A stretch of 64,000 nt of DNA, taken from positions 124,001 through 188,000 of the forward strand of contig NZ_JABFCZ010000004.1 in NCBI RefSeq assembly GCF_014692675.1. The letters are read 5' to 3'. The position numbers and the translations under genes are program-made. The notes beneath the pieces are model-generated. The model saw only the letters and a program-made list of their open reading frames with translations, did not search any database and was not told the origin of the DNA. The stretch comes from Roseibium aggregatum. GTDB taxonomy: Bacteria > Pseudomonadota > Alphaproteobacteria > Rhizobiales > Stappiaceae. Of the stretch, positions 1-64,000 are shown piece after piece. The stretch's first letter is position 1. Every line of letters starts with the position of its first letter.

Positions 1-1121
1 ACATCACCTCGCGCATCTGCGGCATCTGCCCGATCGCCTATATCATGAGCGCGAGCCAGGCCGTGGAACAAGCCGCCGGGGTTTCGGTGACACCCGAAAT
101 CCATGAGTTGCGCCGGCTGATCTATTGCGGCGAATGGATCCAGAGCCACGTGCTCCACGCCGCCATGCTGCACGCGCCCGATTTCCTCGGGCTGCACGAC
201 GCGATAAAGATCGCCGAGGTCAATCCGGACCTGGTCAAGACCGCGCTCCGGCTGAAGAAGATCGGCAACAGCCTGATGGAGGTGGTCGGCGGCCGCTCGG
301 TCCATCCGGTCAACACCCGTGTCGGCGGCTTCTATTCCGCACCGGACAAGGCCAAGGTCAAGGCGCTGCTGCCGGAACTGGAATGGGGCATTGCCGCCGC
401 GCGCGAAGTCGCGCTGGCCTTCGCAAAGTTTGATTTTCCCGATGACGAATACGACTATCACTTCGTCTCGCTGAAACACCCCGACACCTACGCGATCTGC
501 GAAGGCCGCCTTGCCTCCAACCGCGGCCTCGATATCGCCGTGTCGGAGTTCAACGACCATTTCGAGGAAGAGCACGTTGCGCGCTCCAACGCCTTGCACG
601 GGCGCATGCGCGACGGTTCCGCCTATCTGGTCGGCCCCCTGGCCCGCTATGCCAACAACTACGCACAGCTGACGGACGGCGCGAAAGAAACCGCAGCCCT
701 GTGTGGCCTCGGCGAGGTGGTGCGCAATCCGTTCAAGTCGATCCTAGTGCGCATGGTCGAGGTGCAATACGCCCTTGAGGAAGCCGCCCGGATCGTGCGC
801 GGCTACGAGGAACCGCGTCCCGCCTTCGTACCCGTCCCGCCGAAAGCCGGCGAAGGCCACGGCTGCACAGAGGCGCCGCGCGGCATCTGCTATCACAGCT
901 ACAAGGTGGACGACGACGGCCGCATCACCCACGCCCAGATCGTGCCGCCGACCTCACAGAACCAGCCGCAGATCGAGGCCGACCTGACCCGCGTCGTCGC
1001 CGCCAATAGGACCATGACCGACGCCGACCTGCAGTGGCGCTGCGAACAGACCATCCGCAACTACGACCCCTGCATCTCCTGCGCGACCCACTTCCTCAAG
1101 CTGACGGTCGAACGTGTCTGA
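1..1121 (+). CDS. Cytosolic group 3b-type [NiFe] hydrogenase large (alpha) subunit, 5' truncated by the window edge
   Basis: The frame is open from base 3 with no start codon, so the N-terminus lies outside the window. The first visible residues hold the proximal Ni-binding motif RICGIC, and the C-terminus holds the distal motif DPCISCATH, followed by nine residues (FLKLTVERV) that would be cut off after nickel insertion. The segment just after the L1 motif (AVEQ..., IHELRRL, GEWIQSHVLH) resembles bacterial sulfhydrogenase/NADP-linked group 3b alpha subunits rather than membrane uptake enzymes. The other subunits should lie to the left. All four cysteine ligands are visible, so the part seen looks functional. 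The exact subgroup is inferred from sequence memory. Confidence 0.85.
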   Translation, partial: ITSRICGICPIAYIMSASQAVEQAAGVSVTPEIHELRRLIYCGEWIQSHVLHAAMLHAPDFLGLHDAIKIAEVNPDLVKTALRLKKIGNSLMEVVGGRSVHPVNTRVGGFYSAPDKAKVKALLPELEWGIAAAREVALAFAKFDFPDDEYDYHFVSLKHPDTYAICEGRLASNRGLDIAVSEFNDHFEEEHVARSNALHGRMRDGSAYLVGPLARYANNYAQLTDGAKETAALCGLGEVVRNPFKSILVRMVEVQYALEEAARIVRGYEEPRPAFVPVPPKAGEGHGCTEAPRGICYHSYKVDDDGRITHAQIVPPTSQNQPQIEADLTRVVAANRTMTDADLQWRCEQTIRNYDPCISCATHFLKLTVERV

Positions 1122-1148
1122 GACGGGATTTTCCTTTGGCAAAGCCGG

Positions 1149-1262
1149 CCCCCTCTCCCATGGGGAGAGGGTTGGGGTGAGGGGCGCAAAACTCTCAGGG
1201 ATACGGATAGGCTACATCCCCTCACCCGGAGCTGCGCTCCGACCTCTCCCAATGGGAGAGGT
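1149..1262. repeat. Intergenic palindromic repeat A
   Basis: Two inverted arms rich in CCTCTCCC/GGGAGAGG and CCCCTCACC/GGTGAGGGG flank a short spacer. The left arm is about 1150-1184 and the right arm about 1217-1262. The transcript would fold into a long hairpin just after the large-subunit stop codon, so it may also end or protect that mRNA. Such elements are common between genes in Hyphomicrobiales. Confidence 0.75.
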
Positions 1263-1312
1263 AACTTGGGGCATATCTGGCGTTGTTTTATATACGGCCG
1301 CTTTGCCTGGAC

Positions 1313-1464
1313 TCCCCTCTCCCCCCTTGAGGGGGAGATGTCACCGAGCAAGCGGACAGAGGGAGGTGTCCGACCTTCCGGCATGAACCAACGCCCGAAT
1401 ACGAAACAAACACCGCACCCCCCCTCTGTCACCTTTGGTGACATCTCCCCCTTAAGGGGGGAGA
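1313..1464. repeat. Intergenic palindromic repeat B
   Basis: A second, unrelated inverted repeat. The left arm (about 1313-1366) contains CCCTTGAGGGGGAGATGTCACC and a CAGAGGGAGG tail. The right arm (about 1412-1464) contains the reverse complement, with TGACATCTCCCCCTTAAGG. Each arm is itself palindromic around TTGAGG/TTAAGG. No gene is supported inside it. Confidence 0.75.
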
Positions 1465-1501
1465 CGGGTGCAAGTGGCACGTCCATTCCTCACACACGGT
1501 T

Positions 1502-1540
1502 ATCATCCCGGTGCGAGCGCAGCGAGAGACCGGGATCCAG
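1502..1540. repeat. Intergenic repeat C, copy 1
   Basis: The unit TCATCCCGG...CGCAGCGAGAGACCGGGATCC is a small imperfect palindrome. A related unit occurs at 22645-22686 and, inverted, at 22735-22774. It is a dispersed intergenic element. No coding role is seen. Confidence 0.65.
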
Positions 1541-1574
1541 TACCCCCGGTGTCTCTTTAAGCCGCCGGGGCATG

Positions 1575-1624
1575 TGTCAACCATGTCTCCGAACACCTGT
1601 CAGCTATGTCCCCGGTCCGTACCC
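1575..1624. mobile_element. Possible solo insertion-sequence end (IS481-like), remnant
   Basis: The stretch begins TGTCAACCATGTCTCCG and holds a second ATGTCCCCG direct copy about 23 bases on. This resembles the terminal inverted repeats of IS481-family elements as I remember them. No transposase gene and no second end are visible nearby, so at most it is a relic. An ordinary intergenic repeat is the alternative. Confidence 0.25.
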
Positions 1625-1685
1625 TGGCAGGGATGACACGGGGGAAACGGCAAGGCCTTCCCCGAATACGGCGAGAACATAAGAA

Positions 1686-2144
1686 GTGCCCGGCAACCCT
1701 CAGCCGCTGATCGTCGGCGTCGGCAATGCCCTGCGCGGCGATGACGGTGTCGGACCGTTCGTCGCCGAGGCGCTCGCCGCAAAGGGCCTTGCCGCCCACG
1801 TCCATGCCGGCGACGGTACGGGACTGATCGATCTGTTTCAGACCCATGACGAGATTATCCTGGTCGATGCGACGCGCAGCGGCGTTGACGCCGGAACGCT
1901 GATCGTTCTCGATGCGATCGCGGAAAAGCTGCCGGCCGACCTGTTCCATTATTCCACCCACCGTTTCGGTCTTGCGGAAGCGGTCGAGACGGCCCGCGCC
2001 CTTGGCGCCCTGCCGCAAAGCCTGCTGGTCTACGGCATCGAAGGCGCCGATTTCAGCGCCGGCGACCGCCTGTCTCCGGCCGTGCGGGAAACGGCGGAAA
2101 AGCTGATCGCCCGGATCGCCGAAACGCTTCCGAAAAACGTCTGA
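1686..2144 (+). CDS. Hydrogenase maturation endopeptidase (HycI/HoxW-type) for the group 3b enzyme
   Basis: This 152-residue protein has the M52 peptidase pattern: GVGNALRGDDGVG at residues 11-23, an acidic residue at D61 (ILVDATRSG) and a histidine at H92 (STHRFG). These match the three metal-sensing ligands of the HybD/HycI fold. It should remove the C-terminal tail of a nickel-loaded large subunit. A second protease, hupD, sits in the uptake cluster, so this one most likely serves the large subunit at 1-1121. The start is GTG and the ribosome site is weak. The gap to its presumed substrate gene is filled with repeats. Confidence 0.85.
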   Translation: MPGNPQPLIVGVGNALRGDDGVGPFVAEALAAKGLAAHVHAGDGTGLIDLFQTHDEIILVDATRSGVDAGTLIVLDAIAEKLPADLFHYSTHRFGLAEAVETARALGALPQSLLVYGIEGADFSAGDRLSPAVRETAEKLIARIAETLPKNV

Positions 2145-2158
2145 GATCCTGTTTCAGG

Positions 2159-2199
2159 CTGGAAACACGCTTTCCAGTTCGGCTGGAAAACTGCCAGCC
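2159..2199 (+). promoter_or_regulatory. Candidate activator-binding (enhancer) site of hupS: CTGGAAA-N5-TTTCCAG plus a third half-site
   Basis: A perfect inverted repeat CTGGAAA (2159-2165) and TTTCCAG (2171-2177) is followed by another CTGGAAA (2183-2189) inside the hairpin-like GGCTGG...CCAGCC. It lies about 75-115 bases upstream of the -24 box at 2274, where NtrC-family activators such as HoxA usually bind. Binding by HoxA is inferred from position only. Confidence 0.5.
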
Positions 2200-2273
2200 G
2201 GCGTCCGCCCTCCATCGACGTCAATCGCGCCAAAAAACCCATAAGCCATTGAAATACATGAATTCAGACGGTC

Positions 2274-2289
2274 TGGCATAGCGGTTGCT
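2274..2289 (+). promoter_or_regulatory. Sigma54 (-24/-12) promoter of hupSLEC
   Basis: TGGCAT at 2274-2279 and TTGCT at 2285-2289 place GG and GC exactly ten bases apart, as in the sigma54 consensus. It is about 75 bases upstream of the hupS start. It fits the NtrC-type activator HoxA encoded in the same island and rhizobial hup promoters that depend on RpoN. Confidence 0.8.
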
Positions 2290-2365
2290 TTGCTCCTCCC
2301 GGACGCGTGCGAGCTCATCGCACATTTTTTGGGGGCCAAAAGAGGCAAGCGGAGGAAAAGCCCGA

Positions 2366-3442
2366 ATGACAGAAACCTTTTACGACGTGATGCGTCGGCA
2401 GGGGATTACCCGCCGAAGTTTCCTGAAATTCTGTTCGCTGACGGCGGCGGCGCTCGGGCTCGGCCCGAGCTTTGCGCCGAAGATCGCCGAGGCGATGGAA
2501 AACAAGCCGCGCATTCCGGTGCTGTGGCTGCACGGGCTGGAATGCACCTGCTGCTCGGAGAGCTTCATCCGCTCCGCCCATCCGCTGGCCAAGGACGTCA
2601 TCCTGTCGATGATCTCGCTCGACTATGACGACACGATCATGGCGGCTGCCGGTCACCAGGCGGAAGCGATCATCGACGAGACCATCGAGAAATACGACGG
2701 CAACTACATTCTCGCCTGCGAGGGCAACCCGCCGCTCAACCAGGACGGCATGAGCTGCATCATCGCCGGCAAACCTTATCTGGAACAGCTGAAGAAGGCA
2801 GCCGATCACTGCAAGGCAATCATCTCCTGGGGCTCCTGCGCCTCCTGGGGCTGCGTCCAGGCCGCCCGGCCGAACCCGACCCAGGCGACGCCGATCCACA
2901 AGGTGCCGGGACTGGCGCCGAAGCCGATCATCAAGGTGCCCGGCTGCCCGCCGATCGCCGAGGTCATGACCGCGGTGATCACCTATATCCTGACCTTCGA
3001 ACGGTTCCCGGAACTCGACCGGCAGGGCCGGCCGAAAATGTTCTATTCCCAGCGCATCCACGACAAGTGCTACCGCCGGCCCCATTTCGACGCCGGCCAG
3101 TTCGTGGAAGCCTTCGACGACGAGGGCGCGCGCAAGGGCTACTGTCTTTACAAGGTCGGCTGCAAGGGTCCGACCACCTACAACGCCTGCTCCACCGTGC
3201 GCTGGAACGGCGGCCTGTCCTTCCCGATCCAGTCCGGCCATCCCTGCTTCGGCTGTTCGGAAGACGGCTTCTGGGACAAGGGTTCCTTCTATGACCGCCT
3301 GACCGACATCCACGGCTTCGGCATCGAGGCCAACGCCGACAAGATCGGCGGCACTGCCGCCGTCGTCGTCGGCGCGGCTGCAGCGGCCCATGCCGGGATC
3401 AGCGCCATCAAGCGCGCGCGCTACAAGGGGGGAGACGAATAA
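2366..3442 (+). CDS. hupS: Uptake [NiFe] hydrogenase small subunit, O2-tolerant type
   Basis: This 358-residue iron-sulfur subunit passes electrons from the NiFe site to cytochrome b at the periplasmic face. A Tat signal (R16-R17-S-F-L-K) ends in AEA at residue 43. The start at 2366 has a GGAGG box and gives the usual Tat leader. Around the proximal cluster there are C60, C62, C63 (ECTCC), C158, C163 (SCASWGC) and C194. The extra cysteines C62 and C163 replace the glycines of standard enzymes and are the mark of the [4Fe-3S] cluster in O2-tolerant hydrogenases. A hydrophobic C-terminal stretch ([11 protein letters not shown]) would anchor it. The stop overlaps hupL by one base. Confidence 0.95.
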
Positions 3443-5241
3443 TGACAACCAGGCAGACACCCAACGGGTTCAATCTCGACACCTCCGGCCAGCGCGTCGT
3501 CGTCGATCCGGTCACCCGCATCGAAGGTCACATGCGCTGCGAGGTGAACATCGACGAGGAAAACGTCATCCGCAACGCGGTTTCCACCGGCACCATGTGG
3601 CGCGGTCTGGAAGTGATCCTGAAAGGCCGTGACCCGCGCGACGCCTGGGCCTTCACCCAGCGCATCTGCGGCGTGTGCACCGGCACCCACGCGCTCACCT
3701 CCGTGCGCGCCGTGGAAGATGCGCTCAAGATCGACATCCCGGAAAACGCCAACTCGATCCGCAACATCATGCAGCTGTCGCTGCAGGTACACGATCACCT
3801 AGTGCACTTCTATCACCTGCACGCGCTCGACTGGGTCAACCCGGTCAATGCGCTCAAGGCGGACCCGAAGGCGACCTCGCAGCTACAACAGACGATTTCG
3901 CCGCATAATCCCAAGTCGTCGCCGGGCTATTTCCGGGACGTCCAGAACCGGCTGAAGAAGTTCGTCGAATCCGGCCAGCTCGGTCCGTTCAAGAACGGCT
4001 ACTGGACCAATCCGGCCTATCTGCTGCCGCCGGAAGCCGACCTGATGGCCGTGACCCATTATCTGGAAGCGCTCGATTTCCAGAAAGAGATCATGACCAC
4101 GCGCACGATCTTCGGCGGCAAGGACACCCATCCGAACTGGCTTGTCGGCGGCGTGCCCTGTGCCATCAACATCGACGGTGACATGGCTGCCGGTGCGCCG
4201 GTCAACATGGACCGGCTGAACTATGTCTCCGGCGTCATCGACCGCACTCTGGACTTCGTGAAGAACGTCTACATCCCCGACCTGTTCGCCATCGCCCAGT
4301 TCTACAAGGGCTGGCTCTACGGCGGCGGACTGTCCGGCCAGAGCGTGCTTGCCTATGGCGACATCCCGGACAAGGCCAACGACTATTCGGCCGGCAACCT
4401 TTTGATGCCGCAAGGCGCGATTATCGACGGCAACCTCAAGGAAGTGCACGAGATCGATCTCCGCGATCCGGAACAGATCCAGGAATTCGTGCCCCACTCC
4501 TGGTATGCCTATCCGGACGAAAAGAGCGGGCTGCACCCCTGGGACGGCATCACCGAGCCGAACTACGCGCTCGGGCCCAACCTGATCGGCACGAAGACCA
4601 ACATCGTCAACATCGACGAGAGCGCGAAATATTCCTGGATCAAGGCGCCGCGCTGGCGCGGTCACGCGATGGAGGTCGGGCCGCTCGCCCGTTACGTCGT
4701 CGGCTACGCCCAGGGTCATGAATATTTCACCGAGCAGATCAACCGGACGCTGAAGACGCTCGACGTGCCGGTCACCGCCCTGTTCTCCACCCTCGGCCGC
4801 ACCGCGGCCCGGGCGCTGGAATGCGAGTGGGCGGCGGAAATGCAGCGCTACTTCATGGACAAGCTGATCGCCAACATCAAGGCCGGCGACTCCGCCACCG
4901 CCAACGTGGAGAAGTTCGATCCCGCAACCTGGCCGACAGAGGTCAAGGGCGTCGGCTTCACCGAAGCGCCACGCGGTGCACTGGCGCACTGGATCAAGAT
5001 CAAGGACACCAAGATCGACAACTACCAGTGCGTCGTACCCACCACCTGGAACGGCAGCCCGCGCGACAATGACGGCAACATCGGCGCCTTCGAAGCCTCG
5101 CTCATGAACACCAAGGTGGAGCGGCCGGAAGAACCCGTCGAAATCCTGCGTACCCTGCATTCCTTCGACCCGTGCCTTGCCTGCTCCACCCATGTCATGG
5201 GTCCGGACGGCGAGGAACTGGCCGAAGTCAAGGTGCGCTGA
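3442..5241 (+). CDS. hupL: Uptake [NiFe] hydrogenase large subunit
   Basis: This 599-residue catalytic subunit oxidises H2. The nickel ligands are visible as C76 and C79 (RICGVC) and C578 and C581 (DPCLACSTH). The 15 residues after H584 are the tail removed by HupD. It has no signal of its own and would cross the membrane with Tat-bearing HupS. With hupS, hupC and the accessory genes it forms a membrane H2:quinone oxidoreductase of group 1d type. It is close to full family length and shows nothing aberrant. Confidence 0.96.
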
Positions 5242-5254
5242 GGGAGGAAAGATC

Positions 5255-5827
5255 ATGTCGAACGCAATGAAAACCACACTCGCCTTCGTCGGGATCGCCG
5301 CGGTCGCCGTTTCGCCGGCGCTGGCGCATACCGGAGGCGTCGTCACGGGCTTCGGGGCCGGGGTGTCCCACCCCGTCCTCGGCGTCGATCACCTGCTGGC
5401 CATGGTCGCCGTCGGGCTCTGGTCGGCGGCACAGCCAAGGGAAAAGGCCTGGCAGGCACCGGTCCTGTTCGTACTCCTGCTTGCCGCCGGAGCGGGCCTC
5501 GGCCTTGCCGCCATGCCGCTTCCGTTTGTCGAGCCGGGCATTCTCGCCTCGATCTTCGGGCTCGCTGTTCTGCTCGTGGCAGGCCGCCGCATCCCGTCGA
5601 CGTTCGCACTGACCGTCATCGGCATCTTCGCGTTGTTGCACGGCCATGCTCATGGGGCGGAAGCCGCGGGCGCGATCGGCGCCTATATGGCCGGTTTCCT
5701 TATCACAAGTGCCGCCCTGCACCTGACCGGCTATGGCGTCGGCCGGGTTCTCGCAACCACACGGCACGGCCTTGCCGCATCGGGCCTGGCGGTTCTCACC
5801 GCCGGCCTCGTGCTCGCCGGCGGATAG
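5255..5827 (+). CDS. hupE: HupE/UreJ-family nickel permease
   Basis: This 190-residue membrane protein starts with a signal-like hydrophobic segment ending in ALAH. The family motif HPVLGVDHLLAM is at residues 39-50, and a second polar patch HGHAHG follows. About six membrane spans are expected. HupE proteins of rhizobia take up Ni2+ for hydrogenase. The ATG at 5255 follows a GGGAGGAAA box. It sits between hupL and hupC, whereas in Rhizobium leguminosarum it follows hupD. Confidence 0.9.
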   Translation: MSNAMKTTLAFVGIAAVAVSPALAHTGGVVTGFGAGVSHPVLGVDHLLAMVAVGLWSAAQPREKAWQAPVLFVLLLAAGAGLGLAAMPLPFVEPGILASIFGLAVLLVAGRRIPSTFALTVIGIFALLHGHAHGAEAAGAIGAYMAGFLITSAALHLTGYGVGRVLATTRHGLAASGLAVLTAGLVLAGG

Positions 5828-5836
5828 GAGGGCGCG

Positions 5837-6547
5837 ATGACCGTTGAGACCACCGCCCACAAGGAAGAGGCCGTCTATGTCTATGAGGCCCCGGTGCGCA
5901 TCTGGCACTGGGTCAATGCCCTGGCGATCCTCGTCCTCGGCGTCACCGGATACCTGATCGGGTCGCCGTTGCCGTCCATCCATGGCGAGCCGTCGTTCCA
6001 CTTCCTGTTCGGCTGGATCCGGTTCCTGCATTTTACCGCCGGCTACATCCTGGCCGTCGGCATTCTGCTCCGGATCTACTGGGCCTTCGTCGGCAACAAG
6101 CATGCCCGGCAGATCTTCCTGCCGCCGGTCTGGCGGGGGAGCTTCTGGAAGGAACTCGTTCACGAGGTCAAGTGGTATGCCATGATCACCCGTGCGCCGA
6201 TGAAATACGCCGGCCACAATCCGCTCGCGACGATCGTCATGCATGTCATGTTCGTCTGGACGATCGTCTTCATGATCGTCACCGGCTTCGCGCTCTACGG
6301 CGAAGGCACCGGAATGGGCTCCTGGCAGTACACGATGTTCTCAAGCTGGGTCATTCCCCTGTTCGGCCAGAGCCAGGACGTTCATACCTGGCATCACCTG
6401 GGCCTGTGGGTGATCGTGTGCTTCGTCATCGTCCACGTCTATGCCGCTGTCCGCGAGGACATCATGTCCCGGCAGTCGATCATCTCCTCGATGTTCTCCG
6501 GCTGGCGGACCTTCCGGGATGACAAGCCGATGGATGACCGGCACTGA
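5837..6547 (+). CDS. hupC: Hydrogenase b-type cytochrome subunit
   Basis: This 236-residue integral membrane dihaem cytochrome (Ni/Fe-hydrogenase b-type) anchors HupSL and hands electrons to quinone. It has four main hydrophobic spans. Candidate haem-ligand histidines lie in RIWHWVN, RFLHFTAGY, VMHVMFVW and TWHHLGLW/VHVYAAVRED. Its start is eight bases behind the hupE stop with a GGAGGG box. It is the last gene of the first hup operon and is followed by a strong terminator. Confidence 0.93.
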   Translation: MTVETTAHKEEAVYVYEAPVRIWHWVNALAILVLGVTGYLIGSPLPSIHGEPSFHFLFGWIRFLHFTAGYILAVGILLRIYWAFVGNKHARQIFLPPVWRGSFWKELVHEVKWYAMITRAPMKYAGHNPLATIVMHVMFVWTIVFMIVTGFALYGEGTGMGSWQYTMFSSWVIPLFGQSQDVHTWHHLGLWVIVCFVIVHVYAAVREDIMSRQSIISSMFSGWRTFRDDKPMDDRH

Positions 6548-6579
6548 CTTTATTCAGACTGTGCGCATCACAGTTCCCT

Positions 6580-6612
6580 GCGGCGGGACCGGTTCGGTTC
6601 CGCCGCTTTTTT
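6580..6612 (+). terminator. Rho-independent terminator of hupSLEC
   Basis: An 11-base-pair stem (GCGGCGGGACC with GGTTCCGCCGC, one G-U pair) and a five-base loop are followed by six T. It separates the structural operon from the maturation genes. Confidence 0.92.
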
Positions 6613-6796
6613 GTTCCGGATTGGATTCCTCGTTTCCAATCGGGGCTGCCTGGGCGGCTTCCTGGAACCGGCCTTCAATCACGATTGGATACTTTCTTTC
6701 CATTTATTTTTCAAAACGGATACTATTTAAACATACAGATATCGTCTTTTGATGAAAAATACTGAAAAAACAACAAGATAAGAACCGCCAAAGGTC

Positions 6797-6811
6797 TGGC
6801 ACAGCTCTTGC
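6797..6811 (+). promoter_or_regulatory. Sigma54 (-24/-12) promoter of hupD and the downstream maturation genes
   Basis: TGGCAC at 6797-6802 and TTGC at 6808-6811, with GG and GC ten bases apart, match the consensus very well. An A+T-rich stretch (about 6680-6785) precedes it and could bend. The 6548-6918 gap holds only this promoter, the hupC terminator and weak inverted repeats (TTGGA/TCCAA at 6621-6639, TTCCTGGAA at 6659-6667). Confidence 0.82.
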
Positions 6812-6918
6812 GATACCTGTTTTGTCCCGCACGTTCATGAAGCGCTTCGAATGCGCCGGCGGGGCAGAGGATTGCATCACACCCATTGGGAGGTGACTGC
6901 AAGAGGGAGGAATGCATT

Positions 6919-7611
6919 GTGACGTCTGACGCACCTGCCGTGCTCGTTCTCGGCATCGGAAACCTGTTGTGGGCCGACGAAGGCTTCGGCGTTCGCGCGG
7001 TCGAGGAATTCCATCGCCACTACGAAACGCCGGACAATGTCCGCGTCATGGACGGCGGCACTCAAGGCGTCTATCTCGTCCAGCACATACGCGATGCCGA
7101 CATCCTGATCGTCTTCGACGCGGTCGACTACGGCCTGCCGCCCGGAACGTTGAAGCGGGTCGAAGGGTCGGAAGTCCCGAAATTCCTCGGTGCCAAGAAG
7201 ATCTCCCTGCACCAGACCGGCTTTCAGGAAGTGCTCGCCATGTCGGAGATGCTGGGCGACTACCCCGACCATCTGCTGCTCATCGGCGTCCAGCCGGTGG
7301 AGCTCGAAGACTACGGCGGCAGCCTCAGGCCCGCGGTCAAGGCGCAGATCGGCCCTTCCATCGATCTTGCCCTTTCCTTCCTGAAGGAACATGGCGTTTC
7401 CGTCTCCCCGCGCAGCCGCCCGCTCGGCGAAGACGACACCATTGCCTCCCTGGAAATGACCCTAGGCCGCTACGAGACCGGACGGCCGGACGAGACCCAG
7501 GCTGTCCGCCATGGTGACAGCCGGGTGATCGCCGATGACCGCTGGCGCGGGCCGGAAGACTTCGAGGCGGAAATGGAACGGCTCGTCAACACCACGGCGG
7601 GGTCGACCTGA
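6919..7611 (+). CDS. hupD: Hydrogenase maturation endopeptidase for HupL
   Basis: This 230-residue M52-family protease cuts the C-terminal tail of HupL after nickel insertion. E21, D67 and H98 correspond one-to-one with the metal ligands E16, D62 and H93 of E. coli HybD. The GTG at 6919 is chosen because AGGGAGG lies eight bases upstream and the protein then begins just before the LGIGNLLWADEG core. The C-terminal extension past residue 170 is longer than in many HupD proteins and is rich in charged residues. It opens the second operon. Confidence 0.93.
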   Translation: MTSDAPAVLVLGIGNLLWADEGFGVRAVEEFHRHYETPDNVRVMDGGTQGVYLVQHIRDADILIVFDAVDYGLPPGTLKRVEGSEVPKFLGAKKISLHQTGFQEVLAMSEMLGDYPDHLLLIGVQPVELEDYGGSLRPAVKAQIGPSIDLALSFLKEHGVSVSPRSRPLGEDDTIASLEMTLGRYETGRPDETQAVRHGDSRVIADDRWRGPEDFEAEMERLVNTTAGST

Positions 7612-7931
7612 TGTGCATAGGCGTCCCCATGCAGGTGCTTTCCGTTTCCGGACTGACCGCCCGATGCCGGAGCCGAACCGCGGAACAGGTGATCGATCTC
7701 AGCCTCGTCGGCGAGGTCGCGCCGGGGACCTGGCTGATGGTGTTTCTGGGCGCTGCCCGCGAGGTCCTCACCGAGGAAGCGGCAAGACAATCAGCCGACG
7801 CGATCGAAGCACTGGAAATGGCCATGCGCGGAGAAACGGATTTCGAGCATCTCTTCGCCGACCTGATCGACCGGGAACCGACCCTGCCGGACTTCCTGCA
7901 GCCCGCCGTTGCGAAACCCTCCAACCCTTGA
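7611..7931 (+). CDS. hupF: HypC-family hydrogenase chaperone HupF
   Basis: This 106-residue protein begins MCIGVP, the family signature in which C2 holds the Fe(CN)2CO precursor. It is a paralogue of HypC (12465-12719). In Rhizobium leguminosarum HupF works with HupK on HupL and protects it when O2 is present. The start codon overlaps the hupD stop by one base, so translation is probably coupled. Confidence 0.92.
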   Translation: MCIGVPMQVLSVSGLTARCRSRTAEQVIDLSLVGEVAPGTWLMVFLGAAREVLTEEAARQSADAIEALEMAMRGETDFEHLFADLIDREPTLPDFLQPAVAKPSNP

Positions 7932-7941
7932 GGCAAAACTC

Positions 7942-8376
7942 ATGTTTTCACCGCTATTGCAATCGATCATCGACCGGGAAGGCTATGACGTCGTCACTCA
8001 TGACACCCTGGACGAGATCGCCCAGGCCCATGACTTCGTCATGCTGTTCTTCGCCGGCGACGCGGCGCGTCTGGCGGAAAGCAACGATGTCGCCGTTGTC
8101 CTGCCGGAACTCGACAAGGCGCTCGGCGGGCATGTCACACCCTTGATCGTTTCCCGCGACAGCGAGCGGGAGTTGCAGCGCCGCTATCTCTTCAATGCCT
8201 TTCCGGCAATCGTGTTCCTGCGCCGCGGCGACTATCTCGGCGTCCTGCAGGGCATTCTCGACTGGGCCGATTACCAGGTCCAGATCCCGGAAATCCTGGC
8301 GCGCGAGCCGAGCGATCCGCCGCCATTCAAATTCCCAGACGGTTGCGGCGTAGCGCCAGAGGGCCTGACCCACTGA
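7942..8376 (+). CDS. hupG: HyaE/HupG-family thioredoxin-fold chaperone
   Basis: This 144-residue protein resembles HupG/HyaE, a thioredoxin fold without a redox CxxC pair, thought to handle the Tat-borne small subunit. Visible features are FVMLFFAGD and RYLFNAFPAIVFLRRGDYLG, the usual core of the family. I chose ATG 7942, which has GAGG eight bases upstream. An in-frame TTG at 7909 would overlap hupF. Confidence 0.85.
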   Translation: MFSPLLQSIIDREGYDVVTHDTLDEIAQAHDFVMLFFAGDAARLAESNDVAVVLPELDKALGGHVTPLIVSRDSERELQRRYLFNAFPAIVFLRRGDYLGVLQGILDWADYQVQIPEILAREPSDPPPFKFPDGCGVAPEGLTH

Positions 8377-8418
8377 TCTTCGGGTGCACAGTTTCTAATT
8401 TGAGGGAGAGGACGGAAC

Positions 8419-9264
8419 ATGAGCAATCCAATCGGATCGATGGTCGGGCCGGGCAGCCAGCCGGCGGATGAGGACGGCGGCGTTCTGGACTACATGTCCA
8501 TGCCATCCGGCATGATGATCTTCGCGGCGCCCGACCTGCCGGAGCCGGAAGACACGGAAGATCTCGCCGCGGGCAAGGCCGCTCTGGAGGACTTGCTGCA
8601 GCTGCTCGAAAGCTACGACCCGTCCGCCGCGGCCGGCCGTGCGGACTTCAGCAAGCTCGATGCCGCCAATCTCGAACTGGTCAACCAGGTGCTTGGCGAG
8701 GGCGAGGTCTCGGTGATCGGCGGCGCGGCGCTGCAGGCGCAGGAATCCGTTCTTGCCGGTGTATGGCGGGTCCGGGAAGCCGATGCGGACGGCAGGCTCG
8801 TCGCCGACTATGCGGAAGTCTCTCCCTTTCCCGAAGGCGTTCTGACGAAAGCCTTCGACGGCGCCCAGGCGCAGATCGCGATACCCGACCGTTTCGGCCC
8901 CAATATCTTCAATGCGCCGCCGCTGCTGCCGGAAATCAATGACTACGTCGCCCGCTCCGAAGGGGCGGCCCTGCCCCATGTCATCAACCTGTCGCTGCTG
9001 CCGCATACCGAGGAGGACCTCGGCCTTCTCAACGACCTTCTCGGCCGGGGCGAAATCACGATCCTGTCGCGCGGCTACGGCAACTGCCGGATCACGGCGA
9101 CGGCCACGAAGAATGCGTGGTGGGTCCAGTTCTACAATTCGCAGGACACGCTGATCCTGAACACGATCGAGATCTGCCGCATTCCCGAAGTGGCCTGCGC
9201 TGCACCGGAGGACATCGCCGACTCCGCAGACCGTCTGAACGAAATTCTGGAGGTCTACCGATGA
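8419..9264 (+). CDS. hupH: HupH/HyaF-family hydrogenase assembly protein
   Basis: This 281-residue acidic soluble protein belongs to the HyaF/HupH family, linked to maturation of the small subunit, possibly its iron-sulfur clusters. It has the duplicated segment LNxLLGxGE (LVNQVLGEGEVSVIGG and LLNDLLGRGEITILSRG), and the C-terminal half carries the conserved CRITATATKNAWWVQFYN patch. A GAGGGAGAGGA box precedes the ATG. The stop overlaps hupI by four bases (ATGA). Confidence 0.88.
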   Translation: MSNPIGSMVGPGSQPADEDGGVLDYMSMPSGMMIFAAPDLPEPEDTEDLAAGKAALEDLLQLLESYDPSAAAGRADFSKLDAANLELVNQVLGEGEVSVIGGAALQAQESVLAGVWRVREADADGRLVADYAEVSPFPEGVLTKAFDGAQAQIAIPDRFGPNIFNAPPLLPEINDYVARSEGAALPHVINLSLLPHTEEDLGLLNDLLGRGEITILSRGYGNCRITATATKNAWWVQFYNSQDTLILNTIEICRIPEVACAAPEDIADSADRLNEILEVYR

Positions 9265-9485
9265 CAGCCGGTTTTTTCGCAGGCTCCTACGGCGGCGACG
9301 CCAGCAAGATCGGGCCGAAGACGAAGCTCGAATGCAAGATCTGCTGGCACGTCTACGATCCGGTTGAAGGCGACGACTACTGGCAGATCCCGGCAGGCAC
9401 GCCGTTCGCCGCCCTGCCGGATCACTGGACCTGCCCGGAATGCGACGCCGGCAAGGACGGCTTCATGGTGATCGGGGAAAGCTGA
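9261..9485 (+). CDS. hupI: Rubredoxin HupI
   Basis: This 74-residue rubredoxin has iron ligands C25 and C28 (CKIC) and C58 and C61 (CPEC) and the aromatic WQIPAGTPF segment typical of the fold. In hup clusters it is an electron carrier needed for making the small subunit under air. The start at 9261 is taken from the ATGA overlap with hupH. A longer open frame upstream runs inside hupH and is not supported. Confidence 0.92.
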   Translation: MTAGFFAGSYGGDASKIGPKTKLECKICWHVYDPVEGDDYWQIPAGTPFAALPDHWTCPECDAGKDGFMVIGES

Positions 9486-9486
9486 C

Positions 9487-10083
9487 ATGGTCGATGCCGC
9501 AGCCATTTCCGAACGTCTGGAAACCTGCTTCCGGCAGGTGCACTCCGAACGCATGGACGGGGTTCCGATACTGAACGATGCGCTTGAGGTACGCGCCGTC
9601 GGGACGCATGCCTGGAACGGCTTCTGGCTGAGCATCCTGATCACCCCCTGGTTCATCAATGTGGTCCTGCTGCCTCAGGAAACGGACGGGGTTATAATCC
9701 GTACCGGCGAAAAGCGGATGTTCGGCTTTCCCGCCGGATCCTTCGAATTCATCCGTGGACATGAGGACGATCTCGGTTCTATCTGGATGTGCTCGCTGTT
9801 CTCGCCGGTGTTCGAGTTTACGGACATGGAAACCGCTGAAGCCGCGGCCGAAGCGGCACTGACCGAATTGTTCGAATCCGAGGACGAAGACAACGACGCC
9901 GACCGCGACATGCAGAAGATCTGGCGCGGCGAATGGCCGGATGCCGAAAGCGGCGTCCAGGAGGAGATCGATGCAGACGCCGAACCTGTGGCAGCCCTGG
10001 AAGATGAAGACGAAGCCGCCGCGCCATCCGCCTTCAGCCGGCGCGGCCTTTTGACCGGAAAACTCCGGGAGACGAACTTGTGA
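9487..10083 (+). CDS. hupJ: HybE/HupJ-family hydrogenase assembly chaperone
   Basis: This 198-residue protein has the HybE-like core (GVPILNDALEVRA, NGFWLSILITPWFINVVLLP, GFPAGSFEF) thought to bind the Tat-bearing small subunit during maturation. The C-terminal third is very acidic and ends in SRRGLLTGK, as in rhizobial HupJ. It starts one base after the hupI stop and overlaps hupK by four bases. Confidence 0.88.
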   Translation: MVDAAAISERLETCFRQVHSERMDGVPILNDALEVRAVGTHAWNGFWLSILITPWFINVVLLPQETDGVIIRTGEKRMFGFPAGSFEFIRGHEDDLGSIWMCSLFSPVFEFTDMETAEAAAEAALTELFESEDEDNDADRDMQKIWRGEWPDAESGVQEEIDADAEPVAALEDEDEAAAPSAFSRRGLLTGKLRETNL

Positions 10084-11201
10084 GCACCGAAGGGAAAGTC
10101 CTGATCGAGCTGCCGGCCAGGCCCGGCACACCGGTTGGCGTGACCTTCCGTCCGCCGGCCGACGTCACCCGTCTTTTCATCGGCAAGACGCCGGAAGAGG
10201 TACTCAGGCTCGTCCCGGCGCTTCACAGCGTCTGCGCGACCGCCCAGACCCATGCGGCAGTTCTGGCCCTGGAAGGCGCGCTCGACATAACGGTGGCCGA
10301 CGAGACCGCTCGCGCACGGCAGGCGTTGACGATGATGGAGTGTCTGCGGGAACATGGACTGCGGGCAATCATGGACTGGCCAAGGCTCATGGGACAGACG
10401 GCAGACAATTTGGCGGCACGGCAGGCTATGACCATCCTGCCTCGGTTCCAGACCGCGCTGTCGGAAGCGTCGGCACCCTTCTCTCTTGGCGCAAAGGTCT
10501 CCATGACCAGGGAGCCGCTGTACCGGATCATCGCGGAAGCCGCAGAGTTCCTGAAGGCGACCGTCTTCGGCGAGCCACTTGACCGCTGGCTGTCGCGCCG
10601 CGGCCCTGACTCCCTTCGCGGCTGGGCGGAATCTGCAAAGACCGCGGCCGGCCGGTTCATCTTGTGGCTGTTTGCGACCGACCGCTTCTGCGTCGCCGCC
10701 TTCCCACCGGTCCGCCTTCCGGAGTTCGACGCCCGCACCCTGCCGGCCTGGCTTTCAACCGAAAGCGAAAACGGAATGGCGGAAGCCACATCCTACATCC
10801 GTCGCGCGGACGACCCGCTTCTGACAGGTCTCGGCACGCCGGGCCTTGGTGCCCGCTTTATCGCCCGTCTGGTCGAACTGGCGCGGCTTCCGGGTGAAAT
10901 GCTCGCCGTCCTGACCGAAAAAACCCGTCCGGCCCCGGCGATCCGGGACGAAACCGGAACGGGATACGGAGCGGTGCAAGCTGCGCGCGGCCCGCTGATC
11001 CATACCGCGACGATCGAGCAGGATCGTGTCACCACCTATCGGATGCTGCCGCCAACGGAGCGGAATTTCGCGAGCCACGGCATCGCCGCCCGCTGTCTGG
11101 ATGATCTTCGTGCCGCGAATGAAGACGAACGGCGCCTGCGCGCCAACCTGGTCGTCAATGCCATCGACCCTTGTTTCGCCTATGAAGTGAGGACCGGGTG
11201 A
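10080..11201 (+). CDS. hupK: HupK, large-subunit-like scaffold for NiFe cofactor assembly
   Basis: This 373-residue paralogue of the large subunit has lost nickel binding. The L1 position reads VCATAQTHA in place of ICGVCTGTH, and the C-terminus ends [12 protein letters not shown], a degenerate L2 motif without the second cysteine or a cleavable tail. HupK is thought to receive the Fe(CN)2CO group with HupF before HupL. The start is GTG at 10080, overlapping hupJ. The stop shares one base with hypA. Confidence 0.88.
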
Positions 11202-11541
11202 TGCACGAAATGTCCATTTGCGAGAGCATTCTCGGGCTTCTCCGGGACCAGGCGCAAGCTCAGGATTTTTCAAAGGTGGAGCGGGTCTGCCTCGAGATCG
11301 GTCCACTCTCCGGCGTGGAGATCGAGGCGCTGAAATTCGGCTTCGACGTGGTCATGCGCGACACGCTCGCCGATGGCGCCCGGCTGGAGATTATCGAAAC
11401 ACCCGGTACGGCCTGGTGCATGCCCTGCGGGCAGAGCGTTGCCATCGAAGAGCGTTTCGATGCCTGCCCTCTCTGCGGCTCGCACCAGTTGCAGGTGACG
11501 GGCGGCGAGGAACTTCGGATCAAGGAACTGGAGGTCAACTG

Positions 11542-11542
<1 letters not shown>
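11201..11542 (+). CDS. hypA: Hydrogenase nickel insertion protein HypA
   Basis: This 113-residue Ni/Zn metallochaperone starts [10 protein letters not shown], where H2 binds nickel. The zinc site is formed by C73, C76, C89 and C92 (CMPC...CPLC). ATG 11201 is chosen over the GTG one codon earlier because HypA must start Met-His-Glu. It hands nickel to HupL with HypB, its immediate neighbour, and overlaps that gene by one base. Confidence 0.96.
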
Positions 11543-12453
<911 letters not shown>

Positions 12454-12464
12454 GGGAGAGCGAT

Positions 12465-12719
12465 ATGTGCCTGGCAATTCCGGCAAGGGTGGTTGAACTG
12501 GAAGACGGCAACATTGCCGTCGTCGCGCTCGAAGGGGTGAAGAAGCGGATTTCCGTCGCCCTCGTGGAAGACATCGAGGTCGGTGACTATGTCCTGATCC
12601 ATGTCGGCTACGCGCTGCACAAGGTCAGCCCGGAAGAGGCTGCCCGGACTCTGCAGCTGATGGCGGAGGCCGGCGTGCTTTCGGAAGAACTCGCCGAAAT
12701 CGGGGAGAGCGCAGCATGA
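12465..12719 (+). CDS. hypC: Hydrogenase assembly chaperone HypC
   Basis: This 84-residue protein begins MCLAIP, where C2 carries the Fe(CN)2CO unit while bound to HypD. It is the general-purpose paralogue of HupF. A GGGAGAG box lies just before the ATG, and the stop overlaps hypD by four bases. The duplication of HypC-type chaperones (HupF plus HypC) is typical of aerobic uptake hydrogenase clusters. Confidence 0.95.
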   Translation: MCLAIPARVVELEDGNIAVVALEGVKKRISVALVEDIEVGDYVLIHVGYALHKVSPEEAARTLQLMAEAGVLSEELAEIGESAA

Positions 12720-13864
12720 AATACGTCGACGAATTCAGGGACCGCAATCTTGCCGAAAAGCTCGCCAAGGCAATCGCCACTGAGGCGGATCCGTCGCGGC
12801 ACTATTACCTGATGGAATTCTGCGGCGGTCACACCCATGCGATCTTCCGCTATGGGGTCCAGGACCTGATGCCGGACAACGTCACCTTCGTTCACGGCCC
12901 CGGCTGCCCGGTCTGCGTCCTGCCCGTGCGCCGCCTGGACGATGCCGTGGAACTGGCGGAACGCCACGGCGTCATCCTGTGCACCTATGGCGACATGATG
13001 CGGGTGCCGGGCACCAAGCAGCGCTCGCTGATCCGGGCGAAAGCGGACGGCGCCGACATTCGCATGATCTATTCGACCGCCGACGCCCTGAAGATCGCCC
13101 GCGACAATCCGGACCGGGAGGTCGTCTTCTTCGCCATCGGTTTTGAGACGACGACCCCGCCGACGGCCGTTGCGATCCTGCAGGCCGAGGCCGAAGGCCT
13201 CACCAATTTCTCCGTCTTCTGCAACCATGTGCTCACCCCGGCCGCCATCGGACATGTCCTCGGGTCGCCCGATCCCCGGGATCTGGAACAGGTCCGGATC
13301 GATGGATTTCTCGGGCCGTCCCATGTCAGCGCGGTCATCGGTTCCAAACCCTACGAGGCGGGCGCCGAACTCTACCGCAAACCCGTGGTGATCTGCGGGT
13401 TCGAACCGCTGGATGTGATGCAGTCCGTGCTGATGCTGATCCGCCAGATCAACGAGGGCCGGTACGAGGTGGAGAACCAGTACACCCGTGTCGTCACGCG
13501 TGAGGGCAACACGAAGGCCCAGGCGCTCGTCGACAAGGTGATGGAGCGCCGCGACGAATTCGAATGGCGCGGACTGGGCACGGTACCCGACAGCGCGCTG
13601 AAGATCCGCGAGTGCTACGCCGCCTTCGACGCGGAAAAGCGCTTCGCCGTCAGCGAAAAGCAGTCGCGCGAGGTCAAGTCGTGCGAATGCCCGGCGATCC
13701 TGCGCGGCGCGAAAAAGCCGACCGACTGCAAGCTGTTCGGCACGGTCTGCACCCCGGAAAATCCGATGGGCTCCTGCATGGTGTCTTCGGAAGGCGCCTG
13801 CGCTGCCTACTGGAGCTATGGACGGTTCCGCGAACCGGCGAAGAAAAAGGAGGCGGCAGCATGA
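12716..13864 (+). CDS. hypD: Hydrogenase Fe-cofactor assembly protein HypD
   Basis: This 382-residue [4Fe-4S] protein assembles Fe(CN)2CO with HypC. Conserved segments are EFCGGHTHAIFRYG near residue 38, GPGCPVC near 62, and the cysteine-rich C-terminal cluster region (CECPAIL, CKLFGTVC, GSCMVSSEGAC). It is full length and overlaps hypC and hypE by four bases each, so it is part of a tightly coupled hypCDE block. Confidence 0.96.
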   Translation: MKYVDEFRDRNLAEKLAKAIATEADPSRHYYLMEFCGGHTHAIFRYGVQDLMPDNVTFVHGPGCPVCVLPVRRLDDAVELAERHGVILCTYGDMMRVPGTKQRSLIRAKADGADIRMIYSTADALKIARDNPDREVVFFAIGFETTTPPTAVAILQAEAEGLTNFSVFCNHVLTPAAIGHVLGSPDPRDLEQVRIDGFLGPSHVSAVIGSKPYEAGAELYRKPVVICGFEPLDVMQSVLMLIRQINEGRYEVENQYTRVVTREGNTKAQALVDKVMERRDEFEWRGLGTVPDSALKIRECYAAFDAEKRFAVSEKQSREVKSCECPAILRGAKKPTDCKLFGTVCTPENPMGSCMVSSEGACAAYWSYGRFREPAKKKEAAA

Positions 13865-14898
13865 ACAAGATCGACGATCGTCTCTCGTTCCGCACCGGGT
13901 CGGTAGACATGACCCATGGCGGCGGCGGCCGGGCCATGGCGGAGCTGATCCGCGACCTGTTTCACCGCCATCTCTCCAATCCGATCCTGGATCAGGGCCA
14001 TGACGCAGCCCGCTTCCGCGTGCCCGCCGGCCGGCTGGTGATGTCCACCGATGGCCACGTGATCTCGCCGCTGTTCTTTCCCGGCGGCGACATCGGCTCG
14101 CTCGCCGTCCACGGCACCCTGAACGACGTCGCCATGGCCGGCGCCAGGCCGCTCTACATGACCGCCGGCTTTATTCTGGAAGAAGGCTTTCCGCTCGCCG
14201 ATCTGGAACGGATCGTGCTCTCCATGGCCCATGCCGCGCGCGAGGCCAACGTGCCGATCGTGACCGGCGACACCAAGGTGGTGGAAAAGGGCAAGGGCGA
14301 CGGCGTTTTCATCACCACGACCGGCCTCGGTGTCGTGCCGGACGATGTCTATATCGCCGTCGGCAATGCCCGGCCCGGCCAGGCGATCCTGGTCTCCGGG
14401 TCCATGGGCGACCATGGTGTCGCGATCCTGTCCAAACGGGAAAACCTGGAATTCGAAACCGAGATCCGCTCCGACAGCGCAGCACTTCACACGCTGGTCG
14501 CAGCCATGGTCACGGAAGTGCCCGGCATCGCCGTTCTGCGCGATCCGACCCGCGGCGGCCTGGCGGCCACCTTGAACGAGATCGCCCGGACCGCGCGTGT
14601 CGGCATGATGCTCGACGAAGCCGCCATTCCGGTAAAGCCCGATGTTGCCGCCGCATGCGAGTTGCTCGGTCTCGATCCGCTCTATGTCGCCAACGAGGGC
14701 AAGCTGATCTGCCTGTGCGAGGCGGAAGACACCGAGCGACTGCTGGAAGTCATGCGGCGCCATCCGCTCGGGGCGCAGGCGGCCGTTATCGGCGAGGTGG
14801 TCGAGGATGAAAACGGCCTTGTGCGCATGAAAACCGGGTTTGGAGGACAGCGCGTCGTCGACTGGTTAGCCGGCGAACAGCTGCCGCGGATATGTTGA
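13861..14898 (+). CDS. hypE: Carbamoyl dehydratase HypE
   Basis: This 345-residue PurM-like ATP-dependent enzyme turns the carbamoyl group received from HypF into the cyanide ligand. It ends in PRIC, with the acceptor cysteine C345 as the last residue, as required. The N-terminal MTHGGGGRAM and the central TGDTKVVEKGKGDGVF match the family. The start at 13861 overlaps the hypD stop. A long frame extending upstream inside hypD is a shadow. Confidence 0.96.
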   Translation: MNKIDDRLSFRTGSVDMTHGGGGRAMAELIRDLFHRHLSNPILDQGHDAARFRVPAGRLVMSTDGHVISPLFFPGGDIGSLAVHGTLNDVAMAGARPLYMTAGFILEEGFPLADLERIVLSMAHAAREANVPIVTGDTKVVEKGKGDGVFITTTGLGVVPDDVYIAVGNARPGQAILVSGSMGDHGVAILSKRENLEFETEIRSDSAALHTLVAAMVTEVPGIAVLRDPTRGGLAATLNEIARTARVGMMLDEAAIPVKPDVAAACELLGLDPLYVANEGKLICLCEAEDTERLLEVMRRHPLGAQAAVIGEVVEDENGLVRMKTGFGGQRVVDWLAGEQLPRIC

Positions 14899-14908
14899 GG
14901 GCTGCTTC

Positions 14909-16390
14909 ATGACCGACCTGCCCACGATCCTTCTGATCGACGACGAGATCCGCTCGCTGGAGTCCCTGGAACGGATCCTGTGCGACGATTTCGAGGTCAG
15001 GACCGCCGCGACCATCGAGGACGCCAACGCCATTCTGGAACAGGACTGGATCCAGGTGATCCTGTGCGACCAGCGCATGCCCCAGCAGTCCGGAGTGGAG
15101 TTTCTGAAATCCGTGCGCCAGCGCTGGCCGGACATCATCCGCATGATCGTCTCCGGCTACACGGACGCCCATGACATCATCGACGGCATCAACGAGGCCG
15201 GGATCTTCCAGTACATCACCAAGCCTTGGCATCCGGAAAACCTGATCCTGACCCTGCAGAACGCCTGCCGCCTCTACGCGCTTCAGCGCGAGAACGAGCT
15301 GCTCGCGATCGAGCTGAAGATGTCTCCCTCCGGTGCGCGCAAGGTTGTTGCCGACCGCCGCGAGACCTTGCGCAAGGATTACGATTTCGACGACGGCATC
15401 ATCCGCGGCAAGGCGAGCCCGATGAACGACGTCTGCGCCACCCTGCGTCAGGTCGCTCCCTATGATGTGCCGGTGCTCCTGTGCGGCTCCTCCGGTACGG
15501 GCAAGGAACTCGCGGCCCGCGCGCTGCATTACGGTTCGCTGCGCTGGAACAAGCCCTTCGTGGTGGAAAACTGCGGCGCGCTGCCCGACCAGTTGCTGGA
15601 AAGCGAACTCTTCGGCCACAAGCGCGGTGCCTTCACCGGCGCGGTCGAGGATCACGTCGGCCTGTTCGAACGGGCAAGCGGCGGCAGCGTCTTTCTTGAC
15701 GAGATTGGCGAAGTCTCTCCCGCCTTCCAGGTCAAGCTGCTGCGCGTGCTTCAGGAAGGCGAAATCAGGCCCGTCGGCAGCGCCAAGACGCGCAAGGTTG
15801 ACATCCGGGTGATCGCCGCCACCAACAAGAACCTGGAAGACGAGGTCAAGGCCGGCCGGTTCCGCGCCGATCTCTATTACCGCCTCGCCGGCATGGTGAT
15901 CCGCATGCCCGACCTGAAGGACCGGCGCGGCGACATTCCCGTCCTCGCCCGGGCTCTCCTGTCCCGCGCCATGGATCATCTGGGCAAGCAGGTGCAAGGC
16001 TTCTCCGACGAAGCGCTGGAATGCATGCAAACCTATCACTGGCCCGGAAACGTGCGCGAGCTGCAGAACGAGATCCAGCAGATGCTGGTCATGGGCAAGG
16101 AAGACACCCTGCTCGGCGCCGATCTCCTGTCCCGCCACATCCTGCGCGCCGACCGCAGCCAGGATCAGGAAGATGCAGACATGCTCGACGATCTGGAAGG
16201 CACCCTCAAGGACCGGGTGGCCCAGGTGGAAAGCCGGATCATCCGCGAGACGCTGATCCGCAACCGCTGGAACAAGTCCAAGGCAGCGCGCGAACTGGGC
16301 TTGTCACGGGTCGGCCTTCGCAGCAAGCTGGAACGTTACGAGCTGGAAAAGATCAAGCCGCTGCCGTCTGTACGCAGGGCAGCCAGCTAA
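14909..16390 (+). CDS. hoxA: NtrC-family sigma54 activator of hydrogenase genes (HoxA/HupR)
   Basis: This 493-residue activator has a receiver domain (D11-D12 pocket, phospho-acceptor D54 in ILCDQRMP, K105 in TKPW), an AAA+ domain with Walker A GSSGTGKE (193-200), the sigma54-contacting GAFTGA loop (240-245) and Walker B VFLDEIG, and a Fis-type helix-turn-helix near the end (NKSKAARELGLSRVGLRSKL). It lies between hypE and its kinase hupT and should act on the sigma54 promoters at 2274 and 6797. In known HoxA/HupR systems the unphosphorylated form is the activator. That is family knowledge, not shown here. Confidence 0.93.
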   Translation: MTDLPTILLIDDEIRSLESLERILCDDFEVRTAATIEDANAILEQDWIQVILCDQRMPQQSGVEFLKSVRQRWPDIIRMIVSGYTDAHDIIDGINEAGIFQYITKPWHPENLILTLQNACRLYALQRENELLAIELKMSPSGARKVVADRRETLRKDYDFDDGIIRGKASPMNDVCATLRQVAPYDVPVLLCGSSGTGKELAARALHYGSLRWNKPFVVENCGALPDQLLESELFGHKRGAFTGAVEDHVGLFERASGGSVFLDEIGEVSPAFQVKLLRVLQEGEIRPVGSAKTRKVDIRVIAATNKNLEDEVKAGRFRADLYYRLAGMVIRMPDLKDRRGDIPVLARALLSRAMDHLGKQVQGFSDEALECMQTYHWPGNVRELQNEIQQMLVMGKEDTLLGADLLSRHILRADRSQDQEDADMLDDLEGTLKDRVAQVESRIIRETLIRNRWNKSKAARELGLSRVGLRSKLERYELEKIKPLPSVRRAAS

Positions 16391-16402
16391 CCGGGTAGGA
16401 TC

Positions 16403-17773
16403 ATGGTAACGCGTCTGCCAGGAAGTCATGCCGCTCTCGATCTCGTCGTGCCGAAGCTGAGCGGCGCGATCGAGGGAACCGGCGACAATGTCTGGATCGA
16501 GGTGATCCAGAAGATGGACGAGGTCTATACGGATCTCGTCGATTCCCAGACGGCGCTCGAAGAACAGAACGCGCGCCTGGAGGAAGCCCAGGATTTCATC
16601 GGCTCCGTGCTCGGCGCCATGACCGACGTGCTGGTCGCCTGCGATACCGAGGGCCGCATCCAGCAGGTCAATCCGGCGCTGGAAGCCATCGTCGGCAAGA
16701 AGGAGCGGACGCTGATCGGCCAGCCGATCGCCGAGTTATTTCAGGAAAAATCACAAGGCGTTGTTACAGGCTTCCTTCAGGCCCTGCGCACTGGCGGAAA
16801 GGTGTCCCAGCGCGACGTCTCGCTGGCGGCGACCGACAGCCAGAACGCCCTGATCTCGACCATCTGCACCGCCCGGCATGATCATCGCGGCCGCCTGGTC
16901 GGAATGGTGCTGGTGGGCCGGCCCGTCGGCGAACTGAAACGCGCCTATCGCGATCTCGACGCCGCCCAGGAAAAGCTCACCCGGACGCAACAGCAGCTGT
17001 TCGTGTCGGAAAAGATGGCCGCCCTCGGCCGGCTTGTCGCCGGGGTCGCCCACGAACTCAACAACCCGATCAGTTTCGTTTTCGGCAACATGTATGCGCT
17101 GAAGCGCTACGGCGCGGCGATCACCCGCTACCTGACCGCCTGCGACGAGGAAAAGACCCGCGACGAGATGAAGACCCTGCGCAAGGACCTGAAGATCGAC
17201 CAGGTCCTGCGCGACATCGGCCCGCTGGTCGACGGCACCCTGGAAGGCGCGGAGCGTGTGCGCGACATCGTTCAGGAACTGCGCCGGTTCTCCTCCAACC
17301 AGCAGGAACAGCCCGAGGATTTCAACGTGGTCCGGCTGATCCGCACCGCGGCCGACTGGGTGATCAAGGCACAGCGGGTGAAGCCGGAGCTGCGGCTGGA
17401 GCTGCCCGATCGTCTCGATATGACCGGGCGCAAGGGCCAGATGCACCAGATCGTCGTCAACCTGGTGCAGAACGCCGCCGATGTGCTCGACGGCCGTCCG
17501 GACGGGGAAATCGTCATTTCCGGCGAACGCCAGGGCGACGATATCGTCCTCCGGGTCGCCGACAACGGCACCGGCATTGCCGATGCCCACCGGGACAAGA
17601 TTTTCGAACCGTTCTTCACCACCAAGCCGATCGGCTCCGGCACCGGGCTCGGGCTCTACGTCAGCTACAACATGGCGGCCAAACAGGGCGGCCATCTTTC
17701 TGTCGAGAACCGCCCGGAAGGCGGCGCCGAATTCATCCTGAGGGTCCCCGCGGATGTCCGCAATGAAGGCTGA
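16403..17773 (+). CDS. hupT: Sensor histidine kinase of the H2 signalling pathway (HupT/HoxJ)
   Basis: This 456-residue soluble kinase has a PAS domain (about 60-190), a coiled segment, an H-box [12 protein letters not shown] with the phospho-histidine near residue 217, and N, G1 and G2 ATP-binding boxes ([23 protein letters not shown]). No membrane span is seen, in line with cytosolic H2 sensing through HupUV. It follows hoxA by 12 bases, and its 3' end overlaps hupU by 20 bases. Confidence 0.93.
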
Positions 17774-18779
17774 GGAAAAAGCACCTGTCCGCCTGTTCTG
17801 GCTTCAGTCCGGCGGTTGCGGCGGCTGTTCGCTGTCCCTGCTCGGGGCGGAAGCGCCCGATCTTGTGACCGTGCTGGAAGCAGCCAACATCGAGGTGCTG
17901 TGGCATCCCTCGCTCAGCGTTTCCAGCGGCGCCGAGGTCATCGACCTGATGGAACGGATCTCTGACGGCTCGGAACCGCTCGATATCCTGTGCCTGGAAG
18001 GGTCCGTCATGCGCGGTCCGAACGGCACCGGGAAGTTCCACATCATGGCGGGAACAGACCGTCCGGTGATGGACTGGGTCGAGGCGCTGGCAAAGAAGTC
18101 CCGTTATGTGATCGCTGTCGGCAGCTGCGCGGCCTTCGGCGGCATCACGGCGGCAGGCTCCAACGAGGTCGATGCCTGCGGCCTTTCCTATGACGGACGC
18201 AAACCCGGCGGGTTGCTCGGAGCCGATTTCCGGTCCGCGGCCGGACTGCCGGTGATCAATGTCGCCGGCTGCCCGATCCATCCCGGCTGGCTGACCGAAA
18301 CCCTGCACCAGATCGCCGCCGGCCGCTTTACCACCCGCGACATCGACGAGTGGGAACGGCCGCTGTCCTACACCATGCATCTGGTCCACCACGGCTGCGC
18401 CCGCAACGAATTCTACGAGTTCAAGGCAAGTGCGGAGCGCCTGTGCGATCTGGGCTGCATGATGGAAAACCTCGGCTGCAAGGGCACCCAGGCCCGCGCC
18501 GATTGCAACATGCGCGCCTGGAACGGCGCCGGGTCGTGTCTGGACGGCAATTACCCCTGCATCAACTGCACCGCTCCCGGTTTCGAGGAACCGGGCCACG
18601 GCTTTACCGAGACGCCGAAGATCTCCGGCATTCCGGTCGGCCTGCCGACGGACATGCCCAAGGCCTGGTTCGTGGCGCTTGCGTCGCTCTCCAAGGCCGC
18701 GACCCCGAAACGCCTGAAGGAAAACGCCGTCGCCGATCACTTCCGCCAGCCCCCCGTCGACAAACAGAAGAAAAGGTAA
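17754..18779 (+). CDS. hupU: H2-sensing regulatory hydrogenase small subunit
   Basis: This 341-residue iron-sulfur subunit of the regulatory hydrogenase has no Tat signal and starts directly with the LFWLQSGGCGGCS cluster motif (C22, C25), so it stays in the cytoplasm. It has further cluster cysteines in VGSCAAFGG, NVAGCPI and the GSCLDGNYPCINC region. Unlike HupS it lacks the extra cysteines at the proximal cluster. With HupV it would report H2 to HupT. An in-frame ATG at 17763 is an alternative start. Confidence 0.93.
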   Translation: MSAMKAEEKAPVRLFWLQSGGCGGCSLSLLGAEAPDLVTVLEAANIEVLWHPSLSVSSGAEVIDLMERISDGSEPLDILCLEGSVMRGPNGTGKFHIMAGTDRPVMDWVEALAKKSRYVIAVGSCAAFGGITAAGSNEVDACGLSYDGRKPGGLLGADFRSAAGLPVINVAGCPIHPGWLTETLHQIAAGRFTTRDIDEWERPLSYTMHLVHHGCARNEFYEFKASAERLCDLGCMMENLGCKGTQARADCNMRAWNGAGSCLDGNYPCINCTAPGFEEPGHGFTETPKISGIPVGLPTDMPKAWFVALASLSKAATPKRLKENAVADHFRQPPVDKQKKR

Positions 18780-18801
18780 CGACCTTGGGAAGTAGGGGTT
18801 C

Positions 18802-20253
18802 ATGAGCCGCCTGATTGTTGGACCGTTCAACCGCGTGGAAGGCGATCTGGAAGTCAAGCTCGACATCCAGGACGGCGCTGTTCGTCAGGCACAGGTGGTC
18901 TCGCCGCTGTACCGGGGCTTTGAGCGGATCCTCACCGGCAAGGCGCCGTTCGATGCCCTCGTCTATGCGCCGCGGATCTGCGGCATCTGTTCCGTGTCGC
19001 AATCCGTCGCCGCGGCAAAGGCCCTGTCGGCAGCCATGGGTCTCGGCATGCCGGCGAACGGCGAACGCGCGGTCAGTCTGATCCACGCAACGGAAAACGT
19101 CGCCGACCACCTGACCCATTTCTACCTGTTCTTCATGCCGGACTTCGCCCGCGAGGTGTATGCCTCTGAAAGCTGGTACGAAGACGCCCGCGACCGGTTC
19201 ACCGCCATCAAGGGCACGGCGGCGCAGGATATGCTGCCCGCCCGCGCCCAGTTCATGCATGTCCTCGGCCTGCTTGCCGGCAAGTGGCCGCACACGCTCA
19301 CTGTCCAGCCCGGCGGATCGACCCGCTCGGTGGCAGCCGGAGAAGTCGCACGCCTCGCCGCGATCCTCGCCGCCTTCCGGCGCTTCCTGGAACGGCATCT
19401 TTACGGCGACCGGCTGGAACGGATCGCAGGTCTGTCGTCGGCGGACGAGCTTGCCGCCTGGGCGGAGGAAAAACCTGCCATCAGCAGCGACTTCCGCCGC
19501 TTCCTGCAGTATGCGCAAGAACTGGATCTGGCCGCCCTCGGCCCTTCCACCGGCCGCTACATGAGCTTCGGCGCCTATGGAACGGAAAGCAGCCCCCTGT
19601 TCGGTCGAGGCCTTTACGTCAACGGCGCTCCGGGCGAGCTCGACCCGCAGCAGATCACCGAAGACCTGAGCCACGCCTGGTATGCGGCTTCCGACGGACC
19701 GCTGGCCCCGTTCGAAGGCGCAACCCAGCCAGATGCGGAGAGAAGCGAGGCCTACAGCTGGTGCAAGGCCCCCCGGCTCAGTGGCGACGTTGTCGAAGTC
19801 GGCGCGCTGGCGCGCCAGCTCGTCGACGGTCATCCGCTGATCCGCGATCTGGTCGCGGCCTCGGGAGGCAATGTCTTTACCCGGGTCGTAGCCCGCGTGC
19901 TGGAGATCGCGATGGTCGTGATCGCCATGGAACAATGGGCCAATGAGCTGGTGCCGGAACAACCCTTCATCGCGCACGGACAGCTGCCGGAAACCGGCGA
20001 AGGTGTCGGTCTGACCGAAGCGGCACGGGGATCGCTCGGCCACTGGCTCCGGATCGAAAAAGGCCGGATCGCCAACTACCAGATCATCGCACCGACGACC
20101 TGGAACTTCTCGCCTCGTGATGAAAACGGCGTCCCCGGCGCGCTGGAACAGGCGCTCGCCGGCGCACCGGTGCGCCCAGGCGAGACCGAGCCGGTCGCGG
20201 TCCAGCACATCGTCCGCTCCTTCGACCCCTGCCTCGTCTGCACGGTGCATTGA
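18802..20253 (+). CDS. hupV: H2-sensing regulatory hydrogenase large subunit
   Basis: This 483-residue subunit has complete nickel motifs: C60 and C63 (RICGIC), and C477 and C480 (DPCLVCTVH). It ends exactly at H483, so there is no cleavable tail and no protease is needed. That is the hallmark of HupV/HoxC sensors compared with HupL. It follows hupU with a GTAGGGG-like box and precedes hypF by seven bases. Confidence 0.94.
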   Translation: MSRLIVGPFNRVEGDLEVKLDIQDGAVRQAQVVSPLYRGFERILTGKAPFDALVYAPRICGICSVSQSVAAAKALSAAMGLGMPANGERAVSLIHATENVADHLTHFYLFFMPDFAREVYASESWYEDARDRFTAIKGTAAQDMLPARAQFMHVLGLLAGKWPHTLTVQPGGSTRSVAAGEVARLAAILAAFRRFLERHLYGDRLERIAGLSSADELAAWAEEKPAISSDFRRFLQYAQELDLAALGPSTGRYMSFGAYGTESSPLFGRGLYVNGAPGELDPQQITEDLSHAWYAASDGPLAPFEGATQPDAERSEAYSWCKAPRLSGDVVEVGALARQLVDGHPLIRDLVAASGGNVFTRVVARVLEIAMVVIAMEQWANELVPEQPFIAHGQLPETGEGVGLTEAARGSLGHWLRIEKGRIANYQIIAPTTWNFSPRDENGVPGALEQALAGAPVRPGETEPVAVQHIVRSFDPCLVCTVH

Positions 20254-20260
20254 GGCGGTC

Positions 20261-22582
20261 ATGGGCACGCAAACGGCAGAGCGGACCGGCCGGCGCATCA
20301 GGATAAAGGGACTGGTGCAGGGCGTCGGCTTCCGGCCTCACGTCTGGCGCCTTGCCACGGACCACGGCATTTCCGGCTCGGTCCGCAATGACGGCGAAGG
20401 GGTCGAGATCGACGCCTGGGCGGAGGCGGACCGACTCGACCGGTTTCTGGCCGCCATCCGTTCCGAAGCGCCGCCGCTCGCCCGTATCGACAGCATCTCC
20501 TTCAAGGACCTTTCCGAGCCTTCCCCCGGCACGGCCTTCGAGATCGTCAAAAGCGTCGATGGCACAGTCTCGACCGGGATCGTTCCCGATGCGGCCACCT
20601 GCCCGGCCTGCCTCGCCGATATCCGCGATCCCGAGAACCGGCGTTACGGCTATGCGTTTACCAACTGCACCCATTGCGGACCGCGGCTTTCGATCGTGCG
20701 CGCCATACCCTATGACCGGGCCAACACGTCCATGGACGCGTTTCCCATGTGCGAGGCCTGCCGCTCGGAATACGAAGACCCCGGCGACCGGCGCTTCCAC
20801 GCCCAGCCGAACGCCTGTCCGGTGTGCGGTCCGAAGCTGTGGCTGGAGGACAAAACCGGCCCCGTCGATTGCGCCGATCCCTTGCAGGAAACCGCCCGCC
20901 GGATCGGTCAGGAACAGATCGCGGCGATCAAGGGCATCGGCGGCTTTCATCTGGCCTGCGACGCGCTCAACGAGACCGCTGTCACCGAACTGCGCCGGCG
21001 CAAGCGGCGCCCGGTCAAGCCGCTGGCCCTGATGGCAGCAAGCCTGTCGGAGATCCGGAAATATTGTCGGGTCACGCCAGCCGAAGAAGCGCAGCTCAAA
21101 AGCGCTGCCGCACCGATCGTATTGCTCGAAGTTCAAGGGGAACCCCTCGCCCCCTTTATAGCCCCCGGGCAGGATCGGCTCGGCTTCATGCTGCCTTACA
21201 CGCCCCTGCATCACCACTTGCTGGCCGCAGTCGACGGACCTCTCGTGTTCACCTCGGGCAATCTCTCCGACGAACCACAGGCGATCGATAATGACGATGC
21301 CCGGGGCCGCCTCTCGGAGATTGCCGATGTCTGGCTGATGCACGACCGGGAGATCGTGAACCGGCTCGACGATTCCGTCGTACGGATCGATGCGCCGGGT
21401 CCCCAGATCCTGCGCCGCGCCCGTGGTTTTGCCCCGGCGCCGCTGGTGCTCCCGGACGCATTCCAGGAAAGCCTGCCGGTGCTCGCCATGGGCGGCGAAC
21501 TGAAATCCACCTTCTGCCTGCTCAAGGACGGTCAGGCGATCCTGTCCCAGCACCTCGGCGATCTGGAAGAAGCCGCCACCCACGCGGAATACCGCCGGAC
21601 GCTTGCGCTCTACCGGCAGATCTTCCGGCACGACCCGAAGGTGATCGCCGTCGACTGCCATCCGGATTACCTGTCGACCCAGTGGGGCGAAGCGTTAGCC
21701 CGCGAGACCGGTGCCCGCATTGTCCCCGTCCAGCACCATCACGCCCATCTCGCCGCCTGTCTTGCCGACAACGGCATCGCTCCGGGCGAAGACCTGTCCC
21801 TCGGTGTCATTCTGGACGGTCTCGGCCTTGGCAACGACGGCACCATCTGGGGCGGAGAGATCCTGCTCGGCGGCTATCGGGGCTTTGAACGCAAAGGTCA
21901 CTTCCTGCCCGTGGCCCTCCCCGGCGGGGCCAAGGCCATCCGGGAGCCGTGGCGGAACCTGGTCGCCCATCTCACCGCCGCCTTCGGGCCGGGCTATCTG
22001 GCCTCCGTACCAAGTGGCCAATTGGCCGACGCACTAAGAGCAAAGCAGCTTCCGGTCCTCGACAAGATGATCGCCTCCGGCCTCAACGCACCGCAGTCCT
22101 CCTCCGCCGGCCGCCTGTTCGACGCCGTCGCCGCGGCGCTCGGTGTCTGCTTCGACAAACAGGATTTCGAAGGCCACGCCGGCACCGTCCTGGAATGCCT
22201 CGCCCGGCCGTACCTCGCCAGCGAAACGCCCTATCCGTTAGCGGTTGAGCAGGGAGAGCAGGCGTCGATATCGTGGGAACCGCTGTGGCGGAACCTCCTT
22301 GCCGACCTTGCGTCAGGGACGGATACCGGCCGCATCGCCGCACGGTTTCATCTAGCGCTGATCCATGGTCTTGCGGAGACAGTCAGCCAGATTAGCGCTT
22401 CCTGTGGAGTCGAACGGATCGTCCTCTCCGGCGGCGTCTTGCAGAACCAGATCCTGCACGAAGGTCTGAAGAGGCAACTCAAATGCAAGGGGCTCAATGT
22501 CCTCTCCCACCGCCACGTCCCCGCAAATGACGGCGGCCTGGCTCTGGGCCAGGCCGTTATCGGGGTATTGAGCGGAGGGTGA
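20261..22582 (+). CDS. hypF: Carbamoyltransferase HypF
   Basis: This 773-residue protein makes the cyanide ligands from carbamoyl phosphate with HypE. It has an N-terminal acylphosphatase domain (GLVQGVGFRP, residues 17-26), two zinc-finger segments (CPAC/CTHCGP and CEAC/CPVCGP), a YrdC-like domain and a Kae1-like C-terminal domain with VQHHHAHLAA. It is full length, so carbamoylation should work. The start at 20261 is right after the hupV stop with a GAGGCGG box. It is the last gene of the island. Confidence 0.95.
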   Translation: MGTQTAERTGRRIRIKGLVQGVGFRPHVWRLATDHGISGSVRNDGEGVEIDAWAEADRLDRFLAAIRSEAPPLARIDSISFKDLSEPSPGTAFEIVKSVDGTVSTGIVPDAATCPACLADIRDPENRRYGYAFTNCTHCGPRLSIVRAIPYDRANTSMDAFPMCEACRSEYEDPGDRRFHAQPNACPVCGPKLWLEDKTGPVDCADPLQETARRIGQEQIAAIKGIGGFHLACDALNETAVTELRRRKRRPVKPLALMAASLSEIRKYCRVTPAEEAQLKSAAAPIVLLEVQGEPLAPFIAPGQDRLGFMLPYTPLHHHLLAAVDGPLVFTSGNLSDEPQAIDNDDARGRLSEIADVWLMHDREIVNRLDDSVVRIDAPGPQILRRARGFAPAPLVLPDAFQESLPVLAMGGELKSTFCLLKDGQAILSQHLGDLEEAATHAEYRRTLALYRQIFRHDPKVIAVDCHPDYLSTQWGEALARETGARIVPVQHHHAHLAACLADNGIAPGEDLSLGVILDGLGLGNDGTIWGGEILLGGYRGFERKGHFLPVALPGGAKAIREPWRNLVAHLTAAFGPGYLASVPSGQLADALRAKQLPVLDKMIASGLNAPQSSSAGRLFDAVAAALGVCFDKQDFEGHAGTVLECLARPYLASETPYPLAVEQGEQASISWEPLWRNLLADLASGTDTGRIAARFHLALIHGLAETVSQISASCGVERIVLSGGVLQNQILHEGLKRQLKCKGLNVLSHRHVPANDGGLALGQAVIGVLSGG

Positions 22583-22644
22583 GACAGCGTCAACGTCCCC
22601 TTCGAACTCATGGAAAGGGGCAAGACCTTGCTCACCCACCGACC

Positions 22645-22774
22645 GTCATCCCGGACGCAGCGAAGCGGAGATCCGGGACCTACTCGCAGAGCCACCTGCC
22701 GCAGCTTTGACCGGGAGCACAAAGGCTCTGGAAACGAGTAGGCCCCGGGTCTCACTGCGTTCGCCCGGGGTGAC
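22645..22774. repeat. Paired inverted copies of intergenic repeat C between convergent genes
   Basis: The arm at 22645-22686 (GTCATCCCGGACGCAGC...CTACTCG) is the near reverse complement of 22735-22774 (CGAGTAGGCCCCGGG...GGTGAC), with a 48-base spacer. A large stem-loop would form between hypF and the monooxygenase gene, which converge here. It could act as a bidirectional transcription stop. It is related to the copy at 1502-1540. Confidence 0.7.
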
Positions 22775-22785
22775 GCTCCGTGGCC

Positions 22786-24720
22786 TCAGTTCCTCGGCAG
22801 CAGAAACCCGTCGAACAGGGCGGCGAGGTCCTGATAGCCGTCGAGGGGCAGCACATGGGCGATGTACTGGTCCGGACGAACGACGACGATGCAGCCCTTG
22901 TCCCGGTCGATGCCGCGCATGTCGTAAATGTCGTTGCCGCTCTTCACGTCGGCGCAGAACATCTTCTCCCGGTCGGTCAGCTGGTACTTGCCCTTCTTCG
23001 GCAGCAGCATCGACGGCATGGCTTCCAGTTCAAGATCGCGGAAGTACTGCTGGAACACGGCACGGACATCGATCGCGCTGTCGAGGTCAGCGCCTGAAGC
23101 CGTGTATTTCACCACCGGCGAGTCCGGGGACTGCTCGAGAAAATCGCACAGGGCGCGGATCTTCGAAGAAGCCCCCGTCGGGTCTTCCCTGTTGCCGAAG
23201 GCAAAGATGCGCCAGCGGCCGTCGGCTTCCACCGTGTGGCCCAGGTGCATCGGCTTGGCATCGCCGAGCCGGATCACCGGCGCGGAATGGAAGCGCGAAC
23301 CGATCTTGAAACCTTCCGCCAGATCCTGGTGTGTGGATTCTCCCGTCAGCACCGACGGCGTGTAGACGGTCGCGACACCCGCCGTATAACGGCCGATCTG
23401 CTGGAAATGCTTCCGGACTTCGGCCGGCTCAAGCCCGTCCGGGTTTTCCGCAGACTTGACCGGCGTGCTCAGCACCCTTGCCCATGCGCTGTCGAAGTCG
23501 ATCAGGTCCTGTGCAATTGCCTTGCGCTCGGCCGAATAGGTGTGCAGCAACTCTGGGCCCGAGCGCCCTTGAAGCACATAGGCGAGTTTCCAGCCGAGAT
23601 TGAACGTGTCCTGCATGGAGACGTTCATGCCCTGACCCATCTTCGGGCTGTGGGTGTGGCAGGCGTCGCCGGCGATGAACACATGCGGCAGGCGGGTGGC
23701 GACCTCTTCGGCCGGCACGTCATCGAACTTGTCGCAAATGCGGTGACCGATTTCATAGACCGACCACCAGGCGGCCTCCTTCACGTCAAGCTTGTAAGGG
23801 CTCATGATCCGGTTGGCGGCGTCGATCAGGTAGTCGAGGGTGATGTTCTTGTTGGAGACACGCTCGTCTTCGGCAAGCTTGTCGAGTTCCACATAGACAC
23901 GGAACAGATAACCGCCCTCGCGCGGAATGATCAGGATGCTGCCCTCATCGGCCGACTGGATCACCGACTTCATGCGGATGTCCGGATAGTCGGTCTCGGC
24001 GAGAATATCCATCACGCCCCAGGCCTGGTGCGCCGCTTCACCCTTGAGCGAACGGCCCATCGCGGTCCGCACGGCGCTGCGCGCGCCGTCGCAGCCGACC
24101 ACGTATTTGGCCTTTACCGTTTCGATCTCGCCCTTGTGGGCGTCATCCACCCGCTCCAGGGTCACGGTGACCGGATAGGCATCGTTGGAGCCGCCGTTGA
24201 CGACCTTCACATCCGTCACCTTGCGCGAGTAGTTCGGCGCCAGGCGGTTCGGCGAATTCAGCATCACGTCCAGATAATTGTCGTGGACGCGTGCCTGGTT
24301 CAGCACCACGTGCGGGAATTCCGACAGTCCGTCCTCGACATCCTGAATGCGATCGCTGCGGGTGATCTTCGTGCTGTCGGCCTCATCCGGCGTCCAGAAG
24401 GTGACTTCGGAAATCCAGCAGGCTTCCTTGGCGACCTTTTCGGCAAAATTGAAGGCCTGGAACATTTCCATCGTCCGGCACGCGATGCCGTCCGCCTGGC
24501 CGTGGGTGAGCGGACCTGCTTTCGGCTCAACGATCCGGGTCTTGATGTCCGGGAACTTGGAGAGCTGGGCGGCCAGCGCCAGGCCGGCCGGGCCGCAGCC
24601 GGCGATCAGCACATCGACCTCGTCGGGAAGCGTGTCCGTGTTCGCCAGATAGGCGGCATCTTCAGTCTGCTTCAGGACTTCCGGATCGCCGGTGGTGAAA
24701 CCGTTCAGATGAAATTGCAT
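22786..24720 (-). CDS. mobA: FAD-dependent 3-hydroxybenzoate 4-monooxygenase-like hydroxylase
   Basis: This 644-residue flavoprotein monooxygenase has the phenol-hydroxylase layout. The FAD motif GCGPAG is at 41-46, and the second FAD motifs CDGARS and IAGDACHTHSPKMGQGMN follow, then a thioredoxin-like C-terminal domain ending in IVVVRPDQYIAHVLPL. The start MQFHLNGF and many segments match 3-hydroxybenzoate 4-hydroxylase (MobA) of Comamonas as I remember it, which makes protocatechuate with NADPH and O2. The ATG at 24720 has a GGAGGAAA box. It is transcribed away from a MarR gene across a strong palindrome. A different hydroxylated aromatic is possible as substrate. Confidence 0.82.
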   Translation of the reverse strand: MQFHLNGFTTGDPEVLKQTEDAAYLANTDTLPDEVDVLIAGCGPAGLALAAQLSKFPDIKTRIVEPKAGPLTHGQADGIACRTMEMFQAFNFAEKVAKEACWISEVTFWTPDEADSTKITRSDRIQDVEDGLSEFPHVVLNQARVHDNYLDVMLNSPNRLAPNYSRKVTDVKVVNGGSNDAYPVTVTLERVDDAHKGEIETVKAKYVVGCDGARSAVRTAMGRSLKGEAAHQAWGVMDILAETDYPDIRMKSVIQSADEGSILIIPREGGYLFRVYVELDKLAEDERVSNKNITLDYLIDAANRIMSPYKLDVKEAAWWSVYEIGHRICDKFDDVPAEEVATRLPHVFIAGDACHTHSPKMGQGMNVSMQDTFNLGWKLAYVLQGRSGPELLHTYSAERKAIAQDLIDFDSAWARVLSTPVKSAENPDGLEPAEVRKHFQQIGRYTAGVATVYTPSVLTGESTHQDLAEGFKIGSRFHSAPVIRLGDAKPMHLGHTVEADGRWRIFAFGNREDPTGASSKIRALCDFLEQSPDSPVVKYTASGADLDSAIDVRAVFQQYFRDLELEAMPSMLLPKKGKYQLTDREKMFCADVKSGNDIYDMRGIDRDKGCIVVVRPDQYIAHVLPLDGYQDLAALFDGFLLPRN

Positions 24721-24820
24721 GGGCGTTTCCTCCAAATTTTTCCGGCGCAGCAGTACCCGTCCGGCGCCGAGCTTGACTTTGTTCCAGCCTTGCTCGAACA
24801 AAACCTTTCCTGCGGATCAT

Positions 24821-24855
24821 ATAGTCCGTATACTGATGATCAGTATGCTGACTAT
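24821..24855. promoter_or_regulatory. MarR-type operator between mobA and its divergent regulator
   Basis: A perfect 17-base palindrome ATACTGAT-G-ATCAGTAT (24830-24846) is framed by ATAGTC (24821-24826) and GACTAT (24850-24855) around the same centre, 24838. The size and symmetry suit a MarR dimer. It sits in the only promoter space for both genes. Confidence 0.75.
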
Positions 24856-24892
24856 TTTTGGTTTGTCAATTCGGCAGACCGCTTTTTTGGAG

Positions 24893-25375
24893 ATGGCCGT
24901 GCAACAAATCGAGGAAATGCCGGGGCACCTGATCCGCCGGCTGCAGCAGATCTCAGTGGCGATATTTCATGCGGAAGTCGGCGCGGCCGGTTTCGATCTG
25001 ACGTCCGTCCAGTATGCGGCCCTGTCCAAGGTCAATACCCATCCCGGGATCGACCAGGCGACGCTTGCCGGCCTGATCGCCTATGACCGGACCACCATCA
25101 CCGGCGTGGTCGACCGTCTGGTGCAGAAGGGTTTTCTCTCTCGCGAGGTCAGCGAGACGGACCGCCGCGCCCGTGTTCTGCACATTACCGACGAGGGATT
25201 TGCAGCCCTGCAGAAGATCCAGCCGGCCGTCCTGGAAACACAGAAAATCATGCTGAGCGGGCTGAGCGAACCGGAGCAGAAGGAATTCATGCGCCTCCTG
25301 GAGAAGGCAACCTCTGCCCTGAACGACCTCAGCCGCGCACCGATGAAGACCGCGAAATCAGGTGCGGAAAAATAG
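24893..25375 (+). CDS. MarR-family transcriptional regulator
   Basis: This 160-residue winged-helix regulator has the MarR core: LTSVQYAALSKV, LAGLIAYDRTTITGVVDRLVQKGFL (recognition helix), and the wing SETDRRARVLHIT. It is divergent from the mobA-like gene and probably represses it and itself until an aromatic acid binds. The start is uncertain: GGAG touches ATG 24893, and GTG 24899 has better spacing. Longer in-frame starts would run through the operator palindrome. Confidence 0.87.
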   Translation: MAVQQIEEMPGHLIRRLQQISVAIFHAEVGAAGFDLTSVQYAALSKVNTHPGIDQATLAGLIAYDRTTITGVVDRLVQKGFLSREVSETDRRARVLHITDEGFAALQKIQPAVLETQKIMLSGLSEPEQKEFMRLLEKATSALNDLSRAPMKTAKSGAEK

Positions 25376-25421
25376 GGTACGGGCTTCTAAATCGGCCGGC
25401 TAAGCCACCGCAGATCGTGCC

Positions 25422-26399
25422 TCAGCGCCGGGGCTTGTGCCCGACCGGAATGAGGTCGCCCGGAACGAACCGGCGCAGCAGGCCCCAGATCCCCTTCGGC
25501 TCGACCAGGATCACCCCGATGGAGATCACGCCCAGAATGATCAGGTGCCAGACGCCCAGATCGTTCAGGAATTCCCGGATCAGGAAGAACACGATGGTGC
25601 CGATGATCGGGCCCTCGAAACTGCCGACCCCGCCGATGACGACGATGAAGATGATATAGACCGTCCAGTCGAGGATGCTGAACGACGCCGGCGGCGCCAC
25701 CCTGAGCTTCTGCATGGTGATGATCGCCCCGGCCATGCCGAGGAACGGCGCGACCCACAGGAAACAAAGCACCCGGGCCCGGCGCAGGTTGACGCCGATG
25801 GCCCCGGCCCCCTCCTCGTCGTCGCGCATGGCCGTCAGGCCGACGCCGATCCGCGAGCGCAGCAGGTACCAGGTGGACAGGAACGCGGCCGCCAGCAGCG
25901 CAAACGCCAGCCAGTAGACATTCGCGTAACGGTCCGGGGTCGAGGCGCCGAAGGACTTCACGAAGGAAACCGGCATGCTCTTGCCCGAGCCGCCGCCAAA
26001 GGCCGACAGCTTCCCGGCCGCCAGCATCAACGTCTCGGCGACCACCCAGCTGCCGACCGCCAAATAACCGGCGCGCAGGCGGAAGATCAGGCCCATGACC
26101 GGGATCGCGAAGATCAGCGACACGACACCGGCGAGCAGCACCGACAGGTAGGGGTCGACGCCGAGCAGAACCAGGAAGCCGAAGAAGGCATAAGCGCCGA
26201 TGCCGACGAATGCATGCTGGCCCACGGTGACGATATCGGCGTAGCCGGCCAGCAGGTTCCACATCATCGCCAGCACCAGCAGCGACATGAATTCCGTTGT
26301 CAGCTGCATGCCGCGCAACGACAGGAATGCAGGAGCCGCGATCAGGAAGATGACACCGGCAATCAGCGCAAGGCGCCCGAGAAGGATGGTCGGCTTCAT
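25422..26399 (-). CDS. Branched-chain-type ABC transporter permease (LivM-like)
   Basis: This 325-residue inner-membrane permease has about eight to ten hydrophobic spans, and the LivM motif GQHAFVGIGAYAFFGFL is near residue 60. The loop with RSRIGVGLTAMRDDEEGAGAIGVN is the conserved site that contacts the ATPase. It is the last gene of a minus-strand operon (receptor, LivG-, LivF-, LivH-, LivM-like). Given the neighbours, an aromatic compound is a likelier cargo than leucine. Confidence 0.93.
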   Translation of the reverse strand: MKPTILLGRLALIAGVIFLIAAPAFLSLRGMQLTTEFMSLLVLAMMWNLLAGYADIVTVGQHAFVGIGAYAFFGFLVLLGVDPYLSVLLAGVVSLIFAIPVMGLIFRLRAGYLAVGSWVVAETLMLAAGKLSAFGGGSGKSMPVSFVKSFGASTPDRYANVYWLAFALLAAAFLSTWYLLRSRIGVGLTAMRDDEEGAGAIGVNLRRARVLCFLWVAPFLGMAGAIITMQKLRVAPPASFSILDWTVYIIFIVVIGGVGSFEGPIIGTIVFFLIREFLNDLGVWHLIILGVISIGVILVEPKGIWGLLRRFVPGDLIPVGHKPRR

Positions 26400-26402
26400 C
26401 GG

Positions 26403-27269
26403 TCAGTACCTCGGGAACAGGCCCTGCGGCCTCAGTGCGAAGATGATCAGAAAGACGATATGGCCGGCGAGCACCTGCCAGGCCGCATCGAACTGGCCGC
26501 CGACCGCCTGCGCCACGCCGAGGATGATTCCGCCGATGAGCGTACCCCACAGGCTGCCGAGACCGCCGAGCACCACCGCCTCGAAGGCGATCAAGAGCCG
26601 GCTCGGTCCGCTGGTCGGATCGAAATTGGTCCAGACCGACATGAATCCTGCGGAAATCGCGATCGTCACGCCGACGAAGCCCATGGCAAGGGCGAAGATA
26701 TGCGGCGACGGCAGGCCGATCAGATTGGCGGCCGCCACATCGTCGGACACCGCCCGGATGCGGGCGCCGATCCGGGTGCGGTACAAGAGCCGGTCGAGCA
26801 GCCACACCATGAGGATCGCCGACACGAAAATCACCAGCGGCAGAACGCCCACATTGATCTCGCCGGCAACATGGATCGTGGCGTATTCGATCACCCCGCC
26901 CTGAACTTTACGCGTATCGGCGCCGTAGGTTCCCTGAAGCGCGTTCTGGATGATGATCGACAGCCCGAAGGTCACCAGGATCACCGGCAACACGTGCTGG
27001 CCGAGCACCCTTTGCAGCAGGAGACGCTGCAAAAGATACCCCCCGGCGAAGACCACCGGCAGCGTGATTGCTGCTGCCACCAGCGGCGACAGGCCGAGGC
27101 TTGTCGTCAGTGTCAGCACCAGGAAACAGACGAGCACGATCAGGTCGCCATGGGCGATGTTGATGAAGCGCATCACGCCCGCCGACAGCGACAGGCCCAG
27201 CGCGAACATGGCGTAGAGACCGCCGAGCAGGATGCCCTGGACGATCTGATTGACCCAGACGCCGGTCAT
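26403..27269 (-). CDS. Branched-chain-type ABC transporter permease (LivH-like)
   Basis: This 288-residue permease has the LivH signature FINIAHGDLIVLVCF near residue 35 and the ATPase-contact loop RTRIGARIRAVSDDVAAANLIG. Its start overlaps the LivF-like stop by four bases, and it ends three bases before the LivM-like start, so the two permeases are co-translated. About eight spans are expected. Confidence 0.93.
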   Translation of the reverse strand: MTGVWVNQIVQGILLGGLYAMFALGLSLSAGVMRFINIAHGDLIVLVCFLVLTLTTSLGLSPLVAAAITLPVVFAGGYLLQRLLLQRVLGQHVLPVILVTFGLSIIIQNALQGTYGADTRKVQGGVIEYATIHVAGEINVGVLPLVIFVSAILMVWLLDRLLYRTRIGARIRAVSDDVAAANLIGLPSPHIFALAMGFVGVTIAISAGFMSVWTNFDPTSGPSRLLIAFEAVVLGGLGSLWGTLIGGIILGVAQAVGGQFDAAWQVLAGHIVFLIIFALRPQGLFPRY

Positions 27270-27979
27270 TCATGCCCCCCGAAATATGATTTGATGACGT
27301 CGTCCCGGCTGACCTCGTCCGGCTTGCCGGACAGGTTCACCTTGCCCTCGAGCATGCAGTAGAACCGGTCGGCGACCGCGAGCGAGCGGCCGATGTCCTG
27401 CTCGATCAGAAGGATCGAAACGCCCCGGTCCCGGATATCCGGCAGGATCTTGTACAGTTCATCGATGATCACCGGCGCCAGTCCGAGACTGATCTCGTCG
27501 CACAAAAGAAGTTTCGGATCCGCCAGCAGGGCACGGCCGAAGGCGACCATCTGCTGCTGGCCGCCGCTGAGCTGGTTGGCCGGCTGGTTGCGACGTTCTT
27601 TCAGCACCGGAAAGAAGCCGTAGATATCCTCCCGGCTCATCCCGCCGCGCCGCCCGGTTTCCCAGCCGAGGGTCCGGTTCTCCTCGACCGTGAGCGAAGG
27701 AAACAGCCGCCGGCCTTCGGGCACCAGCGCCACCCCCTGCTTCACGATGTCCGGCGTTCCCCTGCCGACAAGGCTTTGCCCCTCGAAGCGGATGTCGCCC
27801 TCGACCTTCGGCACCTGGCCGACGATAGCCTTTAAGAGCGACGACTTGCCGGCGCCGTTGGCGCCGATGATCGAAACGATCTCGCCTTCCCCGACGTCGA
27901 TCGAGACGTCCAGGAGCGCGCGAAACTTGCCGTAATAAACAGACAGGCCGTCGATTTTCAGAAGCGGATTTGCGCTCAC
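27266..27979 (-). CDS. Branched-chain-type ABC transporter ATPase (LivF-like)
   Basis: This 237-residue ATPase has Walker A GANGAGKSS, signature QLSGGQQQM, Walker B LLLCDEISLGLAP and the switch region LLIEQD. The start is set at GTG 27979, which forms a four-base GTGA overlap with the LivG-like stop and removes an unlikely 67-residue upstream extension. It pairs with the LivG-like ATPase. Confidence 0.92.
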   Translation of the reverse strand: MSANPLLKIDGLSVYYGKFRALLDVSIDVGEGEIVSIIGANGAGKSSLLKAIVGQVPKVEGDIRFEGQSLVGRGTPDIVKQGVALVPEGRRLFPSLTVEENRTLGWETGRRGGMSREDIYGFFPVLKERRNQPANQLSGGQQQMVAFGRALLADPKLLLCDEISLGLAPVIIDELYKILPDIRDRGVSILLIEQDIGRSLAVADRFYCMLEGKVNLSGKPDEVSRDDVIKSYFGGHE

Positions 27980-28689
27980 CCCTCGACCCCCAGATAGACC
28001 TGTTTCACATGGGCGTTTTGCAGAACCTCGTCGGGCGAGCCGGAAACGATGATATTGCCGCCATGTAGCACCGCGATCCGGTCGGCCAGCCGCCGCAGCG
28101 CATGAATGACATGCTCGATCCAGACGATGGTGGTGCCCCTGTCGCGCACGCCGCCGATGATCTGGAGCAGGCTGTCGCATTCCGCGTCGGTCAGGCCGCC
28201 GGCGATTTCATCGAGCAACAGCATACGCGGATTGCTGCCGAGCGCCTTGGCAAGCTCCAGCCGCTTGAGGTCAAGCAGGGACAGGTCCCCCGCCGGCGTG
28301 TTCTTGCGGTGGGCGAGCTCGACGGTTTCCAGAACCTCTTCGGCGCGCTCGGCGGCATCGCGCATCTTCTGGCCGCCGCCGTGCAGGCCCGCAGCCAGAA
28401 CGTTTTCGAACACGCTCATGTTGGTGAAAGGCTTCGGCACCTGGTAGGTGCGCGCGATGCCGAGGCGGCAACGGTCCCACACCTTTGTCCGGGACAGGTC
28501 CTTGCCTTCGAACAGGATCTCGCCGCTGCTCGGCGTCTGGACACCGGCGATCAGATTGAACAGCGTTGTCTTGCCGGCACCGTTCGGCCCGATGATGCCC
28601 AGAACCTCTCCCTGAGGAACGCTCAGGTCGAGATTGCTCAGCACATTGAGCGCGCCGAAACTCTTGGATAGAGCATGCAGGTTCAGCAT
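27976..28689 (-). CDS. Branched-chain-type ABC transporter ATPase (LivG-like)
   Basis: This 237-residue ATPase has Walker A GPNGAGKTT (34-42), a signature region LLDLKRLELAKALG and Walker B MLLLDEIAGGLTD. The family signature (normally LSGGQ-like) is altered to LSLLDLKR, as in many LivG proteins of aromatic uptake systems. It lies downstream of the receptor gene, with a hairpin in between. Confidence 0.92.
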   Translation of the reverse strand: MLNLHALSKSFGALNVLSNLDLSVPQGEVLGIIGPNGAGKTTLFNLIAGVQTPSSGEILFEGKDLSRTKVWDRCRLGIARTYQVPKPFTNMSVFENVLAAGLHGGGQKMRDAAERAEEVLETVELAHRKNTPAGDLSLLDLKRLELAKALGSNPRMLLLDEIAGGLTDAECDSLLQIIGGVRDRGTTIVWIEHVIHALRRLADRIAVLHGGNIIVSGSPDEVLQNAHVKQVYLGVEG

Positions 28690-28762
28690 CTCGGCCTATC
28701 CATCTTTTGATACGAACATTGTGCTGCGGAAACTGTTGGAATTTCAAGGCGGGAGACGAAAA

Positions 28763-28794
28763 GGAACGCCGCGCCCGAGAAGCGGACGCGGCGT
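28763..28794 (-). terminator. Hairpin between receptor and LivG-like genes (attenuating terminator)
   Basis: On the minus strand ACGCCGCG pairs with CGCGGCGT around a 13-base loop and is followed by TTCCTTTTC. It would lower transport gene expression relative to the receptor, a common pattern in ABC operons. Confidence 0.55.
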
Positions 28795-28803
28795 CCAGGC
28801 TGC

Positions 28804-30096
28804 CTAGCTGTACTTGATCAGCATGGGCTCTGCATTGACCGGAACTTCCGGCGTGGTCGTGTTGTCCACGATCACCATGTCGAGCGGGAACTTCTCGCCC
28901 TTGACCCACTGGCCGATGACGAGCGGTGTCTCCGCGGTATTCGGGAACGGCCCCTTGGTGAAGTCGAGCGCACCCACGATGGACTTGTAGTTGGTCGTCT
29001 TCAGGGCGTCGCGGATGGAGCCCTTGTCGTCGAGGTTCTCGGTCCGCTTCAGCGTGTCGAAGATGACTTCGAACAGGGCATGGCGGAAGCCGAGCGGCAG
29101 CGACCACTGCCGGCCGCTAGCGGCCTCGTATGCGTCGGCGAGCTCAAGCGAACTCTGGCCGGTCAGGCCGGAGCTGTAGGGATGGTACTTGCTCCACCAG
29201 ACTTCGGTGCTGAGGCCCAAAGCGCGATCCCCGAGCGGCTCCATGGCCTGCGGGAATTCGCAGGCCTTGCCGACATAGACGATCTTCGGCTGGAAGCCCT
29301 GCTGGGCCGCACCGTTCCAGAAGGTCGTGAATTCCGGCGGCGGCAGCACGCCCTGGATGATCTCGACATTGGCGGCCTTGAAAGCGGCGATCTGCGCATT
29401 GTAGTTGCTCGCCGGCATGTCGAACCGGCCCGGATCGATCACAGAAAAACCTTCGGATTCGAAATACGGCGGGAAGCCGTGCGCCTTGTCCGACTGTGCG
29501 ATGCCGTCACCGTCGTTCGGCCACAGCCCGCCGATCACCTTGTTGGTTTCCAGACGCTTCCAGTACGGCACCAGCGCACGGGACAATCCGCCGCCGGAGA
29601 AGAAGAAGTGATAGGTCCAATCCCAGCCCACGGCCGGATCGCCGTTACGGCCGAAGAAATAGGGCTCCAGCGGTGCGTCGTTGCTGACGCACGGCACGCC
29701 GTTGATTTCGCACTGGTCCGACACCGGGTTCACCGTTTCCGGCGTGGCGAAGGTCGCCACCAGGTCGACCTCGTCCTGCAGGATCAGCTCCTGCGTGACT
29801 TCCGCGGCCCGGTTCGGGTTGGACTGGCTGTCCTTGATGATGATCTCGTACGGATGCTTGGTCCCGTTGACGTCGATGCTGCCGCCGAGCGTCTTCTGCA
29901 CCTGGTCGAGCACGAAGGGTATGTGTTCGGTGAAGAAGGCCAGCGGACCCGTGCTCGGTTGCACGAGGCCGATCTTGATGGTCTTCGGCGTGGCAAGGGC
30001 GCGGGTCATGAAACCCGGCGCGGCGGTTGCGGCTGCACCCGCGGCGAGACCCGACAGAGCCTGCCGGCGGTTAATGGAAAATGGTGTCTTGGTCAT
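28804..30096 (-). CDS. Periplasmic receptor of the Liv-type ABC importer, with Tat signal
   Basis: This 430-residue type I periplasmic binding protein (Peripla_BP_6/LivK-like) has a twin-arginine leader (NRRQALSGLAAG) and ALA near residue 35. Family segments visible are KIGLVQPSTGPLAFF and VVATFATPETVNPVSDQCE-like loops. Export by Tat is less usual for this family and may mean folding in the cytoplasm. The ATG 30096 has a GGGGAGGAAA box. It is transcribed divergently from the cupin operon. The ligand is not readable from sequence. Confidence 0.9.
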   Translation of the reverse strand: MTKTPFSINRRQALSGLAAGAAATAAPGFMTRALATPKTIKIGLVQPSTGPLAFFTEHIPFVLDQVQKTLGGSIDVNGTKHPYEIIIKDSQSNPNRAAEVTQELILQDEVDLVATFATPETVNPVSDQCEINGVPCVSNDAPLEPYFFGRNGDPAVGWDWTYHFFFSGGGLSRALVPYWKRLETNKVIGGLWPNDGDGIAQSDKAHGFPPYFESEGFSVIDPGRFDMPASNYNAQIAAFKAANVEIIQGVLPPPEFTTFWNGAAQQGFQPKIVYVGKACEFPQAMEPLGDRALGLSTEVWWSKYHPYSSGLTGQSSLELADAYEAASGRQWSLPLGFRHALFEVIFDTLKRTENLDDKGSIRDALKTTNYKSIVGALDFTKGPFPNTAETPLVIGQWVKGEKFPLDMVIVDNTTTPEVPVNAEPMLIKYS

Positions 30097-30229
30097 GTTT
30101 CCTCCCCAGGAATGACGCCCGCCCTGCTCCTCCAACACGACGGATATGATCCACAATTTTGACGATAATGCGAAAATGGTTGGAAGGCAAACTAATTGGA
30201 TGACTAGACCTGGATCGCCTGTGTATATA

Positions 30230-30243
30230 GTTTGAAATCAAAC
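30230..30243. promoter_or_regulatory. Candidate MarR operator GTTTGA-N2-TCAAAC
   Basis: A perfect six-base inverted repeat with a two-base centre lies 18 bases before the cupin start codon and close to its ribosome site. The MarR gene at 31583 is in the operon it would control. Confidence 0.5.
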
Positions 30244-30261
30244 CATAACAGGGAGGAGATC

Positions 30262-30795
30262 ATGCCGAAAATCGAAGGGGGCGAATTCTGGCGCGGCATC
30301 AAGCCGATAGAGCAGGTTTTCCGCGCCGACGCCCAGCCGGAAGCCTATGTCGCCAACGCCCCGACCGAGGACGAGCGCTACTACGTTCCGTTTTCCGATA
30401 CGGTGTTCTCGCGACCGCTGTGGATCTCGCCGAGCCAGAACAAATGGGCGGACATCCTCTATGCCAAGGCCGCCGGCCTGGTGAACCGGCACTATCATCC
30501 CCACGAGGTCTTCGCCTACACGATCTCCGGCAAATGGGGCTATCTGGAACATGACTGGATCGCAACCGCCGGCGACTTCGTCTACGAATCTCCCGGCGAA
30601 GGCCACACGCTGGTCGCCTACGATCACGAAGAGCCGATGCGCGCCTATTTCATCGTCAAGGGTCCCCTGATCTGGCTCGACGAGGACGGCAACAGTGCCG
30701 GTCATTTCGATGTCCATGACTATCTCGCCATGTGCCGCGCGCACTATGAAAAGGTCGGTCTCGGCGCCGCCGCGATCGACGCTCTGATCCGCTGA
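30262..30795 (+). CDS. Cupin dioxygenase, 2,4'-dihydroxyacetophenone dioxygenase family
   Basis: This 177-residue single-domain cupin has the metal site NRHYHPHEVFAYTISG (about residues 75-90), with two histidines and a glutamate, and the second motif EGHTLVAY. The family cleaves the side chain of dihydroxyacetophenone into hydroxybenzoate and formate. That assignment is from sequence memory, and the ring position of its substrate is unknown. The ATG 30262 has a strong GGGAGGAG box. It heads an operon with an SDR, a MarR and an aldehyde dehydrogenase. Confidence 0.75.
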   Translation: MPKIEGGEFWRGIKPIEQVFRADAQPEAYVANAPTEDERYYVPFSDTVFSRPLWISPSQNKWADILYAKAAGLVNRHYHPHEVFAYTISGKWGYLEHDWIATAGDFVYESPGEGHTLVAYDHEEPMRAYFIVKGPLIWLDEDGNSAGHFDVHDYLAMCRAHYEKVGLGAAAIDALIR

Positions 30796-30824
30796 CCACA
30801 TCACCGCTGCAGTCCGGAGGGAAC

Positions 30825-31586
30825 ATGAACGCTCTTGGCAACAAGACCTGCATCATCACCGGCGGGGCCGGAAGCCTCGGGCTTGCGGCCGCGAAGCTGT
30901 TCCTGGCCGAAGGCGCCAGGGTAATGCTGGTCGATCTGAACCCGGATACCCTTGCCGATGCGAAAGCCGAACTCGGCGGCGGCGGCAATGTCGATACCTG
31001 CAGCGCCGACGTATCCAGCGAAACCGATGTTCAGCGCTATGTGGAGGCGACCTGCACCCGCTTCGGCAATATCGACGTCCTGTTCTCCAATGCCGGAAAT
31101 TTCGGAACGGTCGCACCGATCGAGGACTATCCGACCGGGATCTTCGACGCGGTCTACGCTGTCCATGTCCGCGGCGCGTTTTTGGCCGCAAAACATGCGG
31201 TGCCGCACATGAACGACGGCGGCTCGATCGTCATCACCTCGTCCGTCGCAGGCACCCGCGGCGATCCGGGCGTCTATGCCTATATCACCGCGAAACATGC
31301 CCAGACCGGACTGATGCGCTGTCTCGCCAAGGAGCTGGCCCCGCGCCGGATCCGGGTCAACACCATCCATCCGGGTCCGATCGACAACGCATTCCAGCTC
31401 TCCGTGGAAGAAGGTTTGGCTAAGGAGATCGGACGGGACGGAACAGAATTCTTCAACGAGATCATTCCGCTCGGCCGCCACGGCAGCCCCGACGAAATTG
31501 CACGTTCCGTACTTTACCTTGCATCCGACCAGAGCAGCTTTACAACCGGCGCCATGCTGATGGTCGATGGAGGAATGAGTGCATGA
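30825..31586 (+). CDS. Short-chain dehydrogenase/reductase
   Basis: This 253-residue classical SDR has the nucleotide motif TGGAGSLGLA (12-21), NAG at SNAGNFG, the catalytic S-Y-K set (ITSSVAG, YAYITAKHA) and a C-terminal MLMVDGGMSA. The acidic D after beta-2 (MLVDLN) favours NAD+. It would oxidise a hydroxyl group of an aromatic side chain, judging from the neighbours. The stop overlaps the MarR start (ATGA). Confidence 0.88.
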   Translation: MNALGNKTCIITGGAGSLGLAAAKLFLAEGARVMLVDLNPDTLADAKAELGGGGNVDTCSADVSSETDVQRYVEATCTRFGNIDVLFSNAGNFGTVAPIEDYPTGIFDAVYAVHVRGAFLAAKHAVPHMNDGGSIVITSSVAGTRGDPGVYAYITAKHAQTGLMRCLAKELAPRRIRVNTIHPGPIDNAFQLSVEEGLAKEIGRDGTEFFNEIIPLGRHGSPDEIARSVLYLASDQSSFTTGAMLMVDGGMSA

Positions 31587-32062
31587 GCAAAACCAAGGGG
31601 CAACCTGAAGCCTCCCCGTCTGAGGAAGAGGGAAAAATCCGCCTGGGCCCGCTGGAAAACTTCATCGGCTTCAACCTGCGTCTGGCGCAGGATGCCTCGT
31701 TCCAGACCTATGCCCAGCACGTCGGCAAGCCCCATCTGAGACCCGGCCGATTCGCCGCCATGATGTTGATCCACCAGAACCCCGGTCTCACCCAGATGGA
31801 GCTGAGCCGGGCGATCGCGCGCGACAAGTCTTCCGTGACCCCCCTGGTCCAGACCCTTCAGCGCGAGGGCCTGATCACCCGGACACCGTCGGAAATCGAC
31901 CGGCGCCGGGTCACCCTGCGGCTGACCGACGCCGGGGAAGAGGTGCTCAAGTCGCTGCTGGCCCATGCCGAGGAACATGACAGGAAACTCGATGCCATCG
32001 TCGGCGACCGCAAGGCCGAGCTTCTCGAGCTGCTCAAGGACATCGTCAAACACCTGACCTGA
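31583..32062 (+). CDS. MarR-family transcriptional regulator
   Basis: This 159-residue regulator has the MarR winged helix (LTQMELSRAIARDKSSVTPLVQTLQREGLI), the wing ITRTPSEIDRRRVTLRLT and a C-terminal dimer helix. It is translated with the SDR and precedes the aldehyde dehydrogenase. It probably senses an aromatic substrate and acts at the GTTTGA palindrome before the operon. Confidence 0.88.
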   Translation: MSKTKGQPEASPSEEEGKIRLGPLENFIGFNLRLAQDASFQTYAQHVGKPHLRPGRFAAMMLIHQNPGLTQMELSRAIARDKSSVTPLVQTLQREGLITRTPSEIDRRRVTLRLTDAGEEVLKSLLAHAEEHDRKLDAIVGDRKAELLELLKDIVKHLT

Positions 32063-32115
32063 AACGTGTTTCCAGCACGTCTTCGGGCCACAACAAAACC
32101 ACCAAGGAGGTTTCC

Positions 32116-33562
32116 ATGAAAATCGACATGCTCATCAACGGGGAGCCGGTTGGCGCAACCGGCGGAGCGACCTTCACCCGGAACGATCCGGTAACCGGCG
32201 CGCCCGCCACCACCGCACCGGCGGCCACCGTCGCCGACGCCATCGCCGCGGTCGATGCAGCCGCAGCCGCCTTCCCGGCCTGGTCCAGGATCGGCCCGAA
32301 CGAACGCCGCACCCTGCTCCTGAAAGCCTCCGAGGCACTGGCGGCAAAGAAGGACGAGTTCATGCGGCTCGTCGTTGAGGAAACCGGGTCGACCGCGATC
32401 TGGGGCGGCTTCAACGTCATGCTCGCCAGCCAGATGCTGCGCGAAGCCGCGTCCATGACAACCCAGGTCGGCGGTGAGGTTATCCCGTCCGACAAGCCCG
32501 GCTCGCTTGCCATGGGCATCCGCCAGCCGGCCGGTGTCGTTCTCGGCATGGCGCCTTGGAACGCCCCCGTCATCCTCGGCACCCGTGCGATCGCCATGCC
32601 GCTCGCCTGCGGCAACACGGTCGTCCTGAAAGCCTCCGAGCTCTGCCCGGGCATCCACCGCCTCATCGGCGAATGCATGAACGAGGCCGGTCTGCCGAAG
32701 GGCGTGGTCAATGTCGTCACCAATGCCCCGGAAGACGCGCCGCAGATCGTGGAAGCGCTGATTGCGCACCCGGCCGTCAAGCGCGTCAACTTCACCGGCT
32801 CCACCCGCGTCGGCAGGATCATCGGCGAACTCGCCGGTCGCCACCTGAAGCCCGCGCTGCTGGAATTGGGCGGCAAGAACCCGATGCTGGTTCTGGACGA
32901 TGCCGATATCGATGCCGCGGTCAATGCCGCCGCCTTCGGCTGCTACATGAACCAGGGGCAGATTCTGCATGTCCACCGAGCGGATCATCGTCGATGAAAA
33001 GGTCGCCGACGAATTCGTCTCGAAGCTCGCCGCCAAGGCCTCCGGCCTGCCGGCCGGCAACCCGCGTGAACATGTCGTCCTCGGTTCGCTGATCGACCTG
33101 GCACCGGCCGAACGCATGGACGCCTTCCTGGAAGACGCCAAGGCCAAGGGCGCCAAGGTTCTCGCCGGCGGCGGCCGTGACGGCACCATCGTTCAGGCGA
33201 CCGTCGTCGACAACGTCTCGAAGGACATGCGCATCTACAACGAAGAGTCCTTCGGTCCGGTCAAACCGGTCATCCGCGTGAAGTCGACCGAGGAAGCCAT
33301 CGCCGTTGCCAATGACACCGAATACGGCCTGTCGGCTGCGGTCTTCGGCAAGGACATCATGCGCGCGATGGAGGTCGCCAAGCAGATCCATTCCGGCATC
33401 TGCCACATCAACGGCCCGACCGTTGCCGACGAGGCGCAGATGCCGTTCGGCGGCGTCGGCGCATCCGGTTACGGCCGGTTCGGCGGCAAGGCGGCCATCG
33501 ACCAGTTCACGGACCTGCGCTGGATCACCATCGAGGATCCGCATCAGCATTATCCGTTCTGA
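32116..33562 (+). pseudogene. Aromatic aldehyde dehydrogenase, single-base frameshift at the catalytic cysteine
   Basis: Two frames (32116-32997 and 32969-33562) together give one NAD(P)-dependent aldehyde dehydrogenase of about 481 residues, similar to vanillin/salicylaldehyde dehydrogenases. The first frame has PWNAP, the FTGSTRVG loop and the catalytic glutamate in LELGGKNP. It then reads NQGQI-LHVHR, where NQGQI-CMSTER is expected. One extra base in ATTC at 32962-32965 causes this. Everything after is intact (EESFGPV, GYGRFGGKA). Either the gene is freshly broken or the sequence has an error. As written, no catalytic cysteine is translated in frame. Confidence 0.88.
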
Positions 33563-33586
33563 TCGGTCAGCGGAAAAAACAAAGAG

Positions 33587-33619
33587 CGGGCCAGTGCCTC
33601 ATCCGGCACCGGCCCGTTT
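33587..33619 (+). terminator. Terminator after the aldehyde dehydrogenase
   Basis: CGGGCCaGTGCC pairs with GGCACcGGCCCG around a six-base loop, followed by TTT. It closes the cupin operon and separates it from the LysR gene. Confidence 0.8.
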
Positions 33620-33690
33620 CGTCGTTATTCGGGCAGGATCCGGCGAATGTCCGGATTGACCACGCGGCGCATTCGGGTTGATCTTGCTTC

Positions 33691-34605
33691 ATGAAAATTC
33701 CCAACCGAGTCCGCCTGCGTCATATCCGCTGTTTCCTGAGCGTGGCCGAGCACGGCTCGGTGACCAAGGCCGCGGCCGCACTCAACACCGTGCAGCCGGC
33801 ACTTTCGCGCACCTTGCGCGAACTGGAGGCGGAACTGGGCCAGCCGCTGTTCGAGCGCACCGCCAAGGGGCTTGTCCCGACCCAGGCCGGAGAAACGCTG
33901 CGCCGTCACGCGCTCACCGGCATGTCCCAGATCGAGCGCGGCATTCAACTGGCAAGCGGCGACGAGCAGCAGCACACGGTTTCGGTCGGCATGCTGCCGA
34001 ATGTGTCGCGAACCCTCGTCCCCAAGGCCGTTTCCAGGTTCAAGGAGATCGCTCCGGACATCGACGTCCGGCTCTATTGGGCCAATGTCGCGGAGATCGT
34101 CGACCGGCTGCGCCAGGGCGATATCGATTGCATGGTCGGCCGTCTGCCGTCACTGGAACACATGGCAGGCGTCAGTTTCGAACACCTCTATTCCGAACCC
34201 CTCATCTTTGTTGCGCGCAAGGGACATCCGCTCGCCGACGTACCCAATCTCACGCTAGACGATATCGATCGGGGACTCGTGATCGTGCCGCAGCCGAATA
34301 CGATCATCCGGCGGGAACTTGGCAAGTTCACCACCGGGCGGGGCCTGGCCGAGTTCTCCAACAAGATCGAAACGGTTTCCTTCGAATTCACCAGGGCGTT
34401 TCTGGCCGCCCAGGATGCCGTCGCCTGCATGCCGTTGGGGTCTGTACGCCAGGAGCTCGCCGACGGCCGGCTTGTCGTCCTCGACATTCACGGCGAGGAA
34501 CTGACCGGGTCGGTCGGCCTGTCGTTCATGACCGGCCGCGATCTCTCGCCTGCGGCCGCACAACTGGTCGAGGTCCTGCGCGAGGAAGCCCGCGCCTACG
34601 CCTAG
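33691..34605 (+). CDS. LysR-family regulator (PcaQ/GbpR-like)
   Basis: This 304-residue LysR regulator has its helix-turn-helix near residues 20-45 (SVTKAAAALNTVQPALSRTLRELE) and a type-2 substrate domain. The general look is that of PcaQ-like regulators. It stands alone after a terminator and points toward the sulfatase gene on the same strand, with an inverted repeat in the gap. That makes the sulfatase-TRAP genes its probable target, although LysR regulators are more often divergent from their targets. Confidence 0.88.
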   Translation: MKIPNRVRLRHIRCFLSVAEHGSVTKAAAALNTVQPALSRTLRELEAELGQPLFERTAKGLVPTQAGETLRRHALTGMSQIERGIQLASGDEQQHTVSVGMLPNVSRTLVPKAVSRFKEIAPDIDVRLYWANVAEIVDRLRQGDIDCMVGRLPSLEHMAGVSFEHLYSEPLIFVARKGHPLADVPNLTLDDIDRGLVIVPQPNTIIRRELGKFTTGRGLAEFSNKIETVSFEFTRAFLAAQDAVACMPLGSVRQELADGRLVVLDIHGEELTGSVGLSFMTGRDLSPAAAQLVEVLREEARAYA

Positions 34606-34620
34606 ACCCAGGACAAGGCC

Positions 34621-34636
34621 ATAACATATTTGTTAT
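34621..34636. promoter_or_regulatory. Candidate LysR operator ATAAC-N6-GTTAT
   Basis: A short A+T-rich inverted repeat lies 15 bases after the LysR stop and about 200 bases before the sulfatase start. The rest of the gap 34606-34839 holds no gene. Confidence 0.4.
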
Positions 34637-34839
34637 ATTGTGGACGATATCTCTATTATCGCGTCCGGTCATCAGCGGTTAGGTTGATTTCAAAGGCTCA
34701 AAGAAGCCTCAGGGAGGAAAAGCGGCATATCAGGTAAATCCGGCGATCACGCGCCCGGATCCTATTGTTCCGGCTGATTTTCTTCCCTTTTCAGTCTGAG
34801 GCATGGCCGTCTTTGCACGCCTCAAAACCAGGAGAGATC

Positions 34840-36528
34840 ATGCGGAAGACCAGGAACATTCTGTTCATCATGTTCGACCAGCTGCGCTGGGATTATCTGA
34901 GTTGTTATGGTCATCCGCATCTGAAGACGCCGAATATCGACCGGCTGGCGCAAAAGGGCGTGCGCTTCGACAGGGCCTATATCCAGTCACCGCTGTGCGG
35001 CCCGTCGCGCATGTCCACCTATACCGGCCGCTACGTCCACAGCCACGGCGCCTCCTGGAACCAGGTGCCGCTGAAGGTCGGCGAACGGACCATGGGCGAC
35101 TACCTGCGCGACAACGGCATGGGCTGCTGGCTGGTCGGCAAGACCCACATGGAAGCGGATGCGGAAGGCATGCGCCGCCTCGGCCTGGAACCCGACAGCG
35201 TCATCGGCGCCCGCGTCGCCGAATGCGGCTTCGACATCTACGAGCGCGATGACGGAATGCGCCCGGAAGGCCCGGACGGCCTTTACGATCCGGGCGGCGC
35301 GCTCAAGTACAACGAATATCTCCGCGAAAAGGGCTATGACGGCGACAACCCGTGGCACGACTATGCCAACTCCGGGATCGATGACGGCGGCAATGTCCTG
35401 TCCGGATGGTTCCTGAAGAATTCCGACGAACCGGCCAACATCGCCGAGCAGGACAGCGAAACGCCCTACCTGACCCGGCGCGGCATGGAGTTCATCGAGG
35501 CTCAGGGCGACCAGCCCTGGTGCTGTCACCTGTCCTACATCAAGCCGCACTGGCCCTATATCGTGCCGGCGCCCTATCACGACATGTACGGGCCCGAAGA
35601 CTTCCTCCCCGCCGTCCGGAGCCAGGAGGAATTCGACAACGCCCATCCCGTCTTCAAGGGCTTCATGATGGCGCCGGTCGGCCGGGCGTTCTCGCGCGAC
35701 GACATCCGCGACAAGGTGCTGAAAGCCTACATGGGCCTGATCAAGCAATGCGACGATCAGATGGGCGTGCTGTTCGACTGGCTGAAAAAGACCGGGCGGA
35801 TGGATGACACGATGATCGTGGTCACCTCCGATCACGGCGATTTCCTCGGCGATCACTGGCTCGGCGAGAAGACCTTCTTCCAGGACGCCTCCACCAGGGT
35901 GCCGCTGATCATCTATGACCCGTCGGCCGAAGCCGACGCTACCCGCGGAACCGTGTGCGACGAGCTGGTCGAATGCATCGACCTGCTGCCGACCTTTCTT
36001 CAAGCCGCCGGCGGCGACGTGGCCGCCGTCGATCACATCCTGGAAGGCAAGTCGCTGATGCCGGTCCTGCATGGCACGCAGGAGGGGCCGCTCAGGGACC
36101 ACGTCATCTGTGAATATGATTATTCCGCAAGTCCGCTCGCCGGAAAGCTCGGCCTCGACCCGGCGGAGGCGCGCATGTTCATGGTCGCAAACAAGGACTG
36201 GAAACTGATCCACTTCGAAGGCGGCTTCCGGCCCATGCTGTTCGATCTCAAGAACGACCCCGGCGAACTGGTCGACCTTGGAGAAAGCGAACAACTGCAG
36301 CCGGTGATCGACGAACTCTACGACAAGCTGTTTGCCTGGGCGCGTCGGCCGTCCCAGCGCACGACCATGTCCAGAAGTCAATTCATCGGCGCGCGCGGCA
36401 AGGGCTCCGCCAAGGGGGTCCTGATCGGCATCGTCGACGAAGGCGACGTTCCATCGCCGATATCCGCCAACTATGTGGGGCGGAAGGCCAGGGACCGCAG
36501 GGAGACAATGAAACAGGCCGGCGAATAA
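34840..36528 (+). CDS. Cytoplasmic formylglycine-type sulfatase / phosphonate monoester hydrolase
   Basis: This 562-residue alkaline-phosphatase-superfamily enzyme has the sulfatase active-site motif C53-G-P-S-R57, whose cysteine becomes formylglycine. The metal site includes D13-Q14 (FDQLRWD) and SDHGDFLGDHWL. There is no signal peptide (start MRKTRNILFIMFDQ), so it acts on substrate already inside the cell. ATG 34840 has an AGGAGAG box, and the longer upstream frame is not supported. The next genes encode a TAXI-TRAP importer. No formylglycine-generating enzyme is in the window. A phosphonate ester is the alternative substrate. Confidence 0.85.
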   Translation: MRKTRNILFIMFDQLRWDYLSCYGHPHLKTPNIDRLAQKGVRFDRAYIQSPLCGPSRMSTYTGRYVHSHGASWNQVPLKVGERTMGDYLRDNGMGCWLVGKTHMEADAEGMRRLGLEPDSVIGARVAECGFDIYERDDGMRPEGPDGLYDPGGALKYNEYLREKGYDGDNPWHDYANSGIDDGGNVLSGWFLKNSDEPANIAEQDSETPYLTRRGMEFIEAQGDQPWCCHLSYIKPHWPYIVPAPYHDMYGPEDFLPAVRSQEEFDNAHPVFKGFMMAPVGRAFSRDDIRDKVLKAYMGLIKQCDDQMGVLFDWLKKTGRMDDTMIVVTSDHGDFLGDHWLGEKTFFQDASTRVPLIIYDPSAEADATRGTVCDELVECIDLLPTFLQAAGGDVAAVDHILEGKSLMPVLHGTQEGPLRDHVICEYDYSASPLAGKLGLDPAEARMFMVANKDWKLIHFEGGFRPMLFDLKNDPGELVDLGESEQLQPVIDELYDKLFAWARRPSQRTTMSRSQFIGARGKGSAKGVLIGIVDEGDVPSPISANYVGRKARDRRETMKQAGE

Positions 36529-36578
36529 ACACCGGCGTCAATCAGAGAATAAAAACCGTTCATCATTGGGAGGAAAAC

Positions 36579-37640
36579 ATGATGACATTGACCAGACGGG
36601 CCTTCGGCGCTGTTTCCTGCGCTGCCATGATTGCGCTCGGAAGCGGTTCGGCCCTTGCGCAGGCCAACCTGACCGCCGAAACCTCAAGCCCGGGGAACTC
36701 ACCGCACCTTTCGATCATGCATCTGGCCGACGTGCTCGGTCGCGACGGCATCGCCAATCTGCAGGTCCAGGAAGGCCAGACCCTCACCAACTCGATCCAA
36801 AACGTGGCCGAGGGCAAGACCGATATCGCGGCCCTGCCGATCGTGCTGCATTTCCTCCTGGAAAAGGGCCGCGGGCCCTACTCGAAACAGGGCGAAAACG
36901 GTGCCAAGCTCGCTGCCAATCTTCGCGCGCTTTACCCCTATAACGCCGGCGCCTACGGCCTGATTGCCCATACCAGCTCGAATATCGAGAAATGGACCGA
37001 CCTGAAGAACAAGACGGTCTTCAACGGACCGCCGCGCGGCGCTGCCCTCGTCAATGCCCGCCAGGCGATCCAGATGGCCGCCGGTTACAAGGACGGCGAG
37101 GACTACAAGGGAATGCAGGCCAACTGGGGTCAGCTTGCCAACATCCTGGTCGACGGATCGGCTGATGCATTCGTTGTGCCCCTGACCTTCCCGTCCGAAC
37201 GCGTCACCATCGCCCTGTCGGCCGGCAACGTGAACATCGTCTCCACGCCGAAGGAAATCTTTGAGGGCGAGGCCTTTCAGAGACTGCTCAAGGCGCCGGG
37301 CAACGTGCCGATCGTCGTGAAGTGGGAAAACATGGGCTACGGCGACGACCAGGGCGTGACCCTGATCTCTGAAGACGGAACCTTCCGCGGCATGGGCACG
37401 GCGTTTGCCGATGTCGTCAACAAGGACATGAGCAACGAGATGGCCAAGGCGATCACCGCCTCGTACATCAAGTCGATGGAAGAGCTGAAGGCCAAGGCGC
37501 CCTATGCGAAGAACATCAACATCGGTGTCCTGGATGCAGCGGATTCCGGTTTCTGCGGAGCCTTGTCGCTGAAGTACCATCCCGGCGCCGTCGAGGCCTG
37601 GGAAGAGGCCGGATACACGGTTCCGGACTGCGCGAAATAA
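36579..37640 (+). CDS. TAXI-family TRAP transporter solute receptor
   Basis: This 353-residue periplasmic protein has a Sec leader ending near ALAQA (residue 28) and the TAXI-family fold (AETSSPGNSPHLSIMHLA; a KTVFNGPPRGAA segment). It delivers an unknown anion to the fused permease encoded next. A GGGAGG box precedes the start. It is 50 bases behind the sulfatase and followed by a terminator-like hairpin. Confidence 0.9.
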   Translation: MMTLTRRAFGAVSCAAMIALGSGSALAQANLTAETSSPGNSPHLSIMHLADVLGRDGIANLQVQEGQTLTNSIQNVAEGKTDIAALPIVLHFLLEKGRGPYSKQGENGAKLAANLRALYPYNAGAYGLIAHTSSNIEKWTDLKNKTVFNGPPRGAALVNARQAIQMAAGYKDGEDYKGMQANWGQLANILVDGSADAFVVPLTFPSERVTIALSAGNVNIVSTPKEIFEGEAFQRLLKAPGNVPIVVKWENMGYGDDQGVTLISEDGTFRGMGTAFADVVNKDMSNEMAKAITASYIKSMEELKAKAPYAKNINIGVLDAADSGFCGALSLKYHPGAVEAWEEAGYTVPDCAK

Positions 37641-37651
37641 CGACAACAGGC

Positions 37652-37679
37652 GGCGGGGCGTAAAATCCCCGCCCGTTTT
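37652..37679 (+). terminator. Hairpin between TAXI receptor and TRAP permease
   Basis: GGCGGGG pairs with CCCCGCC around an eight-base loop, followed by CGTTTT. It would give partial termination and a higher receptor-to-permease ratio. Confidence 0.7.
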
Positions 37680-37759
37680 CCTAAATGATTTACCGGGCGA
37701 CGACTGCGCCCGACACACGCGCGTCTTAACGCACAGGCGGACGGCGACAAGGCCCGGAC

Positions 37760-40126
37760 ATGAACGCTGAAACGGAACATTCGCAACCCTTGTTTGCCCG
37801 GCCGGACCGGTGGGCGGCCATGCTCGGCATGGTGCTCGTCGTCATCGGCCTGATGAACACCATCCCGTCCATCCCCGGACTGGACGCCTTCTTCCAGAAC
37901 CTGACCGGCAATCCGAATTTCGCGATCCGCAAGTACCCTTACGAATTCCTCTATCCGCTCGCCTTCGTCATCATGATGACGGTGGTCGCGCTGAAGCATT
38001 CCTTCTATCGCAGCGCCATCAACCGCAGCCCGCTTTACAAGACCCTGTCGCTTGGAATGGACATCGCCCTGGTGGCAACCGCCATCATCATTGCCCTGTC
38101 CTATCTGATCGAGATCGATTCCGTCTGCCTGATCGACCAGTTCACCGGCGAACGCGCCGAGCTGATCGCAAAGGCGCTGAGGGAAGAAAAGGAATTCGCC
38201 GAACTCTACGGCCTCCCCGTTCCGACCAGCGTCGACGATCCGGCCTGCATCAACAATCTCGGCATCTGGATCTTCGCCGTCGTCGGCGGCGCGATCACGG
38301 TGTTCCTTGCCTATAACGTCAGGGTCTGGGGCTTCCCGCTGGTCGCGGTCGCCATCGCCATCGCCGCCTACACCATGATCACCGTTCTGATCTGGTACGT
38401 GTTCGGCGCCCATGACATGAACAAGTACCTGATCACCAAGCTGGGCGGCGAACCCAGGTTGCTGATGGACGGGCGGCCCAATGTCGAGGACATCCTGGTC
38501 AACAATGCCCAAGGGCTACTCGGCCGCTTCATGGGCATCCTCTTGAACACCGTGTTCCCCTATATCGTGCTCGGCTCCCTGTTCGGCATTTCCGCAGGCG
38601 GCCAGTCGCTGATCAAGATCGCCTTCCTGTGCACGCGGCGCTTACGCGGCGGGCCGGCCCATGCGGCCATCGTCTCCTCGGCCATGTTCGGCACCATTTC
38701 CGGCGGTCCGGTCGTCAACGTGCTCTCCACCGGCGTCCTGACCATACCGATGATGCTGAAGCGCGGTTTCTCCAAGGTGTTTGCCGGCGGTGTCGAGGCC
38801 GCGGCTTCGAGCGGCGGGCAGATCATGCCACCCGTGATGGGGGTCGCCGCCTTCGTGCTTTCGGCGATGACGGTCGTACCCTATCGGGAAGTGATCATCG
38901 CCGCCGTCATCCCGGCACTCGCCTATTTCGGCTGCCTGTTCCTGTCCGTCGTCTTCCAGGCGCGCAAGCAGGGTATTCAGGCGGTTGGCGAACTGACCGC
39001 CGACATGAAGCTGACCCGCGACGACTGGATCCACCTGATCATGATCGTGGCGCCGATCCTCCTGATCCTGTTTCTGCTGGTCACGCCGAAGGAAGCGATC
39101 GGCTGCGGCCCCATCGCCTCGCTGATCGGTATCGAGACCATCGTGCAGAACGGCGTCTGCCGGGCGGAGCACCTGCCCTGGCTGTTCCTGCTGGTCCAGA
39201 ATTCCGCGGGCGACGCAGGATCCGCGGGCTGGTGGGCAACGGCCCTGCTGGCCGTCCTGTTCTTCCTCGACAAGGACATCCGCAAGCAGCCATCGAAGCT
39301 GCTCAAGGCCTTTTCCGATGCGGGCATTCTGATCAGCACGCTCTACCTGATGTTCCTGGCCGTGTCGGTGATCGACTTCTGCCTGAACTTCACAGGCCTG
39401 TCCGGCTTCATCGCCCGCGACATGCTGAACGTGCTGCGCAGCTTCGGACCCGAACTCCAGTCCGGTGGCGTGTTCCTGTTCCTGGCGCTCGCCGTGACGA
39501 TGGTGCTGGCAATCCTGCTCGGCATGGGCATGCCGACGGTACCGGCCTATATCAACGTGGCGCTGCTGATGGGACCGATGATCGTCGGGCTGGGCATCGC
39601 CACCTTCACCGCCCACATGTTCATCTTCTTCTTTGCGGTGGCATCGGCCATCACGCCACCGGTCGCGGTGGCGGCCTTCGCCGCCGCCTCGATAACGCGG
39701 GCGGATCCCATGGCGACGGGCTTTTCGGCGGTGCGGTCAGGCGTCGTGATGTTCGTGCTGCCGTTCATCTTCGCCTTTTATCCGGAACTGCTGCTGATCG
39801 ATGCCGCCAAGCTCGACCCCGGCGCGACCGCCGGCAGCGCGCAATTCATTGCGGGCTACACATCCGGGATCGACTGGGGAGACCTGACCTATGTTCTCGC
39901 CCGGCTGGTGGTTTCGCTCTATTTCCTGTCCAGCGCACTGGCCCGCTTCGATGCGCGGAAGATGGGAGGCGCCGAGGTCGTCCTGCGCATGGGACTGGCC
40001 GTGCTCGTCATGATGCACGATCCGATGATTGCACTGCCGGCCCTGGCCGTCGCGGCTCTCTATCTCGGCTGGCACTGGATTTCGGCGCGGTCGCAGCAGA
40101 GGCTAGTGCATCCTGCGTTCAAGTGA
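37760..40126 (+). CDS. Fused TRAP transporter permease (4TM + 12TM)
   Basis: This 788-residue inner-membrane protein joins the small (DctQ-like) and large (DctM-like) TRAP permease parts, the arrangement used by TAXI systems. Large-subunit hallmarks are GTISGGPVVNVLSTG, the GVEAAASSGGQIMPPVMG loop and MGMPTVPAYINVALLMGP. It is driven by an ion gradient together with the TAXI receptor before it. The length and motifs look intact. Confidence 0.93.
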   Translation: MNAETEHSQPLFARPDRWAAMLGMVLVVIGLMNTIPSIPGLDAFFQNLTGNPNFAIRKYPYEFLYPLAFVIMMTVVALKHSFYRSAINRSPLYKTLSLGMDIALVATAIIIALSYLIEIDSVCLIDQFTGERAELIAKALREEKEFAELYGLPVPTSVDDPACINNLGIWIFAVVGGAITVFLAYNVRVWGFPLVAVAIAIAAYTMITVLIWYVFGAHDMNKYLITKLGGEPRLLMDGRPNVEDILVNNAQGLLGRFMGILLNTVFPYIVLGSLFGISAGGQSLIKIAFLCTRRLRGGPAHAAIVSSAMFGTISGGPVVNVLSTGVLTIPMMLKRGFSKVFAGGVEAAASSGGQIMPPVMGVAAFVLSAMTVVPYREVIIAAVIPALAYFGCLFLSVVFQARKQGIQAVGELTADMKLTRDDWIHLIMIVAPILLILFLLVTPKEAIGCGPIASLIGIETIVQNGVCRAEHLPWLFLLVQNSAGDAGSAGWWATALLAVLFFLDKDIRKQPSKLLKAFSDAGILISTLYLMFLAVSVIDFCLNFTGLSGFIARDMLNVLRSFGPELQSGGVFLFLALAVTMVLAILLGMGMPTVPAYINVALLMGPMIVGLGIATFTAHMFIFFFAVASAITPPVAVAAFAAASITRADPMATGFSAVRSGVVMFVLPFIFAFYPELLLIDAAKLDPGATAGSAQFIAGYTSGIDWGDLTYVLARLVVSLYFLSSALARFDARKMGGAEVVLRMGLAVLVMMHDPMIALPALAVAALYLGWHWISARSQQRLVHPAFK

Positions 40127-40158
40127 ACGCAGACCAGATGCTCTAACGTTTTAAGATC

Positions 40159-40206
40159 GATCAACTTTTATGCTTTCATGTATTCCTACATGAAAGCAGG
40201 TTGATC
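40159..40206. terminator. Long perfect hairpin between convergent genes
   Basis: GATCAAC (40159-40165) and GTTGATC (40200-40206) enclose an 11-base perfect stem TGCTTTCATGT/ACATGAAAGCA with a six-base loop. It lies between the TRAP permease and the convergent EF-hand gene. There is no T-run on the plus strand, so it may instead be a repeat element or an mRNA-end stabiliser. Confidence 0.5.
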
Positions 40207-40250
40207 TAGCGCTGACCGATCAGGCGTAACAGTTCAAGGGTAACGTCGGA

Positions 40251-40583
40251 TTACTTGCTGCCGACGCCGTGGGCGTTGTCGGCGGCGCGCATTTCATGGG
40301 GCGTGGCAACGCCATCCCGATTGGCATCGGCGATGGAAAAGGCATAGCTGTAGGCGCGCAGGAAGCGGATCTTCTTTGCCGTTTTCGAACCGGAACTGGC
40401 CATAGCCTGGATGAATGTCCTGAACTCTTCCCGCGTCAGGACCCTGTCTTTGTTCGTGTCGGCCTTCATAAAGGCGCTGATCTCGGTCTTGGTTGGATTC
40501 AAGTCGAGCGCTGCCGCGGAGAGGGGCAGAAAACCGCCGACGAGAAAGAAGGGTGCCAAACTGAAGAGAGCCCGAGCCCGCAT
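40251..40583 (-). CDS. Small secreted EF-hand protein
   Basis: This 110-residue protein has a signal peptide (residues 1 to about 25, ending LSAAALD) and two EF-hand loops with calcium ligands: D42-T-N44-K-D46...E53 and D86-A-N88-R-D90...E97. It is probably a periplasmic calcium-binding protein of unknown role. It is monocistronic and convergent with the TRAP permease. The upstream gap 40584-40713 shows no other gene. Confidence 0.8.
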   Translation of the reverse strand: MRARALFSLAPFFLVGGFLPLSAAALDLNPTKTEISAFMKADTNKDRVLTREEFRTFIQAMASSGSKTAKKIRFLRAYSYAFSIADANRDGVATPHEMRAADNAHGVGSK

Positions 40584-40713
40584 ATATCCAAAGCCTTATT
40601 ACGCCGGTTAACCGATCTACACGTTGAGAACGCGCGTAAAATACAGACTGTTGTGGCAAATTTCGGGCGCGAATTCGACATTTTCGGCTTCTGTGGGAAC
40701 CGGAGTGGCCTGA

Positions 40714-42207
40714 TTATCCGATCCGGGCCGCGATGCTCTTGGTCTTGCAATAGGATTTCAGACCTTCGATCCCCTTTTCCCGGCCGAAACCGGACTTCTT
40801 GTTGCCGCCGAAGGGCACCTCGACACCGCCGGCGAAATACTCATTGATGAAGATCTGACCGGCGTCGATCCTGCGCGCGAGCCGGTTCGCCTTTGAAAAA
40901 TCGCTCGAATAGATGCCGGCAACAAGCCCGTACTGGCAATCATTGGCAAGCTCCAGCGCATGATCCGCATCGTCGGCCACCTGCACGGTCAGCACCGGAC
41001 CGAAGATTTCCTCCCGGACCACCTCGTCGCTTGGCGCGGCCCTGTCGATGATGGTCGGCTCAAAGAACCAGCCCTTGCCGGTATCCGGATCCGTGGTGAC
41101 AGATCCTCCGGTCGCAATCTCCGCCCCCGCCGAACGTGCGCGGTCGACAAAGCCGGCGATCTTTTCCAGATGGGAGGCCGAATTCACCGGCCCCACATCC
41201 GGATTGCGCAGGCCATGACCGAGTCTCAAAGGTCTTGTCCGCCTGACCAGTTCCTCGACAAAATCGTCATGGATGCCTCGTTCGATCACGAGCCGCGAAC
41301 CGGCGGAACAGATCTGGCCGGCATTTTCGAAAATCGCGCCCATCACCCCTTCCATCGCCTTCTCGCGATCGCAATCGTCCAGGACCACCACGGGCGATTT
41401 CCCGCCCAGCTCCAGAACGACCCGTGTGACCTCGCGCGCAGCCGCGCTCATCACCGCCTGGCCGGTCGCAACGGAGCCAGTGAAGGTGATGTGATCCACG
41501 TCCGGATGGCTCGTCAGCGGCGCGCCGACCTCTGCACCTGTCCCGGTCACCACATTGCATACCCCGTCCGGCAGCCCGGCCTTGGTGAGGATCTCCGCCA
41601 GAAGCAGGGCGGTAAACGGCGTCTGCTCCGCGGGCTTTGCCACCACCGTGCAGCCGGCGGCGAGCGCCGGCGCCAGCCCGCGTGCGGTTGTCGAGATCGG
41701 GTAGTTCCACGGAATGATATGGGCCGTCACGCCCACCGGCTCATGGATGGAATATCCCAGATAGTCCGGGCCCAGCGGAAAGCTGTCGCCCTGGAGCTTG
41801 TCACAGGCTCCTGCGTAATATTCAAAGCAGCGCGCCGCGCCGCGCACGTCTCCCAGCGCTTCGTTGAGCGGCTTGCCGCTGTCGAGGCTTTCGGCCACGG
41901 CGAGCCTTGCCATGTTTTCCAGGATCAGACCGGACGCCCGCTGCAAGATGCGCGTGCGTTCCACCGGCGCCATGTCGCGCCATACATTTTCAAAGGCACG
42001 GCGTGCGCTTTCGACCGCCTGATCCACATCCGCCTTCGTTCCGGCGGCAAACGAGGCAAAGGCCTCGCCCCTTCCCGGATCGAAACTTTCCATGCTCTGG
42101 TTGTGGGACGGTCTGGAGAATTGACCGTCGATGAAGTGGCCGTCGGGAAGCCCTTCGAGCGTCCCGGTCTTGAGGACTTCGGCGGCGAGCGTTTCTGCTG
42201 TCGACAT
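40714..42207 (-). CDS. NAD(P)-dependent aldehyde dehydrogenase (betaine/amino-aldehyde type)
   Basis: This 497-residue complete ALDH has PWNYP, the catalytic glutamate in LELGGKSP, the catalytic cysteine in NAGQICSAGSR, and EEIFGPV. Similarity is to betaine-aldehyde and amino-aldehyde dehydrogenases. ATG 42207 is chosen because it falls two bases after the upstream stop and gives a normal N-terminus. It is co-transcribed with the enolase-superfamily gene and may oxidise an aldehyde made by the GMC or amine oxidase encoded downstream of the MocR gene. Confidence 0.92.
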   Translation of the reverse strand: MSTAETLAAEVLKTGTLEGLPDGHFIDGQFSRPSHNQSMESFDPGRGEAFASFAAGTKADVDQAVESARRAFENVWRDMAPVERTRILQRASGLILENMARLAVAESLDSGKPLNEALGDVRGAARCFEYYAGACDKLQGDSFPLGPDYLGYSIHEPVGVTAHIIPWNYPISTTARGLAPALAAGCTVVAKPAEQTPFTALLLAEILTKAGLPDGVCNVVTGTGAEVGAPLTSHPDVDHITFTGSVATGQAVMSAAAREVTRVVLELGGKSPVVVLDDCDREKAMEGVMGAIFENAGQICSAGSRLVIERGIHDDFVEELVRRTRPLRLGHGLRNPDVGPVNSASHLEKIAGFVDRARSAGAEIATGGSVTTDPDTGKGWFFEPTIIDRAAPSDEVVREEIFGPVLTVQVADDADHALELANDCQYGLVAGIYSSDFSKANRLARRIDAGQIFINEYFAGGVEVPFGGNKKSGFGREKGIEGLKSYCKTKSIAARIG

Positions 42208-42209
42208 GA

Positions 42210-43316
42210 TCACGCTTCGACCTCGCTGATCTGATAGGCGGATTTCGCCAGCCATTCCGGAGCGACCTCCACACCCCAGCCGGGTGCGTCGGTGACCGTG
42301 ACATGACCGTCTTCAACCTCATAAGGTTCGGAGGCGAACAGGCCGTACTGCCAAGGGTAGTAATCCCCCTCCTCGATGGAGAATTCCAGATATTTGCCCG
42401 GGTTCGGAATGGCGCGCAGCAGATGCATGGTGAAGAGCGTCACCAGCGACAGGTTGGCCGAATGCGGCGTGCAGGGAATGCCGGCCTGATGCGCCATCTG
42501 CGCCACCTTCATGGACCGCAGCATGCCGCCGAGATAACACACGTCCGGCTGGACGATATCGACCACGCGTCCGTCGACCATCCGTTGCCAGTCGACCAGC
42601 GAACAGTCCTGCTCGCCGCCGGCCACGTCGATGTTGAGCGCATCGCTCACCTGTTTGGTCTGGTCATAATGCCAGTAGGGGCAGGGTTCCTCGTAGTGGG
42701 AAATGCCGTTGTCCTCAAGGAACCTTCCGGTCTCGATCGCCTTTGCCGGCGAATAGCAGGAATTGGCGTCGACCATGAGCTGGGTGTCGTCGGCGAACGC
42801 CCCGCGCATGGCCGGAACGATCGCCTCGGTACGGCCCGGCCATTCGTCCTGGTCGTGGCCGCATTCGGCACCGATGCGGAACTTGAAGGCGGTGAAGCCG
42901 CACTCGTTCTGCAGCCTTTTCAGCCGGTCCACCTCGTCATCCGGCGTGATGTCCCGCTTCATGGACGAACCGTAGGCGCGCACCTTGCCCGGCGTACCGC
43001 CGAGCAATTCGCACACCGGCTTGCCTTCCAGCTTGCCGCGCAGATCGAACAGCGCGGTATCGAGCCCGCCCATGGCTCGGCGCAGGTAGGACCCGGGGAA
43101 CTTGTGCTCCTTCTCCGGAATGATTTCCATCAGGTGGGCGATATCGAAAGCGTCCTGCCCGAGCGCATAGGGCGCGACCTGCCGGTGGACCACCTGCGCC
43201 GTGATATCGGCGTAGTAAGGCGCCACCTGCCCCCAGCCCTGAGCGCCCGTGTCCGAGGTCACACGGACAAAGCAGACGAACGGGTCGGTGAAGGTTTCTA
43301 TCGAACGAATTTTCAT
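42210..43316 (-). CDS. Enolase-superfamily enzyme (mandelate racemase/muconate lactonising type)
   Basis: This 368-residue TIM-barrel enzyme has the superfamily metal ligands in MVDANS, YEEP and GGEQD, a basic FKFRIG motif on strand 2 and a catalytic histidine in TPHSAN. These enzymes take a proton alpha to a carboxylate to racemise or dehydrate acids (sugar acids, hydroxyproline derivatives and others). The substrate cannot be read from sequence. Its gene is divergent from MocR across an AATTGG repeat pair. ATG 43316 gives the usual MKIRSIE start. Confidence 0.88.
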
Positions 43317-43383
43317 GGTCGGTCCACGTTTCTGGCACGCAAATTCATGCGGCTCGGCAACTCGGGCTTGCAAAGCTAGTCGG

Positions 43384-43431
43384 AATTGGCCCTGTTAGTA
43401 GATCCGTTTTGGGGAAACTGTCATACCAATT
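43384..43431. promoter_or_regulatory. Candidate MocR operator, divergent promoter region
   Basis: AATTGG (43384-43389, followed by CCCTG) and CCAATT (43426-43431) face each other in the 127-base gap between the enolase-superfamily gene and the MocR gene. The span of 48 bases equals that of the similar pair at 44937-44984. Confidence 0.5.
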
Positions 43432-43443
43432 TGCGAGCCTGCC

Positions 43444-44916
43444 ATGAAACGCCATGCCGGTGCCGTCCTCTCGTCGATCCGGATCGACAACGCCTCCGAC
43501 CGGCGAAAATCGGTCCAGCTCTATATGGGACTCCGGGAACTGCTGCTATCGGGCGGTCTCAGTCCCGGAGACCGGATGCCCGCCACCCGGACACTGGCGC
43601 AGGAACTCGGCGTCTCGCGGACGACGGTGATCGACGCCATCGACCGGCTCGTCTCCGAAGGCCTGCTGGAATCCCGTGTCGGCGCCGGCACCTATGTCAG
43701 CGCGGCCCTCGCCGCCCAGCAGAAGCTGGCCGCGGTCCCGAGCGGCTCGAAGGGACAGTTTGCCGAGCCGCGCCTCTCCCATGCGGCGACCCACGCGGTG
43801 CCGGCGTTCTCGCCGCGCAGCCGCCTGCCGCACAAGTCGGCCCCCTTCATCACCGCCCTGCCGGCGCTCGACGCCTTTCCCATGGCCCAGTGGGCGAGGC
43901 TCTCCGCCCGTCACTGGCGCAAGGACAGGGATCACGTGACCGGATATGGCGAGGCTTTTGGCTATGGCCGGCTGCGCACCGCGATCGCCCAGCAGCTCAA
44001 CGCGTCGCGCGGCATCAAGTGCGATCCGGACCAGATCTTCATCGTCAACGGTGCGCAGCATGCCTTCTCGCTGATCAGTGCCATGCTGGTGAATCCGGGC
44101 GAGGCGGTCTGGTTCGAAAACCCCGGCGCGATCGGCGCCCGCAATGCCTTTATCGCAAATGGCGCCAAACTGGTGCCGGTTCCCGTCGACGAAGACGGGA
44201 TCTGCGTTCACGAGGGACTGGAGAAGGCGCCTTATTTCCGCCTGGCCTTCGTCACTCCCTCCCATCAGCAGCCGCTCGGGCATGTCATGAGCCTGAGCCG
44301 CCGTCTGGCATTGCTGCAGGCGGCCAAGGATGCCGACGCCATGATCGTCGAGGACGACTATGACGGCGAATTCTATTATGGCGACCAGCCGCCGCCGACC
44401 CTGAAGAGCATCGACACGCAGGAACGGGTCATCTATGTCGGCACCTTTTCCAAATCGCTGTTCCCGTCCCTGCGGCTCGGCTTCACCCTCTCGCCCGTCG
44501 GCCTGGTCGACAGCTTCAAACGGGTCTACAGCGCCTGGCAGAGCGGTGTGCCGACCGCGACCCAGGCGATCGTCGCCGATTTCATGGACGAGGGCATGTT
44601 CGCCACCCACATCCGGACCATGCGCCAGATCTACAAGGAGCGTCACGACACCCTTCTCGAGGCGGCCCGCAAACTGGAAGGCAGGCTCGATGTCCGGCCG
44701 ACCAGGAGCGGTTTTCACGCGGTCGGCTTTCTGAAGAACGGCCTGTCGGAGCAGGAGGTGGTGCGCAAATCCCAGGACGCCGGTGTCGTCACCGCCGGCC
44801 TTGGCCGCTACGCCCTGACACCGATCCCGCAACAGGGCGTTGTTCTCGGCTTTGGCAGCACACCGCCCGACGACATCCGCAAGGGGATCGAAACACTTCG
44901 CAGGGTCCTCCCCTGA
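43444..44916 (+). CDS. MocR-family regulator (GntR helix-turn-helix fused to aminotransferase-like domain)
   Basis: This 490-residue protein has a GntR winged helix (about 25-90: LSPGDRMPATRTLAQELGV, SRTTVIDAIDRLVSEGLLESR) and a fold-type I PLP-dependent domain, with the PLP lysine expected in VGTFSKSLFPSLRLG. MocR proteins sense an amino compound through PLP and control nearby catabolic genes. It is flanked on both sides by similar inverted repeats, so it probably controls both the enolase/ALDH pair and the ABC operon. Confidence 0.93.
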   Translation: MKRHAGAVLSSIRIDNASDRRKSVQLYMGLRELLLSGGLSPGDRMPATRTLAQELGVSRTTVIDAIDRLVSEGLLESRVGAGTYVSAALAAQQKLAAVPSGSKGQFAEPRLSHAATHAVPAFSPRSRLPHKSAPFITALPALDAFPMAQWARLSARHWRKDRDHVTGYGEAFGYGRLRTAIAQQLNASRGIKCDPDQIFIVNGAQHAFSLISAMLVNPGEAVWFENPGAIGARNAFIANGAKLVPVPVDEDGICVHEGLEKAPYFRLAFVTPSHQQPLGHVMSLSRRLALLQAAKDADAMIVEDDYDGEFYYGDQPPPTLKSIDTQERVIYVGTFSKSLFPSLRLGFTLSPVGLVDSFKRVYSAWQSGVPTATQAIVADFMDEGMFATHIRTMRQIYKERHDTLLEAARKLEGRLDVRPTRSGFHAVGFLKNGLSEQEVVRKSQDAGVVTAGLGRYALTPIPQQGVVLGFGSTPPDDIRKGIETLRRVLP

Positions 44917-44936
44917 TTGTGAATACCCGGCCTCGG

Positions 44937-44984
44937 AATTGGTCTGAAAAAATATCTGCAATGGATATATTTTACAGTCCAATT
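44937..44984. promoter_or_regulatory. Candidate MocR operator before the polyamine-type ABC operon
   Basis: AATTGGTCTG (44937-44946) and CAGTCCAATT (44975-44984) form an inverted repeat with A+T-rich inner arms (AAAAATATC/GATATATTTT). It sits between the MocR stop and the receptor gene start. Confidence 0.6.
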
Positions 44985-45062
44985 GGCACCTAAGCTTTTC
45001 TCATAGTGGTAAATTTGATTAGACGAAATTATCGGTGTCGATTGCATTGAAGGGAGAAAGCA

Positions 45063-46139
45063 ATGTCGATCAAGACGACCGTGGCCGGGCTTCTGGCTGC
45101 AACCATGCTCGCGGGAGCAAGCTCCGCACACGCTGAAACCCTGAGGCTTCTGACCTGGGGGTCCTATGCGCCGGAAGAACTGATCCAGAAGTTCGAAGCC
45201 GAATATCCGGATATCGATGTCGAGGTGACCTTTTCCAACAACGAGGAAATGATCGCCAAGCTCCGGGCCACCGGCGGCGCGGGTTTCGACCTGGCCCAAC
45301 CGAGCCATGACCGCATCTACGCGGCGCAGCTGGAATACAACATCTACAAGCCGCTCGATCTGTCCAAGATCAACACCGACGTCATGCAGCCCAAGCTTCT
45401 GGACGGCGTGAAGGCCAACACCACGATCGACGGCGAAGTCTATGCCGTGCCGCATCAGTGGGGCACCTCGGGCCTGATGGCAGACAAGTCCAAGGCTCCC
45501 GACGTCAAGGGCTGGGGCGATCTCTGCGATCCGAAATACAAGGGCAAGACCTCGATGCGCCTGAAGCGCACGATCCTGCTCGGCACCGCTTTCGCCATGG
45601 GCGACAACCCGTTCGAGGCCTATTCGGATCTGGAGAAATACCAGTCGATCCTCGACAAGGTCGCCGACAAGCTGATCGCCTGCAAGGACAACATCAAGGC
45701 CTACTGGAACAGCGGCGACGACCTGTCCGCCATGATGCTGTCCGGCGAAATCGTGGCCTCGGAGACCTGGGACTCCACCGCTTACAAGCTCTACGCCCAG
45801 AACAAGAACATCGTCTTCGTTCCGCCGGCAACGGGTGCGCTGGCCTGGATCGACACCTTCGCCATCCCCCGCAAGGGCAAGGCCGATGACGCCGCCTACA
45901 AGTGGATCAACTTCGTGCTGCGGCCGGAAAACGTCTCGATCATGTCCGCAAGCACCGGCGCGATCGCCTCCGTCAAGGGCGCCAAGGATCTGCTGCCCGC
46001 CGACAAGAAGGCAGCCGTGAACGCCGCCTTCACCGATGCGGATATCGACAATCTGAAATTCTTCGCCAACATTCCTCCCGGTGTGGAGGACATGGAAGGC
46101 CGCACGCTTGAGAAGATCAAGGCGGCGACCGGCGGATAA
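45063..46139 (+). CDS. Periplasmic receptor of a polyamine-type ABC transporter (PotD/F-like)
   Basis: This 358-residue receptor has a Sec leader ending SAHAE (about residue 24) and the PotD-type start LRLLTWGSYAPEELIQKFEAEYP. Mid-sequence features fit the spermidine/putrescine family (an AYWNSGDDLSAMMLSGE loop). A GGGAGAAAG box precedes the ATG. The ligand may be a polyamine or another cationic nitrogen compound. It is separated from its ATPase gene by a hairpin. Confidence 0.9.
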   Translation: MSIKTTVAGLLAATMLAGASSAHAETLRLLTWGSYAPEELIQKFEAEYPDIDVEVTFSNNEEMIAKLRATGGAGFDLAQPSHDRIYAAQLEYNIYKPLDLSKINTDVMQPKLLDGVKANTTIDGEVYAVPHQWGTSGLMADKSKAPDVKGWGDLCDPKYKGKTSMRLKRTILLGTAFAMGDNPFEAYSDLEKYQSILDKVADKLIACKDNIKAYWNSGDDLSAMMLSGEIVASETWDSTAYKLYAQNKNIVFVPPATGALAWIDTFAIPRKGKADDAAYKWINFVLRPENVSIMSASTGAIASVKGAKDLLPADKKAAVNAAFTDADIDNLKFFANIPPGVEDMEGRTLEKIKAATGG

Positions 46140-46178
46140 TTCCGGGTCAAGGTAACGGTCCTACTTACCTCCCGAAAT

Positions 46179-46208
46179 GGGGGATGGCGCTCCCGGGCGG
46201 CATCCCCC
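46179..46208 (+). terminator. Hairpin between receptor and ATPase genes
   Basis: GGGGGATG (46179-46186) pairs with CATCCCCC (46201-46208), followed within eight bases by TCTTTT. It is a likely partial terminator that favours receptor expression. Confidence 0.6.
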
Positions 46209-46242
46209 AGTCTGTCTTTTATATCGCAGCCGGCGAGACCTC

Positions 46243-47364
46243 ATGACGAATACCCCGACCTACGATCTTGAATGCATCGATATCGCCAAATCCTTCGGGG
46301 CCGTCCGCGCCGTCAAAGGCGTCTCCTTCAACATTCCAAGCGGTTCCTTTTTCTCGATCCTCGGCCCGTCCGGCTGCGGCAAGACCACGTTGATGCGCAT
46401 GATCGCGGGCTTCGAGGAACCTGCCAGCGGCGACATCAGGATCAAGGGCCGGTCCGTGCTCGGCACCCCGCCCAACAAGCGCAACGTCAAGATGGTGTTC
46501 CAGCATCTGGCATTGTTTCCGATGATGAACGTCTTTGAGAACATCGCTTACGGATTGCGCTGCAACGGCGTGAAGAACGCCGAGATCAAGGCCAAGGTGC
46601 ATGACGTCCTGGAACGCATCGCCCTGCCCGATGTGGCGGAGCGCGAGATCCATCAGCTTTCCGGCGGCCAGAAGCAGCGCATCGCCATCGCGCGCTGCAT
46701 GGTGCTCGACCCGGACGTGCTCCTGCTTGACGAACCGCTCGGCGCGCTCGATCTGAAACTGCGCGAGGCGATGAAGATCGAGCTCAAGCAGCTTCAGCAC
46801 CAGTTCAACACGACCTTCATCTACATCACCCACGATCAGTCGGAAGCCCTCGTCATGTCCGACCACGTGGCGATCATGAACCAGGGCCTGTTCGAGCAGA
46901 TCGGTACGCCCCAGGAACTTTACCACCACCCCGAGACCGCCTTCGTCGCCGGCTTCGTCGGCGACAGCAACCGCTGGTCCGGCAAGGTGAAGGCGAGCGA
47001 CGGCAGCGGCGGAACGGTCGAGACCGATCAGGGCCTCCAGATGGTCTTCACCGCCGCGGGCGGCAGGACCATCGCGGAAGGGACCGCGGTCGAGGTGTTC
47101 GTCCGCCCGGAATTCATTCACACGGTCCGGCGAACGGAGGCCGATGGCGTCCCCGGCGAGGCGGACAATCGCATGGACGGCGTGGTCGACAGCCTGTTGT
47201 TCAACGGCGCCAACAGCCGGGTTCTCGTCAGGAGTTCCAGGGGCGAACTGATCGAGGCGGATGTCACCCTGACCGGCCACGGCGATCTGAAACCGGGAGA
47301 AGAGGTCTGCCTGTTCTGGTCGTCCCGGCAGGCCATGTGCTTTCCATCCGAAGGATCGGCGTGA
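46243..47364 (+). CDS. Polyamine-type ABC transporter ATPase (PotA-like)
   Basis: This 373-residue ATPase has Walker A GPSGCGKTT, signature LSGGQKQR, Walker B LLLDEPLGALD, the switch histidine in YITHDQ and a C-terminal TOBE domain (from about residue 250). ATG 46243 replaces a longer, unlikely start. It overlaps the first permease gene by one base. Confidence 0.94.
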   Translation: MTNTPTYDLECIDIAKSFGAVRAVKGVSFNIPSGSFFSILGPSGCGKTTLMRMIAGFEEPASGDIRIKGRSVLGTPPNKRNVKMVFQHLALFPMMNVFENIAYGLRCNGVKNAEIKAKVHDVLERIALPDVAEREIHQLSGGQKQRIAIARCMVLDPDVLLLDEPLGALDLKLREAMKIELKQLQHQFNTTFIYITHDQSEALVMSDHVAIMNQGLFEQIGTPQELYHHPETAFVAGFVGDSNRWSGKVKASDGSGGTVETDQGLQMVFTAAGGRTIAEGTAVEVFVRPEFIHTVRRTEADGVPGEADNRMDGVVDSLLFNGANSRVLVRSSRGELIEADVTLTGHGDLKPGEEVCLFWSSRQAMCFPSEGSA

Positions 47365-48233
47365 TGCTGCAGAAAGACTTCAGGCGCCTGGCGCTGATCC
47401 TGCTGTTCGCGCCCTTCGCGCTCTGGATCATCCTGCTGATCCTTCTGCCCCATATCGGCATGATCGCATTGTCCCTGCGCGAGAAGGTGGCGCCCAGGGT
47501 CTATGAATACGGCTTTGCCAACTACATGGATTTCCTGAACGAGCCGATCTACTGGAACACCCTGCTGCGCACCGGCTCCATGTCGCTCCTGGTCACCGCG
47601 CTTGCCCTGCTGATCGGCTTTCCGGTCGCCTATTACATCGCCAAGCTCGCCGGCAACCGCACCCGCGGCGCCCTGTTCCTGCTCTGCCTGATCCCGCTCT
47701 GGGTCAGCGACCTGATCCGCGCCTACGGCTGGATCCTGCTCTTGAGGGAAACCGGCGTCCTGTCCTCGTTCCTGCAATGGGCCGGCATCGTCGATCACCC
47801 GATCGAGTTCCTCTACAACGACGTCACCGTCGTCATCGGCCTCGTCTACACGGTCATGCTGTTCATGATCGTGCCGCTGGTTTCCACCCTCGACGGCATG
47901 GACAATTCCATGATCGAGGCCGGCTACAATCTCGGCGGCAACGGCTTTACCGTCCTGCGCCGGATCATCATTCCCTATGCCATGCCGGGCATCGTCTCCG
48001 GCTGCATCGTGGTCTTCATGCTGACCGCCGGCTCCTACCTCACGCCCATCCTGCTCGGCGGCAAGAATTCAAGCTGGTTCACCGAGCAGATCTACAACCA
48101 GTTCATCAGCCGGTTTAACTGGGAGGCGGGCGCGGCCTTCGGCATCCTGCTGCTCCTGTTCACGTCGATCGTCATCTGGCTCGGCCTGAAGCTGAGCGGC
48201 CAGACGCTCGCGAACACCGTCGCGAAGAGCTGA
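47364..48233 (+). CDS. Polyamine-type ABC transporter permease (PotB-like)
   Basis: This 289-residue inner-membrane permease has about six spans and the ATPase-contact EAA loop MIEAGYNLGGNGFTVLRRIIIP (positions about 195-216). The start at 47364 overlaps the ATPase gene stop (TGATG). It is paired with the second permease encoded 12 bases downstream. Confidence 0.93.
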   Translation: MLQKDFRRLALILLFAPFALWIILLILLPHIGMIALSLREKVAPRVYEYGFANYMDFLNEPIYWNTLLRTGSMSLLVTALALLIGFPVAYYIAKLAGNRTRGALFLLCLIPLWVSDLIRAYGWILLLRETGVLSSFLQWAGIVDHPIEFLYNDVTVVIGLVYTVMLFMIVPLVSTLDGMDNSMIEAGYNLGGNGFTVLRRIIIPYAMPGIVSGCIVVFMLTAGSYLTPILLGGKNSSWFTEQIYNQFISRFNWEAGAAFGILLLLFTSIVIWLGLKLSGQTLANTVAKS

Positions 48234-48245
48234 GGAGGACGAGGC

Positions 48246-49106
48246 ATGCTTGCACAGGACAAGGCCACGCCGTTCCTCTGGGGATACCGGCTTTATGTGG
48301 CGGCGTTTTTCGTCTTTCTTGCCGCGCCGCTTGTTGCGGCAAGCATATTCGCCTTCAACGACAGTGTCTTTCCCGCGCTGCCCTGGCAGGGCTTCACGCT
48401 CGACTGGTTCTTCAACGACAGCGAGCCCAAGCTCGGCATGTTCCACGACCGGCGGCTGTTGCGCGGGATCTATTATTCCTTCGTGATCGCGGCCTTTGTG
48501 TCCACGCTTTCCGTGACCGTCGGAACGACCAACGCCTTCCTGTTCGTGCGCGGACAATTCCCGGCCAAGAACTTCTTCTACATCCTGATGATCGTGCCGC
48601 TCGTGATCCCGGGCGTCATCCTCGGCATCTCGATCCTGGTGCTCGCCAGCAACACGGCGAACTTTCTGGAAAACCGCTTCGACATGGAGCTGGAACTGCT
48701 GAGACCCGGCATATTCCTGGTGGTCATGGGACAGTTTTCCTTCATCACCACCATCACCTCGCTGGTCATCACCGCGCGCTTGAAGAAATTCGATGAAAGC
48801 ATGGAAGAAGCCGCGCTCAACCTCGGCGCCTCCCGCGCCCGGGTGCTCAGGACCATCACCTTGCCGTTCCTGCGCCCGGCGATGATAGCGGCCGGCATCG
48901 TCGCCTTTCTCGTCTCCTTCGAGAACTTCAACACCACCCTGTTCCTGGTCGGCTCGGAAGCGCCGCTGACGATCACCATGTACGACCGGGTGGCCAAGGT
49001 CGGTTCCACCCCGGTCCTGAACGCCGTCTCCTTCGCCCTGATCATCGGCTCGGGACTCCTCGCCCTCGTTTCCATCCTCGTTCAACGCGACAAGACCGTC
49101 CGGTAG
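48246..49106 (+). CDS. Polyamine-type ABC transporter permease (PotC-like)
   Basis: This 286-residue permease has about six spans and the EAA loop MEEAALNLGASRARVLRTITLP. It completes the receptor-ATPase-two-permease set. The GMC oxidoreductase gene starts seven bases after its stop, so the transporter and the enzymes form one transcript. Confidence 0.93.
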   Translation: MLAQDKATPFLWGYRLYVAAFFVFLAAPLVAASIFAFNDSVFPALPWQGFTLDWFFNDSEPKLGMFHDRRLLRGIYYSFVIAAFVSTLSVTVGTTNAFLFVRGQFPAKNFFYILMIVPLVIPGVILGISILVLASNTANFLENRFDMELELLRPGIFLVVMGQFSFITTITSLVITARLKKFDESMEEAALNLGASRARVLRTITLPFLRPAMIAAGIVAFLVSFENFNTTLFLVGSEAPLTITMYDRVAKVGSTPVLNAVSFALIIGSGLLALVSILVQRDKTVR

Positions 49107-49113
49107 GCGCCCC

Positions 49114-50736
49114 ATGCGTGAGTTCGATTTCGTCGTTGTCGGTGCCGGCTCGGCCGGCTCCGTTCTGGCCGACCGCCTGTCGGAAAGCGGCAAATTCAGC
49201 GTCTGCCTGCTGGAGGCCGGCGGGTCGGACAAGAACCTCTGGATCTGGATGCCGATCGGCTACGGCAAGGCCTTCTACAATCCGAAGATCAACTGGATGT
49301 ATCGCACCGAGCCGGATCCGGAACTGAACGGACGGCAGGGCTACTGGCCGAGGGGCAAGGTGCTGGGCGGGTCCAGCTCGATCAACGCCATGGTCTTCAT
49401 CCGCGGCCAGCACGACGACTTCAACGACTGGGAGGCGCTCGGAAACCCGGGCTGGGGCTGGAACGACGTCCTGCCCGTCTTCAAGCGCTTCGAGACCAAC
49501 GAGGCCGGCGCCGACGATTATCGCGGCGATAGCGGCCCGGTCCACGTCTCCTCGATGAAGCGGGACGTCCACCCGCTGTGCGGCACGTTCATCGACGCCT
49601 GCGAACAGGCCGGCTTCCGGCGCAATCCCGATTTCAACGGTCCCGACCAGGAAGGCGTCGGCCTGTACCAGATCACCGCGAAGAACGGTTTCCGGATGTC
49701 GACGGCCCGCGCTTATCTGCCCAGGGTCAAACGCCGTTCCAACGTCACCATCGTGACCCACGCCCATGCGACCCGGGTCCTGCTGGACGGAAAACGGGCG
49801 ACCGGCGTCGCCTATCGCCGGGGCGACCGGGAAGAAACCGTCACCGCCCGGCGCGAGGTCATCCTGAGTGCCGGCGCGGTGACCTCGCCCCGGCTGCTGA
49901 TGCTCTCAGGGATCGGCCGTCCCGAAGATCTCAAGGCGAAAGGCATTGACGTCGCGGTTGCCCGCAACGGCGTCGGCCGGAACCTGCAGGATCATCTCGG
50001 CCTCGATTATCTCTACCGCTCCAGGGTTCCGACCCTGAACACCCTGCTTTACCCGTGGTGGGGCAAGCTTCTGCAGGGGGCCCGATACGTCCTCACTCGC
50101 CGCGGGCCTCTGTCCCTGAGCGTCAATCAGGCGGGTGGGTTCGTGAAGTCCAACCCGGACTGCAAGCGGCCGAACATGCAGCTTTATTTTTCGCCCGTGA
50201 GCTACACCAAGGCCCCGAAGGGCAAGCGCCCGCTGATGAACCCGGACCCGTTTCCCGGCTTCCTGCTCGGCTTCCAGCCGACACGTCCCTCCAGCCGCGG
50301 ACACATTACGCTCCGCTCCGCCGACCCGATGGATTTGCCAGAAATCCACCCGAACTCGCTGAGCACGGAGCATGACGTCACCGAAATGGTGGAAGGCTGC
50401 AAGCTGATGCGCAAGATCGCATCCTCCCCCGCCATGCAGGCGGTCATCGAAAGCGAAATTGCGCCCGGACCGCAGGTTCAAAGCGACGAGGACATGGTGG
50501 CGGATATCCGCAACCGCTGCTCCACCGTCTTCCATCCGGTCAGCACCTGCCGGATGGGGCCGGACCCGGAGACGGACGTCGTCGATGCCCGGCTCAAGGT
50601 CTACGGGGTGGACAATCTCCGGGTGGTTGATGCCTCCATCTTTCCAACGGTAACGTCCGGCAACACCAATGCCCCGACGATCATGGTCGGCGAAAAGGGT
50701 GCCGATCTTATCCTGGAAGATCACCAGGTTTCTTAG
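49114..50736 (+). CDS. GMC-family FAD alcohol dehydrogenase (choline dehydrogenase-like)
   Basis: This 540-residue flavoenzyme has the FAD motif VVGAGSAGSVLADRL (6-20), GMC signature 1 around PRGKVLGGSSSINAMV (about residue 85), signature 2 near GAVTSPRLLMLSGIG, and the active-site histidine in STVFHPVSTCRMG. It oxidises a primary alcohol, perhaps an amino or quaternary-ammonium alcohol given the polyamine-type importer before it. The product aldehyde could go to the ALDH at 40714. Confidence 0.92.
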   Translation: MREFDFVVVGAGSAGSVLADRLSESGKFSVCLLEAGGSDKNLWIWMPIGYGKAFYNPKINWMYRTEPDPELNGRQGYWPRGKVLGGSSSINAMVFIRGQHDDFNDWEALGNPGWGWNDVLPVFKRFETNEAGADDYRGDSGPVHVSSMKRDVHPLCGTFIDACEQAGFRRNPDFNGPDQEGVGLYQITAKNGFRMSTARAYLPRVKRRSNVTIVTHAHATRVLLDGKRATGVAYRRGDREETVTARREVILSAGAVTSPRLLMLSGIGRPEDLKAKGIDVAVARNGVGRNLQDHLGLDYLYRSRVPTLNTLLYPWWGKLLQGARYVLTRRGPLSLSVNQAGGFVKSNPDCKRPNMQLYFSPVSYTKAPKGKRPLMNPDPFPGFLLGFQPTRPSSRGHITLRSADPMDLPEIHPNSLSTEHDVTEMVEGCKLMRKIASSPAMQAVIESEIAPGPQVQSDEDMVADIRNRCSTVFHPVSTCRMGPDPETDVVDARLKVYGVDNLRVVDASIFPTVTSGNTNAPTIMVGEKGADLILEDHQVS

Positions 50737-50747
50737 GAACACAGCCG

Positions 50748-52049
50748 ATGCAGGCCGCAGACCTTTTCTCGCAAGACTTCAAGGCCGAACCCTATTGGTG
50801 GGAGACCGGCCGCGCGGCGGATTTCCGGTCCGCGGAGCTGCCGGCGGAGGCGGATGTCGTCGTGATCGGCGCCGGCTACACCGGCCTCAACGCGGCCCTG
50901 CAAACCGCCCGCGAAGGCCTGTCCACCCTGATTATCGACGCCGAGGCGGCAGGCTGGGGCTGCAGCACCCGCAACGGCGGTCAGGTCTCCACCAGCATCA
51001 AGCCGGATTTTTCCGCCCTCGAACGCCGCTACGGATCCGAGATCGCCACCGCGGTTCTCGAGGAAGGCCAGGCATCGCTGGACTACATGCACGCCCTTGT
51101 CCGCGACGAGGCACTCGATTGCGATTTCCGCCCGGTCGGCCGCTTCCACGGCGCGCACATGCCGCATCTCTACGACAAGCTCGCGAAGGAATGCGCGGCC
51201 GGCCACAAGGTCTGGACGACGGACGCCTTCATGGTCCCCAAGTCGGAGATGGCGAGCGAACTCGGCACCGAGGCCTATCACGGCGGCATGGTCTTTCCCC
51301 GTCATTGCAGCATCGATGTCGGCAAGTACCACCCGGCCCTGCTCGCCCGGGTTCTGGAGGCCGGTGCGAAGGTGAAAAGCCATTGTCCGGTCGTCTCCCT
51401 GGAACGCCTCGGCACCGGTTTCATGGTCGCGACCGCCGCCGGGCCTGTCAAAGCCGGCAAGGTTATTCTTGCCACGAACGGCTACACAGGCCCGGTCTCG
51501 CCGCATCATCAGCGGCGGATCATCCCGATCGGGTCCTATGTGATTGCCACGGAGGAAATCCCACAAGACCTGGTCGACCGGCTGTTTCCGACCGACCGGA
51601 TGCTCTCCGATACCCGCAAGCTGGTCTACTACTACCGCCTGTCCCCTGACCGGAAGCGGGTGCTGTTCGGCGGGCGCGTCTCCCTGAGCGAGACCGACCC
51701 GAGGAAGAGCGCCGTCAAGCTGCACCGGGACATGGTCGCCCTGTTTCCGGAACTGCGCGATGTGAAGATCAGCCACTCCTGGATGGGCTTCGTCGGCTAT
51801 ACCTTCGATACGCTTGCCCATTGCGGTGAGGACAAGGGTCTCTACCATGCCATGGGCTATTGCGGCTCGGGCGTCGGCATGGCGAGTTACCTGGGCATGC
51901 GGATGGGGCGAAAGGCGGTGGGAACGGAAACCGTACCTTCCGCGCTGGAACGTATCTCCTTCCCGACCCGTCCGCTCTATACCGGAAATCCCTGGTTCCT
52001 CGCCCCCTCGGTCCTGATCTACCGTTTCCGCGACCGCTTCGGCATTTGA
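50748..52049 (+). CDS. FAD-dependent amine/amino-acid oxidase (OrdL/PuuB-like)
   Basis: This 433-residue protein of the DAO superfamily has VVIGAGYTGLNAALQ (about 35-49), STRNGGQ (the family loop near the flavin) and a C-terminal YCGSGVGMASYLG. Its closest look is gamma-glutamylputrescine oxidase. It follows the GMC gene by 11 bases. With the importer, an amine substrate such as a polyamine derivative is likely, but the exact one is unknown. Confidence 0.88.
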   Translation: MQAADLFSQDFKAEPYWWETGRAADFRSAELPAEADVVVIGAGYTGLNAALQTAREGLSTLIIDAEAAGWGCSTRNGGQVSTSIKPDFSALERRYGSEIATAVLEEGQASLDYMHALVRDEALDCDFRPVGRFHGAHMPHLYDKLAKECAAGHKVWTTDAFMVPKSEMASELGTEAYHGGMVFPRHCSIDVGKYHPALLARVLEAGAKVKSHCPVVSLERLGTGFMVATAAGPVKAGKVILATNGYTGPVSPHHQRRIIPIGSYVIATEEIPQDLVDRLFPTDRMLSDTRKLVYYYRLSPDRKRVLFGGRVSLSETDPRKSAVKLHRDMVALFPELRDVKISHSWMGFVGYTFDTLAHCGEDKGLYHAMGYCGSGVGMASYLGMRMGRKAVGTETVPSALERISFPTRPLYTGNPWFLAPSVLIYRFRDRFGI

Positions 52050-52101
52050 CCCGAAGGCGTGCGGCTCCCATTTATGTCTGATGACCTGAAGGGAGCCAGT
52101 C

Positions 52102-52497
52102 ATGTCCGAGTCCCTGGAATTTTCCGCTGCATTCGCCGATGCCATCCGCAATCCGGCAAATCCCGGCCACCTGATGGTGCTGAAGCCCGTTAACCGGCGG
52201 CTGCGGATCTATGCGGGCGACACGCTTCTGGCCGACAGCGCCCGGGCGCTGCGCGTGATCGAGGTCGGCAAGAGCCTCTACGATCCGGTGGTCTATGTCC
52301 CCGGCGACGACCTCGTCGCGGATTTCGACCGGCTGGAAAAATCGACCCATTGCCCACTCAAGGGCGATGCGAGCTACATCGCGCTCAAGGGCGAGGAACT
52401 CGGCTGGGCCTATGAAAACCCGATCGAGGTTGCCTCGGCGATCAGGGGGTATTTCGCGTTCTGGCCGCAGAAGACAAGGCTGGTCGAAGGCGAATGA
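52102..52497 (+). CDS. DUF427-domain protein
   Basis: This 131-residue protein has the DUF427 pattern: GDTLLADSARALRVIEVG, YDPVVYVPGDDL, then THCPLKGDASYIAL and WAYENP. The family has no settled function in bacteria. An AGGGAG box precedes the ATG. It is 52 bases behind the amine oxidase gene and may belong to that operon. It converges with glpR. Confidence 0.82.
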   Translation: MSESLEFSAAFADAIRNPANPGHLMVLKPVNRRLRIYAGDTLLADSARALRVIEVGKSLYDPVVYVPGDDLVADFDRLEKSTHCPLKGDASYIALKGEELGWAYENPIEVASAIRGYFAFWPQKTRLVEGE

Positions 52498-52538
52498 CGG
52501 CCTGACCCGAGGGCGAAGAAGTCGCCGGACGTTTCCGG

Positions 52539-53300
52539 TCAGTCGGCGATATGCACGTCGACGCCCCATTCCCGGCACCGGGCTTCCAGACGATCCGGCA
52601 GCGGCTGGTCGGTGAAGAAGGCATCCACATCGGCAAGAGACGCGATCCGCGCCGGCGCGCTGCGCTTCAGCTTGGAATGGTCGGCGACGAGATAGGTCTT
52701 GCGCGAGCGGGCAATGATCGTCTGACTGACGCCCACTTCCTGAATATCGAAATCCAGGAGATCGCCGTCCTCGTCCAGCGCCGAGCAGCCGATCACGGCC
52801 AGGTCGAACTTGAACTGCTCGATCGTGTTGATGGTCAGGTTGCCGATCAGGCCGCCGTCGAACCGACGCAGCACGCCGCCAGCCACGATGATCTCGCAAT
52901 CCTTGTTGGCAACCAGGATGTTGGCGATGTTCATGTTGTTGGTGATGACCATCAGGCTGCGGTGGCGCAGCAGCTCCCGGGCGACGGCTTCCGTCGAGGT
53001 ACCGATGTTGAGAAACACGGACGCGCCCTCGGGAATTTCGCGGGCACAGGCCCGGGCGATGGCCGCCTTGCCGGCATCGTTCAGGTTCCGGCGTTCCTCG
53101 TAACCGATATTGGAAACGCTCGAGGGCAGCACGGCCCCGCCATGGACCCGCTCCAGCCTGCCGGTATCCGCCAGTTCGGAAAGGTCCCTGCGGATCGTTT
53201 GCACCGTAACGCCCAGACGTTCCGCCAGTCCCTCGACCGTCACCTTTCCTTCGGCGCGCGCGATTTCGAGAATTTCCGGCAGCCTGAATGCCTGAGACAT
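52539..53300 (-). CDS. glpR: DeoR-family glycerol regulon repressor
   Basis: This 253-residue repressor has the DeoR helix-turn-helix (VEGLAERLGVTVQTIRRDLSELADTGRLERVHGGAV) and the sugar-phosphate-isomerase-like sensor domain, expected to bind glycerol-3-phosphate. It is divergent from glpD, whose operon it should repress. TTCG-type repeats lie in the 305-base gap between the two genes. Confidence 0.93.
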   Translation of the reverse strand: MSQAFRLPEILEIARAEGKVTVEGLAERLGVTVQTIRRDLSELADTGRLERVHGGAVLPSSVSNIGYEERRNLNDAGKAAIARACAREIPEGASVFLNIGTSTEAVARELLRHRSLMVITNNMNIANILVANKDCEIIVAGGVLRRFDGGLIGNLTINTIEQFKFDLAVIGCSALDEDGDLLDFDIQEVGVSQTIIARSRKTYLVADHSKLKRSAPARIASLADVDAFFTDQPLPDRLEARCREWGVDVHIAD

Positions 53301-53311
53301 GCAATTTTCCC

Positions 53312-53529
53312 TTTTTCGCGAATACTATGCGAATTTTTTCTATTCAACGCAAGAATTGATCCGTTTCGCGAGGTTTACCGGTCATCCGAACCCGGAATTG
53401 CCTTCAGAGCAGTGCCGACGTTGAAATCTGATACGCGGAATTCCGCCACAACCAGGAAAGTTCTCTTTTTTCGAAATGACGCAAGTAGAGTCGCACATTT
53501 TTCGATCATAAGGAAAGAAAACGAAAAAT
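53312..53529. promoter_or_regulatory. Candidate GlpR operators in the glpR-glpD gap
   Basis: TTCGC-N9-GCGAA (53315-53333) lies next to glpR. Nearer glpD are TTTTTTCGAAAT (53465-53476), ATTTTTCGATCA (53497-53508) and an inverted AACGAAAAAT (53520-53529). T-rich TTTCG units are typical of DeoR-family sites. No other gene is seen in 53301-53605. Confidence 0.45.
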
Positions 53530-53605
53530 CCCGAACAAATTCGATTGACTCGCCGCAACTCCCTGTGGTTCGATCACGCCGTTAACTTTCGGGTGGGAGG
53601 CCTCA

Positions 53606-55210
53606 GTGACGCAGTCGGCAGGCGAAAGCCAATCCTGCGATCTGTTCATTATCGGCGGCGGTATCAACGGGTGCGGAATCGCACGCGATGCGGCCGGGCG
53701 GGGCCTGTCTGTCGTCCTGGCGGAAATGAACGACCTTGCCTCTGCCACCTCCTCCGCATCGACCAAGCTCTTTCACGGCGGCCTGCGCTATCTCGAATAT
53801 TTCGAAATCCGGCTGGTGCGCGAGGCGCTGATCGAGCGGGAAACCCTGCTCCGCGCCATGCCGCATATCAGCTGGCCCATGCGCTTCGTCCTCCCGCTTT
53901 ACGCGGACATGCGCTTCGAGGGCTCAACGCCGACCTCGCGCATCCTGAACATCGTCATGCCCTGGATGAAGGGCCGGCGCCCGGCCTGGCTGATCCGCCT
54001 GGGGCTGTTCCTTTACGACAATCTCGGCGGCCGCAAGCTTCTTCCCGGCACGGCCTCGCTCAGCCTCAAGGACACGCCGGAAGGCGCGCCGCTTCAGGAC
54101 CGGTTCGAGCGAGCCTACGAATATTCCGACTGCTGGATCGAGGACGCCCGGCTCGTCGTCCTGAACGCCCGCGACGCGGTCGCCCGCGGCGCGAAGGTCC
54201 TCGTCCGCACGAAAGTGACCAACGCCGAACGGGTCGGCGATCACTGGGAGATCGAGATCGAGGGCACCGACAGCGGCAAGACCCGCCGGGTCCACGCCAA
54301 AATGCTGGTGAATGCCGGCGGCCCCTGGGTCGGCGACATCATCCACGACACGATCCGGGTCGACAGCCGCGAAGGCGTCCGCCTTGTGCGCGGCTCGCAT
54401 ATCGTCACCCGGCGTCTCTACGAACACGACAAGTGCTACTTCTTCCAGGGAACCGACGGGCGGATCATTTTTGCAATCCCCTTCGAAACCGACTTCACCC
54501 TGATCGGGACGACGGATTCCGAACACCCGGATCCGTCGGTCGATCCGGTCTGCACGCCCGAGGAACAAGAGTATCTGGTCGACTTCGCCAACCAGTACTT
54601 CAAACGGAACATCACAGTCGACGACATCGTCTGGACCTATTCCGGGGTCCGGCCGCTTTACGACGACGGCGCCTCGTCCGCCACGGCCGCAACCCGCGAC
54701 TATACGCTGAAGATCGACGATGCCGGCGGCGCGCCGCTCCTGAACGTCTTCGGCGGCAAGATCACCACCTACCGCCGGCTGGCGGAAGGCGCGCTGGAGA
54801 AAATTCTCCGCTATTTCCCCGACCGGAAGGGACCCTGGACGGCCGGCGTTCCCCTGCCCGGCGGCGACTTCCCCGTCGGCGACGTTCGTACGCTGATCGC
54901 CCGCCTGAAGACGGACTTTCCGTTCCTGAACGACTTCTGGGCGCGCCGCCTGGTCAGGGCCTACGGCACCGAGGCCTGGCAGGTGCTCGGATCTGCGACG
55001 GCGAAGGAAGACCTGGGGCAGGATTTCGGTGCGACGCTGACGGCGCGCGAAGTCGAATGGCTGATGGAAAAGGAATTTGCACGGACGGCCGAGGACGTTG
55101 TGTGGAGGCGCAGCAAGCTCGGTTTGCGCATGTCCGACAACGAGATCGCCACGCTGGATGCATGGATGAAGAACGAAACCGCGCATCGGAGCAGAGCGGC
55201 GGCGGAATAG
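53606..55210 (+). CDS. glpD: Aerobic glycerol-3-phosphate dehydrogenase
   Basis: This 534-residue membrane-associated FAD enzyme oxidises glycerol-3-phosphate to DHAP and reduces quinone. It has FAD motif IIGGGINGCGIARDAAGRG (15-33), STKLFHGGLRYLE and the C-terminal helical domain. The start is GTG with a GGGAGG box. It heads the operon glpD-S-T-P-Q-U-V-K and completes the pathway begun by GlpK at its far end. Confidence 0.95.
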   Translation: MTQSAGESQSCDLFIIGGGINGCGIARDAAGRGLSVVLAEMNDLASATSSASTKLFHGGLRYLEYFEIRLVREALIERETLLRAMPHISWPMRFVLPLYADMRFEGSTPTSRILNIVMPWMKGRRPAWLIRLGLFLYDNLGGRKLLPGTASLSLKDTPEGAPLQDRFERAYEYSDCWIEDARLVVLNARDAVARGAKVLVRTKVTNAERVGDHWEIEIEGTDSGKTRRVHAKMLVNAGGPWVGDIIHDTIRVDSREGVRLVRGSHIVTRRLYEHDKCYFFQGTDGRIIFAIPFETDFTLIGTTDSEHPDPSVDPVCTPEEQEYLVDFANQYFKRNITVDDIVWTYSGVRPLYDDGASSATAATRDYTLKIDDAGGAPLLNVFGGKITTYRRLAEGALEKILRYFPDRKGPWTAGVPLPGGDFPVGDVRTLIARLKTDFPFLNDFWARRLVRAYGTEAWQVLGSATAKEDLGQDFGATLTAREVEWLMEKEFARTAEDVVWRRSKLGLRMSDNEIATLDAWMKNETAHRSRAAAE

Positions 55211-55225
55211 TCTGGGAGGACGACA

Positions 55226-56314
<1,089 letters not shown>

Positions 56315-56327
56315 GGAGAACGGGACC

Positions 56328-57403
<1,076 letters not shown>

Positions 57404-57404
<1 letters not shown>

Positions 57405-58275
57405 TGGAAAAGACCGTCAACCAGCGCGCCTGGTTCCTTGTCCTGCCGGTTCTGGCGCTCGTCGCCTTCTCCGCGGTGATCCCGCTGATGACCGTGGTGA
57501 ACTATTCCGTCCAGGACACGTTCGGCAACAACCAGTTCTTCTGGGCCGGGATCGAATGGTTCCGGGAACTGCTTGCAAGCGACCGCATGTGGGATGCGCT
57601 CGGGCGCCAGGCGGCCTTCTCGGCGATCATCCTGGCCATCGAGGTTCCGCTCGGTATTCTGGTTGCGCTGAACATGCCCAAGCGCGGCTTCTGGGCCTCG
57701 TTCTGCCTCGTCGTCATGTCGCTGCCGCTGCTCATTCCGTGGAACGTGGTCGGCACCATCTGGCAGATCTTCGGCCGCGTCGACATCGGACTTCTGGGCT
57801 ACACGCTGGAAGCGCTCGGCATCCCCTACAACTACACCCAAGGCTTCTTTGCTGCCTGGGCGACCGTGGTCGTCATGGACGTCTGGCACTGGACCTCGCT
57901 GATCGCGCTTCTCGCCTATGCCGGCCTGCAGTCCATCCCGGACGCCTATTACCAGGCCGCCAAGATCGACCAGGCGAGCCGCTGGAAGATCTTCTGGTAC
58001 ATCGAACTGCCGAAGATGCGCGGCGTTCTGATGATCGCCATCCTGCTGCGGTTCATGGACAGTTTCATGATCTACACCGAGCCCTTCGTCGTCACCGGCG
58101 GCGGCCCCGGCAACTCGACCACCTTCCTGTCGATCGACCTCGTCAAGATGGCCCTCGGCCAGTTCGACCTCGGCCCGGCGGCCGCCTTCTCGATCATGTA
58201 CTTCCTGGTGATCCTGCTGATTTCCTGGGTGTTCTACACCGTGATGACCAATCTCGACAAAGCGGAGCGCGTCCA

Positions 58276-58279
<4 letters not shown>
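57404..58279 (+). CDS. glpP: Glycerol ABC transporter permease 1
   Basis: This 291-residue inner-membrane permease of the carbohydrate (MalF/UgpA) type has about six spans and the EAA loop YYQAAKIDQASRWKIFWYIELP. It overlaps the ATPase gene upstream and glpQ downstream (ATGA). Confidence 0.93.
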
Positions 58280-59127
<848 letters not shown>

Positions 59128-59144
59128 CCGGAGGAGACAGACCC

Positions 59145-59417
59145 ATGGAATGGATGGCCTGGACATATCCGACCGCGATTTTCTTCGCAGTCATCGCATT
59201 GCTGCTCGTCACCTTCACGGTGCTGGCGATCCGGTTTCCGGAAACGCCGCGGGTCGGCGTGCTCCGCATAGAGACGACCCGGGGAGATCGTCTCTTCATC
59301 ACCTTGCTCGGTTCGGCCTTCATCAACCTGGCCTGGCTCGGACTTGTCGGCGTATCGCAACCCTATGCGCTGATCGTTTGCCTGATCTATGCCGCGGCGG
59401 TTTTCCGCTGGGTGTAG
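59145..59417 (+). CDS. glpU: Small membrane protein of the glycerol transporter operon (DUF2160)
   Basis: This 90-residue protein has three hydrophobic segments (about 8-30, 50-68, 72-88) around a basic loop RIETTRGDR. It matches the small DUF2160 protein always found between the permease and receptor genes in rhizobial glp transport operons, and its exact job is unknown. A GGAGGAG box precedes the ATG. Confidence 0.87.
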   Translation: MEWMAWTYPTAIFFAVIALLLVTFTVLAIRFPETPRVGVLRIETTRGDRLFITLLGSAFINLAWLGLVGVSQPYALIVCLIYAAAVFRWV

Positions 59418-59500
59418 TTGAGGGGAAAAACCGGCGGTCCGGGGACGGGCAATCCTCAGGCCGCCGCATCAAAACCACAGTTTACACGTGGGAGGAAAAT

Positions 59501-61219
59501 ATGAACTTGCTACTGAAATCGACAACGGCGCTCGCGTTGAGCCTCGGGGTGCTCACCGGACCGGCCTTCGCCGGAATGAACGAGGCCAAACAGTTCCTGG
59601 ACTCGGAAATCGGCGACCTGTCGACGCTGTCGCGCGCCGACCAGGAAAAGGAAATGCAGTGGTTCGTGGACGCCGCCAAGCCGTTCGCCGGCATGGAAAT
59701 CAAGGTGGTGTCGGAAACCATCACTACGCACGAGTATGAATCCAAGGTGCTGGCGCCGGCCTTCACGGCCATTACCGGCATCAAGATCACCCACGACCTG
59801 ATCGGTGAAGGCGATGTGGTCGAAAAGCTGCAGACCCAGATGCAGTCGGGCGAAAACATCTACGACGCCTACATCAACGACAGCGACCTCATCGGCACCC
59901 ACTGGCGCTACCAGCAGGCCCGCAACCTGACCGACTGGATGGCAGGCGAAGGCAAGGACGTCACCAATCCGGGACTGGACGTGGCCGACTTCATCGGCAC
60001 CAAGTTCACCACCGGTCCGGACGGCAAGCTCTACCAGTTGCCCGACCAGCAGTTCGCCAACCTCTACTGGTTCCGCTACGACTGGTTCACCGACCCGAAG
60101 ATCAAGGCCGAGTTCAAGGACAAATACGGCTACGAGCTGGGCGTTCCGGTCAACTGGTCGGCCTATGAGGACATCGCCGAGTTCTTCACCGGAAAGAACA
60201 TCGACGGCCAGACCGTCTATGGCAACATGGACTACGGCAAGAAGGACCCGTCGCTCGGCTGGCGCTTCACCGATGCGTGGATGTCCATGGCCGGCATGGG
60301 CGACAAGGGCGAGCCGAACGGCCTGCCGGTCGACGAATGGGGCATTCGCGTCAACGACAAGTCCCAGCCGACCGGATCCTGCGTGGCCCGCGGCGGCGCG
60401 ACCAACTCTCCGGCGGCTGTCTATGCCATTGAGAAATACACCCAGTGGCTGGACAAGTACTCGCCGCCGGCAGCAGCGGGCATGACCTTCTCCGAAGCCG
60501 GCCCGATTCCGTCGCAGGGGGCGGTTGCCCAGCAGATGTTCTGGTACACCGCCTTCACCGCCGACATGGTGGGTGACGGCGCCAAGGCCGTTCTCAATGA
60601 CGACGGCACGCCGAAATGGCGCATGGCTCCGAGCCCGCACGGCGCATACTGGGAAGACGGCATGAAGGTCGGCTACCAGGACGCCGGCTCCTGGACGCTG
60701 ATGAAGTCGACCCCGGCCGACCGGGCCAAGGCCGCATGGCTCTATGCCCAGTTCGTCGTCTCCAAGACGGTTGACGTGAAGAAGTCCCACGTGGGTCTCA
60801 CCTTCATCCGCGAGAGCACCATCCAGGACAAGAGCTTCACCGAACGCGCTCCGAAGCTCGGCGGTCTGATCGAGTTCTACCGCTCGCCGGCCCGTGTCCG
60901 CTGGTCGCCCACCGGCACCAACGTTCCGGACTATCCGAAGCTGGCCCAGCTGTGGTGGCAGAATATCGGCGATGCGTCGTCCGGTGCGAAAACCGCCCAG
61001 GAAGCCCTCGACAGCCTGTGCCAGCAGCAGGAACGCGTCCTGCAGCGTCTTGAACGCGCCGGCGTCCAGGGCGATCTCGGACCGAAGCTGAACGAACCGG
61101 AAGATCCGGAAGTCTGGCTCAGCCGAGAGGGCGCTCCGAAGCCGAAGCTTGCCAACGAAAAGCCGGAGCCGATCACGGTCGACTACGACACGCTGGTCGC
61201 AAGCTGGCAAAAACAGTAA
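59501..61219 (+). CDS. glpV: Periplasmic glycerol receptor
   Basis: This 572-residue large receptor has a Sec leader (KSTTALALSLGVLTGPAFAG, residues 6-25). It is longer than most sugar receptors but normal for the GlpV family. A strong GGGAGGAAAA box precedes the ATG. A GC-rich hairpin (61227-61250) follows its stop and may stabilise the receptor part of the transcript. Confidence 0.92.
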   Translation: MNLLLKSTTALALSLGVLTGPAFAGMNEAKQFLDSEIGDLSTLSRADQEKEMQWFVDAAKPFAGMEIKVVSETITTHEYESKVLAPAFTAITGIKITHDLIGEGDVVEKLQTQMQSGENIYDAYINDSDLIGTHWRYQQARNLTDWMAGEGKDVTNPGLDVADFIGTKFTTGPDGKLYQLPDQQFANLYWFRYDWFTDPKIKAEFKDKYGYELGVPVNWSAYEDIAEFFTGKNIDGQTVYGNMDYGKKDPSLGWRFTDAWMSMAGMGDKGEPNGLPVDEWGIRVNDKSQPTGSCVARGGATNSPAAVYAIEKYTQWLDKYSPPAAAGMTFSEAGPIPSQGAVAQQMFWYTAFTADMVGDGAKAVLNDDGTPKWRMAPSPHGAYWEDGMKVGYQDAGSWTLMKSTPADRAKAAWLYAQFVVSKTVDVKKSHVGLTFIRESTIQDKSFTERAPKLGGLIEFYRSPARVRWSPTGTNVPDYPKLAQLWWQNIGDASSGAKTAQEALDSLCQQQERVLQRLERAGVQGDLGPKLNEPEDPEVWLSREGAPKPKLANEKPEPITVDYDTLVASWQKQ

Positions 61220-61226
61220 CCTCCCT

Positions 61227-61250
61227 GGCCGGGGCCTACGGGCCTCGGCC
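61227..61250 (+). other. GC-rich hairpin between glpV and glpK
   Basis: GGCCGGGGCC pairs imperfectly with GGGCCTCGGCC around TAC. There is no T-run, so it is more likely an mRNA-stabilising or attenuating element than a full terminator. Confidence 0.45.
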
Positions 61251-61288
61251 TCCCCACCCCCCTTAACGGGCATTAAGACGACCTGCAG

Positions 61289-62779
61289 ATGAGCCACATT
61301 CTCGCGATCGACCAGGGCACGACCTCCAGCCGCGCCATCCTCTTCAATCAGGACATGCGACCGGTCGCGACCGCCCAGGAAGAATTCGCGCAGCATTTTC
61401 CCTCTTCCGGCTGGGTCGAGCACGACCCGCGCGATCTCTGGACGACCACGGTCCTCACCTGCAGCGATGCCATTCAGAATGCCGGTATCGCCCCCTCGGC
61501 CATTTCCGCCATCGGCATCACCAACCAGCGCGAAACCACCGTTGTCTGGGAGCGGGCGTCGGGACGGCCCGTCTACAATGCCATCGTCTGGCAGGACCGC
61601 CGGACCGCCGATTTCTGCCGCACCCTGAAGGACCAGGGCCACGAGGCGACGATCACGGCCAAGACCGGACTTCTGGCGGACCCCTATTTTTCCGGCACCA
61701 AGCTGAAATGGATCCTCGACAATGTCGACGGCGCCCGTGAAAAGGCCGCCCGCGGAGAGCTCCTGTTCGGCACGGTCGACAGCTGGCTGATCTGGCAGCT
61801 TACCGGCGGCAGGGTGCATGCGACCGACGCCACCAATGCCGCCCGAACCATGCTCTACGACATTCACAAGGGCCGCTGGAGCGAGACGATCTGCAATCTC
61901 TTCGACATCCCGATGGCCATGCTGCCGGAGGTGAAGGACTGCGGTGCGGACTACGGGGTGACCGAGACAAGCATCTTCGGGCACTCTATCCCGATCCTGG
62001 GCGTCGCCGGCGACCAGCAGGCGGCAACCGTCGGCCAGGCCTGCTTCAAGCCGGGCATGTTGAAATCGACCTACGGCACCGGGTGCTTCGCCCTGTTGAA
62101 CACCGGCGAGACGGCGGTCACCTCACAGAACCGGCTCCTGACCACCATCGCCTACCAGCTTGACGGCAAGCCGACCTACGCGCTCGAAGGCTCCATCTTC
62201 GTTGCCGGCGCCGTGGTGCAATGGCTGCGAGACGGATTGAAGATCATCCAGAATGCTGCCGATACCCACACCCTTGCCGATGCGGCCGACCCGAGCCAGA
62301 ACGTGATCCTCGTCCCGGCCTTCGTCGGGCTCGGCGCCCCCTACTGGAACCCGACCTGCCGGGGCGCCATGTTCGGCCTGACCCGCAACACCGGGCCTGC
62401 GGAATTCGCCCGCGCCGCCCTTCAAAGCGTCGGCTTCCAGACCCGTGATCTCCTGCAGGCGATGAGTGCCGACTGGGACAGTTCGACGGACGTGGAACAG
62501 ACCCTGCGTGTCGATGGCGGCATGACCGGCTCGGACTGGGCGATGCAGTTCCTCGCCGATATCCTCGGCGTTCCGGTCGACCGTCCGGTGATCACCGAAA
62601 CGACTGCCCTCGGGGCGGCCTGGCTCGCCGGCCAGCAGGCCGGCGTCTATCCGGGACAGGACGAGTTTGCCCGTAACTGGCAACTGGAACGAACCTTCGA
62701 GCCGCTTATGGCCGAAGAAGACCGCGAGAGCGCCTACGCCGCCTGGAGACGGGCGGTCGAGGCAACGTTAAGCGTCTGA
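61289..62779 (+). CDS. glpK: Glycerol kinase
   Basis: This 496-residue FGGY kinase phosphorylates incoming glycerol. It has [12 protein letters not shown] (7-18), [11 protein letters not shown], the signature [19 protein letters not shown]-like region and DGGMTGSDW near residue 410. Typical length and all blocks are present. It closes the glp operon and feeds GlpD. Confidence 0.96.
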
Positions 62780-62820
62780 GGCCAACGCCGCCCCTCAACT
62801 CTGGTCAGTTTAATTAGCCG

Positions 62821-63789
62821 TCAAAGGTACGTCCGTTCCTCGATCGGTCTCTGCTTGATCTGCTCCAGCAACAGATCGAGCATGGCCGTTTCTGCGCGGT
62901 TCATCTTCGCCTTCGGGTTCCACACCACGTGAACGTCGATTTCCGGCAGATTCTCGTAGGGCGGCAGTTGCCAGAGCATGCCATCTTCCACATCCCGTCG
63001 GACCACATGCACCGGCAGCGGCCCGATGCCGAGACCGGCCAGGATCATCCGCCGGACTTCCTCCAGATTGGCGGAGGTGCCCACGACGCGGTCGTCAAGG
63101 TCGGCTTCCGCACGCATCAGGGTCACCGGTCTCAGCGCATCCTCCAGCCGGTCGGTAACGAAGCTGACCGAGGACTGGCCGGCAAGGTCGGCTTTGGTCA
63201 GGTCCGATCGGCCGAACAGGGGATGGGACGGACCGCAGAACAGGCCGAAGAACTCCCGGAACAGGCGCGTATATTCCAGCTTCGGGTTCCGGGTCCGGAC
63301 AAGACAGACGGCAAGCGAAGCCCGCCGCCCCGTCACCGCTTCCAGGGCATCCTTGCTGGCGGAAACGTTGATGGAGATGGTCGCCGCCGGATGCATCTGG
63401 TGGAATTGCCGGAGCGTCTCGTCGAACAGCGGGCTGACCACGTGGCTCGCCATGGCGATGTCCACATGGCCGCGAACCTCGTCCGAAACATCCCGCATCA
63501 GGGTTCCCAGACGCAGGATCGCACCCTGGATATCGACCGCCTCCTTGTGCAGCAGCCGGCCGGCCTCCGTCAGTTCGAAATGGCCCGGAGACCGGTTGAT
63601 CAGGCGTTTTCCGATCCGTTCCTCGAGACGCTTGAGCGCGCTTGAAACGGTCGGCTGCTTGAGCCGGAGCCGGTCGGCCGCCTCCGTCACACTGCTGGAG
63701 CGAGCCAGGACGATGAAGGTTCTGAGCAGGTTCCAGTCCAGGTCGCGAGCAAGCCGTTCCGGATGGAGGGGTTTGGGAAGCAAGGTCAT
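62821..63789 (-). CDS. LysR-family regulator
   Basis: This 322-residue LysR protein has its helix-turn-helix at about residues 30-60 (SVTEAADRLRLKQPTVSSALKRLEERIG) followed by the substrate-binding domain. It is divergent from an ABC permease gene at the window edge and is probably its regulator. A 15-base palindrome covers its own start codon. Confidence 0.9.
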   Translation of the reverse strand: MTLLPKPLHPERLARDLDWNLLRTFIVLARSSSVTEAADRLRLKQPTVSSALKRLEERIGKRLINRSPGHFELTEAGRLLHKEAVDIQGAILRLGTLMRDVSDEVRGHVDIAMASHVVSPLFDETLRQFHQMHPAATISINVSASKDALEAVTGRRASLAVCLVRTRNPKLEYTRLFREFFGLFCGPSHPLFGRSDLTKADLAGQSSVSFVTDRLEDALRPVTLMRAEADLDDRVVGTSANLEEVRRMILAGLGIGPLPVHVVRRDVEDGMLWQLPPYENLPEIDVHVVWNPKAKMNRAETAMLDLLLEQIKQRPIEERTYL

Positions 63790-63802
63790 AGATCAGATCT
63801 AT
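63788..63802. promoter_or_regulatory. LysR-box palindrome ATAGATC-A-GATCTAT
   Basis: A perfect 15-base palindrome with the T-N11-A layout of LysR sites overlaps the start codon of the LysR gene (63787-63789), as expected for self-repression. It lies in the divergent promoter region. Confidence 0.65.
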
Positions 63803-63886
63803 AGTCAGAATTTCCATTATCTATTTGTTCTATGAAGCGTCTCTTGTCACCTTCCCGTCAAGGTAATTTTGACGAGGGAGGCGGCG

Positions 63887-64000
63887 ATGGGTATCGAGGC
63901 GCGCGAAAGGCGTCAGCCATGGATCCTGCTGGCGCCTGCGCTGACATCGGTCACGCTGCTCCTGTTCGTGCCGCTCGCCTTCATCGTGGTCTATTCGTTC
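63887..64000 (+). CDS. ABC transporter permease, polyamine (PotB) type, 3' truncated by the window edge
   Basis: Only 38 codons are visible, starting MGIEARERRQPWILL and running into a first membrane span (APALTSVTLLLFVPLAFIVV). A GAGGGAGG box lies ten bases before the ATG. The basic N-terminus followed by PWILLAPAL is typical of PotB-like permeases. The frame is open to the last base. The remaining subunits lie outside. Confidence 0.75.
   Translation, partial: MGIEARERRQPWILLAPALTSVTLLLFVPLAFIVVYSF

Follow-up and report, generated by a model that had tools for sequence, protein, structure and literature searches.

A conserved LysR–sulfatase–TAXI-TRAP module of Roseibium aggregatum that probably imports sulfated aromatic acids intact

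Introduction

Why does a bacterium keep a sulfatase that appears to lack a signal peptide directly before the genes of a TRAP uptake system? This question is raised by four genes of Roseibium aggregatum, which lie in one direction within a stretch of 64 kb (the whole DNA analyzed, hereafter the window) and encode a LysR regulator, a Cys-type sulfatase, a TAXI receptor and a fused TRAP permease. A sequence-only reading had proposed that an intact sulfate ester, or else a phosphonate ester, is imported by this dedicated module and cleaved in the cytoplasm under dedicated LysR control. In our analysis this interpretation is partly supported, and the substrate class can be narrowed to what is likely a sulfated aromatic acid; the module probably takes up small acids capped with sulfate, most likely aromatic ones, in one piece, and the sulfate is cut off inside.

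Marine plants and algae contain sulfated phenolics, and such a module would therefore provide a further route for the cycling of sulfur and aromatic carbon in the sea. In the passages cited here, TAXI receptors are described as widespread with few known ligands (PMC11574862), a TAXI-TRAP system for o-phthalate is known (PMC11574862, PMC13040137), and the SpAS enzymes serve as models of catalytic promiscuity with no native substrate named (PMC12917725, PMC5870055, PMC5488252). No description of a TAXI-TRAP system importing sulfate esters, or of this module, was found in the available parts of the literature matches listed.

Results

Layout and conservation of the module

Open frames and Pfam/NCBIfam profile searches confirmed the positions first given for all four genes, each on the plus strand: the LysR gene (33691–34605, 304 aa), the sulfatase gene (34840–36528, 562 aa), the TAXI receptor gene (36579–37640, 353 aa) and the permease gene (37760–40126, 788 aa). 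Upstream, also on the plus strand, are a MarR regulator gene (31583–32062), which stays with the module in locus L098, and, directly before the module, an aldehyde dehydrogenase gene (32116–33562), which is split into two overlapping frames in the window and forms one 481-aa frame in L098.

The four-gene order is repeated in other Alphaproteobacteria of several families: all four genes were found in this order in 12 of 80 sulfatase loci, with 2 more broken by contig ends, and also on two plasmids and in L098 and L099. The carriers include the cultured bacteria Maritimibacter alkaliphilus HTCC2654 (L018) and Zhengella mangrovi (L004). Neighbouring genes were called by codon usage (a crude caller, used for leads only, missed the sulfatase in 19 of the 80 loci). 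When the search started from the receptor, a sulfatase lay within 1.5 kb in all seven family matches of this TAXI clade, and these sulfatases belong to two subfamilies. No sulfatase was found within 1.5 kb of the 30 best-scoring background TAXI matches. Because 25 of these 30 are at least 61% identical to L131 and thus mostly represent one receptor group, we added 40 more diverse, lower-scoring TAXI loci, picked by hand among the matches listed (23–70% identity to L131), and none of them had a sulfatase within about 5 kb. Receptors of 48–54% identity pair with other sulfatases in L100–L103, L096 and L126, and no sulfatase was seen beside such receptors in L094, L095, L127 and L128. SulP anion transporter genes stand beside the receptor genes in L096 and L097.

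It could be supposed that the genes are chance neighbours and that the TAXI-TRAP system carries an unrelated carboxylate, since the sulfatase lacks this receptor–permease pair in 66 of 80 loci, including those of Ruegeria. We consider this quite improbable in view of the order conserved over several families and plasmids, the receptor-first linkage (7/7 versus 0/30 and 0/40) and the pairing with several sulfatase subfamilies. This synteny and linkage support the view of a dedicated module and, together with the regulatory footprint described below, that of intact sulfate ester import with cytoplasmic cleavage.

The sulfatase

The protein matches PF00884 (155.8 bits) and is 71% identical over 553 aligned positions to SpAS2 (PDB 4upl), which places it in the SpAS2 subfamily of Cys-type arylsulfatases. 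As had been noticed before, it carries CGPSR, which fits the formylglycine motif C-x-[PS]-x-R with Cys53 (codon 34996–34998), and it opens straight on the catalytic core (MRKTRNILFIMFDQLRW); by eye, no signal peptide precedes it. Its longest open frame begins at TTG 34765, and ATG 34840 fits the start of its relatives.

The active site bears on the phosphonate option, under which the module would take up and cleave a phosphonate ester or phosphodiester in the manner of phosphonate monoester hydrolases. Those enzymes belong to the same superfamily, and the protein has matches to the PehA model (304.7 bits) and to the Rhizobium leguminosarum hydrolase (209.6 bits). The PehA score is, however, far under its cut-off of 900, and in the cited passage a Lys/His pair distinguishes arylsulfatases from phosphonate monoester hydrolases, which have Tyr and Thr or Asp (PMC5488252). 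The window sulfatase has the Lys/His pair K101/H103 (SpAS1 numbering; GKTHM aligned to SpAS1), and Tyr and Thr or Asp are absent from the two signature positions. The phosphonate part of the earlier proposal is therefore unsupported, and we regard it as very unlikely.

Choline sulfate is likewise disfavoured as a substrate, because the choline sulfatase model TIGR03417 gave 214.1 bits, under its cut-off of 433.45, and no detectable choline was formed from choline sulfate by SpAS2 in the passage available (PMC5870055). SpAS2 turns over 4-nitrophenyl sulfate, and a table in the same passage gives it a kcat of 4.2e2 and a kcat/Km of 2.1e5, with substrate and units left unstated there (PMC12917725). 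Arylsulfatase activity is thus predicted for the window protein by its likeness to this 71% identical relative, for which alone it is proven.

The lack of any formylglycine-generating enzyme, which the sequence-only reading had named as a finding that would count against it, is literally the case: the genome (5.66 Mb, completeness 100) has no PF03781 match, and its single match to the anaerobic maturase model TIGR03942 scored 108 bits, under the cut-off of 349.45. This absence is not decisive, because Escherichia coli matures such sulfatases by means of an unknown enzyme, according to the passage cited (PMC5870055), and we read it as pointing to another maturation route rather than to a dead enzyme. 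That the sulfatase is matured at all is our inference. With no formylglycine-generating enzyme found, this genome lends itself to a search for the unknown maturase.

The receptor and the permease

The TAXI receptor and fused permease expected behind the sulfatase were borne out. The receptor matches PF16868 (52.7 bits, cut-off 27) and reaches only 50.2 bits for TRAP_TAXI (TIGR02122), under the cut-off of 84.35, so that we regard it as a divergent TAXI receptor; its N terminus resembles a signal peptide by eye. A predicted structure (mean pLDDT 85.0) shows the TAXI fold, aligning with six solved TAXI receptors at Z 24.1–26.4 and rmsd 3.4–3.9 over 293–295 positions, while the next row has Z 15.6. 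Glutamate was rejected as the ligand because the binding residues Tyr45 and Gln93 of VcGluP are not kept: they correspond to Pro42 and Pro87 of P0002, and Pro occupies both columns in six aligned rows of the clade, although these columns are uncertain at 17–21% identity to L131. The permease matches TIGR02123 (333.3 bits, over the cut-off of 320.65) and PF06808.

The regulator and its footprint

The regulator has the domains PF00126 and PF03466, and its best NCBIfam match is TF_pcaQ (TIGR02424) with 289.1 bits, under the cut-off of 303.8. Five LysR orthologues from module loci had PcaQ as the sole match at E 1e-40 (243.1–289.1 bits). The ATAAC-N6-GTTAT repeat pointed out earlier is present once in the 64 kb, at 34621–34636 (ATAACATATTTGTTAT), against 0.00 expected from 100 dinucleotide shuffles, and belongs to an ungapped footprint found in all 18 module loci. 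At a fixed spacing from this dyad is CTATT (34653–34657, plus strand), a pattern present in 18/18 loci in invariant, ungapped columns. The published PcaQ site, ATAaccgggggatTAT, has the geometry ATA-N10-TAT in the passage cited (PMC5002191); the dyad at 34621–34636 shares this geometry, which occurs in 12 of the 18 module loci against a shuffled mean of 0.46. The dyad is likely the recognition site of LysR, as judged from these patterns, and CTATT is possibly its activation site. The conserved footprint thus supports dedicated LysR control.

This regulator also bears on whether the module serves sulfur scavenging, in which a broad range of sulfate esters would be imported for sulfate rather than carbon. 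The same sulfatase does occur beside several transporter types, namely two kinds of TAXI-TRAP (a different pair adjoins it in L030, L035, L038 and L039) and a TRAP system with a TIGR00786 permease (L032), and its group is promiscuous on model substrates in the passages cited (PMC12917725, PMC5870055, PMC5488252). The regulator is, however, PcaQ-like and not CysB-like (289.1 versus 59.6 bits), and the SulP transporters of L096 and L097 may instead serve to transport sulfate once it has been released. Many relatives are marine, and sulfate is plentiful in sea water, which also argues against scavenging. We therefore hold this explanation to be unlikely.

Neighbouring genes and the downstream route

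A gene for a flavoprotein like 3-hydroxybenzoate hydroxylase (MobA type, 644 aa; 869.1 bits to PDB 2dkh) is located at 22786–24720 on the minus strand, with the LysR gene 9.0 kb and the sulfatase gene 10.1 kb away, and MobA is also beside the module in L098 and L010. Genes beside some module loci include MobA, HmgA/FahA and PaaA/PaaC/PcaF, and these aromatic neighbours differ between genomes. Counted with ten reference proteins that were themselves drawn from the counted loci, aromatic neighbours within 10 kb were present in 5 of 18 module loci, compared with 3 of 66 other sulfatase loci (p 0.01) and 1 of 20 background TAXI regions (p 0.07). One of the five has solely an FAD oxidoreductase of unsure role, and the count is 4/18 without it; MobA of the window, lying beyond the 10-kb flank, was left out and would make the count 6/19.

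All three of the family's genomes with the module have MobA, compared with 18 of 84 (p 0.013); one of these genes, that of G002, is in two pieces with TGA. When every family genome with a receptor of the clade is counted, seven in all, the comparison is 3/7 versus 18/80 (p 0.22), and among the named genomes it is 8/12 versus 13/30 (p 0.15), where 3 of these 13 carry the other TAXI pair; MobA was thus rejected as a general partner of the module. For this genome, protocatechuate 3,4-cleavage was also rejected as the final route, because no paired pcaGH was found: three PF00775 matches lie unpaired on three contigs, and their nearest models are catechol-type dioxygenases, all under cut-off. LigB-family dioxygenases have six matches in the genome, and the best of them shares the contig of the module, about 89 kb past it.

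The genes behind the module, an aldehyde dehydrogenase gene (40714–42213) and a gene for an enolase-superfamily MR/MLE enzyme (42210–43316), suggest a different substrate for the same mechanism, namely a sulfated sugar acid or another sulfated aliphatic acid, whose breakdown is finished by a dehydratase and the dehydrogenase. L005, L006 and L098 also have MR/MLE homologues next to the module, and an altronate dehydratase is near L085. The MR/MLE gene is, however, on the opposite strand, and its protein reached at best 138.2 of 750 bits with sugar-acid dehydratase models, far under cut-off; SpAS2 is an aryl sulfatase, and the PcaQ-like control, like some of the aromatic neighbours, points in another direction. 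An aliphatic substrate thus appears improbable to us.

Discussion

We favour, with somewhat better than even confidence, the view that a sulfated phenolic carboxylate is taken up intact and desulfated in the cytoplasm by a four-gene module under PcaQ-like control; the module's substrate, direction of transport and inducer are what we infer. The TAXI receptor would bind a sulfated small acid in the periplasm, for example 3-(sulfooxy)benzoate or a relative, and the fused TRAP permease would carry the ester in whole. The SpAS2-type sulfatase, with formylglycine made from Cys53, would then free sulfate and a phenolic acid in the cytoplasm, and the latter would enter an aromatic pathway. In the genome studied, the MobA-type hydroxylase encoded nearby may convert 3-hydroxybenzoate to protocatechuate. 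The PcaQ-like LysR would activate the sulfatase, TAXI and TRAP genes from the dyad and CTATT behind its own gene. If true, a well-studied laboratory enzyme family and a poorly known transporter class would gain a natural job, and a single substrate class is put forward for SpAS enzymes and TAXI receptors alike. More tentatively, a TAXI-TRAP clade for sulfated phenolic acids, joined with an SpAS-type sulfatase and PcaQ-like control, might represent the physiological role of this enzyme family, with a third maturation system that is neither the formylglycine-generating enzyme nor the anaerobic maturase.

Comparison with known systems

SpAS2 and SpAS1 of Silicibacter (Ruegeria) pomeroyi (PDB 4upl and 4upi) have the K/H signature in common with the window sulfatase, and SpAS2 differs in having CGSSR in place of CGPSR. 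The Ruegeria loci of our sulfatase set, which does not include the pomeroyi locus itself, have no homologue of the window receptor or permease. The choline sulfatase BetC belongs to the same Cys-type superfamily, and this genome's own BetC (C35, 872.1 bits) is 29% identical to the window sulfatase. Import of intact sulfate esters is already known: the ats system of Pseudomonas combines a cytoplasmic arylsulfatase with dedicated ester uptake, in which the importer is of the ABC type and the regulator is another one. The o-phthalate TAXI-TRAP of denitrifying bacteria (Azoarcus) is described as a TAXI receptor with one fused permease, next to genes of aromatic catabolism; a sulfatase is not mentioned in the passage cited (PMC13040137). 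In PcaQ/pcaMNVWX of Sinorhizobium meliloti, a LysR of the PcaQ kind likewise stands by an uptake system and has an ATA-N10-TAT operator, according to the passage available (PMC5002191), whereas the window LysR scores under the PcaQ cut-off and its transporter is of the TRAP type, that of S. meliloti being an ABC system.

Gene order and distribution of the module

The module is best read, as the sequence-only reading proposed, as taking up a sulfate ester intact and cleaving it in the cytoplasm; we regard organosulfate import through it as probable, and the same with an aromatic acid as the ester's other part as slightly favoured. The four genes noticed in that reading were all found in one direction, namely LysR (33691-34605), sulfatase (34840-36528), TAXI receptor (36579-37640) and fused TRAP permease (37760-40126), with gaps of 234, 50 and 119 bases. 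The sulfatase starts with the ATG at 34840, a longer frame from the TTG at 34765 being unmatched in relatives, and in the frame from this ATG no signal peptide was recognized by eye, again in agreement with the sequence-only reading.

All four genes in the identical order were found in 12 of the best 80 sulfatase loci (of 359 found in the named genomes). Besides these 12, L008 and L019 preserve the module part as far as their contigs reach, and four further module loci belong to two Pseudosulfitobacter plasmids and to genomes G071 and G002 (L098, L099). The receptor and permease of the module were seen in no Ruegeria locus among those best 80. When 90 sulfatases were placed on a tree, those of the module (19 rows) were spread over several branches and mixed with transporter-less rows, and a label test gave 2 changes against a shuffled mean of 7.0, in a comparison with only eight other labelled rows. 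L099 has a further, less closely related TAXI-like receptor gene (13004) immediately after the module and on the opposite strand. The sulfatase also occurs with a different TAXI-TRAP pair (25-28% and 31-32% identity) at L030, L035, L038 and L039, where the SpAS2-type sulfatase gene lies directly behind that pair, and behind a TRAP operon at L032, whose large permease passes TIGR00786.

Linkage of receptor and sulfatase

The linkage search used the receptor sequence alone, as a guard against circularity. Within 87 genomes of the family (E 1e-60) it gave 7 matches, and a sulfatase was present within 1.5 kb in 7/7. In the order (397 genomes, E 1e-50), matches were found in 3 genomes including the own genome, and the three loci of the other two contained no sulfatase inside the short locus; in G459 (L126) a sulfatase lies 2.4 kb downstream of the receptor locus, and neither of two receptor loci of G130, on contigs of 9.4 and 11.5 kb, has one. 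Among six plasmid records, a sulfatase accompanies three receptors with 48% identity or more (H41, H42, H45), two Leisingera thetidis receptors have none within 9 kb, with a related sulfatase gene elsewhere on both plasmids (H100, H102; H102 about 15 kb from the receptor), and the 33% receptor H46 is unaccompanied by one. In the background, a sulfatase was found in 0/30 best-scoring TAXI loci of the family at the same locus size, at none of 20 of these places with flanks of about 9.5 kb, and in 0/40 more diverse TAXI loci with flanks of about 5 kb. The p values of 1e-7 and 4e-10 (the latter pooling the 30 and 40 background loci) are overstated, because the seven matches come from related genomes and amount to no more than two kinds of context.

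In L100-L103, a TAXI-TRAP of 52-53% identity has a sulfatase on either side, the two belonging to different subfamilies (CGPSR and CMPNR motifs); the L096 receptor is paired with a sulfatase that resembles the second of the two at about 47%, and with a SulP gene. As for other neighbours, the TAXI-TRAP of L100-L103 is also flanked by a glutathione S-transferase-like gene, and the related one of the Leisingera thetidis plasmid loci L094 and L095 by MBL-fold hydrolase and amidohydrolase genes, sulfatase being absent there. SulP anion transporter genes adjoin TAXI-TRAP genes in L096 (12479-15802, sulfatase next) and L097 (13063-14835), possibly for sulfate exit or exchange.

Identity and maturation of the sulfatase

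The closest solved relative of the sulfatase is 4upl (921.9 bits, 392/553 identities), which we take to be SpAS2 of Silicibacter pomeroyi. The second is 4upi (629.4 bits), given as SpAS1 in PMC5870055. Two positions are described as separating the arylsulfatases from the phosphonate monoester hydrolases in this group (K101/H103 in SpAS1, Y105/T107 in RlPMH; PMC5488252), and because the aligned window sulfatase has GKTHM with K101 and H103, it is, as judged from this signature, a member of the arylsulfatase branch. For SpAS2, turnover of 4-nitrophenyl sulfate is reported, and a table lists a kcat/Km of 2.1e5, substrate and units not being given beside the figure (PMC12917725). When choline sulfate was offered to SpAS1 or SpAS2, no choline was detected in the assay described in PMC5870055.

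The sequence-only reading had counted a lack of formylglycine-generating enzyme (FGE) against itself, and PF03781 (FGE family) has no match in the own genome (5.66 Mb, completeness 100), where an anaerobic maturase model gives only a sub-threshold match. This genome has two Cys-type sulfatases, that of the module and a choline sulfatase (872.1 bits). PF03781 is likewise without a match in three other genomes that carry the module (G087, G091, G096) and in W02, a plasmid record; 16/20 records searched have some match. The cysteine motif of FGE is present in three of five match loci viewed and missing in one, and for the remaining one the sequence taken was that of a neighbouring sulfatase gene. 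The strongest point against an active sulfatase is this missing FGE. Because E. coli makes formylglycine in such sulfatases by an unknown endogenous enzyme, as described in PMC5870055, we read this absence as pointing to a third maturation route and do not count it as a disproof.

LysR regulator and its putative site

The window LysR scores 289.1 bits against TF_pcaQ, under the cut-off of 303.8; five module LysR orthologues score 243.1-289.1 bits, no other family appearing at E 1e-40. The ATAAC-N6-GTTAT repeat (34621-34636), pointed out from the sequence, is indeed single in the window and beyond chance expectation. When the region behind LysR was aligned for 18 loci, a block free of gaps resulted, in which the dyad and a TATT element contain invariant positions; the derived footprint pattern, taken from these same sequences, matches 18/18 loci against a shuffled mean of 0.0/18. 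Independently of this pattern, ATA-N10-TAT, the site geometry given for S. meliloti PcaQ (PMC5002191), was found in 12/18 module loci against a shuffled mean of 0.46.

Aromatic neighbours

The gene at 22786-24720 encodes a 3-hydroxybenzoate hydroxylase-type flavoprotein (2dkh, 869.1 bits). In L098 its homologue is closely packed in one row with two MarR genes, the gene of an aldehyde dehydrogenase and the module, and in L010 (Sulfitobacter) it follows the permease gene immediately, on the opposite strand. Upstream of the module, L017 carries genes for homogentisate dioxygenase and fumarylacetoacetase; downstream of it, L028 carries genes for 3-oxoadipyl-CoA thiolase and phenylacetyl-CoA epoxidase; module-less sulfatases adjoin homogentisate genes (L015) and a hydroxyphenylpropionate hydroxylase-like gene (L073). 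Aromatic-gene matches, with reference proteins drawn from the loci themselves, occur in 5/18 module loci, 3/66 other sulfatase loci and 1/20 background TAXI regions (p 0.01, 0.07), the window hydroxylase gene, 10.1 kb from the sulfatase, falling outside this count. Among ten related-receptor loci, pcaF, pcaG and pcaH were found in L096, and thiolases of about 42% in both L102 and L103. Paired pcaGH was not found in the own genome, which has six LigB-family matches. Because most module loci are without such a gene and genome-wide co-occurrence of hydroxylase and module is weak, these neighbours are a suggestive pointer to the substrate, short of proof.

Several nearby genes may also be recorded. 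An aldehyde dehydrogenase (32116-33562) is split into two overlapping frames (32116-32997 and 32969-33562) by a gene frameshift or an assembly error; its L098 relative is a single 481-aa frame. On the strand opposite the module, 40714-43316 holds an aldehyde dehydrogenase and an enolase-superfamily gene, with homologues of the latter near the module also in L005, L006 and L098. A MobA-like gene of G002 (C1:4991205-4993111) is in two overlapping pieces with an internal TGA, and the long gene run at 45-22582 resembles, by eye from translations, an uptake hydrogenase cluster with maturation genes.

Receptor and comparison with known transporters

By its TIGR02122 score (50.2 bits against a cut-off of 84.35), the receptor is a divergent member of the TAXI type. 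Its AlphaFold2 model (mean pLDDT 85.0) nevertheless aligns with six solved TAXI receptors at Z 24.1-26.4 over 293-295 residues, the next structure following at Z 15.6. The glutamate TAXI VcGluP is described as requiring Tyr45 and Gln93 (PMC11574862). Both residues are conserved in a canonical TAXI of the own genome (L131; 462.5 bits to 8s4j). In the clade of the window receptor, the two columns are occupied by proline in all six rows aligned, and in the other TAXI of L030 by proline and serine, single columns being uncertain at 17-25% identity.

A TAXI-TRAP importing sulfate esters was not found in the literature searched on TAXI/TRAP transporters with sulfatases. The import of intact sulfate esters is established in principle for other importers. 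A TAXI-TRAP is reported to carry o-phthalate (PMC11574862, PMC13040137), an aromatic di-anion that would resemble a sulfated hydroxybenzoate in shape.
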